Origin: Ctena decussata
Lineage: Eukaryota > Mollusca > Bivalvia > Lucinida > Lucinidae
Direction of reading: 5' to 3'
NCBI GenBank assembly: GCA_963989385.1
Contig: OZ022498.1
Coordinates: 4,967,501-5,031,500, forward strand
DNA length: 64,000 bases
The notes under the pieces were generated by a model that ran no database searches, was not told the origin of the DNA, and saw only the letters and a list, made by a program, of their open reading frames with translations. Below are positions 1 to 64,000 of the stretch, one piece after another. Both the position numbers and the translations under genes were made by a program. The number at the start of each line of letters is the position of its first letter. Position 1 is the first letter of the stretch.

Positions 1-226
1 AAAAGAGAAACATTTCAGACAGTCAGATTTTGCATAAATATGAAACGGGCCATATACAAACAACAATTATACATTCTTGAGGATGTAAGTTAGTGCAAAT
101 GCGCCAAGTGTGAAAAAACAAACAAAAAAAAGTGATAAACCACAGACGTGTATACAATTACAGGACTAATGTAGTGGACTTTGCTTTAATACTGGTCTTG
201 TTTAAACATAGTTGTGTATATTAAAG

Positions 227-602
227 GTGAATGGGTACACTTCCATGCCTTTTCTCACCGTTTTTACAAAGTGAAACAATATTTGAGCTGCAACAGGAGA
301 AAACCAACAAAGTGGTTGTGTGCCCAGTGCACACTCAGATCAGCCTGGGCATCAGCCCAGTCTGCTCAGAAGCTTCTCTGTCTGCATGGAGGGCAGATGC
401 CCAGGCTGATTTGAGTGTGAAATGGGTGCACGACCAGTTTGTTGGTTTTCTTGTGTGTCTGCTCATTTGTGTTTTCCTGTTTTCCTAGCTAATGTTGTCC
501 ATCCAAAATGGGGTCTACTCTTAAAAGAAGAAATTTGCTACTAGAGGAGTGAGAGGCAAAAATAGAAATGACACAGTTTCTTCCCCTGAAAGTGTATCCA
601 TG
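227..602. mobile_element. Foldback family 2 copy, split by MITE copy 1
   Basis: It begins GAATGGGTACACTTCCATG and ends GAAAGTGTATCCATGC, which are inverse ends. The inner part holds CTCTTAAAAGAAGAAATTTGC. Other copies are listed separately. Confidence 0.6.
283..472. mobile_element. Foldback MITE family 1, copy 1
   Basis: About 190 bp. The left arm GAGAAAACCAACAAAGTGG is matched by the inverse arm CCAGTTTGTTGGTTTTCTTG, and inner TCAGCCTGGGCAT matches ATGCCCAGGCTGA. It lies inside a copy of foldback family 2. Confidence 0.75.
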
Positions 603-674
603 CTTTTTGAATTTTAATGTCATTATAGTGACCAGCTTAGGTTTCCAGTATTAATAATGATAAAAATAGATATT

Positions 675-1195
675 TGAGCTGTGACACGAGAAAACAAACA
701 AAGTAGCATGTGCACCCAGCAAAGACTCAGATCAGCCTGGGGCCGGGCCGGGTAGCGCAATCGGTAGGGCACCTGACTCGTAAGTCAGAGGTCCTGGGTT
801 CGAATCCCGGTCTGGCCACATACTTTCGTTTCTCCTTCCGCTGATTCAAGAAGGGCAGTTGTCAGTTACTGGCGAAAGTATGTGCACTTAGTACTGGTTA
901 ACCGCTTAGGAGGTCTAAGCCTGCCCAGGAGTAGTGTGGTTAGGTTAACTGACCGTCCCGACATGACCTTAGTTGTTTACCGTGGACGTTAAGCATCAAA
1001 TCAACCAACCAGATCAGCCTGGATATCCACCTAGTCTGATCAGAGTCTTTGTTGTGCACTTCATGGGTAACTAAGGGACCAAGCTACCTCCATATCAACA
1101 GTGGAGACTCTGATCAGACCGGGCGATGCCCAGGTTGATCTTAGTCTTTGCTGCCCCATATGCCACTTTGTTGGTTTTGTCGTGTCATGGCTCAT
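675..1195. mobile_element. Foldback MITE family 1, copy 2, split by the SINE
   Basis: The ends are GAGCTGTGACACGAG and the inverse of GTCGTGTCATGGCTC. Without the SINE the copy is about 240 bp. The inner arms carry GATCAGCCTGG/CCAGGTTGATC and AACAAAGT/ACTTTGTTGG. It ends about 20 bp before a CCDC142-like exon. Confidence 0.8.
741..1009 (+). mobile_element. tRNA-derived SINE, full length, with target-site duplication
   Basis: The head (746-817) folds as a tRNA-like cloverleaf: acceptor GGCCGGG pairs with TCTGGCC, box A is TAGCGCAATCGGTAGG and box B is GGTTCGAATCC. The body contains a TACTTTCG/CGAAAGTA stem, and the tail is AATCAACCAACC. Flanking direct repeats CAGATCAGCCTGG (728-740 and 1010-1022) are a 13-bp target-site duplication. 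The anticodon arm has one extra base around CTCGTAA, so a working tRNA-Thr(CGT) is unlikely. The element is inserted in a MITE. Confidence 0.85.
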
Positions 1196-1216
1196 TAGTT
1201 TTTTTGACAATTACAG

Positions 1217-1394
1217 AACTGCCAAAAGACTACAATGTTTATGTAGAGCATGTTCTGGAAACAGTACTGGAACCAGTCCTGGAAGGTGTGAGTAAACTGA
1301 AGCAGACGACACAGCTCAGTGTGGTTTCCATGGCAACGAGGGCAGTCTGTGATGCCTGGATAGCTTTTATCATGAAAGAGAAAATCAAATTTAG
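1217..1394 (+). CDS. CCDC142: CCDC142-like exon (third from last)
   Basis: The acceptor is a T-rich run ending ACAATTACAG at 1216 and the donor is TTTAG|GTAAAA at 1394. The exon enters in phase 1 and leaves with two bases (AG) that the next exon completes to a Ser codon. It encodes about 59 mostly helical residues. The MITE copy at 675-1195 ends about 20 bp before it. Confidence 0.72.
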
Positions 1395-4300
1395 GTAAAA
1401 ATATGGTCATACATAATTCTACAATTGATGAAAAATTGATATTCTGTTCTTTTGTCATGTCAGGGGTAGCAACCTACGTCATAGCGCATGTGACAGAATT
1501 AATCATTTGACGGCCATTTTGAAGAATCTCTGACAGTTTTTATACGCCCATTTTGAAAAAACGGTCGTATTATGTCATGGCGCTCTCCGTCCATCCGTCC
1601 GTCTGTCCGTAAACCTTCTTGTGTGCGCCATAACTCATTAACCGTTCGGGATATATTCATGATATTTGGTAGGAATATGTATTAGGTTGGGGGAACGTGT
1701 CGCGTACAAAAATGGTTGCTCCCCCTTCCTTAGTTTCCAAGTTATGTCCCTTTGATTAATTTTTTACCTGCAAGTCTTGTGGGCGCCATAACTAGATAAC
1801 TGTTAGGGATATCGTAATGAAACTTCATAGCAATGTGTATGAAGTCCCAACGATGTGTCGCGTACAACATTGGCTGCTCTCCATTTCTTCGTTTTAGAGT
1901 TACATCCCTTTCATTAGTTCTTGTTGACTATTTTTAGCTCACCTGAGCACGAAGTGCTCAAGGTGAGGTATTGTGATCGGTCTTTGTCCGTCGTCCGTCG
2001 TCCGGCGTCCGTCGTCCGGTCGTGCGTCCGGCGTCAACTTTTGCTTTAAACAACTTCTTCTCCAAAACTGCTAGCCGGATTTCAAAATAATTTTACAGAA
2101 ATGTTCCTTAGGGGACTCTCTACCAAAATTGCTCAAATGGTTCCGCTCCGCTGAACAATATGGCCGCCAGAGCTAAAAATAGAAAAACCTTTAAACAACT
2201 TCTCCTCCAAAACTGCTGGGCCGATTTTGAAATTATTTCACAGAAATGTTCCTTAGGACACCCTCTACCAAAATTGCTCAAACGGTTCCGCTCCGCTGAA
2301 CAATATGGCCGCCAGAGCTAAAAATAGAAAAACCTTTAAACGACTTCTCCTCCAAAACTGCTGGGCCTATTTTGAAATAATTTCACAGAAATGTTCCTTA
2401 GGAGACCCTCTACCAAAATTGCTCAAACGGTTCTGCCCCGCTGAGCAATATGGCCACCTGAGCTAAAAATAGAAAAAAGCTTTAAACATCATCGTTTCTA
2501 AAGCCAATGGCTCGATTTCAAAAATATTTCACGGAAATGTTTTACTCATGGCTCTGACCAAAAATTGCTCAGACGGTTCCGCTCCGCTGAACAAAATGGC
2601 CGCCAGAGCTAAAAATAGAAATAAATCTTAGAATGGCACAGAGGGCACAGTTATGATCCAATCATCATGAAACTTTGTCAGAATGTTTATCTTAATAAAT
2701 CTAGACCATCTTCGAAACTGGGTCATGTGGGGTCAAAAACTAGGTCACTGGGTTAAATCTTAGAAAAACCTTGTGCACACTCTAGAGGGCACAGTTATGA
2801 CCCAATCTTCATGAAACTTTGTCAGAATGTTTATTTATATAAAATCTAGGCCAAATTTGAATCTGAGTCTTGTGGGGTCAAAAACAAGGTCATTAGGTCA
2901 AATATTAGAAAAACCTCATGTACACTCTAGAGGGCACAGTTATGATCCTATCTACGTGAAACATTATCAGAATGTTTACTTTCATGAAATTTATACCAGA
3001 TTTGAAACTGGGCCATGTCAGGTCAAAAACTAGGTCACTAGGTCAGTTCTTAGAAAACCAGTGTGAACGCTTTTGAGGACACAGTTTTGTTCTAATCTTC
3101 ATGAGACTTTGTCAGAATGTTTGTCTCCAACGAATCTGGACCAAGGGTGCAACTTGGTCATGTTGGGTCAAAAAGTAGGTCACTAGGTTAAACCTTAGAA
3201 AAACATTGTGTACACTCTAGAAGGCACAGTTTTGATAACTTTGCCAGAATGTTCATATCCAAGAAATCTAGACCAGGTTTGGAACTGGGTCATGTAGGGT
3301 CAAAATCTAGGTCATTAGGTTAAATCTTATAAAAACCTTAGGTACACAATAAAGGGTTCATTTTCCATTTAATCTTTGTGAAACTCTGTCAGTCATATGG
3401 ATGTCTCTGAGGTTAAGTTCACAGGATATTCAGGTGAGCGATCCAGGGCCATCATGGCCCTCTTGTTGTGTATACTTACATTGTGCATACCATAACTTGG
3501 TAACCGTTTGGACTATCATGATGAAACTATATAACAATGTGCATGATCACAAGACAGTGTGTCACATATAAGAATGGTTGCTCCCCCTTTCTTAATTTTG
3601 GAGTAACCTCCCTTTGATTAGTATATTTTAGGCATTTCTCATTCACTCCATATCTCCTTTAACTTTTGAAATATTAGAATTAAACTTTGTAGGAATGTGT
3701 ATAATGTGGTAATGTATCCTGAGCAAGAACCACAACTCTGGCTCACTTACTGAATTACCTGCCCTTGCATAAATATCATGTTTACTCGTAACATTTCAAC
3801 TGTTTAAAATATTGTATGATGTCAAGGGAATGTAATGGAACCAAGAATGGTGTATCTAGTATATTTAGTTTATCTCCCTTGACTTGATATGCTAACAGTA
3901 TATTTAAATAATGTTGAATTCATTTTTTAGAGTGGTTGCCTCTGTTTGTCTGTCTATCCTTTTGTAAACAGTCTTGTTCATTCTGTACCTCCTTTATGAC
4001 ATTTAAACGGGTGTATTATGCGCCGCTTGCGAAGCCCTTGTTCCGTTTGTAATATATAAGAGACAGGATTGTAACACAAGATAAAATGGTGAGTCGGTGC
4101 TTACATGTACATATGGTCCAGATATATAGGGCATGATTCTTCAAAGGGTAAGAAATTATAAAATACCTCACGACAATTTTTGATGTGGACAGATGAGAAA
4201 AACATGCATTAAGGCAGATCACTTTACTGAAGTGTTTTCAGATTAAGCAAGTATTTTATGGTGAATTCTGGTAATATTGAGTCCAAAACATCTATAGGTA

Positions 4301-7300
4301 CCAGATCGACAAGATATTTGGTTGTTTCAGTGTTTGCCAAGCCTTCATTATGCAAAACATTTACCTTATTAGGCCGCTGATAAAACGATTATGATGTCAG
4401 CGCTATGACGTAGGTTGTCACCCTTGAATGTCCTTGTCTTCATCTTGCCTGGGGTCGTATTTATAAAAGCACTTAAGCCGTGCTATGCTGTTGCTAAGGC
4501 TAAATTTCTTTGAAGGAGATTCCCTTTGCTATGGCGAAACAGTCTGAAAAAGGACTGTTTTAGAATGGATAACCCTTTCTCACCCACTGGACAAGAATAT
4601 CCCTTTGTAGAGCTGTCTGAAATTTTTCTATTTTGGCCTGCTATCCCAGCCTAGGCTCAGAAAGCTGTCTCAAAATGTCAGTCATTTGTATATAGTACAG
4701 CCCAATCATGTTATACACTTAATTTCAACAAATCTACTAACTACCTGTCATGTAAATTGCATGCAGAATATGAATTTGACAGCCAGTGATGTACAGGAAG
4801 TGTCACTTAAGATTTCTGATTAACTGCCAGTCATGAAAAATGTGTGCGCAAGGTGAAATTAACACAAATGCTAAACTATTTACAGAAAATTAGCTTGAAG
4901 TTTATAGGAATGACCTCTGACAAAAAAGAAGTTGAGAAATTAGTGAATATCCTGTTTTGTAAATACTAAGGGTGAGAAAAATAATCAATGATGGCAAGCC
5001 TCCCATAAGACTAAATAATCTGAAAACGAGCCTGAGATTTCCTTGTTTTGGTCTCAACCTCATCATAGATTCTATTTATCTCACTGCAGAATTTCACAGG
5101 ACTGCATTTACATATTTGTGCTAATTTTGGATGGGTTAACTTCCATCTTATAAGCGAGTAAATGCGGTGCATGTATCTTGAACTACTTTGCTTAATTCTG
5201 TTTTTGGAGTGCAGCAGTGCTCATAGCTTCTACCTCTGTATTTTGCAGCTATGTAGGAGCCCACCAACTTGGCTTGGATGTAGCTTTCATGAAGTCTTGG
5301 CTGCGACAATGTATCCCAAATGAGGCTGTGAGATTGACTATCCTGGATCTTGGCATCTTAAAGGCTCTCAATGGTGCTGTGCAGCTACTGAAGAGACAGA
5401 ACGGGAAACGGTCTTCAAGTCGCTTTAGGGACTCTTTTAGAGAGGACAGTAAGTACAGTAGAACTTCATTGGCTCAAACAGGCTTGGGACCATGAAAATT
5501 AGTTCCATCCAAGGGCTAGTTCTAGTCATCTTCAAATAATTATTCCAAAGGGAACAAATCATAAAGTCAATGAATTAAAAACACTCTTTTTTAGCTCACC
5601 TGGCCCGAAGGGCTATAGTGAGCTATTGTCATACCAATGCGTCCGGCGTGCGTCGTGCTCCGTGCGTCTGTGCGTCCGTGCGTCCGTGCGTCGTCCGTCA
5701 ACACCTAAAAACAAATATTCAAACATCTTCTTCTGTAAAACTACTGGTCCCATGGTTCTCAAATTTCACATGGAGCATGACCTGACTCCAGGGTCTCAGA
5801 ATTGTAAAATTGGGTCAGGTTGAAAATCCAAGATGGCTGCCGTTACTAAAAATAGCAAAAACAACAAAATAAACTTCTTCTTCAGAACCACTGGGTATAT
5901 TTGTCTGAATTTTGGCATGGAACATCAGTGAAACCTTGGTATTCAAAATTGTAAAAATGAAAAAAATCTGTAGCGGAGTTTTGTCACAGTGACCTACTTT
6001 CTGTATACGTGTGTAATTTTGCTCAAATGCCAATGTCAAAAAATGACCTATTTAAACAACTTCAAACAACTTTTTCTCTAAAACCACTGAACCCATGGAT
6101 CTCAAATTTCACATGGAGCATGACCAGACTGCAGGGTTTCAAAATTGTAAAATTGGGTCAGGTCAAGAATCCAAGATGGCTGCCGTTACTAAAAATAGCA
6201 AAAACAACAAAATCAACTTCTTCTCCAGAACCATTTGGTATATTTGGTTGAAAGTTTGCATGGAACATAAGTGGGACCTTGGTATTGAAAATTGTAAAAA
6301 TAAACAAAATCTATAGCGGAATTAGGTCACAGTGACCTACTTAGCGTTTACAAGGCCGATTTTGCTCAAATGTCAATATCTAAAGAAAATGCAACCAATT
6401 CTGACCAGATTTGGTCAGAAACGGTTCTTGAATGGAATTATTTCAATTTTGTGCCAGTTGACTATCCAAGATGGCCACCATGGGGGCCGTTACTAAAAAT
6501 AGCACAAACATAAAAATGACAATTACTCAAGAACCCTTGAATGGAATTGGACCAATTTTGTGTCAGAATGTTCCTTGCATGAAGCCGTTTCGATTAATTG
6601 CAATTTGGCATTCCAAGATGGCCGCCATCTGGTGTTACTAAAAATAGAACAACCATAAAAATGACAATTACTCAAGAACCCTTGAATGGAATTGGACCAA
6701 TTTTGTGTCAGAATGTTCCTTGCATGAAGTCGTTTCGATTAATTGCAATTTGGCATTCCAAGATGGCCGCCATCTGCCGTTACTAAAAATAGCACAAAAC
6801 ATGAAAATGACAATATCTCAGTAACCGCTGAATGGATTTTGACGAAATTTGTGTCAAAATGATTCTTGCATTGAGATGTTTTAAAAATATCTAACTGTAG
6901 ACCAGTCATATTGGCCTCTGTTACTAAAAATAGAAAAATGTGAAAATTAGAAAATGTCAATGGAATTGGGTTAATTTTGTGTCAGAATGGTCCTTTCATT
7001 AAGCTTTTTCGATTTTTTGCATTTTGGCTTTCCAAGATGGCTGCCATCTGCCGTTACTAAAAAAAGCACAAAACATGAAACCGACAATATCTCAGTAACA
7101 GCTGAATGGATTTTGACGAAATTTGTGTCAAAATGATTCTTGCATTTAGATGTTTCAAAAATATCTAACTGTAGACCAGTCATATTGGCCTCTGTTACTA
7201 AAAATAGAAAAATGTGAAAATGGAATTGGACCAAATTTGTGTCAGACTCCGGATGACTGATATATGGTCCTTGCATGGAGGCTTTTCGATTTTTTACATT

Positions 7301-8916
7301 TTAGCAATCCAAGATGGCCGCCATCTGCCATTACTAAAAATAGTACACAACATGAAACTGGCAATATCTCAGTAACCCCTGAATGGATTTTGATGAAATT
7401 TGTGGCAAAATGATTCTTGCATTGAGGTGTTTCAAAAGTAAATATATAAAGACCAGGCAAGTTGGCCTCTGTTACTAAAAGTAGCAAAATGTGAAAATGA
7501 GAAATTCTCAGTGGAATTGGACCAATTTTGTATCAGAATGGTCCTGTTGCACAATAGCCAGGTGAGCGATATCAGGCCCATTTGGGCCTCTTGTTTTTAA
7601 TTTTCGGCCTTAGGCCTTCATCAGGAACGATAAAACAATTATTCTAGCTGAGTGGCATTCATCTTTTAAGAAATGAGTAATGTTGATCAACATTACTCAC
7701 TTCCTAAAAGATGAATGCCACTTAGCTAGAATAATTGTTTTATCACTCCTGAAGAAGGCCTAAGGCCGAAAATTTGAAAAAAGATTGTTTTTAATTCATT
7801 GACATCTGAGGTTAGTTTCTACAGAAAATGACCTCTAGGGACCAAGGAAGGATTTCTAGTGAGGCAGGGTTAACAAGCAATAAGGCTCAAGCCATTGAAG
7901 TTCTGCTGTAATTTTGTTAAGTCTGTTTGATTTGTAAGCAATAAAAAGGGGCCATGTGGCCAAGTGGTTAGAGATGCTCAGCTATAGTGCAGAAGGCCAC
8001 AGATTTGAATCCCTCTGGGCTAGCAACAACTGAAAACAGCGACTGAAAAACTCTGTTAACCCAACAGTAGATAAGGTACAGTTTAAGGTAGCAAAAACTT
8101 CAATGTCATGATTAGTTAAGGAAAAAGGTAAAATGCTCACTTGTTATCTCTTTCCTTAGCATGTTTAATAAATTCAATAACACATGAATACTCATGTAAA
8201 AATTGTGTAATAAAGGAGTATGAATGAATGATTCTGTTTATCATATAATACTGAAGTTGATTTTATTTGCGGTTTTTGCATGAAGGCATCAAGATTTTAC
8301 CAAGAGTGAATATGATGCCATGTACATGATAACACCATAATACACAACATATCTGGAAAGCCCACTTGAAAGCTGTCAAATGCAACATCATTTGGTAATA
8401 CAACTATTTCTATGTCTTTGTGATTCCACTTTAGCCCACAAAAACATAAAATAATTGTTTTATTAACCAAACAAAGGAAAATTGCGTCTTCATTATGTTA
8501 GGAAGCTTTAGCTATATCTGATGATATGTCGTGTGTGACCAGGCAATAGTCAGAAATATTAACAGCTGCTTTTGCTGTACATCTAAACTTGTGACATCAT
8601 TTACTGGGTAATAGTCAAAAATAAATATTGACTTGTCACATGCGATGAACTTGAATTCTACAGTAGACAGTCAAATTTAGGTAATTACTCTGCATATAGT
8701 ATGATGGCTAATAACAGTATTTATTACTTGATAATTCCAGGTGCAGACAGTGTCTCAGGGAACGACATATCAGTACAGGGGGAGAGCAGTATCCACGAGA
8801 TTGAAACTGACATCAGCCATGTGGGAAACCCGGACGACTGGTTGGCACTCAGAGTCCAGGGAGGGAGGTCCTGGAAGCTGTCATCTTGTTTTACCCCCGA
8901 GGCTTGTGAGGGATAA
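1217..8916 (+). CDS. CCDC142: CCDC142-like protein, C-terminal part (three exons, 5' end outside window)
   Basis: Join 1217-1394, 5249-5448, 8741-8916. The reading frame stays open through both introns (GTAAAA...TGCAG, phase 2; GTAAGT...TCCAG, phase 1) and ends at TAA 8914-8916, giving about 183 residues. Exon one reads LPKDYNVYVEHVLETVLEPV and then a helical stretch ending AWIAFIMKEKIKF. Exon two continues SYVGAHQLGLDVAFMKSWL and TILDLGILKALNGAVQLL. The last exon is acidic and ends with DDWLALRVQGGRSWKL before a short tail. From memory of the family, this order (EAWLDHI..IRFS, QGALQL, DWL, then an L.GAL segment and a late WLALR motif) matches the C-terminal domain of animal CCDC142, a poorly characterised intracellular protein. 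No alignment was run. Upstream exons lie left of the window. The alternative is another helical protein with a similar C-terminus. Confidence 0.72.
1541..4040 (+). repeat. Interspersed repeat (TATACGCCCATTTTG family), split by an AGCTCACC repeat
   Basis: It starts TTTTTATACGCCCATTTTG with a (CCGT)n-like stretch (CCGTCCATCCGTCCGTC), then degenerate sub-repeats (CATAACT...GGTTGCTCCCCCTT) at 1620-1930 and 3480-3620. It ends near GTATTATGCGCCGCTTGCG. It lies in intron 1 of the CCDC142-like gene. An inverted relative is at 58975-59345. Confidence 0.6.
1933..3475 (+). repeat. Long AGCTCACC repeat, copy 1
   Basis: Begins TTTTTAGCTCACCTGAGCAC and ends CAGGTGAGCGATCCAGGG...GGCCCTCTTG. Inside are a CCGTCGTCCGTC tract (1980-2030), four about 145-bp units with ATGGCCGCCAGAGC (2050-2625), and about six 120-bp units with GAGGGCACAGTTATGA (2630-3420). 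No coding potential. Confidence 0.8.
5249..5448 (+). CDS. CCDC142: CCDC142-like exon (second from last)
   Basis: Acceptor TATTTTGCAG ends at 5248; donor GGACA|GTAAGT follows 5448. It carries an SYVGAHQLGLDVAFMKSWL segment and an LNGAVQLLKRQNGKR basic stretch that ends in a Ser/Arg-rich run. The frame is preserved with both neighbouring exons. Confidence 0.72.
5590..7595 (+). repeat. Long AGCTCACC repeat, copy 2 (intron 2 of CCDC142-like gene)
   Basis: TTTTTTTAGCTCACCTGGCC start, CAGGTGAGCGATATCAGGCC end and CCTCTTG terminus. The interior repeats CCAAGATGGCCGCCATCTG and GTTACTAAAAATAG in degenerate units of about 145-310 bp. The short open frames seen here follow the repeat units and are not genes. 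Confidence 0.8.
7601..7772. mobile_element. 172-bp near-perfect palindromic MITE
   Basis: TTTTCGGCCTTAGGCCTTC at left and GAAGGCCTAAGGCCGAAAA at right; the arms pair through CAATTATTCTAGCT and CATTCATCTTTT to a centre at GTTGATCAAC. It abuts the end of the long repeat at 7595. Confidence 0.82.
7947..8020 (+). mobile_element. Degenerate tRNA-like SINE head
   Basis: GGCCAAGTGGTTAGAG resembles box A and GATTTGAATCCC resembles box B 32 bp later. The acceptor stem is poor, so this is a decayed tRNA-derived SINE, not a tRNA gene. The 3' limit is unclear (possibly near 8120). Confidence 0.45.
8741..8916 (+). CDS. CCDC142: CCDC142-like last coding exon
   Basis: Acceptor ATAATTCCAG ends at 8740 and the stop TAA is 8914-8916. 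It encodes an acidic Ser-rich linker, then NPDDWLALRVQGGRSWKL and a short tail. No clear AATAAA signal lies close downstream, so the 3' end of the transcript is undefined. Confidence 0.68.
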
Positions 8917-8941
8917 AGTCTTTAAAGGGATGTGGCTGCCT

Positions 8942-9018
8942 ATATGCAAATGAGCTGTTAAATATTGAAATTTTGTCAGTTTGACAAAATTTCACTATTC
9001 AACAGCTTATTTGCATGC
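8942..9018. repeat. Palindrome in the CCDC142-like 3' flank
   Basis: TGCAAATGAGCTGTT at left pairs with AACAGCTTATTTGCA at right. The core is GAAATTTTGTCAGTTTGACA, which continues as AAATTTC. The same core occurs in inverse at 29769-29815. Confidence 0.7.
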
Positions 9019-9266
9019 AAAAATGACTGTGATTGAACAAATCAAAGAAATTATGTTTCTGAGCATGGAAATCTGCAAGAACCTGTCCTTTAACGCTTGA
9101 CTTTCTAAATATGAAATGTACCTTTACATATGAAATGTTAGAATTACTCTTAGTGAATCTCTGAAACCCAGATGTTGGCTGCATTATCAAATGGAAATAC
9201 CCAGCTGTTTAATGGTAAATCCAGAGAAAATCCAGAGCTCATTTGACCTTAAAATATATTAAGGTG

Positions 9267-10030
9267 TATGGATGCACTTCCAGGGAAAGCAGCTCTGTAA
9301 ATTCCATTTTTGTCTCCCTTTTCACTGGAAGTCAACTCGTAAAACAAAAGACTGGTAAAACAAAAGACTGATCGGTATATATATTTTTTTTTTACAAAGG
9401 TGAAACATGTAGTGACCTTGCTTGCTCCACTGGGTCACATATCTGCTGTCCGAGGCCTGGTAAAGGACTAGTGTCACTGAAGTCCGGCTTGTATAAGTCA
9501 AGGGTAAATTTCCATGAATTATATATTCTCATATGTATTTTCCCAAATATATAATAAAAGTCCTTGTTGTTGGCATCTCTCCTCGTACAAAAATGTAGAT
9601 CTGACTTTGAAAAGCAAAACAAATATTGCTTGTGGGCTAATTATTAAAGAAAAAATAAAAATAAAAGAAATAAAAGAAATAGCGGTCGTATTATCATCAT
9701 CATCAAGGTTGTCTGTTTCTGAAAAGGTGGAAAAAAGAGTCGGTTAGAATCTTAAGATACTGTATTCATAAAGAACACTCCTGGCTTTTCCCTAAGGGGT
9801 GTACTTGAAGAACAGCTTCTTCCCTTTTATGAGAACTCTCATTTGAGTAGGGAGGCAAATACTGTAATAATCCTAATAAACACCCCTGCCTGTTTTCCAG
9901 CAATAATGTTATATTAACTTGAATGAATTCCTGTTTGCTTTGCTGGATAAGGTAGCTCTTTGAAGTAGAGTCTACTCTTAAAGGAAAGAATTTGCTCCTA
10001 AAGGAGTTGCTTCCCCTGAAAGTATGCCCA
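9267..10030. mobile_element. Foldback family 2 copy, interrupted
   Basis: The left end GTATGGATGCACTTCC...TTTGTCTCCCTTTTCACTGG is at 9267-9330; the right part TCTTAAAGGAAAGAATTTGCTCC ends near GAAAGTATGCCCATC at 9970-10030. The 630 bp between are AT-rich with no recognised gene. Confidence 0.45.
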
Positions 10031-10074
10031 TCTCCTTTCTATTGCATATCATATTTAGTGATTTACTGCATAAC

Positions 10075-10113
10075 ACCCCCCCCCCCCCCACACACACACA
10101 CACGCACACACAC
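10075..10113 (+). repeat. C-run and CA microsatellite
   Basis: About 15 C bases followed by (CA)n with one CG interruption. Repeat length in such tracts is often uncertain in assemblies. Confidence 0.9.
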
Positions 10114-10378
10114 AAGACTTTTACTACGATTATTATGACATGGAAATGGTAGAGTTGCATCCCTTAAAAGTATCCAGTTTACATTTCATATTGAACTCAT
10201 ACTTGTAATTATTTATGCTACCAGACCCAATCTTTACTTGACATGTGCCCAATTCTGTGATATTTACTAAGTATGTGTATGCTCAAGTTTTGTATACTTT
10301 TGATATGTGAGTCAGAAGGGGTGTGTATTCTTTGCCTTATTTGAATATTTGATTATGCTTGGTATATTTATTACATAT

Positions 10379-10616
10379 GAGCCGCGGCATAACAAAACCA
10401 ACAAAGAGGCATTGGAGCCCAGGGAAGACTCAGATCAGCCTGGGCATCCGCCCAGTCTGATCAGTCTTCGCTGAGCGCTTAAAGGGTAGCTAAGGGCCTA
10501 AGCTACCTCTATGTGGACAGCCAAGACTCTGATCCGACTGGGCAGATGCCCAGGCTGATCTGAGTCTGTGCTGGGCGCACAACCACTTTGTTGGTTTTGT
10601 TGTGTCGCATCTCATA
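10379..10616. mobile_element. Foldback MITE family 1, copy 3
   Basis: About 238 bp with both arms complete: GAGCCGCGGCATAACAAAAC at left, the inverse of GTTTTGTTGTGTCGCATCTC at right. The centre is GCTTAAAGGGTAGCTAAGG. No coding potential. Confidence 0.82.
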
Positions 10617-11104
10617 TAATTGTTATAATGTTTCTCTATCTGTTATACTGATATGGCCAGTAGTTTGCATATGTGATATTTTTTAACCCCTAACAGAAAG
10701 GTTCATCTGGTGATATCCTGGCAGCTGTCAGTCTGTAGATACTTTCTTGTCTGCCCCATAACTTGAATACCCCCTATAATGTTTTCATGATACTTCACAG
10801 TTATATAAAACTGGTCATAAAGATGTGTCACATGATAACCCTTGATTTTATACTTTTTCAGATGTCTGATATCTTTTTTGGTGGGCTTATGTCTGCTCTG
10901 TAGTTTGAATACTCCTACTGGGTAGACCAGCCTTTATTTAAGTTTAAAGCTATGAAGTGCCATTTTCATATCTTGTCTCAGGTTGTTTATAGAGAGATAA
11001 AGGAAATATGAGATAATCTGAGTTAATTCTCAAAAATAAGTGTTGAGACCTTTTACTAGAACAGCCTCACTTTAATAGGCAGCTCCAGTGGTAGATGATA
11101 GCAT

Positions 11105-11303
11105 ATGAGCTGTGATATGACAAAACCAACAAAGTGGCATGTGCACCCAGCGGAGACTCAGATCAGCCTGGGCATTTGCTAAGCTGGATCTAAGCTGCCT
11201 CCTTGTCGACAGCAAAGACTTTACCCAGACTTAGCTGCTGCCCAGGCTGATCTGAGTTTTCGCGTAGTGCAACTGCCACTTTGTTGGTTTTCTCATGTGA
11301 TTT
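11105..11303. mobile_element. Foldback MITE family 1, copy 4
   Basis: About 200 bp. Arms GAGCTGTGATATGAC and TCTCATGTGA with the internal AACAAAGTGGCA/TGCCACTTTGTT pairing. Shorter centre than the other copies. Confidence 0.75.
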
Positions 11304-11309
11304 AAGAGA

Positions 11310-11562
11310 GCTCTAGATGAGGTGGGGTAACAGGGATAATTTATAGATAATTTTCCTTCTTTTGCAATAAAAACATATGTTGTGACCCCATATTAGAACC
11401 GTCTCTGAGAGACAGTTCAAACGAGGGGTCACAATGTATGTTTTTATGCAAATTTAAGAAAAATTATCCCAAAATTATCCCTGTTACCCATTCCTGTTAT
11501 ACGGAAAAATAAGGAAAAATCATCCCTAATTTATTGTTGTTAACCCTTCTTATCTGGAGCTC
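11310..11562. mobile_element. Foldback element with AGAGCTCTAGATGAGG ends
   Basis: The left arm AGCTCTAGATGAGGTGGGGT and right arm CTTCTTATCTGGAGCT are inverse. The centre pairs GTTGTGACCCC with GGGGTCACAA. A partial second copy lies at 19762-19870. It is non-coding. Confidence 0.62.
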
Positions 11563-11599
11563 TGTCAGAAATAAAACGTATTTCAGAGTGTTTTTAAGG

Positions 11600-11830
11600 T
11601 GAATGGATACACTTTCAGGGGAAGCAAATCTGTCATATTCATTTTTGTCTCCCCTCTCAGTGGGGGTCAACTCTTAAAGGAAAGAATTTGCTCCTCCAGG
11701 AGCAAATTCTTTCTTTTAAGAGTAGACCTCATTTTGGAAGGGCTTTGTCGCTTATGGAAGCAAACATTGAGTCACAGTAGTTGTCTCCCTTTCTATAAAT
11801 GGCAGACAAACATGAAGGTGTGTCCATACA
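11600..11830. mobile_element. Foldback family 2 copy
   Basis: GAATGGATACACTTTCAGGG start, TTTTTGTCTCCCCTCTC, then a perfect short hairpin centred on GCTCCTCCAGGAGC with arms AAAGAATTTGC/GCAAATTCTTT. The right end is degraded. Confidence 0.65.
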
Positions 11831-12155
11831 AAAATACTCCACATATCTAGAGCTGTAGGTTGTCCCATGAAAGAACAAGTAACACAGTGCCCTCTTTGGT
11901 AATGGTTGTTATGCTTAAAGTATCTAACTTAATTATCGCCCTTACATATTATATATTTAATTTAGATAGTATGCTGTTTTACTAATTTTAAATCAAATTC
12001 ATATTTTGTTTATATTTTCTTAATTTATTAAAACATGCCTATGTAGTTGGAGTCAGCACCCAACCTTTTAGAAGGACAGTCGTGTAAAAGTGGTGCATAG
12101 ACTAGTATTATTTTCCAAATTTGGTCGAAATTTGATAGGAATTTTTACGTTTTTT

Positions 12156-15100
12156 TTAGCTCACCTGAGCCGTTAGGCTCATAGGTGAGCTTATAGTATA
12201 GCCAGGCATCCGTCGTCCGTCCGTCCATCCGTCGTCCGTCGTCAACATTTTCAAACATCTTCTCCTCTGAAACCACTGGGCCGATTGAAGCCATATTTTA
12301 TATGGAGCCTACCTAGGTCGGGGGAACAAAAGTTTGTTCCGGGTATCTGGGTCACATGACCAAGATGGCTGCCACGCCCATATATGGTAAAAACCCTTCA
12401 AAAATGTTCTTCTCCAGAACCAATAGGCCTATGACCTTGAAACTTGGTATGTAGCATCGAGCATGCGGGTTTATCGTAGTTTGTACAAATGATGACCTTG
12501 CGGTGACCTTGACCTAATTTATGACACAATCAACTTTGGTAAGTTAGGCTTTTATATGGGAAAATGCTTAAACAGTGGATTTCTCAGAAACTGTTTAAGT
12601 CTAAGGTACAATACTTGGTATACATGGTCAGCTAAATGAGCAACTGAAGATATTATGTCACTAAAGGTCAAGGTCATTCCGTCGGTCCATCCGTCGTCAA
12701 GATTTTCAAACATCTTCTTCTCTGAAACCACTTGGCCGATTGAAGCCAAATTTCATATGGAGTCTTAATGGGATGGCGGAACAAAACGTTATACCCCGGG
12801 TCTGGTTCACATGACCAAGATGGCCGCCACGCCCATATATGGTAAAAACCCTTCAAAAATCTTCTTCTCCAGAACCTAAAGGCCTATGACCTTAAAACTT
12901 GGTATGTAGCATCGCGCAGGCGGGCTCATCATAGCTTATACAAATGATGACCGTGCGGTGACCTTGACCTAATTTATCACACAGTCCACTTCGGTACCTT
13001 AGGCTTTTACATGGGAAAACGCCTAAACACTGGATTCCTCAGAGATTATTTAAGTCTAGGATACAATATTTGGTATATATGGTCAACTAAATGAACAGCT
13101 GAAGATATTATGTCACTTAAGGTCAAGGTCATTCTGTCCGCCCGTCCTTCGTCAAGATTTTCGAACATCTTCTTCTCTGAAACTACTGGGCTGAGTGAAG
13201 TCAAATTTCATATGGAGCCTACCTAGGTTAGGAAAACAAAAGATTGTTGGGAGTATCCAGGTCACATGACCAAGATGGCCGCCATGCCCATATATGGTAA
13301 AAACCCTTCAGAAATCTTCTTCTCCAGAACCAAAAGTCCTATGACCTTGAAACTTGGTATGTAGCATTAGGCATTCGGGCTCATCAAAGTTTATACAAAT
13401 GATGACCGTGCGGTGACCTTGATCTAATTTATGACACAGTCAACTTCGGTACCTTAGGCTTTTATATGGGAAAACGCCTAGCAGTGGATTTCTCAGAAAT
13501 TATTTAAGTCTAAGGTACAATATTTGGTATATATGGTCAACTAAATGAACAGCTGAAGATATTATGTCACTTAAGGTCAAGGTCATTCTGTCAGCCCGTC
13601 CGTCGTCAAGATTTTCGAACATCTTCTTCTCTGAAACTACTGGGCCGAGTGAAGTCAAATTTCATATGGAGCCTACCTAGGTTGGGAAAACAAAAGAGCC
13701 TACCTAGGTTGGGAAAACAAAAGATTGTTGGGAGTATCCGGGTCACATGACCAAGATGGCAGCCACGCCCATTTATGGTAAAAACCCTTCAGAAATCTTC
13801 TTCTCCAGAACCAAAAGGCCTATGACCTTGAAACTTGGTATGTAGCATTGGGCATTCGGGCTCATCATAGTTTATACAAATGATGACTGTGCGGTGACCT
13901 TGATCTAATTTATGACACAGTCAACTTCGGTACCTTAGGCTTTTATATGGGAAAACGCCTAGACAGTGGATTTCTCAGAAATTATTTAAGTCTAAGGTAC
14001 AATATTTGGTATATATGGTCAGCTAAATGAACAGCTGAAGATATTTTGTCACTATAGGTCAAGGTCATTCTGTCAGCCCGTCCGTCATCAAGATTTTCAA
14101 ACATCTTCTTCTCTGAAACCACTGGGCCTATTGAAGTCAAATTTCATAAGGAGCCTACCTAAGTTAGGGGAATGAAAGTTTTTTTCTTGGTATCCCGGTC
14201 ACATGACCATGTTGGCCGCCATGCCCATATATGGTAAAAACCCTTCAGAAATCTTCTTCTCCAGAACCAAAAGGCCTATGACCTTGAAACTTGGTATGTA
14301 GCATCAAGCATTCAGGCCTATCATAGTTTATACAAATGATGACCGTGTGATGACCTTGACCTAATTTATGACACGGTCCACTTCGGTACCTTAGGCTTTT
14401 ATATGGGAAAACGCCTAAACAGTGGATTTCTCAGAAATTATTTAAGTCTAAGGTACAATATTTGGTATATATGGTCAACTAATTGAACAGCTGAAGATGT
14501 TATGTCACTTAAGGTCAAGGTCATTCTGACAGCCATCCGTTGTCAAGATTTTCAAACATCTTCTCCTCTGAAACCACAAGGCCGATTGAATTCAAATTTC
14601 ATATGGAGCCTACCTAGGTAAGGGGAACGAAAGTTTGTTCGGGGTATCCAGATCACATGACCAAGATGGCCACCATGCCCATATATGGTAAAAACCCTTC
14701 AAAAATCTTCTTTTCCAGAACCAAAAGGCCTATGACCTTGAAACTTGGTATGTTGCATTGGGCATTTAGGCCCATCATACTATGTACAAATGATGACAGT
14801 GGGGTGACCTTGACCTAATTTATGACAAGTTCCACTTCGGTACCTTAGACTTATATGGGAAAACGCCTAAACAGTGGATTTCTCAGAAACTATTAAAGTC
14901 TAAGGTACAATATTTGGTATATATGGTCAACTAAATAAACAGCTGAAGATATTATGTCACTAAAGGTCAAGGTCATTCTGTCTGCCCGTCCGTCATCAAG
15001 ATTTTCAATCATAATTTATAGGAATCAGGACTGTGCATTGACTGTGACCTAATTTATGGCAAGGTCGATTTTGATGCATTGGAAAATGCTTAAGCAGTGG

Positions 15101-17141
15101 ATTTCTCAGAAACCATTCAAGTCTATGGCATGCTCATATATGGTAAAACTCCTTCGAAAATCTACTTTTTCACAACCAAAGGCACAATGACCTAGTGGCA
15201 TGGTATGTAGCATTGAGGACCCGGGCCCATTATAGTTTGTTCAAATCATGAAGGCGCATTGACCTTGACCTAATTTATGGCAAGGTCAACTTCGGTATGT
15301 TATGCTTTTATGTGGGAAAATGCTTAAACAGTTGATGTTACAGATTTTTTTTTTAAGCCTAAATATAATAATTGGAAAATATGGTTAACTAAATGAATAC
15401 ATGAAGACAAGGTCATCAAAGGTCAAGGTCATTTTTAGCTCACCAGAGCCGAAGGCTCCGGGGGAGCTTATAGGATAGGCAGTGGTCCGTCGTCGTCGTA
15501 TGTCGTCTTCTGTCGTCCGTCAACACTTTTAAACGACATCTCCTCTGAAGCCACTAGGCCGATTGGGCTCAAATTTCATCTGTGGCATCCTTGGGATGGG
15601 GGATTGAAACTTTGTGTTTTTTATGAAAATTGCCCTTTTAGTTTGGTTGCTATGGCAACTTAGAGTTCCCATTGACTTATAATGGGGAAAATTGAAAAAT
15701 GGTATTTTCTGCCAAGCCATTGCAGATATGTTGATAAAATTTTATAGAAATGTTCCTTGAGATGTCTTCTATCAGCTATATGTTTTTTTGCCCACTGCTC
15801 CTTTTTATTGGTTGCCATGGAAACCGAAATGCCAAAAAAAACTGGAAAAATACGAAAAGAATTATCTCCTCTGAAGCCACTGGGCTGATAAGGCCCAGAT
15901 TTCATCTGTGGCATCCTTAGGATGGGGGATTGAAAGTTTGTGTTTTTTATGATCATGGGCCCTTTAGTTTGGTTGCTATGGCAACTTAGAGTTCTCACTG
16001 ACTTATAGTGGGGAAAATTGAAAAATGGCATTTTCTGCCAAGCCATTGCAGACATGTTGATAAAACCTTTATAGAAATGTTCCTTGAGATGTCTTCTATC
16101 AGCTATATGTTTTTGGGCCCTCTGCTTCTTTTATTGGTTGCCATGGAAACGGAAATGTAAAAAAAATGGATAAAAAAACCTTTAAAAAAATTTATCTTCT
16201 CTTAAGCCACTGGGCCAATAGGGCCCAATCTGTGGCATCCTTGGGCTGGGGGATTGAAAGTTTGTGTTTTTTTATGAAAATCGCCCCTTTAGTTTGGTTG
16301 CTATAGCAACTTAGAGTTGCATTGACATAATGGGGAAAATCTCAGAAGCCACTGGGCTGATAAGGGGGGGGGTTAAAGTTTGTGTATTTTATGAAAATCT
16401 GCCCTTTAGTTTGGTTGCTATCGCAACTTAGAGAGTTCCCATTGACTTATAATGGGGAAAATTGAAAAATGGCATTTACTGCCTAGCCATTGCAGATATG
16501 TTGACAAAACTTTTATAGAGATGTTCCTTGAGAAATTTTGTATCAGCTTTATTGCTTTTGGACCCAATGTTCCTTTTACTGGTTGTCATGGAAACCAAAA
16601 TGCAAAAATAATGGAAAAAAAAAATACTTACAAAATTATCTCCTCAGAAGCCACTGGGCCAATAAGGCCCAGATTTCATCCGTAGTTTCCTTAGGCTGGG
16701 GGGTTGAAAGTTTGTGGGGGTTTTTTTTATGAAAATCGGCTCTTTTGTTTGGTTGCAATGGAAACTTAGAGTTGCATTGACTTATACTGGGGAAAATTGA
16801 AAAAATGGCATTTACTGCAATAAAAATATGGAAAATAGTTATATATTTTGTTGTCAACTCAACAGACTGTCAGGCTGAGACTTTGTAGTTGTATATTTTG
16901 TATTAGCTTGTACAAATGTGACAGTAATTTCGATAGCAATTTTGAGCTAGAGATCTGGTGAGCTTTGTGGCCCATGGGCCTCTTGTGTGAACTTTGCTCA
17001 AGGTCACTGAGATTTTAAAATTAAAATATACACACCTTTTAAGCTACTGGTTTCAAATTTGTAACAAATTAGCGAAATGACAAATTGTGTCTGTTGACAG
17101 AAGGTGCCAGGTGAGCTACAGGACCATTGGTCCTCTGGTTC
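12156..17141 (+). repeat. Long AGCTCACC repeat, copy 3, with about 455-bp tandem array
   Basis: Starts TTTTTTAGCTCACCTGAGCC and ends GGTGAGCTACAGGACC...GGTCCTCTGG. Units carry CACATGACCAAGATGGC at 12361, 12816, 13271, 13752, 14209 and 14662, so the period is about 455 bp; one unit is 26 bp longer through duplication of GAGCCTACCTAGGTTGGG. The repeat is interrupted at 15432-16986. No coding potential; unit-periodic open frames are repeat artefacts. Confidence 0.82.
15432..16986 (+). repeat. AGCTCACC repeat of a second subtype, nested in copy 3
   Basis: Starts TTTTTAGCTCACCAGAGCC and ends GGCCCATGGGCCTCTTGT. The host repeat reads AAGGTCAAGGTCATTTTT before it and GCTCAAGGTCACTGAGATT after it, which matches the uninterrupted order at about 47440. 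The interior repeats TTTGGTTGCTATGGCAACTT and AAGCCACTGGGC in about 290-330 bp units. Confidence 0.78.
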
Positions 17142-17390
17142 ATTTTGTGATATTTTTACCGTATAATATCAGTTATGATAAAAACTTGGCAAACAGTGCA
17201 GACCTGATCAGACTGCTCCTAAGAGCAGTCTGACCTTGGTCGTCACAGTTTGTTCACACATATGGAAGGAATATGTAAGGTTCGTGCCGTACAAAAATGT
17301 CATGCTTAGTTGCCTGTAAACTTATTTTATAAAATTAATCTGTCTCAATGAATTCCGTCCATTATTTTATATCTCTGTTTTCCCTATTTT

Positions 17391-18340
17391 TATACCCCGC
17401 CACACGTTAGTGGCGGGGTATTATGTTTTCACGTTGGCCGTCCTTGTGTCCGTCCGTCCGTCCGTAGTATGTACGTCCGTCTGTCCGTCCGTCCGTCCGT
17501 CCGTCCGCACTTCGTTTCCGTTCAATAACTTAAGTATTTATCAACGGATTTCCTTCAAATTTTACATATGCATTTGTATCAAGAATATCTCACTTGGGAT
17601 TGTTAATGGGCAAATTTCGATAATTTCTGAAAGAGTTATGGCACTTGTCAATGTACAAAAAATGGTTTCTGGCCTCTAGTTCCTTTACTACTTGGAGTAT
17701 CATGATGAAACTTCACGAGCATGATCGAAGTAACAAAAGCTTTATATGAGCACAGAAATTTTATCATCCGGGATTATCTGCCCCTGCCCTGGGGCTATAT
17801 ACATGTATAAAATCATGAAAAATTTCATATAAAATCAGAATTTGAAGCAATTTTTCTGAAACTTACAGCAAATGATCAGAGTGATGAAAGCCTCCAGTGA
17901 CGCTCAAATTTACCCCATGTGAGTTATCGCCCCCCCCCCCCCCCCCACCCCCCCCTATCTATATAAATTCATGTGAAACAGATTTTCAGAAATATACATC
18001 AGATGAAAGAAGCAATAAAAGCTTCTTGTGGTGATTTGAGCCTATAGGGGTTATCTGCCCCTACCCTGTGGCCACAATCTTAAAATCACTAAAATTGTAT
18101 TTGACTAGAGTGGTCAGTGATTTATCTGAAGCTTATTGTAAGTGATCAGAGTAATGAAGTGTCCTGTCATGACAAAGATTTTTATCCTTGTTCAGTGGGG
18201 TTAGGTTGCCCCTGCCCTGGGGTTATACAGAGAAAAAAAATAATTCTGGGAAAATCGGTGTGTAAAAAAAGGTTTGCAGTGGTGGGGTATCACGCAGTCG
18301 TTTGCGATGCTTTTATTTATGTGTCTATGCCATAGTATCC
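17391..18340 (+). repeat. Interspersed repeat beginning TATACCCCGCCAC
   Basis: Starts TATACCCCGCCACACGTTAG and ends near GGTGGGGTATCACGCAGTCG. It has a CCGTCCGTCC tract at 17440-17505 and degenerate inner units (TTATCTGCCCCTGCCCTG at 17768, 18053 and 18190). A C-run lies at 17930-17957. Confidence 0.65.
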
Positions 18341-19001
18341 TTGGCTTTTAAATTTAAATTCATTTTATAGTTTGGTATTAGTATTTCTCATGCCATTTTC
18401 TCTTTATTATTATTCTGAAAGTATCAGAGAAAAGCCATGTTTTGTTCACCAGTGATGTTTATAGTTCACAAGCTCTAGCAAAATAATCATTGGCCATGTA
18501 GGTGTACAAACTATCGTAAAACAATGTACCAGCCTCATCAGCACTTTAAGAGATATTTCATGTTGGGGCATTTTTCTGGGAGGTATACATAAGTATCTTG
18601 CAGTGAGAAAGCATAAGGCTAACTGGTTGAATTAAGTATAAAAGTACATTTACTTAAAAAAGTACAAAATGATAAAAGACAGATTCGATCAGGGGTCACC
18701 ATTTTAATAATCAATAAAAACATCCAAAACCCTAATTTTCTATTACTACATCATGTATCACATATATGCTCAGATTAGCTGACTTGAAATATTTGTTGTT
18801 TGTTTCTGAATAAGGGATTGTACCAATGCTACCATATTGGAAATATACCAGCAGCAGTGGGTGGGTGAAATTGACGAAAAATTTATTTTTCCCAAAATAT
18901 GACTGTGTTGTGTTGTCAAGGCAAGATGTTTTTAGTGATGAAACTTGAAAAATGAATACCCCAAATTTTTGCAGACATTTTCGGCTGCAGATTTGAAAAT
19001 T

Positions 19002-19239
19002 GAGCCGTGACATCACAAAACCAACAAAGTGGCATGTGCACCCAGCAAAGACTCAGATCAGCTTGGGCATCTGCCCAGTCTGATCCTGGACTTCCCTGGC
19101 CGCATGGGTCTAGCTGAAATGCTTAGTTCTCCTTTAAGCATACAGCGAAGAATCTGATTAGACTGGCCTAGTGCCCAGGCTGATTTGAGTCTTCACTGGA
19201 TGCATATTCCTCTGTGTTGGTTTTTGGCGCGGCTCAAAT
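19002..19239. mobile_element. Foldback MITE family 1, copy 5
   Basis: About 238 bp from GAGCCGTGACATCAC to TTGGCGCGGCTC. It has the same inner motifs (GATCAGCTTGGGCAT and GTGCCCAGGCTGATTTGAG). Confidence 0.78.
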
Positions 19240-19259
19240 TATGATTCCTGATTATTTAG

Positions 19260-19495
19260 GGTGAATGGGTACACCTCCATGTTTTTTCAAAGGGGAACAA
19301 CAATGGTGACTTTTTATACACTTCCCAGGATGAGTAAGGCTTTCTTAAATGAGAACTTCTGTTAAAGGAAAGAATTTGCTTTCAGGGGTGCAAATTCTTT
19401 CCTTTAAGAGTTGACCCCCTTTAACTAGGGAGGCAAAAATGAAAATGGCAGAGTTGTTTCCCTTGTAAGTGTATCCACTTACTTAAAGTTGCCTC
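19260..19495. mobile_element. Foldback family 2 copy
   Basis: GTGAATGGGTACACCTCC start and GTAAGTGTATCCACTTAC end. The centre pairs AAAGGAAAGAATTTGC with GCAAATTCTTTCCTTT. Confidence 0.7.
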
Positions 19496-20164
19496 ATAGT
19501 GGTGAACTTTGCTTTAAAGTGTTTGTCCTTGCATCTGCTTATATAAGAAATTGTGATTCTTGATAATGCCTAATACGTTTTTATGTTAATAAAAACACAG
19601 ACTTAAAGATTTATTGTTGTAGTTGATTCTTTTTTGTTCCAATTGTCACTGAAACTACTGTCATGGTGGAATCATTGTTCTATCTACATTTTTCTTCCCT
19701 CACCTCATAACAGCTGAAATACTTCTGAAAGGTGTGAAAAAAATTCTTGTAGTATATCACAGAGCTCCATATAAGGTGGGGTTTTGAAGATAATTCTGAA
19801 ATATTTTTTTTTCTCAACAAAACTATTTTGTGACCCTTCATCAGAACTGTCTTGGCAAGAAATATGGATAATTAACCCTTAAATTACCTCTTGCTATATC
19901 TTATACATTGTGAGATTACTTTTTAGATCTACTTTGATTACCCCCTTTTAGAGAAGGCATGATTAAAACAGCCATATTTTGATATTCTGAAAGGAATGAA
20001 AAGAAATGGGTCTGAAAGGCAAAATTTTGAAGAGAAAAATATTAAGGAACAACAAGCTAGGATCTAGCTTTGTTAGGGCTGTGGTGGCTTGTTCAATCCT
20101 TAAGAGTACCTTATGTTTAGAGCCATTCATCTTAGGCAACTGCTGCAATTTATTTTAGGCCTGT

Positions 20165-21077
20165 TACAGTCCTCAAGTGCTTTTACCTTGATCTCCATAT
20201 GGATGACACTGCAGCGGTTGTCATCAGTTTAGTCATCTTAGTGCTTATCTCTCTGTTATACCTTGTGCAGGATTTTTGTCCATACTTTCCACAAGGGCTT
20301 CTAGTTTGTGCTGCTTCTTAGCAAAGAGCTTAATGTCATCAGCATACAATTAACTGGTTCAAGGTCTTCAACCTGTGCTAAACTTTCTGTCAAATTCTTC
20401 CAGAGCACCGGACATGATCCTCCAGAGAAAAGTTTTGAAGAGGGTGGGTGAGAGAATGAATCTGTGCTGTTGTGACCGTGTGATTCCCCTTCATCTGAAC
20501 TGCACTTGTAGCCTTGTTTTTGAGGTGCTCAATGGTGCAAAACTGGATTGGCATTGACATTGTACAGTCAACTTTGGATATCTCGAAGTCGAACTTCAAC
20601 CCAAACTACTGATATCTCAAAGTAAATTTTCTCGTACTGGTAACAGGAGTTGAAATGTAATTAAAAATAGGAAATACATTCTTTGATATAAGAAGATACT
20701 TTGAGATATCAGTGTTTAAGGTATCAGGAGTTGACTGTACTTTTGCATAGTGGCCCATAAGGCTGCATGCCATACCCTGTCAGATGTTTTTGTGGAATCT
20801 ATGAAGAAATGATACAGATTCTGCTGATGTTGAAGTTTCTTTTAATATAGGATTCTGAGGTTGAGATCTGTTTTGTGGTGCTCCTTTCAGTTCTGAACCT
20901 AACCAGTTCCTGGGCAGTTATCTCTTCAGCTAGGGGTTTGAACCTGTTCAAGATGACTTTCAGCATGACTTTGCTCAGATTGCTGATGAGGAGGATGGTT
21001 CTGTAGTTGTGGCAGAGGTGAATGTTGCGCTTTTTAGGGTTATTACAACCAGTGACCAAGCCCATGGTGTTGGCCAT
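20165..21077 (-). pseudogene. Non-LTR retrotransposon reverse transcriptase, decayed
   Basis: On the minus strand the first part (20799-21077) reads NYRTILLISNLSKVMLKVIL and LNRFKPLAEEITAQELVRF, a typical RT finger region. After an insertion it continues CTIEHLKNKATSAVQM. A shifted frame then gives the catalytic YADDIKLFAKK at about 20330-20350. Frameshifts, stops and a MITE inside the gene make it dead. It is an RTE/jockey-like endonuclease-RT type, from memory of the family. Confidence 0.8.
20563..20741. mobile_element. MITE inserted in the RT pseudogene
   Basis: GTACAGTCAACTTTGGATAT at left and the inverse of GGAGTTGACTGTAC at right; inner GATATCTCGAAGT/ACTTTGAGATATC pairing. RT-derived sequence lies on both sides. 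Confidence 0.72.
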
Positions 21078-21099
21078 TTTCCTATTCTTCAGATCTTAT

Positions 21100-21600
21100 C
21101 TTTTTTAAAACATGACTCATATGTGGTGAGCCATTTGTCTAGAGCTCTGCTGAAAACACTCCTCATGTATGTGGTGAATCATATATCTAGAGGTTTGTTC
21201 AAAACTGTGCCTATGCATGGCATACCTTCTATCTGTTACACTGAGGCCTTGTCAAAACACTGCTCATATATTCAGTGAATCATATCTACTGACCCTGAAA
21301 ACATTGCTCATATGTATGATCATAACTGCTCATATATATATGATCACATAATTTTGTGAAAAACTTTTAATCTTTTCATAGTTTCTGCTCAAAACACTGC
21401 ACGTATGTGTGATGAGCTTTTTATCTAAGGGTCTGCTCAAACAGTGCTCATACGTGATGAAGCATTTATGTCATATACAGGTTTCCTCAAACTGCTGGTT
21501 AGATATATGGTGAGCCTTTTATCTTGAGGTCAGCTCAAAACAATGATCATATCATATATGGACCATTTATAGACATCTGCATAAAGTCTGCTCATGTATA
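21100..21600 (+). repeat. Degenerate tandem array, about 48-bp unit (continues at 22522-22980)
   Basis: Recurring CTCATATGT...GTGAGCCATTT.TCTAGAGGTCTGCTCAAAAC units. The same motif resumes after the transposon (GAGGTGAACACTTTATCTAGAGG at 22524; GAGGTCTATTCAAAAG at 22901). No coding potential. Confidence 0.6.
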
Positions 21601-22516
21601 CTTGCCAAAATAAATTCCGCCGCATTCTCTTTTAATCTGATATTTGCGATTTCATGCATAATATTTTCAAAGTATTTTAGTTGTTTAAACATTTGTCTAC
21701 GGAAAAGTTTTGTAACAATTCAGTTCCCTGCGCTTGCATGTACATAGTTACTTCACATAACTAGTAAACTATAGAAACTGAGACTAGACGTTTACTGCGC
21801 AAGCATAAAAGCACTTTGTTTGTCTCATTTAATTTACGAGAAACCCTACAATCTAGAAACAGCTAAATAAAACCTGAAAAAAAAAGCTTTCAAATGACGA
21901 ACATTGCATCTTAAATTTTGCGATACTGCAAATTATCTCCCTTTGAATCAAAACTATAGGTAATTTGATTTTCAGATTATTAGCTTATCAGTCGTAAATT
22001 TTAGCTTTGCTTTTCTAGACATGTAAATTGCTGTCTTCGCAACATTCTTAGTTAAAGAAGAATGCACCATTTTATTGCAATATTGTGACTGACATGCGGT
22101 TTTGAAATGTTTATGGCAATGCCACTGCAAGTTTAGAAAGTTTGGCTTTTCTGCCTAAACCTTGAAATTTAGAAGTGCTAGATTATAGTTCAATCCGTTT
22201 TGAACTCCGATTTTCTTTGGTATATGAAACATTTGGAAACAAGAAAAATACGCCTTAGAGGAACAGATGGGGAAATGAAAATAAAACTAAAAGAAAAGGT
22301 GAGCTTGCTTCATGAGAACTCTCGGAAAATTAGAAATAATCCCAACTTAACCTGAAAGTTGCGCAAACTGTCAGTTTACATTAAAATTTTAAAACCTGTC
22401 TGTGTAGCAATGTAAAACTGGCATGCCAATATGACAATAAATGTTCAGCTTCATTCATTATTGTACCGTTTCAGAAAATGATACTCAAGTCAATGCGGCG
22501 GAACTTGTTTTGACTA
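21601..22516. mobile_element. 916-bp DNA transposon with terminal inverted repeats and 5-bp TSD
   Basis: Left end CTTGCCAAAATAAATTCCGC and right end GCGGAACTTGTTTTGACTA are inverse through TTCCGCCGCATT. GTATA flanks both sides (21596-21600, 22517-22521). It contains no long open frame, so it is non-autonomous. It splits the 48-bp array. Confidence 0.75.
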
Positions 22517-23654
22517 GTATATGAGGTGAACACTTTATCTAGAGGTGTACGCTGTTAATGATGGTCTCCAAGAGGCTCAACAGAACGAATTCATGGTCTA
22601 CTCAAAGCTTTGTTCTTACATGCTTAACAAAAGTAAATACTCGAGTCACTATTGAACTAAATTTCTTCTGCACATGCGCTAATGAAAGTTACAGTCTGAT
22701 TTATGAAAACAGGAATAAATTTGAGAACTCATGAAATATTAACTTTCTGTGATTTAAACAATCGGACCCGGAAAAAATCCATAACATTACTTGTATTAAA
22801 TGGTTGCTAGCTTGGCTGGGCTTATGAAAGTTTTGTTGTTGTTGTTGTTGTTCAGCCCTCAAAAAAACAGTGCTCAAATTTGCGATGAATCTTTAATTTA
22901 GAGGTCTATTCAAAAGACTGTTAATATTTATCTTTATTTAAAGGTCTGCTCAAAACGCTGCTGTCAACCTTTTATAGAGTCCTGACGATTTCATAACGCA
23001 TCTGCATTTTCGCATATTGTAATTTACTGGCAAGATATAAGATATCACGGGTAAAGAACCGACGTTAAATTCGTTGTCTCTTGACTCTTACTGTAGACTT
23101 TTAGGGAAATCTGTAGACTCACAGAAAAATCTGCCTATATCCTACCTGAACGGCTCCGGGTTGTAAAATCATTGTCCTTGCCTCTTTAGTAGTGAGTCAA
23201 ATGAGTGTAATTTATATTGCGTTAGTTTCAAGGTAAACGTATATGGTAAACAACGTCAAATTGCGGTAAATTTGACATTTTACTGCCCCCAACGTGACAT
23301 GTTTTAACATACTTCTCGCTTGGACATACAGTCGGCCATGTCAGAGAATAACGATTTCATTGCCTGTGGACATCGATGGTCCGCGCAGTCTGCTCAGAAT
23401 CATCAATGATATTTAATCGACTAACTAGAAAAGCACTTGAAAATGTTGGAAGTCTTTATTTCAAATGCTTGAAGTCTGATTCTTCATTGATCGCGCCATG
23501 GAAGAGACATAGTTTCCTTTGACGCGCCCCACTTGTCCTCTCCCACGCACGCCAGTTGACGTTGACGTCAAGGTCGGACATAACAGTAGAAATAATGACC
23601 ACAGTATATTGTAAAGATGATGATGGTGACTGAGTTTTCTACGGGTTTTCGAAT

Positions 23655-23870
23655 AGGGTCAAGTTGGGTAAATTCGGACAGCAGGTAAATTCGGACAGTG
23701 ACATTGTTTCCTTTATATGTCAGTTGTTTGGAATTAAAATAAAATTAACTGGACAAACAATGAAAATCCTGATAAGACGGCTCATTATGAGCCGTCTTAT
23801 CTGGATTTTCACTGTTTGTAATAGTGTGTCCGAATTTTCCTGATGTCCGAAGTTACCCGACTCGACCTTA
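23655..23870. mobile_element. CGGACAG foldback MITE, copy a
   Basis: Ends AGGGTCAAGTTGGGTAAATT and the inverse of GTTACCCGACTCGACCTTAA. The centre pairs AAGACGGCTCATTA with GAGCCGTCTTATC. Each arm carries two GGGTAAATTCGGACA-type motifs. Confidence 0.82.
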
Positions 23871-24159
23871 ACGATGAAAGAGTTATTATGAAAAGTTGCA
23901 CTGAAGAAACGTAAAAATCTACGGGGATCACACATAGAACCACCCGATGCATGACTGACCTTAATCTAAACCGCCGACCGTATGTCTAGGGGTACGTGTC
24001 ATGAATCATCGGGGTACACCAGCTGGTCTGAGATATGCGTTCTGGACGGACGGATTTATGTTCAACGGCTGTATCTAGCAGGCTCCTAGGGGATGAGAAA
24101 GATAGGATAGACGATAGTGAAAAACAACAACAACAACAGAAAACAACAACCAAAAAAAC

Positions 24160-24164
24160 AACAA

Positions 24165-24199
<35 letters not shown>

Positions 24200-24200
24200 A
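24160..24200 (+). repeat. Poly(A) run next to CAA repeats
   Basis: (CAA)n then about 36 A bases with few interruptions. It could be the tail of an unidentified retroposed sequence. Confidence 0.75.
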
Positions 24201-24384
24201 GTTCCACCCCACTACCTCACTAGCAAGGCATCTTCACTTTACCCAATTCCGATACGTTTTAGAACCATTAATGCGTGTCACGGGGATATTTTATGTATGC
24301 TAGTAAGTGACTTAGGAGGGGTGGTAGAATGGAGCGAAGGTTGACACCGATATTGTCTTAAATATCAGTAGTATAAATTCGTGA

Positions 24385-24820
24385 AATATTTTATCGTGAA
24401 CTATCGCTGCAATCTCGTCATTGTAAATAACCGTGATAAGCCAGCTTTAAACAAGTAACGCATCTCGAGTTTCACATAGAAGGGACTTGAAAAACTAAAA
24501 TGGACCTACTTTCCTATCATAAACTTGAATAAATGGTAAAAATACAATGTACAGACGTGGGAAATTCATTGTCCTGCTTTTGTTTATACTGCATTGCTCG
24601 ACGGGAAACCAGAAAAAGGAAAATCATATTTTGTGGAGCAATTTGTCATTAAAACATGTTCCCCTATTTTCATACCTGTTTTTTTTTTTTTTTTTTTTTT
24701 TTTGCTTCATTATTTGCACGTCAACCCACATTATATCATTTAACGTGAAGGTTAAACCGGTCTTTTTTAAATAATGATTATGTTTAGACGCTTTTACCAC
24801 TGATTAGACTATGGAGACTG
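24385..24820 (+). repeat. Interspersed repeat family 6, copy 1
   Basis: Shares GTAAATAACCGTGATAAGCC, AGCTTTAAACAA and CTTGAATAAATGGTAAAAAT with 27478-29700, 58436-58925 and, reversed, 30570-30740. A T-run at 24680-24704 interrupts it. No protein recognised. Confidence 0.65.
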
Positions 24821-25689
24821 GGCCCGCTATGCTTGTAGCCGGTGCGCGGGTGGCTGTTTTGTTATTACAGTCAATCCTCCGTGGTTTACAATGGCACTCA
24901 TTACAACAGCAAAATTCTTTATAACATCATTTTACTTTGCACAGAATGTCATTATTGATCAAAACATGCATTCATTATAGTAGCAAATTCAGTTTAACGT
25001 CCAAATATTTATGAACAAATTGAAAAAAGGGTCCCCTGTGCTCTTGTCTATTCCACTTTTTATCTCCACTCCCCCCGCACACCACCTCACACCACGCCAC
25101 CCCTAAAAAAAAAGACTCTCTTTTAGAGACGGTTCGATATTGGCTGAAGTACTGTCTCAAAGTGCCGTTAAACCCCCCAAAAAATCAATCGACACTAATT
25201 ACACTATCTTTTTTTCTGGGAATCGCTATCAATAGACTGTAAACAAAGAAAGTATTAATAAAGATATTACTAAACAAACAGTCTGAACCTTTATCAGACT
25301 GCTTCTAGAGAAGCATCCCGATCATGGTCAACAATTTGCTTTCAGCCAATAGTTATTTCCGAATAGGACAAGCGAAGTTTCTTAGAAATTAATAAGATAT
25401 CCTAATACATGGAATTACTATGAACAGCAGTTTTGTTGTCTACGTTACTCGTGTTGTTTTCGGAAGTGCAAAATTATACATCACATTAATTGTCTGATCA
25501 TGAGCATTAATTGGTATATCAAAGCGAAAAAACAATTAACGTGTATTTAGCGTCAACGCGCTTTCACGAGTTGACGTTTTCATGTCCATCATGTTGTGGT
25601 CAACGCTTGACCTTCGCAAGAAATGTTATTTTTTTTTTTACAAACGAACAGTAACTTCTAAAGGGTTCTTAGTGGAAACGCGAACAGCG

Positions 25690-25735
25690 AAGGCTCTAAG
25701 CAAACAGTGCATATGCACAGTTTGCTTAGAGCCTT
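25690..25735. repeat. Short palindrome upstream of the mucin-antistasin-WAP gene
   Basis: GGCTCTAAGCAAACAGTGC pairs with GCACAGTTTGCTTAGAGCC around a CATATG-like centre. It lies about 230 bp before the ATG; whether it matters for transcription is unknown. Confidence 0.7.
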
Positions 25736-25961
25736 CTCTGATCGCATGCAGACTGTATGGAACTCGAGGCCTCCACATGCGAACAGCTAGCACTGTGGCC
25801 AACTTTAGCAAAAGTTCAAGCTGATCTGAGTCTGTGCAGTAAGGGCCTGTGGTTGGTGTTATGGCTTACATGGTAAGTGGTCAGTAAATAAAAAAGGTGA
25901 AAAGGTGGAAAATAAAAGAACATTTTCATTCATTTAAAGTATTTTGGCTAAAAGAGAAAGA

Positions 25962-26013
25962 ATGAATTTTATAGGAGTATTAAGTTTTCTGCTTGGAATA
26001 AGTGCCGTATTAG
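25962..26013 (+). CDS. Signal-peptide exon of the mucin-antistasin-WAP gene
   Basis: ATG is preceded by purine-rich AAAGAGAAAGA. It encodes MNFIGVLSFLLGISAVL plus the first base of a Gly codon, followed by donor G|GTGAGT. The hydrophobic core and the phase 1 junction right after the signal peptide are typical of animal secreted proteins. Joining to the acceptor at 31830 recreates GGT and reads ...AVLG-QSLNGT. A downstream 5' UTR intron cannot be excluded because a GTAAGT lies at 25873. Confidence 0.72.
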
Positions 26014-29000
26014 GTGAGTTTACTGGACTCCAATAACCCAATTTAAAGATTTACTCCCTTGATAATAATAACAAAAATGATTTGATGAAATATTTCATGC
26101 AATACCTCCGACATGATTTAACTATACATTTGAAATAGAGTTTAGACAGTAATATTTGCTAAAAGTGACTTTCAACAAAAAATAAGAAATTTTAATCGAT
26201 CGTGGACCGCGCTCGAAATCGCATTACTGGACAAAAATAATTTATTCATATGTCACAATCACGTGCACGAATAAGAAAAATACCTGTACATGATCACATG
26301 ACACACGTGGTCAGAATCGATACTCTTACTCTTACAGGCCGTGAGGTACAGAGCCCGGGAGGGGACATAGCATAGTTAATTTGCATTTTAATTTGAAGAT
26401 TAATTTTCATTCCACATTTATCGAAAAAAAAAAAAAACATGCATTTTCTCAAAACTTGCACGCTTATTTAATTAATACGGTTAATTATGAGACTATTACA
26501 TATTGTCTAACGAAATTTTATTAAAATATTGTTTCTGTAAACATGAAATAAACGAGGGAGACACTCTTTAAAGCAAGCTCTATAAGAACTATAATCATAT
26601 TGCTGCTCTAGTGATAATACTGATAATGCATATGATTAATATATTTTTCCAAACTACTCCTAACCTCAGGTGCAGGACTAAGAACCCATGCGAAGCCTTC
26701 CTAGCCTCTCTTTTACTTATCTTTTTTTATCTTAAGGTTTCCCTACAGTTTCATCATTGCAAATGACCATGGATTGCCAAAACTATTTGCTTTTCTTGTA
26801 AAATGTTTGAAAAGGACCTGATATTGTCGGCCCATAGAAAACTCACTATGCGAAATTTCTGTTTTGATAATTAACCTAGCAGGCACACTACGTTGAATCA
26901 ACATTGAATCAACGTCATGACGTTGAATAAACGTTTATTCAATGTTGACTCAAAGTTGTGTGACCAGTGGCTTAAATTTCCAAACAGCAAGCAGAAAAAA
27001 GCATTGAAGTTAGTTCAGGCATAAAACATTTGGCCTCCTGAACATATCCGTACACCAAGCCAATTGTGACGAATTTGACATTTGAGGCTTTCCAAATATA
27101 TCCGTCCGGCCTCCAGCACATTCTATGTTTTGCAATCAGATAAGTTTTTGATATAGATGCCATGAAATTATTCATGTGCTGGATTTGGGCCTCTGTATTT
27201 ATTTTTAAGTTTTTGTTACCTAACTTGCAGTGTTGTAAAGTTGTTTTTTTTTTTTCAAGCTATCTCAAGCCGAAAGTGTCTATAATTCCGCTACCTGATA
27301 ACATAAGATGTAGGTATTCGTTTTCTTACTTAGGACATTAGGAATCATTTGGTACACGATTCAGTTTGATCCTTTTGTTTTCTTTGCGCTCGAGTCCTTG
27401 CACAGCACACATCAGGTTACATTACCAGTGCCCCCGCAATCATTTGCATATCAACTAAGCCTGTAATCCAGTGCTCTGCTTGAAGGCCCTATTGCTCTAT
27501 CAGCATGAAAATTTTTATCATAAGGCATCGCTGCAAGCTTCTCACTATAGTTTCGTCATTTTAAATGATCGTGATTAGCCAGCTTTAAACAAATAATACG
27601 TCCTTGAGTTTCACACAAAAAGTGTTTGAAAACTTATTTGGGTCATTTTAGTTGGCAACTAAAATGACATACTTTCGATTTCAATAAGTTGAATAAAATG
27701 GAAAAAAACAATGTAAAGGCGTGGCGCCCAAGTCACTATCCCGCTTATGTTCATATAGCATTGCAAGACGGAAAACCAGGGGCCTGGTTCACAACGAATC
27801 GTACGATTGAAATTCGTCGTAAGATGATCGTACGAGAATCTTACGACCAAAAATCGCTTTCATGAAAAAAATCTCGGTTTCACTATTGTCCTCGTAGAAC
27901 TCAATTTACGATCAAATCTACGATACCTAAAGGGCAGTCGTAAATTTCACTTTTTCTCCTCTTTCATCTCACAACATACTCATACTCAACTTTTGAATAG
28001 ATTACATTTATCTACTGTCTTTCTGAAAAGCATATACCAAGTTTTGAGCAAACCAGCCAATTAACAAAATTCCAAATTTATGATAAATCACCGAAGGGTG
28101 ATTTTGAGTGAAGTTTTTCCTGTACGATTATCGTACGATTGTCGTGCGATTCTTGCGGGATAATTTACCTGCAATGTATTAGAGACTATTCTCAAAATCA
28201 TTACGGCAGCATTTGTTCTTATAGAGAGAAATTATCTTACAAGAAAATGGGAGGTTTTAGGACTGTTTGAACCCCTAATTAGGTGATCTCTGAGACTGCA
28301 TGTTTGTGTTCAACGGTATGGCACGCCAAATGCACAATAAATCTTTAAACTAGGTTTAAGAAATTTTACCCTAAGTTGAGCTTCAAACCTTGGTTTCAGT
28401 TCAGTCCTAGGTTTCAAATCTGATTTCAATACCCGGATTTGTAAAAACGATTATAGAAAATTTCAATTTTCAAAAATTAGTTTTGAAGTTAAAACAAAGG
28501 ATTTAAAACTTAACACCTAAAATTGAGAATGCGAAATTTGGCTTGCTATACTATACAAGCGAATTATTGCGCTGACCACAAGGTTCTGCAGTGCAAGTCT
28601 GAAAGAGCTGATACAATCACAGACAGCATTTGGCAAAATAAAAAGACCCGAGTTTAATTCCTCGGAACTTCTTTCTCAAAACTGTATTTCGAAAATCGAG
28701 GAAGGGCATGGCAAGCCAATGCACAATAAATTTCAAAACCCTGAGTTTCAGCCTTGTTTTTAGAGGTTCAGTCCTAGGTTTTGGATCTCCAATCCCCACT
28801 TTTGTAAAATGAATTTATATAGGAATTTTGTTTTCATATCTTAGAAGTAAAGGATGTCACTATGTAGTGACACCCTTTACTACTTATCTTGGTTTTGAAG
28901 ATCTGCAACTAAGGATAAAAAACTTTAAACCTTGGACTGAAAACTTCCCAGGTGCGATCCTTCGTGTCTTTGGTTAGGAGTCGTCCATGTTTACTTAGAA

Positions 29001-32000
29001 GCCTCCGGTAGCTCAGTGGTTTAAGCGCTGGCCTGCTGATCAAGCGGTCCTGAGGTCGTTTCCGGAGGCGGAAATCGTTTCAATCGTAAACAGGGTTCCA
29101 TTGCACATAACCTTTCATTATCACCCTTCCACCGTCCTGAAACGACTGAAATGCTGCTGAAACGGACGTAAAATCGCAAGGCATCCATCCATCCTTCTTC
29201 CTTACTTCAGTGAGAAGGGCTTTAACCTCATTGGAGGTCCTGTTGACCCTTTTCTTTGACATGATTGCGTTGTATTACAAATCGCTACTTTTTGTGTTTA
29301 TAAAACCCAATACACATCTGTCAAAGCTAATACACATCACGTCTGCGATCCATCGTATAACTAAAATCCTACGAGAATCGTACTATCTGTCGTACGATGT
29401 TTTTATGAAACGATCGTGCGAGAATCGTGCGATTCTCGTACGACCAAACGTACGATTATCGCACGATTCATCGTACGGTAAATTTTTGTGAAACAGGCCC
29501 CAGACCAGGAAACTGTATTTTGTGGAGTAAATTGTTATTCTTGAAAAACTTCTTTTCTCTCCTTTTTGCCAGTTATATGACTCGATATATGGACGTCAAC
29601 CCACATTTTATTACCAAACGTGAAGGTTGAACCGCTTTTTACAATGATTTGAGTTTAGACATATTTACCATTGATAGGAATATGGATACTTTAAAAGTTG
29701 TTGTTACTGTTGCTTTCTGTTAAAGGACTGCCTCTTTCAAGGGCGTAACTTCCTATACGCAAATACGCAGGTGCGTAATGAAATTTTGTCAAACTGACAA
29801 AATTTCATTACGCGTCTGTATATTTGACGATGCTGAAATTTTTAAATTGGACAAGTGCAAACAGACGCGACAACATGAAATATCTTTGGGGCTAAACTCT
29901 TATTCTTGCACTCAAGGGGTAGAAAACATAAGTGTGTGTAACATGTACATGTAAATACCCCTAGCTATGCCCCTGTCTTTTCTCGCAGTTTTCTTTAAAA
30001 TTATTGAAGCAACACAGGCATTATTCTGAAAATACTCAGAAGAAACGAATTAAGGTAAAGTCTGGTAAATACGGACAGCCGGTAAACTCGGACAATGGGT
30101 AAATTCGGACAGTGGCATCATTTCCTTTATATGTCAGTTGTTTGGAATTAAAACAAAAATCCTGATGAGACGGCTCATCCTCTGGATTTTCACTGTTTGC
30201 AATGGTATGTCCGAATTTACCTGCTGTCCGAAGTTACCCGCTGTCCGAAGTTAACCGAATTGACCCGATTGATAATATGGCCGCATTCAGATGATAAGCA
30301 ATGGAAGCAACGTAATTTTAGTAAATTTGAACCGAGCTTTTCATACCAGATCCGTAATATATGTCATTTTGATGACCTATTTTAGACATTTAAACTTTAA
30401 TCTCGTTCTGCTAAAAATATAGTGTTCAGGAAAGAAAGAGGTCCTTCGTTGTCTCGCTTTTGTTTATATCATTGCCAAACAGCAGCCTAGATACTAAATC
30501 GATATTTTTGTATATATATGTACAAATCTATCGTTTCTATCATTTTGCAGGAGAGAGAGAGAGAGTACTTTTTTCCCAGTGGTAAAAGCGTATACATCGC
30601 CTGTACATTGTATTTTACCATTCATTCAAGTTATATGAGACTACACGAATCATTCCAACATATTTTTATACGACTATCAAATTAAAGTTGGTCAATCACG
30701 GTCATTTACAATGAAGAAACTAGAGACGCATGGATGATGGCAATTGTACGTGATTTTAACAGTATTTCAGTCATATAAGGGCGATGGGAGTGTGAAAGGC
30801 TGTGTGCAAGGAACCCCCGTTTAGGGTTGAAAAGATTGCCGCCACAAGCTGAAATCTAACCCGGACCACCAGCTTAGCAGGCCAGTGATTAGGGTCAAGT
30901 CTGGTAACTTCGGACAGCGGGTAAATTCGGACATACCATTGCAAACAGTGAAAATCCAGATGAGACGGCTCATAATGAGCCGTCTCATCAGGATTTTCAC
31001 TGTTCGCACAGTTAATTTTGTTTTAATTCCAAACAACTGACACAAAAAGGAAATAATGTCACTGTCCGAAATTACACGCTGTCCAAATTTACCCGACTTT
31101 ACCCTACAAGCTGAAATCTAACCCGAACCCGGGCACCAGCTTAGCAGGCCAGTGATTAGGGTCAAGTCGGTTAACTTCGGACAGCGGGTAAATTCGGACA
31201 TACCATTGCAAAATTTGAAAATCCAGAGTTCACTGTTTGCACAGTTACCAAACAACTGACACAAAAAGGAAATAAGGTCCCTGTCCGAATTTACACGCTG
31301 TCCGAATTTACCCGACTTTACACTAACCCACTGAGCTACTGGGACTTCTTAAAATTAGAGCTAACCTGGCAACGATACCTCATGATAAAATTTTACGTGA
31401 ATTTATGGCACTGAGACAGCAATGTGGTCTTTTAAAACACCCCCGCCTTTCCACAAACATGCGCTTCTATCATGTTTTGGGCCCATCTACTGTCAGAAAA
31501 TGAACATCAAAAAGAACCGACGGTTTATAAGAAAAAGAGATAAATGATAACAGGTTACCAAATGAAAGCAGAAGAAATCAATAATTTCAACCGTGATACT
31601 GAGCCAAGTTCTTTGAATTACCTCACTTATGCATGAGTTATTGCCCATGATTTGATTTCAAATCCACCAGTTCAGCCATCCACTTGGGCAGGGGATATAA
31701 AAGTCCATTGTTGGTGATATTGCTTTTTTTTCGCTGCGGCCAGTCCCACCTCGAACCATGATTATTTTAGTTTCCCGAGTTTATTTGCCTGTTTTACTAA
31801 AAGTTCATGAATTTTTATCTTGTTTCATAGGTCAAAGTCTAAATGGAACCGTTTCGGAATCTGAAGCATCATCAAGAAACGTAAAACTGTCATCCTCTGC
31901 TATAGCGGTTTATATAAATGCCCCAAACACTTCCCAAACTTCTACAGACGGAAATGTCAAAAGTTTAGACCAAGAATTTAGAGAGGCGGTGGGTGTCATT

Positions 32001-34538
32001 AAGGATAAAATAGCAACAAACAAAGGCAGTGACGGTGTTTTAGACAGTGGACCAATTCTTGTTGCCGAACGTAAATCTGCAGCGACTGCATCAAATCAAC
32101 AAAATACAGCAACTGCAGCAGATGTAAGTAAAACAAGTCAGCCGTCCAAATCAGACAACAACAAAATACAAGCTACCAGAGACATTATAAAATACAGGTC
32201 TGGGGATACACTTAACAATGCTGGTCTGGCTACTAACGAAACATCCGCAGATAACACAAGTTCTAATGACTCTGTAACTGATGCCGCTTTAGTGAAGAAA
32301 CCTGGGACTGATATCACCGAAACTGTAAGCGCAGATCAGTCTAAACCTGCATCAGGGTTAACGCTGTCAACTCAGACGAGAACAGAAAACACGAGTAATA
32401 CAACGCGAAACGAAACAGTCGATTCTGCTAACAAGCAAGGAAGACCGGCAGATAATCTATCAAACGGCAATATCTCAACTATTGAAAACCAGGATAGAAA
32501 CAACACGACCATTACAGCGGCTGATACAAATATAGCCAATACTCTTACAGTAGCTTCAGCTGAGATCACAAGCCCTTCTTCCTTAACTAGCGGGTCGACC
32601 AGTTCAAATCTAGCTCCGACAATGTCCGCTGTCTCAGCTAATTCCAGTACAGAAAATGTCAATGCTGAGTCAGCGGGGCTTTCTACGGAAAGCCCAACAG
32701 ACTCAACAGTGACATTTTCGGAGCCAGTCACTCTCTCAACATCAGGATCTACAAACAATTTGTCAGGGTCCGTCGTGTCATCAGGATCTACCAACAATTT
32801 GTCAGGGTCGGTCGTGTCATCAAGATCTACAAGCAATTTGTCAGAGTCGGTCGTGTCATCAGGATCTACAAACAGTACCTCAGAATCGACCATGCTTTCA
32901 ACAGCATTGTCTGTAATTAGCTCCTCAGAATCAGCCAAACTTTCAACAATGGCGTCAGTAGATAGAACCTCGGGATCGGTCGTGCTTTCAGCAGACGCCC
33001 CGGTTAACAGTACCTCAGAGTCGGTGACGACTGTGCGACAATCATGTACTTCACCGACCTGTGACAATGCCTGTCGACTGGGGTATATGGTCGACCAAAA
33101 TGGATGTCTTACATGCGAGTGCAAAGGTATTTTTTTTTATTTTACTATTTAATAAGTCGTTGACTTTTTGTACTTGCTACGTTTTTTTCTTCCTTGTACC
33201 ATATGTATGCCAAACACTAAAAGTGATAACCAAGCAAAAGTGCCTCATGCAGTGTTTTGCCAAATTTTAAGTTCCAGAAGTCAATACATGTAGTTCGAAA
33301 TAAAAACATAATTAGTGTTTGAGTGTTCCGTTACACTCAAACAACACTGACTTGACGTGTAAACGTTCTCGAAACCGCCTACTTACTATCCTTATAAGGT
33401 TTTGACTATTAATTTAGGTAGCTGTAATTACGTGGCTCAGACTTTGTCCTAGCCAACAACTAACATTATTGATGGCCTGGGATAAGATTATTCGTACTAA
33501 GTTTGATGCTGCAGTTGGTTGTTTCTTCAGTATCCAACAGTTTAATGTCAGTTAAATTGTCAGCATGTTCTCTAGGGTAAAGTCGGGTAACTTCGGACAG
33601 CGGGTAAATTCGGACAGTGACATTGTTTCCTTTATGTGCCAATTGTTTTGAATTAAAACAAATAACTGGGCAAATAGTGAAAATCCTGATGAGACGGCTC
33701 ATCTTGAGCCGTCTCATCTGGATTTTACTGTTTGCAATGGTATGTCCGAATTTGCCCGCTGTCCGAAGTTACCCGACTCTGCCCTATTGCAAATGGAGTC
33801 ACAGTGTGAGAAGCCGGCCGGTCATAAATGACCGCAACCAATGTGACAAAGATAATTTTTCAACACTTTTTATGATAAAATCGAGTATCTTTATTTGAAT
33901 TTTATCTGCATTTTTTCTAAATGATTGTTGTCTTATGTAAATTTCAGTGCATCAATGTCAGTCAGGTAGACTGCTAACTGGAACAAGTGCCTTGATGTGT
34001 GACCTAGCAACAAGCTTATGTCCCCTAGGTCAGGTTTGCGAGGGTACGGGGTCAGGGTCAGCTGGTGTATGTTGTGAATCGGTCTTTACATTTTCAGGTA
34101 GGTGTAAGATATATCAGAGCAAGACTTGGAGCTCTAAATAATGCATCAGCGGGAGCAGTACCTTATAACAACGTCGTCTCAACGTTGATTCAACGTCACG
34201 ACGTGACGTTGACACAACAGCGAAACAACGTTATTTCAAAGTTTTGTTCCTGCTGTATCGGATTTGGACATAATCATTTATGTTCATTTGCCACTGAAAC
34301 ATTATGTAGAACCGTCTTGGTGCAATTCCGAGGCGATTCTAATGAAGGCCATACTGCAATAGCATACAATGTCGCTCTTAAGGACCATATTACATCTTTA
34401 TTGATATTAAGCAGTCGGGGTAAAGGTGTGAAAAAATAAAAAAATTATCAATTAATGAACATTTAGATTGATTTTCAGGACTAAAAAAGGGGATAGTCTG
34501 AATGAAAGAAAAGAGAGTAAAATACTCACTCACTAGAG

Positions 34539-34614
<76 letters not shown>

Positions 34615-37600
34615 AAAGCAATTGCTAAACAAGCAACACACGTCCCACTTTGAGTAGTGCATATCTCGTTGAAGCACGGAAAACAATTGGACGGATGGGT
34701 CTCTTACGCCGTAAAAACAATATAACAATACGCGGTTCATCCTAATGATGTCAAAATAGATTTTAAAAGGGTTAGTATCATGCTTTGATCGACATGGTTC
34801 AGTTCAGAAGTAGGATTTTCCTCACAAAGTAAAGTGATGCATCTGATGTTGTCTACGTTACTTAACTGAGTCCCGTGCTTAGAAAAGTTACCTTATGCGA
34901 ACAACATAGATGCAAATCAGAGTCTTCCTAGTTCACGTACCTGGGAAATCTGTGAAGTAAAAAAAAACTCACACTCTGAGCAGTCTTCAAAACTGCGGCG
35001 GCTGATATCTGGAGCTAAGCTGTAAATGCCCAAGTGCATATTTCCCAGTGTAGTTGGTTAATGGCGGTTCTCTGGTTTGTTTTACGGATCTTTGTGGTCA
35101 ATCTAAAATTGTATATACGTTTCACACTGATTCTATCCTATTACATTCATTGATTGCCTCTGGGAGTCATCTAGATATATAAAATTATATATAATAAAAA
35201 ATATTTTAACTCTTTATTGAAACAGAAAGTAGCTCATATATCCGATTATTTTTTTCAATCTAATAAACCAGGAAATCTGCGCATAGTGTCACGGTAAGTG
35301 CTGTCAGGGTGGTGGTAGGTGATAACAGTGTCGCTGAACGTCGGCAGTGGCGTCAGCCTCATACAAAACACAACATAGTTACACCGAGGTAATGTGTGCA
35401 AATATGGTTTCCTACCCATTCTAACGTTTTTATACCATTTAATGTTTTAGTGTATGAAATCTAAGCACACCATCTTGTAGCTGTCACTAGGCAGGATTTT
35501 GCACATGAGTTTCAGAGCGATTGCTTTGCTCAGTTTTAAGAAAAGCCCGTGACGTAAGGTTACATTCTTACAGAAAAATGCTGGGGTAATGTACTTTGAA
35601 GTCGAGTAAAGAATACAAAATGGAGCAAATTTGCACAAAGAATATAAGATATTGAGGAACACATATTTCTTCGTGTGATCTTGTTAGTTTTATGATGCCG
35701 GGCCATTTAAGTTAATACATGTATCACGAATTTGCCGCTGTGACGTAGGTTACATAAAATTTGCGACATTAGTTCCCAGTCTCATTTCGTAGCAAAAACT
35801 ACCCTTTAGATATTGTTTAAGCGGGGAAATATGTAACAAATCACCTGAATTTAATAATGGAACTCGATTTTCAGCAGTGATTTATCTTTTTTAGCCGTGC
35901 GGCGTTCATATCTATGCAACGGCAATATTGCGACATTTAAAAACGTCGCATTTTAAACCAGGGTATCATTATTCGAACCAGTGTTAAAAATGTCTAACAA
36001 AACGCATGCATGTCTTGGTACTTTTATCTACTTCTTTAGACAGAGGGCTACTTGTCAGAGGGTAAACAGGACCGTTATTTTGTAATTTAAAGAAAGGCAA
36101 TACGAAGGACAAAATTAATAGCTAATGGCCCAGCTTAACTGAGAACGTCTCAGATGCGTGCGTGGCGTGTGCGTGCGTGTATGTGTCTGTGTTTGTTTAT
36201 TCAGCTATGATTAGAACTGGAAAGCCCAATGTACACCAAATTCTCTAACAGCCAATCTATCGGCGCATGTATGATTTTTTATTTGTTGTTGTTGGGGAGT
36301 GGGGTGGGGCAGGGGGTGGGGGGAAGAGATAGTGGAGGGCGAAGGAAATTACTATGGGAGAAAGTGGCTCTACAAGGTCCGGATAATCAGGAATCTGGTC
36401 GTCCTTCCTATAGCCATTTTTTTTCCGAGGGGAGGGGGATGGGGCAGGGAAGGGGAGGAAAATAGGGAAACTACTCAGACAGTTTCTTCTATGGTCAATT
36501 AAGGTAAATCCGGACAGAAGGAAAACCCGGACACTCATGCTTTTCCACTAATAAAGAGCTTAATCTACATGTTTTCAGTGATTTCTTTTTCTTTCCCTTT
36601 CGAATTAATTGCTTTTGTTGCTAGATTGTATGAACACTTATTATTTGACTGCAGCCTCCGAATCAAGTCCTTTTCAAGCGTTTTTAAGTTTTCTGGGCAA
36701 CGAATTCAAATTTAGCTGCAAGCGATGGTGAACTAGGTCCCTGCATAATTCGCGGCAAACGTAAATGTAACTTTTAAAACAAACAAATTCGATGAATTTA
36801 TGTCCCCCGCCTCGGAAACAAGGTATCCACTGTATATACACTTAGTGTTTGAGCTGAAAAAAAAACGGCTAAGTTAAAAATGTGAAAAAAGTAATAAAAA
36901 TTTATCTCAAGACTGTACAAAAGTCACATGCATATCTTCAAACCATGCCTAAACTACCTGTACAGTTTCAAAAGTATCGGAATAAAACTGTAGGAGGAGT
37001 TGCGCACACAAGATATGTACGCAAAAGGTCTTCTGATGCTGGAAAATGACTAAGTTCGCAAAGCAAAAAATAAGTAGTAAAACATTATTTGACGATAACC
37101 CCTAAGGCACATGCACATCTACAGACCATGAGAAAGAAGCATGCGAAGTTCAGAACTATTCATGAAAAACTGTAGGAGGAGTTGCGCACAAAAGGTATGT
37201 ACTTTAAAGGTCTTCTGATGCTGGAAAATGACTAAGTTCGCAAAGTAAAAAAAGTGGTAAAAAATTATTTCAGAATGATGCATGAAAAACTGTAGGAGAA
37301 ATTGCGCGCGCAAGGTACTCACTCTCTAGAGGGGGGAGGGGGGGGGGGCGTAACTACGGAGTTACGGAACCACGGAAAGCCGAATACCATGTCCCCTCGC
37401 TTTTCTTCGATTTAATATAAGTTTCATGATCTATGTATATTTATTGTCTAAAATAGATATTGAACAACATTTTATCAAAAATCATGTCCGGGTTTACCTT
37501 CCGCCAAAATGCTGTGTGAGGTAAACCCGGACATCAACTATTTTTGGGGTTCATATGATTAAAAAGTAATTAAATATAAAATGTTTGTCATGGTTTGAAA

Positions 37601-38223
37601 TTAGAGATACAATATTTGTGCATTTTACTTTGCAGTATAAATATGACAGATAATGAGTTTTATATGGTATAGTTTGTATAGTGCCCCGTAGCAGACTGAA
37701 CGAACTTATCACCCACCCACGCAAATGTATGTCTTAGACTATATTAGCCCCATCACGAGATTTAACAATTACTAAATTTGGTATATCTGCGTGCGGATCT
37801 ATATAGGCGATATTTTAAAAAAATAATCAGCTGTCTGGAGTCCGGGTTTGCCTTACTCAACGGTTTGGCTCTTTAATAAAGTGCCTCTGGCCCTACGGAA
37901 TACCGAAACAGTTTTTCATATAGCATTGGCAATACGGATCGTGGCGACCCTGCTTAAACTGTCCGGGTTTACCTTAATTGACCCTGCGCCTTAGAAATAT
38001 TAAAACGTCAGTTTTTTTAAATATAATTTCAGAGAACTGCCCACGAGCCCGACCAGGTTCCCGACTTTTGTGCCTAGTGCAGCAACGTTATCAGTGTAGT
38101 TCAGATGCTGAATGTGGTTCCGGGCGTAGTTGCTGTCCCAGCACGTGCGGTAACTCATGCAGACGGTTGTCAAGGAGACGCAGTCGCCTGCTGAATATTA
38201 TTCCAACTCTAAACAGATTGTAG
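25962..38223 (+). CDS. Secreted mucin-like protein with antistasin, lustrin/EB-like and WAP domains (four exons)
   Basis: Join 25962-26013, 31831-33126, 33948-34097, 38033-38223: 1689 nt, 562 residues. All three introns are GT-AG and phase 1, and the frame is open throughout. Residues 1-18 form a signal peptide; cleavage near Gly18/Gln19 is likely. Residues 19-420 are Ser/Thr/Asn/Ala-rich with many N-x-S/T sequons, and include a 13-residue repeat, as in heavily glycosylated mucin-like proteins. Residues 423-448 fit an antistasin domain (C-x4-C-x3-C-x10-C-x2-C-x-C with GY..D.NGC). Residues 453-492 form a lustrin/EB-like module (C-x13-C-x6-C-x5-C-x10-CC). Residues 502-542 form a WAP four-disulfide core (C-x10-C-x7-C-x5-C-x5-CC-x3-C-x3-C). 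The tail is strongly basic (RRLSRRRSR). Inferred role: extracellular matrix, shell or mucus protein and/or protease inhibitor. An extra exon hidden in the long introns cannot be excluded. Confidence 0.8.
26891..26958. repeat. GTTGAATCAACGT repeat, copy 1
   Basis: Clustered CGTTGAATCAAC and AACGTCATGACGTTG motifs form an imperfect palindrome. Related clusters are at 34168-34240, 39243-39300, 48597-48716 and 50258-50302. This copy lies in intron 1 of the mucin-like gene. Confidence 0.7.
27779..29501. mobile_element. 1.7-kb element with GGGGCCTG-TTCACAA inverted ends
   Basis: Left end GGGGCCTGGTTCACAACGAA, right end inverse of TTTTTGTGAAACAGGCCCC. Sub-terminal regions are dense in TCGTACGA-type palindromes (27800-27850, 28125-28160, 29365-29478). 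A minus-strand open frame at 29080-29262 starts MSKKRVNRTSNEVKALLTEV, slightly like a Myb/SANT-type DNA-binding N-terminus. That link is weak. Probably non-autonomous. Confidence 0.68.
29001..29069 (+). mobile_element. tRNA-like pseudo-gene or SINE head
   Basis: A perfect 7-bp acceptor stem GCCTCCG/CGGAGGC encloses a box A (GGTAGCTCAGTGGTTTAAGC) and a decayed box B (GAGGTCGTTTCC). The T arm cannot form normally, so it is not a working tRNA. It lies inside the GGGGCCTG element. Confidence 0.55.
29769..29815. repeat. Palindrome with core shared with 8942-9018
   Basis: GCGTAATGAAATTTTGTCA pairs with TGACAAAATTTCATTACGC. The core is the inverse complement of the core at 8960-8995. Confidence 0.75.
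30051..30268. mobile_element. CGGACAG foldback MITE, copy b
   Basis: AAGGTAAAGTCTGGTAAATA start and CTGTCCGAAGTTAACCGAAT near the end. The inner hairpin is shortened (GAGACGGCTCATCCTCTGG). Confidence 0.78.
30570..30740 (-). repeat. Interspersed repeat family 6, reversed fragment
   Basis: CCCAGTGGTAAAAGCG, TGTACATTGTATTTTACC and CACGGTCATTTACAATGAAG are inverse matches to the family 6 copy at 24385-24820. Confidence 0.5.
30891..31105. mobile_element. CGGACAG foldback MITE, copy c
   Basis: AGGGTCAAGTCTGGTAACTT start, CGACTTTACCCT end. The centre pairs GAGACGGCTCATAA with TGAGCCGTCTCATC. Confidence 0.82.
31158..31325. mobile_element. CGGACAG foldback MITE, copy d (centre deleted)
   Basis: Same ends as copy c, but the GACGGCTCA hairpin is gone (AATCCAGAGTTCACTG remains). 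Confidence 0.75.
31831..33126 (+). CDS. Mucin-like and antistasin exon
   Basis: Acceptor TGTTTCATAG ends at 31830; donor GCAAAG|GTATTT follows 33126. This 1296-nt exon is open throughout and encodes residues 18-449. Most is low-complexity Ser/Thr/Asn/Ala/Glu sequence with sequons such as N-G-T, N-T-S, N-E-T and N-S-T. Its last 27 residues are the six-Cys antistasin motif, with Cys at 423, 428, 432, 443, 446 and 448. The frame is also open upstream to an ATG at 31758, but a splice from the signal exon explains the junction better. Confidence 0.85.
32745..32900 (+). repeat. 39-bp in-frame tandem repeat inside the mucin-like exon
   Basis: Four units of exactly 39 bp start at 32745, 32784, 32823 and 32862. 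Each encodes a 13-residue unit of the type GSTNNLSGSVVSS; the fourth is diverged. More decayed copies follow to about 33020. The repeat keeps the frame and the Ser/Thr bias, so its copy number could vary without breaking the protein. Confidence 0.9.
33574..33785. mobile_element. CGGACAG foldback MITE, copy e (intron 2 of the mucin-like gene)
   Basis: AGGGTAAAGTCGGGTAACTT start and AGTTACCCGACTCTGCCCT end; centre GAGACGGCTCATCTTGAGCC. It makes up a quarter of the 821-bp intron. Confidence 0.82.
33948..34097 (+). CDS. Lustrin/EB-like six-cysteine exon
   Basis: Acceptor TAAATTTCAG ends at 33947; donor TTTTCAG|GTAGGT follows 34097. The exon is 150 nt and symmetric (phase 1 in and out), so it can be gained or lost without a frameshift. 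It encodes residues 450-499 with the pattern C-x13-C-x6-C-P-L-G-x2-C-x8-G-V-C-C, which resembles lustrin cysteine-rich and EB modules. The same CC-ended module occurs six times in the gene at 49076-51152. Confidence 0.8.
34168..34240. repeat. GTTGATTCAACGT repeat, copy 2
   Basis: AACGTTGATTCAACGTCACG and GACGTGACGTTGAC clusters about 70 bp after exon 3 of the mucin-like gene. Confidence 0.65.
34541..34612 (+). repeat. (CT)n(CA)n compound microsatellite
   Basis: About 50 bp of CT with one interruption, followed by about 20 bp of CA, in intron 3. Confidence 0.95.
34620..36490. other. Intron 3 sequence without recognised features
   Basis: Moderately AT-rich with a G-rich stretch at 36290-36330 and 36425-36465. 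No exon-like frame flanked by splice sites and cysteine codons was found here. Confidence 0.5.
36493..37983. mobile_element. 1.5-kb DNA element with GGTCAATTAAGGTAAA inverted ends
   Basis: Left GGTCAATTAAGGTAAATCCG and right CGGGTTTACCTTAATTGACC are inverse. Inside, two imperfect units (36960-37160, 37160-37320) repeat GTAGGAGGAGTTGCGCACA and GGTCTTCTGATGCTGGAAAA. GTCCGGGTTTACCTTCCGCC and GAGGTAAACCCGGACAT form an internal hairpin near 37487-37533. There is no transposase. It ends about 50 bp before the WAP exon. Confidence 0.75.
38033..38223 (+). CDS. WAP-domain terminal exon of the mucin-antistasin-WAP gene
   Basis: Acceptor ATATAATTTCAG ends at 38032; stop TAG is 38221-38223. Eight cysteines at 502, 513, 521, 527, 533, 534, 538 and 542 have WAP spacing, with the usual Cys-Pro at the start and a D..C element (SSDAEC). 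The residue after the second Cys, the P1 position in SLPI and elafin, is Leu514. A basic 20-residue tail follows. The poly(A) signals lie 40-52 bp after the stop. Confidence 0.85.
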
Positions 38224-38262
38224 ATATTCACAATCTTGTCTGAGAGTAAATGTACATTTGTA

Positions 38263-38280
38263 AATAAAGGCACAAATAAA
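38263..38280 (+). promoter_or_regulatory. Poly(A) signals of the mucin-antistasin-WAP gene
   Basis: Two AATAAA hexamers, at 38263-38268 and 38275-38280, lie about 40 and 52 bp after the stop codon. This gives a short 3' UTR. Confidence 0.7.
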
Positions 38281-38448
38281 GATAATAAAGAGATCTTGTC
38301 GAGTTACTTTTATTCAAGTATCACATGGTTTTGATTAACATAATTATACCTACTTATTGAATGGTATACATCTACACTCGCACTTATGAAAAACGCTTCA
38401 CATTTATCAATTTTAAATGCAACAGACATACTGGAGTGCGAACAGTGG

Positions 38449-39230
38449 TGGCCGCGTACCAGTGGTGGCCGTTTGCATTTTGCACGCGCAATTACGTATT
38501 TCATGCGTCACAGACTTGGCCATTTTATGAAAGGAAATATAAGAAACGCTAACAAAAAGGGTTGGTAGAATTCTCTGCCTGGAAGGCAAAATGTTAACAA
38601 TTTCCTCAAGCTACCCTCATGCCAACTTCATTGCCTTTCCGGGGGACCACAACCCTTGATACACACATTATTAAATACAGAAATAAACATGTACAAATTG
38701 CTGTATTAATGTTTCCATATCACAAAAAGGGCCACCGACCTGCAAAACAGCATCTAAATTCTTGTAAACCACAGCTCACGTGTAATCATTGTTTATATTT
38801 GTTTTCGACGTAAGATGTAGCGTGTGCCAACGTGATGACTGCGTCAGAGTTAAAAGTCCGTTTCTAATAAATGTTTCTGTTGCTTATATTCCGCCCTTGC
38901 TGAATGCGCTAAAATGTTAAATTTTGACAAAGACCACAGACTTAAACGACATATCATCAAAGTTTAAATCCACAACAAGTTTTTGGAAAATTCATCATTC
39001 AGCGCACGCAAATCATGATGGCCACCACTGGTACGCTACGTTCGTAGTTCAATGCTTTTTGGTGACCTGTTTGAGGATCTGTCACAGGCACATGTTATAG
39101 TCTATTTCAGAAACTAAATTAGTATTATATTGATAGTTACCCCTAGTTTATTTAATCAAAATATAGAATCACTAAACACAATATGTCGCTTACAAGATAA
39201 GAAAGTGTAACAAAAAACGGCCACCACTGG
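38449..39230. repeat. GGCCACCACTGG-bounded repeat and flank
   Basis: A block at 39017-39230 begins GGCCACCACTGGTACG and ends GGCCACCACTGG in the same orientation. An inverse pair CCAGTGGTGGCC lies at 38458-38470. A second copy of the block is at 43157-44206. The rest of 38290-39010 shows nothing recognisable. Confidence 0.55.
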
Positions 39231-39242
39231 TAGCCTTCCAGT

Positions 39243-39300
39243 ACTGTACAGCGTTGAAACAACGTCTTATCAATGTTGATATGACATTGTTGGACGTTGC
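39243..39300. repeat. GTTGATTCAACGT repeat, copy 3 (diverged)
   Basis: GCGTTGAAACAACGTC, CAATGTTGATATGACATTG and GGACGTTGC resemble the other clusters. Confidence 0.5.
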
Positions 39301-40491
39301 ACCGAGAAAGTATGTATGAAATGTTAAAATAACAATAATAATAAATACAGAGGACCAATGTCCTCAAGCTCACCTGGGACCTTATTGTCTGCAGACACAA
39401 ATTTCCCTCATTTGCGACAAATTTTAAACCAGTGGCTTTAGAGAAGTGCATGTTTCAGTTCTAAAATCTCAGTGACCGTGACCAAATTCAAAGAATGACC
39501 TGAACCCTTGGCGACCTTATGTCTTCGTGCATTCGTTGAGTTAACCATAATTTCCAATTATTATACCTAGGCTTAAAACGTTTCTGTGAAATCCACTTGT
39601 AAAGGTTTCCCCATATAACAGCAAAAAGAACCAAAGTTGACCTTGCCACGTATAAGGTCAAGGTTACTGCATGGCCATCATTTGGAAAAAAAACTTTGTA
39701 GGGCCCGAGTCCCAAACGCTACATAACAAGCCACAAATTCATTGGCTTTTCAGTTCTGGAGATTTAAAAGGTTTTTACCAAATATGGGCATAGCGGCCAT
39801 CTTGGCCATGCGACCAAGGCCGTCTGAACAAACTTTTGTTCCCTTGACCAAAGGAAGCTCCATATAAAATATTGCTTTAATCGACCCAGTTGCTTTAGAG
39901 AAGATGTTTGAAAATGTTGACGGGCGACAGAACCTCAGTGGCATTGAATAAGAGTTCAAAGAATGACCTTCAGTTTTGGCAACATAATGTTTACATCATC
40001 TCATTTATATACCCATATATACCAAGGATTGTATCTTAGATCTAAATAGTTTCTGAGAAATCTACAGTTTTAGCATTAGCCGATATAAAAGCATAAAGTA
40101 CCAACAGTTGATTTTGACATAAGTTAGACCAAGGTCAATGCAGGGACATCATTTAAATAAGCTTTGATAGCCCGAGTCTCTAATGCTACATACATGTACA
40201 ATGTTTCATTGTTATTGACCTTTCGATTCTGGAGAAGATTTTTAAAGGATTTATACCAGATAGGGGTATGCCGGCTATCTTGGTCATTGACCAAGATCAT
40301 CTTAATAAAATTTTGCTCCCCGACATATGAAATATGGTTTCAATTAGCGTAGTGACTTCAGAAAAAAAGACATTTGAAAATATTGACGGGCGACAGACTC
40401 TTTGTCACATTGAACAAAGGTCAAAGCATAAACTTGACCTTTGGCAACACAATGTCTTTATTGGCTTGTGAAGTTAACTATGTATACCAAG

Positions 40492-40601
<110 letters not shown>

Positions 40602-41343
40602 GACTTGAATAGTTTCTAAGAAATCCACTGTTTAAGCATTCCCCCATAAAAAGCATAACGAACCAAAGTTGGCCTTCCCATAAATTGTGTCAAGGTCAAT
40701 GCAGGGTGATCATTTGAACAAACTTTGCAGAGCCCAAGTCTTCAATGCTACATAAAAAATTTCAGGGCCATTGGCCTTTCGGTTCTGAAGAAGAAAATGT
40801 TAAAAATGTTTTTATTCCATATATGAGGACGATGGCCATCTTAGTCATGTGAGCAAAACCATCTAAACCGTTACTGAGTGAGGTTTCATATGAAATATGT
40901 CTTAAATAGGCTCTTTGGCTTCAGAGGAGAAGGTGTTTAAAATGTTGACGGGCAACAGAATGTCCGTGACCTTGAACAAAGGTCAAAGAAATGCCTTGAC
41001 CATTAGCAACACAATGTCTTCACTTGCATATTTAGTTCACCATATATACAAAATATTATACCTTAGACTTAAATAATTTTTGAGGAATCTACTGTTTAAG
41101 CATTTCCCCTCATAAAAGCACAATGTTCCAAAGTTGACCTTGCCATTAGTTACGTCAAGGTCAATGCTGGGTCATAATTTGTATAAACTTTCAAGGGCTT
41201 GAGTCCCCGATCCTACTTACAAAGTTTCAAGGTCATTGTCCTTTTCGTTTTGGAGAAGATCTTCTAAGGTATTTACCATATATGGTCATGGAGGCCATTT
41301 GGTCACGTGAATAAGACCATCTGAACAAATTTTCGTTCCCCTG

Positions 41344-41565
41344 GGACCGTATTCATAAAGTCACTTAAGTCGTTGCTATGCGGTTGCTAAGGCTAAATAT
41401 CTATAAAGGAGATTCCCTACAACTATGAAATTTGGTCTGGAGGAACAGTCTTTGTAAGACTGTTCCTCCAGAGTAAATTCCATAGTTGTAGGAAATCTCT
41501 ATCAAAGAAATTTAGCCTTAGCAACCGCATAGCAACCACTTAAGTTGTTTTATTAATACGGCCCC
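41344..41565. mobile_element. Foldback MITE family 3 (GGCCGTATTCATAAA), copy b
   Basis: GGACCGTATTCATAAAG left, TTATTAATACGGCCCC right. The centre is the hairpin GGAGGAACAGTC...GACTGTTCCTCC. It is nested in long repeat copy 4. A decayed copy a lies at about 4449-4570. Confidence 0.82.
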
Positions 41566-42017
41566 TGATCCAGTGAGGCTCCAAATGCAATATGGCTTCA
41601 ATCGGCACAGTTGCTTCGGAGGAGCCGTCTGAAAATGTTGACGGGCAACATAATCTCCTTGACCTTGAACAAAGCGTCATAATGCATTGTCTTCCTTTGC
41701 TTATTTAGTTAACCATATATACCAACTATTATACCTTAGATTTAAATACTTTCAGAGAAATCCACTGTTTAAGATTTTTCGCATATAATAGCATGCCATA
41801 CCAAAGTTGACATTGCCATGAATTAGGTTAAGGTCAACACAGGGTCATCATTTGCACAAACTATGATAGGTCCGAGTCCTCAATGATACATACCAAGCCA
41901 CAATGCAATTGGGGCTTTGGTTCTGCAAAAGAAGATTTTTTTTACTACATATGGGTGTGGCGGCCATCTTGGTCATGTGACCCAAACCCGCTACCCTGAT
42001 CCTCTGAGACCTCATTT

Positions 42018-42257
42018 GAGCCGCGACACGAGAAAAACAACAAAGTGGTTGTGCGTCCAGCACAGACTCAGATCAGCTTGGGCATCCGCCCAGTCTGATC
42101 AGAGTCTTCGCTGTCCGCATGGAAATAGCTTAGACCTTTAGCTACCCTGTAATTACTTAGCGAATAGTCTGATCAGACTGGGCGGATCGCGGCCCAGGCT
42201 GATCTGAGCCTGCGCTGGGCGCACAACCACTTTCTTGGTTTTCTCGTGTCGCGGCTT
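42018..42257. mobile_element. Foldback MITE family 1, copy 6, inside the reversed AGCTCACC repeat
   Basis: The least diverged copy: ends GAGCCGCGACACGAGAAAA and TTTTCTCGTGTCGCGGCT are near-perfect inverse arms. It interrupts the long repeat at 39348-42380, with ATTT on both sides as a possible short target duplication. Confidence 0.83.
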
Positions 42258-42502
42258 AAATTTGGCTTCAATCGGCCCAGTTGCTTCAGAGGAGGTGTTT
42301 GAAAATGTTTACGACGGACAAATGGACAGACGACGGAGCCTGGCTAAACCATGAGCTGACCTCGTTTTCATCGGGCTGTGCGGTAATTAATCTTTTCTGG
42401 GATTTCCTGTAAGAACAAGCTTTCCTAAACAGAGCGTTTAAAGTTGCCGAACATAAAAAGCTGCAAACATGGATCTAGTCTGGTCTAGTCTATCCCATAA
42501 CC

Positions 42503-42730
42503 TTGCAAGGGCGTTGTGGCACCACAGATGACTTTACAATAAGCCCTTTCCATCTAGTCCTGTTTTCAGCTGCCCTAGTTATGCTGGCAAAGGACATCCC
42601 TGTCCACCCTTTGATATTGCCATCCCACCTGTTCTTACGTCTACCTCTTCTTCTATTGTGCCCTGTAAAAACGTCAATGCTAAGCCAGACATCTTCAAGA
42701 TGTGGCTAAACTACCTTAGTTTCTGTGAAT
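42503..42730. other. Unassigned stretch with LINE-like coding hints
   Basis: The sequence around GACATCCCTGTCCACCCTTTG has a weakly coding feel, resembling the 3' tail region of decayed non-LTR elements. It is too short and broken to assign. 42260-42500 and 42730-42770 show nothing else. Confidence 0.2.
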
Positions 42731-42774
42731 AAATTACAGCCAACATCTATTTAAGTATTTTCAACAACACAGGG

Positions 42775-43092
42775 TATAATCGATTCCGCCAATTTTCGCT
42801 TCCTGCAGAGACTTTCCGACATATTTGGCTTCCGCCGAGACTGTCCGCGAACTCTTGCTTCCTGCAGAGACTACTGTCCGCGTGATTCTGCTTCCTGCCG
42901 AGACTGTCCGCGTGACTCTGCTTCCTGCCGAGAGCCTCGGCAGGAAGCAGAATCACGCGGTCAGTCTCTGCAGGAAGCCATTTATCATGTACAGAAGTCT
43001 CGGCAGGAAGCAAGAGATCGCGGACAGTCTCGGCGGAAACCAAATATGATGTACAGTCTCTGCAGGAAGCGAAAATTAGCGGAATCGATTAT
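42775..43092. repeat. 318-bp inverted repeat built of CTTCCTGC-GAGAC units
   Basis: GTATAATCGATTCCGC at left pairs with GCGGAATCGATTATAC at right. Between them CTTCCTGCMGAGACTGTCCG-like units repeat in the left arm and the inverse units (CGGCAGGAAGC) fill the right arm, with the centre at GAGAGCCTCGGC. Open frames on both strands are by-products of this symmetry. Confidence 0.88.
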
Positions 43093-43175
43093 ACACTGTG
43101 AACAAGTCCCAGGCTACTCTCTCTGTTGTTCATCATTCAGCGAATACGGCAACAGTGACGGCCGCCACTGGTACA

Positions 43176-43433
43176 GGGGCCGTATTCATAAAGCCACTTA
43201 AGTCGTTGCTATGCTGTTGCTAAGGCTCAATATCTATAAGGGAGATTCCCTACAACTATGAAATTTGCTCTGGAGGAACAGTCTTACAAAGACTGTTCCT
43301 CCTGAGCAAATTTCATAGTTACAAAGACTGTTCCTCCAGAGCAAATTTCATAGTTGTAGGGAATCTCCTTCATAGAAATTTAGCCTTAGCAACAGCATAG
43401 CAACCACTTAAGTCGTTTTATGAATACGGCCCC
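43176..43433. mobile_element. Foldback MITE family 3, copy c
   Basis: GGGGCCGTATTCATAAAGCC left and TTTTATGAATACGGCCCC right. The central GGAGGAACAGTC hairpin is followed by a partial duplicate of its right arm. Confidence 0.85.
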
Positions 43434-43535
43434 TGAACGTATATGCTTTGCTGCTGGTTGGTGACCTGTTTTGAGGACCTGACATAAGCACATGTTACAT
43501 GCTACTTCAAACAATAAATCGATATCATCACAACT

Positions 43536-44124
43536 ACACTAAAAAAAAAATACTAAAGGGTCAAACTTTTACCCTGCGATTTCTGGAACATTTCAAACAT
43601 TTGGTAAAATAAATCATCTCTACCTTCAATTTTATTTATTTTACAAGTTTTATACACATGAAGCTTGAACCTATAGCCTTTATCTTGACCAAGGTCAAGC
43701 TTTAAGTCAAACTACCCCTAAAATGAAAGTTGTTTGAATTCCCATAGAGAATTGATAGTGTGTCAGTTTGATCGGGAATAACTTCTAAAATTGCTATGAG
43801 TTTTAAACTTCTTATAGCTTGCTGACCTTAAAAATGATTAAACTTGATGACTATTGAGCAATTTTTAAAAAAATTCATGAATTGGCGAAATCGAAAATTT
43901 TGATGAATTTGTTTCCTATGGACTTCAAAAAACTCTGATTTTGAGAGTAGTGTGAATTGAAGTCTGACTTGGTCAAGATATAGGCTATATTTTCAAACTT
44001 CATGTGTACAAAACTTGTAAAATGAATGAAATGGAAGGTGGAAATGATTTATTTTACCAAATGTTTGAAATGTTCCAGGAATCGCGGGGTAAAAGTTTGA
44101 CCCTTTAATATTTTTTTTCGAGTA
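43536..44124. mobile_element. 589-bp element with about 145-bp inverted repeats
   Basis: The left arm has TACTAAAGGGTCAAACTTTT and GGAACATTTCAAACATTTGG; the right arm repeats both in inverse. The unpaired centre holds GTCAGTTTGATCGGGAATAA. Non-coding. Confidence 0.82.
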
Positions 44125-44254
44125 TATTAACCCTTATATATTCAGTCAAAATCTAGACTAACAAATTAGCAGAGTAAAAAAGTGTTACAAAAATTGCCGC
44201 CACTGGTTGCGCGCCAGGAGATAATGCAAAGAGCATAAAGTTGTGTCCATGTAA

Positions 44255-47200
44255 TACACTACTCAAAATATTCAAAGGAGCAATTGATATTTTCCCATAC
44301 ACATTACTACAATATATACCCAGTTACAACGGCCCATAAATTCTACTGCCAGTGGCCGAGAATTTCCCATGCTTTTGCAGCATTTTGAAGAAGGATCGAA
44401 GTTTAAGACAATAAAGATTTCAATAGAACTGATGCCCTGATCATTTTCATGGAACAAATTTGGCAATTTTCGAATTATCTGAAATTGAGACATTTTTCTA
44501 GAAGTCTATAAAATCTTATAGAGTTGAGTTAAAACTGATCCTTTCAAACGGGTTACCTTGAAACATTCAGTTTCACAGAAAAATGGTCGTTTAAATTGTG
44601 GTAAATTTTCATGATTTTTAACTGTTTGAAAAATTACATTTAAAAAAAATCCATTTTTAGCTCACCTGAGCCTTTAGGCTCATAGGTGAGCTTATAGTAT
44701 AGCCAGGCATCCGTCGTCCGTCCGTCGTCCGTCGTCTGTCGTCCGTCGTCCGTCCGTCGGCAACATTTTCAAACATCTTCTCCTCTGAAACCACTGGGCC
44801 GATTGAAGCCATATTTCATATGAAGCCTACCTAGGTCGGGGGAACGAAAGTTTGTTCCCGGTATCTGGGTCACATGACCAAGATGGCCGCCACGCCCATA
44901 TATGGTGAAAAACCCTACAAAAATCTTCTTCTCCAGAACCAAAAGGCCTATGACCTTGAAACTTGGTATGTAGCATCGGGCATGCGGGCCCATCATGGTT
45001 TGCACAAATCATGATCGTGCGGTGACCTTGACCTAATTTACGGTATGGTCAACTTTGCTACGTTACGCTTTTATATGGGAAAACGCTTAAACAGTGGATT
45101 TCTCAGAAACTATTTAATTCTAAGGTACAATACTTGGTATACATGGTCGACTAAATGACCAGATGAAGATATTATGTCACGAAAGGTCAAGGTCATTCCG
45201 TCGGACCATCCGTCGTCAAGATTTTCAAACATCTTCTCCTCTGAAATCACTGGGCCGATTGAAGCCAAAGTTCATATGCAGCATCCATGGGTTGGGGAAA
45301 CGAAAGTTTGTTCGCGGTATCTGGGTCACATGACCAAGATGGCCGCCACGCCCATATATGGTAAAAACCCTTCAAAAATCTTCTTCTACAGAACCAAAAG
45401 GCCTATGACCTTGAAACTTGGTATGTAGCATCGGGCATGCCGGCCCATCATAGTTTATACAAATCATGACCTTGCATTGATCTTGACATAGTTTAAGGTA
45501 TGGTCAAGTTTGGTATGTTAGGCTTTTATATGGGAAAAAGGCTTAAACAGTGGATTTCTCAGAAACTATTTAATTCTTAGGTTTAGTATTTGGTATACAT
45601 GGTCGACTAAATGACCAGATGAAGATATTATGTCATGAAAGGTCAAGGTCATTCTGTCTGACCATCCGTCGTCAAGATTTTCAAACATCTTCTCCTCTGA
45701 AACCACTGGGCCGATTGAAGCCAAATTTCATATGCAGCCTCCATGGGTTGGGGAAACGAAAGTTTGTTCGCAATATCTGGGTCACATGACCAAGATGGCC
45801 GCCACCCCCATATATGGTAAAATCCTTCAAAAATCTTCTTCTACAGAACCAAAAGGCCTATGACCTTGAAACTTGGTATGTAGCATCGGGCATGTGGGCC
45901 CAACATAGTTTATACAAATGATGACCTTGCGTTGATCTTGACCTAATTTACGGCATGGTCAACTTTGGTACGTTAGGCTTTTATATGGGCAAATGCTTGG
46001 ATTTCTCAGAATCTATTTTAGTCTAAGGTACAATATGTTGTATACATGGTCGACTAAATGACCAGATGAAGATATCATGTCACTAAAGGTCAAGGTCATT
46101 CCGTCGGACCATCCGTCATCAAGATTTTCAAGCATCTTCTCCCCTGAAACTACCGGGGTGATTGAAGCAAAATTTCATATGGAGTCTCAGTGGGATGGGG
46201 GAACGAAAGTTTATACCCGGGGTCTTGGTCACATGACCAAGATGGCCGCCATGCCCATATATGGTGAAAAACTTTCAAAAGTCTTCTTCTCCAGAACCAA
46301 AAGGCCTATGACCTTGAAACTTGGTATGTAGCTTTGAGCATGCGAGCCCATCTACTTTGTACAAATGATGACCTTGCGTTGACCTTTTTAACGACATGGT
46401 CAAAGTTTGTATGTTAGGCTTTTATATGGGAAAACGCTTATATAGTGGATTTCTCAGAAACTATCTAAGTCTAAGGTACACTATGTGGTATATATGGTCA
46501 ACTAAATGACCAGATGAAGATATTATGTCACTGAAGGTCAAGGTCAGTTTGTCGGTTTGTCCGTCATCAAGATTTTCAAACATCTTCTCCTCTGAAACTA
46601 CTGGGGAGATTGAAGCCAAATTTTATATGGTGTCTCAGTGGAATAGGGGAACTAAAGTTTATACCCGGGGTTTGGGTCACATGACCAAGATGGCCGCCAT
46701 GCTCATATATGGTAAAAACTCTTCGAAAATCTTCTTCTCCAGAACCAAAAGGCCTATGATCTTGAAACTTGGTATGTAGCATCAAGCATGCGGGCCCATT
46801 ATAGTTCATACAAATAATGACCTTGCATTGGCCTTGACCTAATTTACGACATGGTCAACTTTGGTATGTTAGGCTTTTATATGGGAAAACGCTTATACAG
46901 TGGATTTCTCAGAAACTATTTAAGTCTAAGGTACAATACGTGGTGTATATATGGTCAACAAAATGACCAGATGAAGCTATTATGTCACTGAAGGTCAAGG
47001 TCAGTTTGTCGGTCTGTCCGTCATCAAGATTTTCAAAACATCTTCTCCTCTGAAACCACTGGTCTGATTGAAGCAAAATTTCATATGGAGTCTAAGTGTG
47101 ATCGGGGAATAAAAGTTTGTTCTCGGGATCTTGACCAAGATGGCAGCCATGCCCGTATACGGTAAAAACCCTTCAAAATCTTCTTCTCCAGAACCAAAAG

Positions 47201-48263
47201 GCGTATGACCTTGAAACTTGGTATGTAGCTTTGGGCACTCAAGCCCATCATAGTTTGTACAAATGATTGTGCGTTGACCTTGACCTAATTTATGACACTG
47301 TCAACTTTGGTACATTATGTAGGCTTTTATATGGGAAAATGCTTAAACAGTGGATTTTTCAGAAACTATTTAAGTCTAAGGTACAATATTTGGTATGTAT
47401 GGTTGACTAAATGACCAGATGAAGATATTTTGTTGTTAAAGGTCAAGGTCATTTTTTGACTTTTGTACAAGGTCATTGAGATTCTGTCACCCGTCAACAT
47501 TTTCAAACATCTTCTCAGAGGCCACTGGGGTCAATTGAAAACATATTTCACATGGAGCTTCACCGGCTTAAAGGAACCATAGTTTGTTCAGATGGTCTTG
47601 GTCACTTGACCAAGATGGCCACCTTGCCCATATATGGTAAAAACTCTTCAAACGTCTTTTTCTTGAGAACCGAAAGGTCTATAACCTTGAAACTTGGTAC
47701 CGGTATGCAGCATTGGGCACTCAGGCCCATCATAGTTTATACAAATGATTACTGTAGTTCATATGGAGCTTTTATACTGGGTCAAAGGAATCAAAGTTTG
47801 TTCAGATGGTCATGGTCACATGAACATGGTGGCCACCACGCCCATATATGATAAAAAACCTTCAGAAATCTTTGTCCGGAAACAAAGGCCCAGTGACCTT
47901 GTGGCTTGGTATATAGAATTGGGACTCAACATTAATCCCCAAGGGAGGGGGGTTATCTGCCCCTGCCCTGGTGCTATATACATGTATAAAAGCATTAAAA
48001 TATATACCAGGACCAAGTGTCAGGTGAGCTACAGGACCATTGGTCCTCTGGTTTCAATAATCAGTCCATAGATTTGGACAGAATAGACATTGGACAAAAC
48101 TTTGTGCATTAAGTAACTTCGACCTTCTTTGAAAATTGACAAATTAATTGGAAAGTGCATGTCTTTTTGAGCGAAAGTAATGGACCCACAAAGTTGGGAT
48201 GCGTTGCAATGTCGTCTATGGAAAAAATCATTAGGTGCTCCTTTAAATATGTTGAGTAGTGTA
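44255..48263. mobile_element. About 600-bp TIR element split by the long AGCTCACC repeat
   Basis: TACACTACTCAAAATATTCA (44255) is inverse to TTTAAATATGTTGAGTAGTG (48243). TIR similarity extends through AAAGGAGCA. Removing 44655-48053 leaves about 610 bp. Confidence 0.7.
44655..48053 (+). repeat. Long AGCTCACC repeat, copy 5, with about 450-bp tandem array
   Basis: Begins TTTTTAGCTCACCTGAGCC and ends CAGGTGAGCTACAGGACC...GGTCCTCTGG. CCAAGATGGC marks units at about 44879, 45335, 45791, 46238, 46686, 47135 and 47611 (period 447-476 bp). Similar short frames appear in each unit but shift between units, so they are not protein genes. Confidence 0.83.
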
Positions 48264-48596
48264 TAATGGTTTTACATACAACAAAATATGAAACTGACAT
48301 GACAGAAATCTGTGACTCCAGAATATAATGAAGGCTTCATATAAAACAAAAGATAATTAAAAAATGGAAAGCACACGAAACGTCAAGACATTGAAACAAA
48401 ATAAATGACGAGAAGATAGATTTACTACAATGGACATCATGAGGCAGCAACGACGTTTCATACAGTGCCTCAGTATCACAAGATGAAACAGCCACGAGCG
48501 AGCAGGAAACAGCCAAACCACGAATAGGATTTTCGGTCAACGCTCCGACGCTTTTTTCCTTGGGAACTACTTGAGCACTACTACACACAGCGCAGA

Positions 48597-48716
48597 TTCG
48601 ACATTGAACCAACGTTGATTCAACGTCATGACCATGACGTTGACTCAACTTTGATTCACTGTCGATTCAAAGTCATTACGTTGTATCAAAGTTGGTTCAA
48701 TGTCGATTCAACGTTA
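48597..48716. repeat. GTTGATTCAACGT repeat, copy 4
   Basis: The longest cluster: CAACGTTGATTCAACGTCAT, CATGACGTTGACTCAAC and CGATTCAACGTTATGTG. It lies 360-480 bp before the ATG of the six-module WAP gene. Confidence 0.75.
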
Positions 48717-49006
48717 TGTGCTTAGTGAGATGGCAACTTTTTTCACGACACAGCTCATTTGCAACCTGATGGTTCTGCTTGAATGACGTAAATATTTAAA
48801 AAGATACATTTTGTCACACTAATATAATTTTAGATGAAACCGGATTTGAACGTTTGCTTTAAGACCATATCGCAGTTTCTTTTGTTGTTAAGAGAGCCCC
48901 AGGGCATCAAACTTCCCAAATCCTGGTGCATAAAAAACAAAAACAGAAAAAGTGGCGTTTTGTTTTACGTCAGCTCGGCAACGGGAGAGGCAGGACCCTA
49001 GCTGGT

Positions 49007-49012
49007 TATAAA
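49007..49012 (+). promoter_or_regulatory. TATA box of the six-module WAP gene
   Basis: TATAAA within GGTTATAAAACT lies 69 bp before the ATG at 49076. A transcription start about 25-30 bp downstream (around 49037) would leave a 5' UTR of roughly 40 nt. No other element is certain. Confidence 0.6.
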
Positions 49013-49075
49013 ACTAAAGTGCGGGATAGAAACAATATCATTTTAATATCAACAAGTTTTCACACAGAAGCAAAG

Positions 49076-49124
49076 ATGTGGCTCACAGTCACTTGTATTA
49101 TTTTGGCATGTTATATTTCGTCAG
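49076..49124 (+). CDS. Signal-peptide exon of the six-module WAP gene
   Basis: ATG in the context GCAAAGATG encodes MWLTVTCIILACYISS plus one base, then donor CAG|GTATGT. The phase 1 junction creates Gly17, followed by Gln18 in the mature part, exactly as in the gene at 25962 (...G-Q-S). Confidence 0.82.
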
Positions 49125-51152
49125 GTATGTTGAATTTGAATACATATTATTTGTATGTTTTTGTTTTAACTTTCAAATCCTGATATGATACTTATGAAAT
49201 TGTATCGTAGTATATGCAAGTAATTTATAGTTAAAATTAAAATATCGTGTTAACCAACTGTTATATAGTTCATGGATTAATATTTTTTGAAAAGCATATT
49301 TGATTGCTTTAATTAAACCTATATTTTTCATTATTAATTGTCGAATTATTCTAGGGGACTGAGGAAGGGTATACCTACTGAAATAAGTATTATTAATTCA
49401 ATATTACGATAACGTTTAAAAAAAATACACCATGATCCAAAAGAAAAGAAAAAAGAAAGCAATAAGATGAATTAATAACTAAAGTAATTAATAAAAAAAT
49501 AAACAGACAGACAGTGAATAAAAGGAATGATTTGTTTGTTTTACAGGTCAGTCGATAAGGCCTCCAGTACCCTTTGATTGCCTTCGTGGACTCAAATCGT
49601 GCCAGTCTAACTCAGACTGCCCCAAGAGCTACCCCGTTTGCTTCGTAAACCGGTGTTGCCGCCGTCCAGTTTTCCCGCCATTATGTCCTTCGAACCGCCG
49701 AGGACCAAAGTGTGGTTTCTTACAACCGCCATGTAAGCCAGGATATACATGTAGAGGCGGGTACTGTTGCAGAAATCTGATTCCTACATGTCCTCGGGGC
49801 ATGATAACAGGCCCTCAGTGTGTCAAAGGCTACTGGTGTCCTAAAGGCTACAGCTGCATCAACGGAAGATGCTGTAAAAAGCGCATCTCTCCCAGCTGTC
49901 CGCCATTTCTCGCTGGCCCGCCGTGCAGCAAGGAACTTCCGTGCAAGAAAGGATACACATGTCGAAAAGGGACATGCTGTCGGGAGCTGTTCCCACCTAA
50001 AACATGTCCTAAAGGGATGTTGTACACCGGAAGTTGCTTTGGAACAAGAAAATGTAAATCAGTAGGATCAAAGTGTATAGATGGCGCTTGCTGTCGGCGA
50101 AAAAGTTCCACATGCCCAAAAGGGATGCCTTTCACAGGATATTACTGCCATGGAGGGAAGAAATGTAGATTCGGATCAACCTGCATAGATGGGTCTTGCT
50201 GCCGAAGGAGGATTATATTCCCGCCCATAGGTAAGTTATCCTCCGGGCAAATAACGCTGAATCAAAATTGAATCAACGTTGATTCAACGTCATTACGTTC
50301 AAACCATGGTATGACTATTTTACACCCCCTTTTTGAGTCGCTGCATACCCTTGTGAGCCCAGAATGGTTAATAAAATTCTTGTATTATTGAAAAAAAAAT
50401 AATGTACGCTGGTACGCTAGCAAAAGTGGATACGCTCCCCGGAGCCGTATCGAGATTTCCGTTAAGAGGTTCAAAAAATCATAGCGTTCACTGTTTTCAA
50501 ATTCTCACTGAAAATTCTGATATGCTAAAAATAATTTGATTCCCAAGGAGGCTCTTGGGAGCGAGCCCATAACTCGCACCTGTTGGCACAGAGTCTGTCT
50601 TCGTCTAGTGCTCGTAACATATTCCTCAGGACTGGCAAAAAATTGAAGAGGACACGGACAGACTGGCTGCCATGAGGCTCGACCTCATGGCAGCGAGTCT
50701 GTTCGTGTCCGAACCTCATGGCAGCGAGTCTGTTCGTGTCCTAGCCTCATGGCAGCGAGTCTGTTCGTGTCCGAGCCTCATGGCAGCGAGTCTGTTCGTG
50801 ACCCGACCAAGTTTGCCAGTTCGAAGAAGAGATTGCATGTGCTTGATAAAGCTAGGCTATCCAGATAACGGTCATAGCCAATAAGAAGCCGAACCCGGCG
50901 ACAAATCAAAACGACCGTCGTGTGGATAAGGAGACTGTCGTGTGGGTGAATAACCCCAGCCTAACTAATTGTATCTTTGTTACAGATCGCTGTCCACTCA
51001 CAAGACCAGACATAATCTGCCCAGCTGTTTTCCTGCCCCCACTCTGTGACAGTGACAATGACTGTAACACTGGCGAGAAATGTTGCAAGGTCGGATGCAA
51101 TCCTGCCGACTGTGTACCTGCAGTATCGTTCCCGCCAATACCGCGGCCCTAG
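49076..51152 (+). CDS. Secreted protein with six tandem six-Cys modules and a C-terminal WAP domain (three exons)
   Basis: Join 49076-49124, 49547-50230, 50986-51152: 900 nt, 299 residues. Introns are GTATGT...TACAG and GTAAGT...TACAG, both phase 1. Residues 1-17 form the signal peptide. Six modules, each ending in CC, span Cys 28-54, 63-91, 98-126, 134-161, 170-199 and 206-235, with the general pattern C-x6-10-C-x5-6-C-x5-6-C-x4-CC. Most contain CP or CxKGYxC. This is lustrin/EB-like. The WAP domain uses Cys 247, 256, 265, 271, 277, 278, 282 and 287, giving 44 cysteines in total after the signal peptide is excluded. The protein is rich in Lys/Arg and Pro. Inferred role: extracellular, disulfide-locked matrix, protease-inhibitor or defence protein. 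It lies 10.9 kb downstream of the related gene ending at 38223. Confidence 0.87.
49547..50230 (+). CDS. Six-module cysteine-rich exon
   Basis: Acceptor TTTTACAG ends at 49546; donor CCATAG|GTAAGT follows 50230. The 684-nt exon is open in one frame and encodes residues 17-244. All six modules share one exon, so the array grew by duplication inside the exon. The paralogous module in the upstream gene occupies its own 150-nt exon. Modules 5 and 6 (CPKGM...CIDG.CCRR) are the most alike, which suggests the most recent duplication. Confidence 0.88.
50258..50302. repeat. GTTGATTCAACGT repeat, copy 5
   Basis: CTGAATCAAAATTGAATCAA and CGTTGATTCAACGTCATTAC lie 28 bp after the donor at 50230, in intron 2 of the six-module WAP gene. 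Confidence 0.72.
50652..50805 (+). repeat. 31-bp tandem repeat with an inverted lead copy
   Basis: CCTCATGGCAGCGAGTCTG units start at 50683, 50714, 50745 and 50776, period exactly 31 bp. Just before them CAGACTGGCTGCCATGAGG (50660-50678) is an inverted copy. It lies in intron 2 of the six-module WAP gene. Confidence 0.9.
50986..51152 (+). CDS. WAP-domain terminal exon of the six-module WAP gene
   Basis: Acceptor CTTTGTTACAG ends at 50985; stop TAG is 51150-51152. It encodes residues 245-299 with WAP spacing C-x8-C-x8-C-x5-C-x5-CC-x3-C-x4-C and a SDNDC element. The residue after the second Cys is Pro257, an unfavourable P1 for most serine proteases. The tail is Pro-rich (FPPIPRP). Confidence 0.87.
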
Positions 51153-51542
51153 AAAACGGAGATGTGAACTAGCGGACTTCAGAAATTTGGTATCAAATAA
51201 TCGCTTTAGATTGGATTCAGGTTCTTGACATTTTAACATTGTGTTTTGAGGAATAGTGACATAGTGCTTAATTTACTTTGACCAGTTTAAATATGAATGC
51301 TCTTTTAGACTACATGAAATCCGGCTGCTTCAAGTGCATTTATGAACAACAAAGACTTAGACCTGCCTGCGCATCATTCCGTGGTACAAGAGTTTGACAA
51401 GGCTTCATGTTGATCTCCGGCTTTGTAGTTCGTATACGCCCTTCGTTTTACATTTTATACATGGTGCGATCCATATATATTTGCTTTGCTTTTGTTGTAT
51501 GATTATTTAGTATTTTATTCCTGTACTGTATTAAAGAAAATG

Positions 51543-51548
51543 AAATAA
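51543..51548 (+). promoter_or_regulatory. Poly(A) signal of the six-module WAP gene
   Basis: AATAAA in TGAAATAAAATATT lies about 390 bp after the stop and is followed by a T-rich stretch. The 3' UTR between shows no other coding potential. Confidence 0.65.
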
Positions 51549-51694
51549 AATATTTTTTTAATAATATTTTTTTCTGATTTATGCCAACCATTTTGATTCA
51601 TACGCACAGCCCCGAATGCACAATTTTATACAGATAGTCTGAGCAAACAGTGCAGACCCAGGTCAGTCTGCTTTTTAAAGAAAAGCCTTACAAA

Positions 51695-51997
51695 GGGCCG
51701 TATTCATAAAACGACTTAAGTGGTTGCTATGCTGTTGCTAAGGCTGAATTTCTTTGAAGGAGATTCCCTACAACTATGAAATTTGGTCTGGAGGAACAGT
51801 CTTTGTAAGACTGTTCCTCCAGACCAAATTTCATAGTTGTAGGATTCCCTACAACTATGAAATTTGGTCTGGAGGAACAGTCTTTGTAAGACTGTTCCTC
51901 CAGACCAAATTTCATAGTTGTAGGAAATCTCCTTTATAGAAATTTAGCCTTAGCAACCGCATAGCAACGACTTAAGTGGCTTTATGAATACGACCCC
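51695..51997. mobile_element. Foldback MITE family 3, copy d, with two perfect hairpins
   Basis: GGGCCGTATTCATAAAACG left and TTTATGAATACGACCCC right. The central CTACAACTATGAAATTTGGT hairpin (arms about 33 bp, loop TTTGTAA-like) occurs twice in tandem at about 51769-51843 and 51848-51922. Confidence 0.88.
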
Positions 51998-51999
51998 TG

Positions 52000-52715
52000 G
52001 ATTACTCAGACTGCCATTTCATCTGCAGCTTTTGGACGCATTTCTGCCTTGAAAAAGCAAACCGCACAATTTTTAGGACAGTTACGGTAATTATTATAGG
52101 TGTTTTGTTTTAAGATTTTTACGGCGATAGGCAGCGGTCACTGCCAGTTAGCAGTAACAGCTCAAAACTACCAGTGACAAACACCACCAGCAGTGACCGC
52201 TTATTGCAGTTTCATTGCAACCTGTCACAGGTTTCGTAAACATTCTCCAAACTGGGACACCAAAATAATCACCGTAATTGTTTTAAATATGGTACAGTCA
52301 GGATCTACAATGCGGCCACGGATCCAAATGACCACGTTCGCTACAAACATAATAGAGGGTGTCCATCCATTTTCAAGCCTATTTATTGGTCTTGGCTAAA
52401 ACTTCAGATGCCCGTGAAATGACAAACAGTGTAACTGTTCCTGCAGGAGCAGGCTGATCTTGGTTTATATGACTGTTCTGACCTATCTGTCCCAATACTT
52501 AGATAATTTTCGGTAATCTCTGTCGGTGACCAACATGCTCACTTCTAGCAGTGACAAACATTGTGCCATAACATTTGTTCTCGTGGGCTGTGACTGCTGG
52601 TAAAGAACAGGCGAGCGAGTTACTGCTGCCACATATAGAAGTAAGTAGTAAGGACGGACACACTGGGAATAGATTTTGTCACGCCTTTTTACATAGACTT
52701 ATGGCCTGAAAAAAA
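52000..52715. other. Stretch with no recognised gene
   Basis: Contains scattered CAGTGAC/GTCACTG motifs at 52135-52200 that can fold back, and weak interspersed-repeat-like sequence. No coding frame with splice signals was found. Confidence 0.4.
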
Positions 52716-52780
52716 CAAACAAAACAAAACAAAACAAAACAAAACAAAACAAAACACACACACACACAAAACACACACAT
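52716..52780 (+). repeat. (AAAAC)n and CA microsatellite
   Basis: About eight AAAAC units followed by CACACACACACA. Confidence 0.95.
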
Positions 52781-52983
52781 TTTTTACATAGATTTTTGAC
52801 TTAACAGAAGTAAGTCCGCACGGTCGGCTAGTGTAAAAATACATGACCTTACCCTGAGATGTCCATGAGTTAACCACTTCAGGCTAGTGAGCCTCGGGGC
52901 TGAAAAACTATTTGTCCTACAAAGTTACTTGCCTTTATCATTATAACTCTCAATGTATTTAGGTCATGAGCCAGATATGGTTT

Positions 52984-55900
52984 ACCTCCCCCCCCCCCCC
53001 CCCCCCCAGGGGGAGTTTTGTAGACCATACTTTTCTTAAAGACCAGCATCCTAGAAGTATTTTGCAGCATGTTAGCCCTCTGGCGAGTGGGGCGTTAAGC
53101 TGTAACGGCCTGTTACATTACGTTACCCATTAAATTAATAAACATAAAATAAGAATTATCAAAAATTATAAAAAATAGAAGTCACTTACCTACGTTTAAA
53201 ATTATAATAGAGTCTAATAGAACAACCCAATAGCTAAAAGTTATGATGTTTGAAACGTCACTTTAGCCTACGTGGTGTAGTATACGTGACGTTATTCTTC
53301 ACTCTCCATTAAAATTGCAATTTCCATCCAAAATACTTTCTTTTTGTAACTTATTCCTTTAATATTAGACCAAATGTTTGTTTATATGTTAAAGAAAATT
53401 TATTGATCTTTTCAGATCTGCAAAAATTATTATCCTAGCTTGTATACTTTGGGAGAAATAGGATGTTGAACACAGTAACCCCTTATGAATGTTCCATATT
53501 ACAATTATCACTTTCCGTATAATTCAAGCGCTTGTACTACACTATTGGAATGGAAAACAACAGTAAACGGTAATATTGAATATGCCAGCCTATTTAAACA
53601 GCAAGGAGCAGTTCAACAATATTTTGAATGCATTTTAGTCGTCCATAATGATCGATTATATACGTTACCTAGGGCTACTTTTGTTAAAATCATATAATTT
53701 AAAGATAGAATCATTTTATTTTCTTTGGTATCAGTTTCTTCATAAAAGAATCTTTTAATATAAGAGAAAAATTCATTCTGGTTTATTTTCCATGATAAAC
53801 TATTACTAGTAGTAACGTAAATAACATTAATATTTAAAATATTTCATTATAATACCTTTAATCAGTTTTTTTTACCACTGTCACATTAAAAAATAACACA
53901 TATAAGTCTGGGCGTTCTTATGATATATTGTGTACTTGGACCTATCAATATTTCTCTCAGTTATTACTTTTAGGGATTCATGAGGTGTGTTTTATACGTG
54001 ATTAAACACAGAATACTTCAAATTGTAATGTTAAGGGCATTGGCATATTCTGCACATGTAAAACGGGTTTTGCTGTTTACTTTGTTATCATATCAAAAAT
54101 AAAAGTATTTCATAATGACATTGCCCTGTTTGTTTCTTTAACAAATTGTACATTTGAGTTCTAAACACAGTAACATACCTGAAATTTTGTTATATACAGC
54201 TGAAAAATCCAAAAAATTAAAAACATAATAATAAAAAAAAAAAAAATAAAAAAATAAAAAATACTCCAGAAAAGATAAAGCCGCAGCTATTAAAAACCAG
54301 CATTGATTTTGCATATAGAGCAAGAATAAAATGATATGCAATCAGTTTGATACCATTAAAAGCTAAGCGGTTTTGACGTGTTTAGTTTAAAACTATAAAA
54401 TAATCAGCAATCAACAATGCAAACTGGGGTTCCACCTTGTTTATTGACATGATTTGTTATAGCTTTTACGTGCACACTGAAAAACTATAAAGCAGAACAG
54501 TAACCTGAAGTTTAAAGGCTTAAGCCAAATACAGTTCTGCATCAAAGCTAATGTAGATATTTGCTGGCAGCGTATACTTACTTTTGTAAGACTATTGTAT
54601 ATTTTACGTTACCAGAGAAAACAACATTGCTGAGTTACAGTTTAAGAAACAAAACAAACTTTTGAAAATAATTAATAGTAGTGTCAATACATTGCTTTAC
54701 TTAGTTCATTTATGTAACTAACAATTATGTGTCAACCAGGAGTTTGGGAGAATAGTATTAGAAATATTTAATACAGAAAAGAGACACTGGCAGTTTACTA
54801 GTATACTGTGGCTATCTATAAATGCTATGTTTAAGATGATCTACATTTCTATGCTTTTGTTTCTTGCTCTTTAAAGTCTAACTACATTCAACCATCTCCT
54901 AAAGAATCTAACTACATTCAATCATCTCTTAAAGAATCCATGCACTAAAGAACATAAAGACACGTTTAGTTCTACATTTTTTTTTTTCAAGCGACAGTGT
55001 TCCAGTAGTTCTGCACACATAATAAAATGGCAAATAAAAATGACAGAATATATTTATGTTGGTCATCGCTGTTCAGATATTTATGAGCAAATCTTAGTTG
55101 TTCTCCTTCAGAATGTATCTGCCTATACTGTAGTTATATGCTTTGGAGAATAATACTGGGGAAAAAAGAAAGACCAAACAAGTAACGTATACAACGTATC
55201 TAGTGAGAGTTTATGAATTCTTCATCTCCGATATCCTTAACTAGTAATACAGTATTTCTGAAGAGCAAATAATCAAACAATAGAAACAGTGCATACCTAT
55301 ACACGCCAAGGAAGGGCTAACCTGAGTAACTTTCTCCATTTGCTCTCCGTGACCTTGTATTACCATATTGTTTACTTTTTAGCAATAAATGTGGTTGTAA
55401 ACTGCCTATTTATGATATCTTACTGCTTATCAAATTATCCTTGTCCAAATATGTTAAATACTGTTAGAGAATAAAGCCCCAATTTTAGTTGTTACATTAT
55501 TGAAAATTGTCTGACTGAAATTTGTATTTTGTAACACCTTTAGTCCTTGATAGTTTCAACAAGTGGGAATAAAACCATGGGGTTTGCAAAATTACCTGAC
55601 CATTTGAATATTTGTAACAACATTATGAAAAATAGAACTCCTGCACAGGCTGGAGACAGAATGTTGTATGCGTTATAAAGTATGTCACTTTCTATAATCC
55701 TTAAATTTTCACATTGTTAACATTTTGTAATGTATTTGATGGCCGGGAGCTGCATAAACAGATCACGTAGATCACAAATTAACATATAAGTTATGATCAC
55801 GGGGGCCACACATATTTGCTAACCCATGTAAAGCAGTCACTGTGCAAAGAGGCTCGTGGCTGACGATTCGACTGACATCATAGAAAAATGGTGTTAATGG

Positions 55901-57245
55901 ATGCTGGCAGAGTTGGTACTGCTTTTGATTGCCTCGGCTGGTAGTCACAGTTGCATATTTGTATGTAGGGTAATTGAATGGCTCAGCAAACAGCACAGGT
56001 AGCGAAACTGGTTTTATCCCCATCATAACGGGAACCTAAATATTAATAAGTTGCAGCATTTATCAAATTATACTTACTCCATTTAATGCATAGAATTAAA
56101 AAAAAATCATTTTTATGAAGTCACTTTTAAGTGAGACTGAATTGAAGGCAAGGTCGAACTGCTTCAGGTGTAACAATCTATGTGCGTCTTTCTGAACTCT
56201 TGTGTATTTCAACGAGCTAAATTTGCCATCTGACTACCAGTGGTAAGCTTATACTACAGCAATCAATACTTCATGCCGCCAGGGAACTAAAATTTTGATA
56301 ACAGATGACTAATAAATCTTATTCCTCGACATATGACAATTATGTAACGTAATGTTACTGTTAGATTGTTTTTTAAATATCCATTATTAGATCATGTTTT
56401 ATAGTTTGAGGACACATAACATTGACATTTCTTCATATTTACATATACAACAGTATCTACTGAAGACAAATTAAAGATAACATTGAAATATAAAATGCAG
56501 CTAATGTTGGCTATCGCAGCTTTTCTGGTCATTTTGTAGGTTAAATTCTTCAAAAATAAGATAGTTTCTGTCCCCATTTAATGTATCCACTGCTAATTTA
56601 ACTGCTGCCTACATTATCTAAGCTGGGCATGAATAAAAGAAGATTGATGGAGCACGTATAAACTTCAGTCCACCAATTCAGCGATTTAGTCTGATTCTGA
56701 TTTTTTTTTTCGTATTTTTGTTGTGGTTATATACGTTACATATTTATCGTGACTGCGGACGAGTTTTGTAAGACTTTAGATGTTTCTTTCTTATAATAGA
56801 ATATTGAAACAGTCATATATATGACATTAACTTTTCGCTACACTTAAATTCTTAAAATTTGCTCCTTATATTACATGTATTTAGACACTGAAGGGAAAAA
56901 AAAACGTCAAATGCAATGTAAACTACGTTATACAGGCTAGTCAACTTATCCTTGACAATGTCAATAACTTTGAAACAGTTATTTATGTACTAGCAGACAA
57001 AACCCAACATTATTTAGGGCGAATACTAGCATGTGTACAAAAATGCGTATCTTCTATTATAACGTGAATATGTAAATTTGGGTAGTGTAATTGGAATATG
57101 TAAATTTGGGTAGTGTAATTGACGTTGATGTCATACGTTAACGCCCCAACGTACAGAGGGCTAACATGTGTCATTTTGTTTCTTATATAATGTAGTTTCA
57201 GAAAATTATAGGGTACAAAACTCCCCCTGGGGGGGGAGGGGGGTC
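52984..57245. mobile_element. 4.2-kb AT-rich element with C/G-run-bounded inverted ends
   Basis: The left end is a C-run then AGGGGGAGTTTTGTAGACC, with an inner block CATGTTAGCCCTCTGGCG...GGGGCGTTAA (53069-53096). The right end mirrors it: TTAACGCCCCAACGTACAGA, GGGCTAACATG, then TACAAAACTCCCCCTGGGGG. The interior is AT-rich with a 26-bp direct duplication at 57065-57122. No transposase recognised. A possible minus-strand exon is listed separately. Confidence 0.65.
55772..56035 (-). pseudogene. Possible exon or open-frame remnant inside the 4.2-kb element
   Basis: On the minus strand, after a possible acceptor TTAATATTTAG, an open frame of about 87 codons reads VPVMMGIKPVSLPVLFAEPF, then TTSRGNQKQYQLCQHPLTPF, and ends GPRDHNLYVNL and a stop. 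Composition and codon use look protein-like amid AT-rich DNA. I do not recognise the protein. It could be a captured host exon, a remnant of an element gene, or chance. Confidence 0.3.
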
Positions 57246-57377
57246 TATTGTCAGCTCAAGGTCTAATTAGACTCTCGGTCAAACGGAGGCGTACCTCTAC
57301 AGAGCCTTATACTGTCTTATATCAGACCCTCAGCCTCATAAGACTTCCAGAGACGTGAGTTTACAGTAGTTTTATAT

Positions 57378-57522
57378 GAGCCACGACGCGAGAAAACTAA
57401 CAAAGTGGCATGTGTGCCCAGCCAGACTCAGATCAGCCTGGGCATCCACCCAGTCTGATCAGAGTATTCGCTTTGCGCTTAAAGGGTGGCTAAGGGTCTA
57501 AGCTACTCCATGCGGACAGTGG
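57378..57522. mobile_element. Foldback MITE family 1, copy 7 (left arm only)
   Basis: The left arm and centre are present (GAGCCACGACGCGAGAAAAC to CATGCGGACAGTGG), but the right arm is missing. Confidence 0.7.
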
Positions 57523-57539
57523 TCAAACAGTTAAAAAGC

Positions 57540-58320
57540 TGGAAAAATGCCAAAAATGACAAACGGCCATAACTTGGTAAAAAATATGACAATTAGAACA
57601 CCAAAATCCTATGCACATCTTCAGAGCATGGTTAAACATTCAGCATAGTTTCAAAGTCAATTCGATTAAAAATGTGACAGAAGTTGCGGGGACAATGCCT
57701 AAGTCAGCAAGGGCCATAACTGTGTCAACAAGAGCTCGCACGCAGCACATATTATGCCCGTTTGAGCGTTATGGAGTGAGCAGGAAATACATGCAAGGGC
57801 AGTTAATTCAAAAGGTAAGCAAGCCAGAGTAGTGGTTCTTTCTCATCATACATCTACTGAATGTTAAAATATTTCAAACAGTTAATGACTGACAGAATAA
57901 CAGTATTGTTTACCGAAGGATGGACAGGCAGATAAAACGGGCAATAACAATGATTGCATCCCAAAAAATTTTACAGCTTTCAAGGTGAAGCGGCCCAGAA
58001 GTTGAGATATGCCAAAGGAAAAAACAAACAAACAAGGGAGATAAACCAGACTTACCATTCTTGGTCCTACTACATTCCCTTGACAATATACACATCAGTA
58101 TTAAGTTTAGTTAAACATTTCAAATGGTTAAGGAGTTACAGAGTGAACAGGAAATATATGCATGGGCGGTTAATTAAGAAAGTAAGTTGTGATTCTTGCT
58201 CATGATATATTACCCCATTATTAGAGACATTTCTACAAAGTTTCACTAAACTGTTTAAAAGGGTTGGGAGTTATGGAGCGAACGAGAATAGCCTGAAAAG
58301 ACTAGTCAAATGGAAGTTAC
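57540..58320. repeat. Degenerate CATAACTTGG repeat
   Basis: Repeated ATGCAAGGGCAGTTAATT/ATGCATGGGCGGTTAATT and GAGTGAGCAGGAAATACATG/GAGTGAACAGGAAATATATG at 57776 and 58140 show about 360-bp units. Related to the inverse family at 58975-59345. Confidence 0.5.
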
Positions 58321-58344
58321 TCCAAAATTAAGTAAGGGGGTGGA

Positions 58345-58372
58345 GTGGGGGGGGGGGGGGGGGGGGGGGAGG
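58345..58372 (+). repeat. G-run
   Basis: About 27 bp of almost pure G on this strand, a likely sequencing and assembly weak point. Confidence 0.9.
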
Positions 58373-58435
58373 GGGTAACCGTTTTTATACGCAACATACA
58401 GACTTAAGCTCTTATACGCAACATACAGACTTAAA

Positions 58436-58925
58436 GGCCCCATTGCTCTATCAGAATGAAAAATAAAATCGTGAGGTATCGCTGCCAGCTTCTCACCATA
58501 GTTTCGTCATTGTAAGTGTCCGTGATTAGCCAACTATAAACAAATAAAACATCTTCAGGTTCACATAAAAAAGGTTTTGAAAAATTATCTGGGTCATTTG
58601 AGTTGGCAACTAAAATGACCTACTTTTGATTTCATTACTATAAATAGGATGGTAAAAATACAATGTACAAGCGTGGGGTCCCATCACTTTCCCGCTTTTT
58701 GTTATATTGCATCGCTCAACGGGGAACAAGAAAAGGAAAACTGTATTTTCTGATTAGATTTGTCGTTTTCAAAAAACATGTTTCCCAAACCTTTTGCCAG
58801 TTATATGGATCAGTATTTGCACTTCAACCCACCTTTTATCACCGAACGCGAAGATTGAAGCGTTTTTCGTAATTATTTGTGTTGAGACGTTTTTACCACT
58901 AATAGGCCTATAGAGACTTTAAGAT
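58436..58925 (+). repeat. Interspersed repeat family 6, copy 3 (uninterrupted)
   Basis: CCATTGCTCTATCAG, CACCATAGTTTCGTCATTGT, CGTGATTAGCCAACT and TTTTATCACCGAACGCGAAG run in the same order as in the other copies. The most complete reference copy in the window. Confidence 0.68.
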
Positions 58926-58974
58926 CATGCACATTGCTACATTGCTATAAAGAACGCGCACCAAGAGTTATGAC

Positions 58975-59345
58975 ATGTACATAAAAAATAGCATAAAAAC
59001 AAATCAAAGGAAAGTAACTCGAAAACGGGCTAAGGGAGAGCAGCCAATCTTGTACGCGACACATTTTCGCGACTTCAAATGCATTGCTTTGAAGTTTTAT
59101 CAAGATATCCTAAACAGTTATCGAGTTATGGCGCGTACGATACTAGTGTGGAAAAAACTAATCGGGCATAACTTGGAAACTAAGAAAGAATTGCACGCGC
59201 GACACGTCTCCCTATTGCTATACAATTTCATCAAGATATCCCAAACAGTTACTGAGAATGGTGCGCACAAAATGTTTGCGGACGGGTGGACGGGCGGACA
59301 GACGAAAAGCGCCATGACATAATATGTCCGTCTTTTCTTAAACGT
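58975..59345 (-). repeat. TATACGCCCATTTTG family, reversed copy
   Basis: ATCAAGATATCCTAAACAGT, GAGTTATGGCGCGTACG, then GACGGGTGGACGGGCGGACA and GCGCCATGACATAATATG. These are inverse to the start of the repeat at 1541. A similar but separate stretch runs 59345-59520. Confidence 0.6.
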
Positions 59346-59599
59346 GCATGTAAAAATGACCGAAACAAAAATCAGATATCACACATGTTCATATCATAAA
59401 AAAAAAACAATGCATAACATTTCAAATCAATTCGATGAAACATGTATAAGAGGAGTTACGGGGACAAGGTTTCGGATGGACGGAAAGACGGCCGGAATAA
59501 TACACATACGCACGGACGAGGGTCATTTCTATAGGCCCCCATACTCCGCCTATGTGGAGTGCAAAACGGGATTAAGGTGGACATATACGGAATAACTCT

Positions 59600-61310
59600 G
59601 TTCTTACTTGTTTAAAAACAAAACAGAGTTATTGTTCATCATCAAATCGATTAACTATGGAGTATATACAGTTATAACTGTCTACCGTAGGTCTGTACAA
59701 ACAGTGGAAACCGAGACCAGACTGTTCCTTAGGAACCAGACTGATCAAGATCTTCATAGTTTCCATTGTATCTGCGCATTTTTGTCGACATTACTCTATG
59801 GTTGAACCGAATAACAGGAAAATAAATAGTAGGACAAGGACCGGCTGTGATTGCAGCAGGTGCAGAATTTGGACAGTCTGTTTTTGGCGATATTTTTGAA
59901 CTTAAACATTGTTTTTCTAGGAAACGAAACGGTGAAAGTTTTTTTTTTTTTTATTCTTTAACATACAATGTAAGTTTTACTAAAATTATATTGATTGAAT
60001 ATATTTTTCATGACGTTTTTCATGAAATCCAATTTTCTTGCATTTCCTTAAAGAATGTAAAAATATACTTATTAACAAAATAACTGCAATTTTTTTGTTA
60101 CCAGTTTGTTTCAATTATCCTGTATTACAGATTATATGATTTGCTGAAATGAAAGTGTGTTCATGTGCTAGAGATATGAATTTTAATGGAAAATGTGTAA
60201 AAAAAGTATGTAGAAATACAAAATGTTGTTTTTTAGGAAAACAAAACGGTGAATTTTTTTTTCTCGTCACAGACGTATAATTTCGATATTGTTCCACATT
60301 TTACAAGATTTCATTGGTCAAATAACACGTATGTCAAAATTTAGCAAATAATATCAAAGGTCAAGGAATATTTAATCGTTTTTTTCCCCGTCGCATGCAC
60401 TGTGAATACTAGCACTCTGTCATATATATTAATTCAAAATGTTTCTCTTGTTGGTGGTTTTACAATAGAAAACAGACGCAGATATTCAAAACTTTTTTTT
60501 CTCAGACGTAGATCTACTTTTGATTTCTATTTTCGGTTTAATACACACAAATAAACAGTGCACATGTTGGTAACTATTTTGAAATCAGGTCAATTTTAAA
60601 ATTGATCGCAGTCCATTTTTTGAATTCCAAATTGGACAGCCCAATTTTGAGATAGGTCATTGTCGCTACCCAGCGTCAAAATTACGGTTGCGGGTACTTA
60701 CCGACATAGCTTACTCGAGTCATATTCAGGACAGTTATTGTCAACTCTTCAACTAGAGACATATTACAAAATACACTTCCATTTAATCTGCGACGATTAT
60801 CTTTTTTAAAAGATTTTTCTTGTTTCTTAACCAAATGTTTTTGTCGTAGACATATCAGAGCATGCATGACCTGCATCCGGGTTTTTATTGTATGGGGGAT
60901 AATAAACACAATCTACCATTTGTGAAAAGAAACAGTTTTAAAATGACGTTTTATGAATATAAACTTTATTTTGGCTTCGTTTCCTTTTTAATTTAATCGC
61001 CGTTATTTGCGGATAGACGTGTTTTATTCAATAATAACGAATGACGAAAAGTGTATTTGCAAATTTCATGACCCGTTTGAGCAGCCGTAGATCAGGCGCA
61101 TTCGAGTTTTCCAATCGTGTATTTAAAGGTCTAGTATGAAAGCCATATCCGCACCGCGCTTCCGATCTGCCGCACCGCGCTTCCGATCTGCCGCGCCAGA
61201 AATCAGTCTTCTTTAACAACTGATGTATTTCTAACTAAAATTACAAAGAAACAAACAGTGCTTCTACTAGTGGAAGTCTGGGGGTCTGTGACTTCTAAAA
61301 CTGAATGCCA
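59600..61310. other. AT-rich region without recognised genes
   Basis: Contains two related segments (AGGAAACGAAACGGTGAAAG at 59921, AGGAAAACAAAACGGTGAAT at 60235) and a 20-bp direct duplication around 61150-61190 (CGCACCGCGCTTCCGATCTG). No exon could be supported. Confidence 0.4.
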
Positions 61311-61316
61311 GGAAGT

Positions 61317-61931
61317 CAGTGACTTCCAATTTTTATCAAACATATTGAGACCCCAGAGGGATGGAGGGCCCTGTTAAAGAAGCATATTGACTCTTTTGTG
61401 CAAGCAGAATGGGCGCGAGAATCTAAGGCCTCCTTGCAGTGGTTGAATGTACAATCCCTAAAAGTAGGGCAACCACACCAGGTATGGAAATGCATCCCCC
61501 ATGATGTGAGGACTGTCAAAAGAGCCTACCCTAAACTCCGTCTACTTACCGGAACATACATTTTACAAGAGAATCGAACCAGATTCAACCAGTACACAGT
61601 CCGTGATTGTTGCCTGCTTTGTGGGGCTGGTGCTGAGACCCGTATCCACTTTATTGCAGGGTGCTCCAGGCTTGAGCCTATAAGAGTAAACTTTAAGGAG
61701 CAGTTGAGTACCATTTTAAGTCGTAAAAACCATATAAACATTATTAGTGAAGTCCTGATGGACCATGAAAAGCTAGTTGAACTGATTTTGGATTGTTCAT
61801 TCACTATCGTGAAAGGTTTGCTTCAGTTGGATGATGGTATGGTGCTGGATATTGAGAATCTTTCAAGAAACTTGTGTTATTCTCTACATCAGAAGCGCAG
61901 TGAGATCTTAGGCCTCAGACTAAGGAAGTAA
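61317..61931 (+). pseudogene. Non-LTR retrotransposon C-terminal fragment with CCHC-like finger
   Basis: An open frame of about 200 codons runs to TAA at 61929-61931. It includes GWRALLKKHIDSFVQAEWAR, then TRFNQYTVRDCCLLCGAGAE and HFIAGCSRLEPIR, i.e. C-x2-C-x7-H-x4-C. This is the zinc-finger tail commonly found after the reverse transcriptase in LINE ORF2 proteins. No RT domain precedes it, so it is probably a 5'-truncated insertion. Confidence 0.7.
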
Positions 61932-62537
61932 TCCGTTCCCAGATTCAGACATAGCGCTCATGATAAGAACTCAGGATAGACATTTGGATAATAAACACCC
62001 GTGTATATATAATATTCTGCATGAATATGGTATCTTAGTGCTGTACATAAGTTTTGGTGGAGGGGCTTATAAGAAATAATGAAAACTGATTTTGAGGAAG
62101 TTCTGGATGGATTGACGTATTCAGATAGGCAGAATTGTAAATACGGCCAGTGCCTGGAATTTTAACTTGTGTGATTGAAACTTGAGAAGTTGTGTGTATA
62201 CGCTTAAGGACAGTTTGCTATTAAAAAGTGGTAATCGCCCTAATAAACATTGTCAGCTCTACAGAGTTGCTGAGCCTGTAAAGGCTGGACAACATATCAA
62301 CAACAACATAACCTACCATTTATAAAGTAATATTGACTTAAATAATGAGTTAAATTTGTTGTAATAATGGTATTTCACCCATTAATGAAGGAGAAAGCAA
62401 TATAAATATGGACATTCTGGAAGAAACCAAGTCTATCCTTCAGCATGACTTCCAAATGACAAACCTTGGAAGTCGTATGACTTCCTGATTTTGATGGTTA
62501 GTGCTAGCACTGAACAAAATACAATGAGAACAAAAAA

Positions 62538-62768
62538 CTATTTTTCGAAGCTGAACAAAAAATCAGACATACCCCTTATTTTTTTGAATTTGTATACTAA
62601 GTCATCATAAAATTCTGGTTCCGATAGGCCTTCATGTGAAAGTGATTTTAACCTGACATTGAGTTTTGAAACCAATTCATTGCATCGGCGATAAAATTTT
62701 CTAGATAAGGAATTATTTAGATGCAGGCTTATCTCGATACTAATTCGCTCAATTGCACACACGCTCAC
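62538..62768 (-). pseudogene. Retroelement reverse-transcriptase fragment
   Basis: The minus-strand frame has YRRCNELVSKLNVRLKSLSH and GLSEPEFYDDLVYKFKKI. From memory, this resembles the N-terminal part of RT-containing proteins predicted in mollusc and coral genomes. It is short and bounded by stops. Opposite in strand to the fragment at 61317, so not obviously the same insertion. Confidence 0.5.
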
Positions 62769-64000
62769 TCACTCACAAAGTCACGAATTCACTCCCTTAG
62801 CAATTGGGCCAAACGAAGTCAGGGAAAATCACGAAAATATGAGGCAGAAAAAGCTAAGAAATAGACTTTTAATAAGTGTTCCCCCGGTTACAGCTAGCTC
62901 CTGGTGAGGTATCTATTTTTTTGCAGTTCAATCATGCCATTAAATCTTACTTGTGGCAAAGAAACTAGGATATCGAAGTTGTATGAAAATGAGTAAGGAA
63001 AACATCAGTTTTGGCCATGGTGCCGCATGGTTATGTATCTATGCGCCAGTCATTTGTATCCACAACCCCCACCTACAGAAACGAAATTTTTACATTTCAG
63101 AGACCTGTGATGATAACCTGATGGTAACAACCTTGCTCTTATTTCGACCCTATACTACAGAAAATCTCACAGGGTAAAGGATCCCAATCTTAAAACTCCG
63201 GCACTATGGAAACAATTAAAATATAATTGCCCTGCACCCTGGTCCGGCTATCCCAGCGCCATTGTATTATTGTAGGCCCGGAACGTCCCGTTACCATAGT
63301 CTAGCTGCAGTTGCAGTTATCCGTTGAGGGATTATTGTGTTGCCCTTTATATTAATTCATGTTTTGTCCACCATTTTGAAGGACTTCTTATTAAATCAAC
63401 AACCCAACAAACTCTATTCGTTTATTGTGTTTCCGTTCATTCCTGGCGCAGCCCATCTTCGTAGGTTGGGGCGAGGATGCAAATGACAGCAAGCCGAATT
63501 GACCCGGACGAGTTGAATGGCGGCCGAGTTGACCAAGGAGCCGTGAAGACCCCAGGCTTACAGAAAGCAGGCCGAGTTGACCCGCTTCGACCATGACATA
63601 CTATCGCCAGACAATAGTTGTAATCGAACTCGACCAAGGCTGATCACGATAATTCATGTTTTGTCCTTGAACAAGACACATTTACTTTACAAAAGTACTG
63701 ATAATACCCAGGAAGCGGTGGATCCGTCCTGACATGACTAAAAAGTTGTTCTTTAAAAACGAATTTCATCTTCGACAATTATCTTTTTTAAAGATGTTTC
63801 TTGTATAGCTCTTTGGGTTATTTAGACGGTATAATGTTTTGAATGCCCCGCCAACATTTCCATTCAGTCTCCGTCTACCTTAATACTTTCTTTTCTTTCG
63901 TAGTTTAACAATCCAGAATAAATGACGAGAGATTATCAGAAAATGAATCCCGAACAATAAGCAATTCGGAATCTTATAAACACAAAGAAAAGAAAACAAG
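62769..64000. other. Right end of window, no gene recognised
   Basis: GCCGAGTTGACC-type motifs recur at 63494, 63522 and 63571. No splice-bounded frame or known repeat family could be supported. Confidence 0.4.

Follow-up and report, generated by a model that had tools for sequence, protein, structure and literature searches.

Proteins that pair antistasin with WAP modules have already been described, from the mucus and the shell of limpets and from the adhesive of sea stars. In the pedal adhesive mucus of Patella vulgata, P-vulgata_12 is described as a secreted protein that pairs a WAP domain with an antistasin-like one; its table row gives a length of 219 residues, and the description there mentions neither a long stalk nor a lustrin module (PMC7333891). 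The sea-star footprint protein Sfp8 is likewise reported to carry WAP and antistasin domains, and Sfp3 and Sfp15 are said to have them too. Unlike the protein considered here, Sfp8 has several domain copies and two FAMeT domains, the account naming no lustrin module (PMC9382459). Two shell proteins of Lottia gigantea, Lotgi1|201804 and Lotgi1|239125, unite WAP and antistasin in one matrix protein, with 8 and 11 WAP domains in arrays and no mucin-like stalk in the description given (PMC3374290); one of the two has been reported again (PMC4094399). In addition, one Lottia matrix protein is described as similar to antistasin and to part of lustrin A (PMC3374290, PMC4094399), and six foot-specific WAP-like proteins are reported from mussel (PMC5549309). 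Lustrin A, from abalone nacre, is described as combining a glycine/serine-rich domain with Cys-rich repeats, and the predicted protein shares with it a Ser-rich region and Cys-rich modules. Lustrin A also has a C-terminal WAP-like domain and many lustrin repeats, and is not known to contain an antistasin module.

Here we analyse a window of 64,000 nucleotides from the bivalve Ctena decussata (C1:4967501-5031500; the genome totals 1.66 Gb and comprises 245 contigs), in which a first-pass annotation had proposed a secreted protein with a mucin-like region followed by antistasin, lustrin/EB and WAP modules, an order for which it knew of no described protein. A literature search, judged mostly by titles and the starts of abstracts, did not find the order stalk, antistasin, lustrin and WAP described, and a search on lustrin, WAP and antistasin together returned only the Lottia proteome. 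The exact domain order looks new for a predicted protein whose class is familiar and whose modules are known together; what is new here is the predicted stalk of about 400 residues and the lustrin-like module.

A predicted four-exon gene and its surroundings

The four exons in Table 1, joined in phase as the first-pass annotation had it, were recovered at the same coordinates, and the predicted joins give a protein of 562 residues with a TAG stop at 38221-38223 and AATAAA motifs downstream of it at 38263, 38275 and 38284. By inspection of the sequence, all three introns are GT-AG and all are of phase 1. Exon 2 (1296 bases) and exon 3 (150 bases) are both multiples of three, and an exon length divisible by three is a usual mark of shuffled modules. 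The open frame holding exon 2 runs for 483 codons, whereas 60 simulated 64-kb sequences (first-order Markov) contained none longer than 226 and 500 Markov sequences built from the exon-2 frame itself none longer than 200. Exon 2 shows a three-base periodicity of 0.083 bits; among 73 overlapping windows of intron sequence the highest value is 0.007. We consider it likely that the predicted gene model is real.

Table 1. Predicted features of the window, in window coordinates
Feature	Position	Strand	Description
Exon 1	25962..26013	+	start codon and predicted signal peptide (MNFIGVLSFLLGISAVL|G); GT donor, phase 1
Exon 2	31831..33126	+	Cys-free Ser/Thr/Asn-rich stalk, then antistasin-type six-Cys module at 3' end
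Tandem repeat in stalk	32740..32874	+	39-base (13-residue) unit, 3.5 copies, SGSTNNLSGSVVS-like
Antistasin-type module	33045..33122	+	residues 423-448, C-x4-C-x3-C-x10-C-x2-C-x-C, putative P1 Asp429
Exon 3	33948..34097	+	lustrin-like six-Cys module, residues 450-500; phase 1-1 splice sites
Exon 4	38033..38223	+	eight-Cys WAP four-disulfide core at 502-542, then Arg-rich tail and stop codon
Neighbouring gene, separate	49076..51152	+	candidate signal-peptide exon, then one exon of Cys-rich repeats that end in CC, then WAP in the last exon

The predicted signal peptide, identified by hydrophobicity only, covers residues 1-18. Between 20000 and 31800, two candidate first exons resemble signal peptides and have the right phase, one at 25962 and one at 30165. 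Their hydrophobic cores are equal (2.72), the donor scores 8/9 at 25962 versus 7/9 at 30165, and the candidate at 30165 resembles, by eye, repeated frames among the open frames of the window. Repeated frames reading like ...SRFSNIFSSETTG...GHMTKMAAMPIYGKN... occupy 45159-46779, are present in several copies in the window and are probably an interspersed repeat.

A scan of both strands for Cys-rich internal-exon candidates retained eight clusters, three of which are the modules of the predicted gene and one the repeat exon of the neighbouring gene; the remaining four were judged by eye: one reads the stalk repeat in another frame, one runs through a CT repeat, one looks repetitive and one is antisense. 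Extra Cys-rich modules hidden in the introns of the predicted gene were rejected, as the scan yielded none on the plus strand. The neighbouring gene has a candidate signal exon at 49076-49124 and a WAP module that scores 24.7 bits with Pfam, and it also gives weak CC-domain matches below the cut-off. Elsewhere in the window, a 202-residue frame at 61323-61931 with a weak sub-cut-off match to zf-RVT (E 0.14) is probably a retroelement remnant, and a 94-residue open frame on the plus strand at 8632-8916 belongs to no convincing family (best E 0.15).

Stalk and disulfide modules

The predicted stalk spans residues 19-421 (403 residues) and contains no Cys. Over 397 of these residues (19-415) it consists of 21.4% Ser, 13.6% Thr, 9.6% Asn and 2.8% Pro. 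Ser and Thr together make up about 35%, but classical mucins are Pro/Thr/Ser-rich, and the low proline speaks against a classical mucin, so the first-pass label of mucin-like is a loose one. The tandem repeat within the stalk has 91% matches and 0% indels in Tandem Repeats Finder. All 18 N-glycosylation sequons of the protein fall within the stalk; shuffled stalks hold a mean of 12.9, and 4.8% of 2000 shuffles reach 18, which makes the excess only a slight one. The stalk has a net charge of -13, the antistasin module of -1, the lustrin-like part of -2 and the WAP module with its tail of +9.

The antistasin and WAP segments were expected by the first-pass annotation to score in a domain scan, and both do so on the full protein. 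For antistasin (PF02822) the match reaches 24.1 bits against a Pfam cut-off of 21.2 and covers profile positions 1-26 of 26, with 25.0 bits on exon 2 alone. A genome-wide antistasin profile search recovers the bases of this module at rank 9 among the 44 matches listed, 29 of which lie above the cut-off; in the controls, one of 14 control genomes gave a match, below the cut-off. The antistasin-type inhibitor domain of leeches is described as having ten Cys, paired 1-3, 2-4, 5-8, 6-9 and 7-10 (PMC6265900). In the predicted protein only the last six of these Cys are present, preceded by the Cys-free stalk. A search of solved structures with the antistasin piece (Gly at 450) placed guamerin at E 5, below unrelated chains (best E 0.036).

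For WAP, the full protein scores 23.0 bits against a Pfam cut-off of 20.8, and the eight-Cys pattern with its CC pair is present (Cys 502, 513, 521, 527, 533, 534, 538 and 542). The window's WAP exon is missing among the 29 genome matches to WAP at E <= 0.001, which makes it a weak member of its family. SLPI and elafin head the solved structures found with the WAP piece, yet weakly (E 3.2-3.9), and a single-sequence structure model of this exon on its own was of too low confidence to be informative (mean pLDDT 51). The 21 residues at the C-terminus hold seven Lys/Arg and no Asp/Glu.

The module of exon 3 is less clear. Lustrin_cystein (PF14625) matches exon 3 alone with 20.8 bits (E 4.9e-4, profile 1-45 of 46) and the 148-residue C-terminal end with 16.8 bits, against a cut-off of 27, and is absent from the match list for the whole 562-residue protein. 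Given a match that covers nearly the full profile yet stays below the cut-off, lustrin-like is a fair name. The EB profile (PF01683) was not listed up to E 10 for the exon-3 piece (ending in Gly, not Glu500), in a search whose filters drop most weak matches. Of the original lustrin/EB designation, the lustrin part thus keeps sub-cut-off matches on fragments and the EB part is unmatched.

Together, the three modules form a C-terminal end of 148 residues with 20 Cys (6+6+8). After shuffling with composition kept, this end had no Pfam family match in nine of nine cases. A conotoxin profile match to the end (14.8 bits versus 27, E 0.031) was taken as a chance match driven by Cys.

Relatives within the genome

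Several searches used the C-terminal end with Gly in place of Val450 and Glu500. With this query, a protein-database search returned 340 candidates, none at E <= 0.001, and a search of solved structures returned no related chain; a second protein-database search with the corrected sequence returned 31 candidates, none at E <= 10, and the protein collection used for both may contain few molluscs. The Gly-bearing query gave seven matches in the genome, three of which are the window's own exons and four of which are weak (E 0.038-5.4), indicating no close paralogue at that sensitivity. The best of the four, on C16, is by eye an ordinary WAP exon of a different gene. WAP exons also cluster elsewhere in the genome, at C2:28782263-28805307 and C16:9304195-9379197.

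A gene of related construction lies on the minus strand of C14, from about 10656521 to 10653130. Its signal-peptide exon is followed by two exons for antistasin and a last one for WAP, joined in phase 1 by our reading of the sequence. It shares with the window gene the signal-peptide exon, antistasin, the terminal WAP exon and the phase-1 joins, and it differs in having two antistasin exons; a stalk and a lustrin module are absent from the listing of its Cys-rich frames. Its WAP loop has 8 residues and a putative P1 Phe, as against 7 residues and Leu514 in the window gene. Also on C14, an antistasin exon at 10689972-10689814 and a WAP exon at 10677076-10676876 are of the same kind and possibly a tandem copy, and a 1181-codon frame between these exons looks by eye like a retroelement polyprotein. 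Although the exact domain order of the window gene was not found in the literature, the presence of antistasin with WAP in the C14 gene, as in the limpet and sea-star proteins, limits the novelty first claimed for it.

Matrix component or protease inhibitor

We favour, with a probability of about one half, the reading that the predicted protein is secreted and heavily glycosylated, belongs to mucus or extracellular matrix, and represents a stalked offshoot of the molluscan antistasin+WAP secretory proteins. The signal peptide would direct the protein out of the cell, and the 403-residue stalk, judging by its composition, may carry N- and O-glycans and hold water or bind gel. The 20-Cys end would fold into three small, protease-resistant disulfide cores. 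Given the charge of +9 on the WAP module with its Arg-rich tail and of -13 on the stalk, possible ligands of the WAP module and tail are acidic glycans, microbes and chitin-associated matrix.

A role in the shell is possible, though it is the less probable reading. Here the protein would, like lustrin A and perlwapin, sit in the mineralising matrix by virtue of its lustrin-like and WAP modules, and would affect CaCO3 growth or matrix cohesion, not proteases. The Lottia shell proteins with WAP and antistasin, the one that resembles antistasin and part of lustrin A, and the glycine/serine-rich domain of lustrin A all point in this direction. WAP is also described as part of the bivalve biomineralisation toolbox, in which perlwapin is an inhibitor of nacre crystals, and the neighbouring gene likewise ends in WAP. 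However, the lustrin-like module is single, unrepeated and below the Pfam cut-off, and the pairing of WAP with antistasin is also reported from unmineralised secretions (PMC7333891, PMC9382459).

An active serine-protease inhibitor of haemolymph or mucosa, which would stop proteases of the host or of bacteria through its WAP and antistasin loops and bind microbes through its cationic tail, is unlikely. The P1 residue is described as determining the specificity of such inhibitors, with Arg/Lys for trypsin and Tyr/Phe/Leu/Met for chymotrypsin, and both a putative WAP P1 of Leu and the seven Lys/Arg without Asp/Glu at the C-terminus would suit this role. The antistasin module argues against it. 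In poecistasin, P1 has been inferred to be Arg27, directly after the second Cys of the six-Cys unit (PMC6265900), and the residue at this position in the window's module is Asp429, which is of neither trypsin, chymotrypsin nor elastase type. Across nine distinct pattern-matched antistasin modules, sampled from the window and 31 genome loci with the antistasin loci being the best 10 of 44, the P1 residues are Asp (window), Arg, Leu, Ser, Ala, Ser, Thr, Asn and Tyr, so that Arg, found in one of the nine, is exceptional within the sample.

The WAP loop is also unusual. Between Cys 2 and Cys 3 it has 7 residues, versus 8 in three comparator WAP cores matching the same pattern (the eight best-scoring genome WAP loci, none of which fitted the pattern spacing, lie outside this comparison) and in elafin; loop length bears on inhibition and not on the fold. 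The residue directly after Cys 2 is Leu514, the putative P1. In the alignment to elafin, 7 residues precede elafin Cys 3 and the aligned part ends short of its Cys 2; the alignment is ungapped and sets Leu514 opposite elafin Met25, the P1' residue, so that the P1 assignment in the WAP module is tentative. With Asp at the antistasin P1 and a WAP loop that lacks one residue relative to the three comparators, protease inhibition by the predicted protein is doubtful, and to call the modules terminal inhibitors, as was first proposed, goes too far. If serine proteases are inhibited at all, the more likely source is the WAP loop, whose putative P1 Leu514 is of chymotrypsin/elastase type, rather than antistasin with its Asp429.

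It is tempting to speculate, at rather long odds, that the protein is a lineage-specific stalked 'glyco-inhibitor', in which phase-1 exon shuffling would have added a glycosylated stalk and a lustrin-like module to an antistasin+WAP protein and the head may have shifted from trypsin-like targets to an unusual acidic-P1 specificity (e.g. bacterial glutamyl/aspartyl endopeptidases) or to pure matrix cross-linking. Least probable of all is a misjoining of two transcription units, in which a transcript of exons 1-3 would run on into intron 3 and end there, the WAP exon being part of another transcript: read-through from exon 3 meets a stop about 14 codons past the splice site, AATAAA lies at 34435 and intron 3 spans 3.9 kb, but the exon 3 donor and exon 4 acceptor match in phase 1, WAP is the last exon after antistasin in the C14 gene too, and a signal exon belonging to the WAP exon within intron 3 is unsupported, with no signal-peptide-like first exon in phase at 34098-38030.

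Read as a stalked mucus or matrix protein, the predicted gene is a further example of exon shuffling in phase 1 in the secretory proteins of molluscs, in which the same small disulfide modules recur across mucus, adhesive and shell. Because both putative reactive sites look non-canonical, the gene, if expressed, would offer a direct test of whether such modules inhibit proteases or act as stable parts of a matrix.
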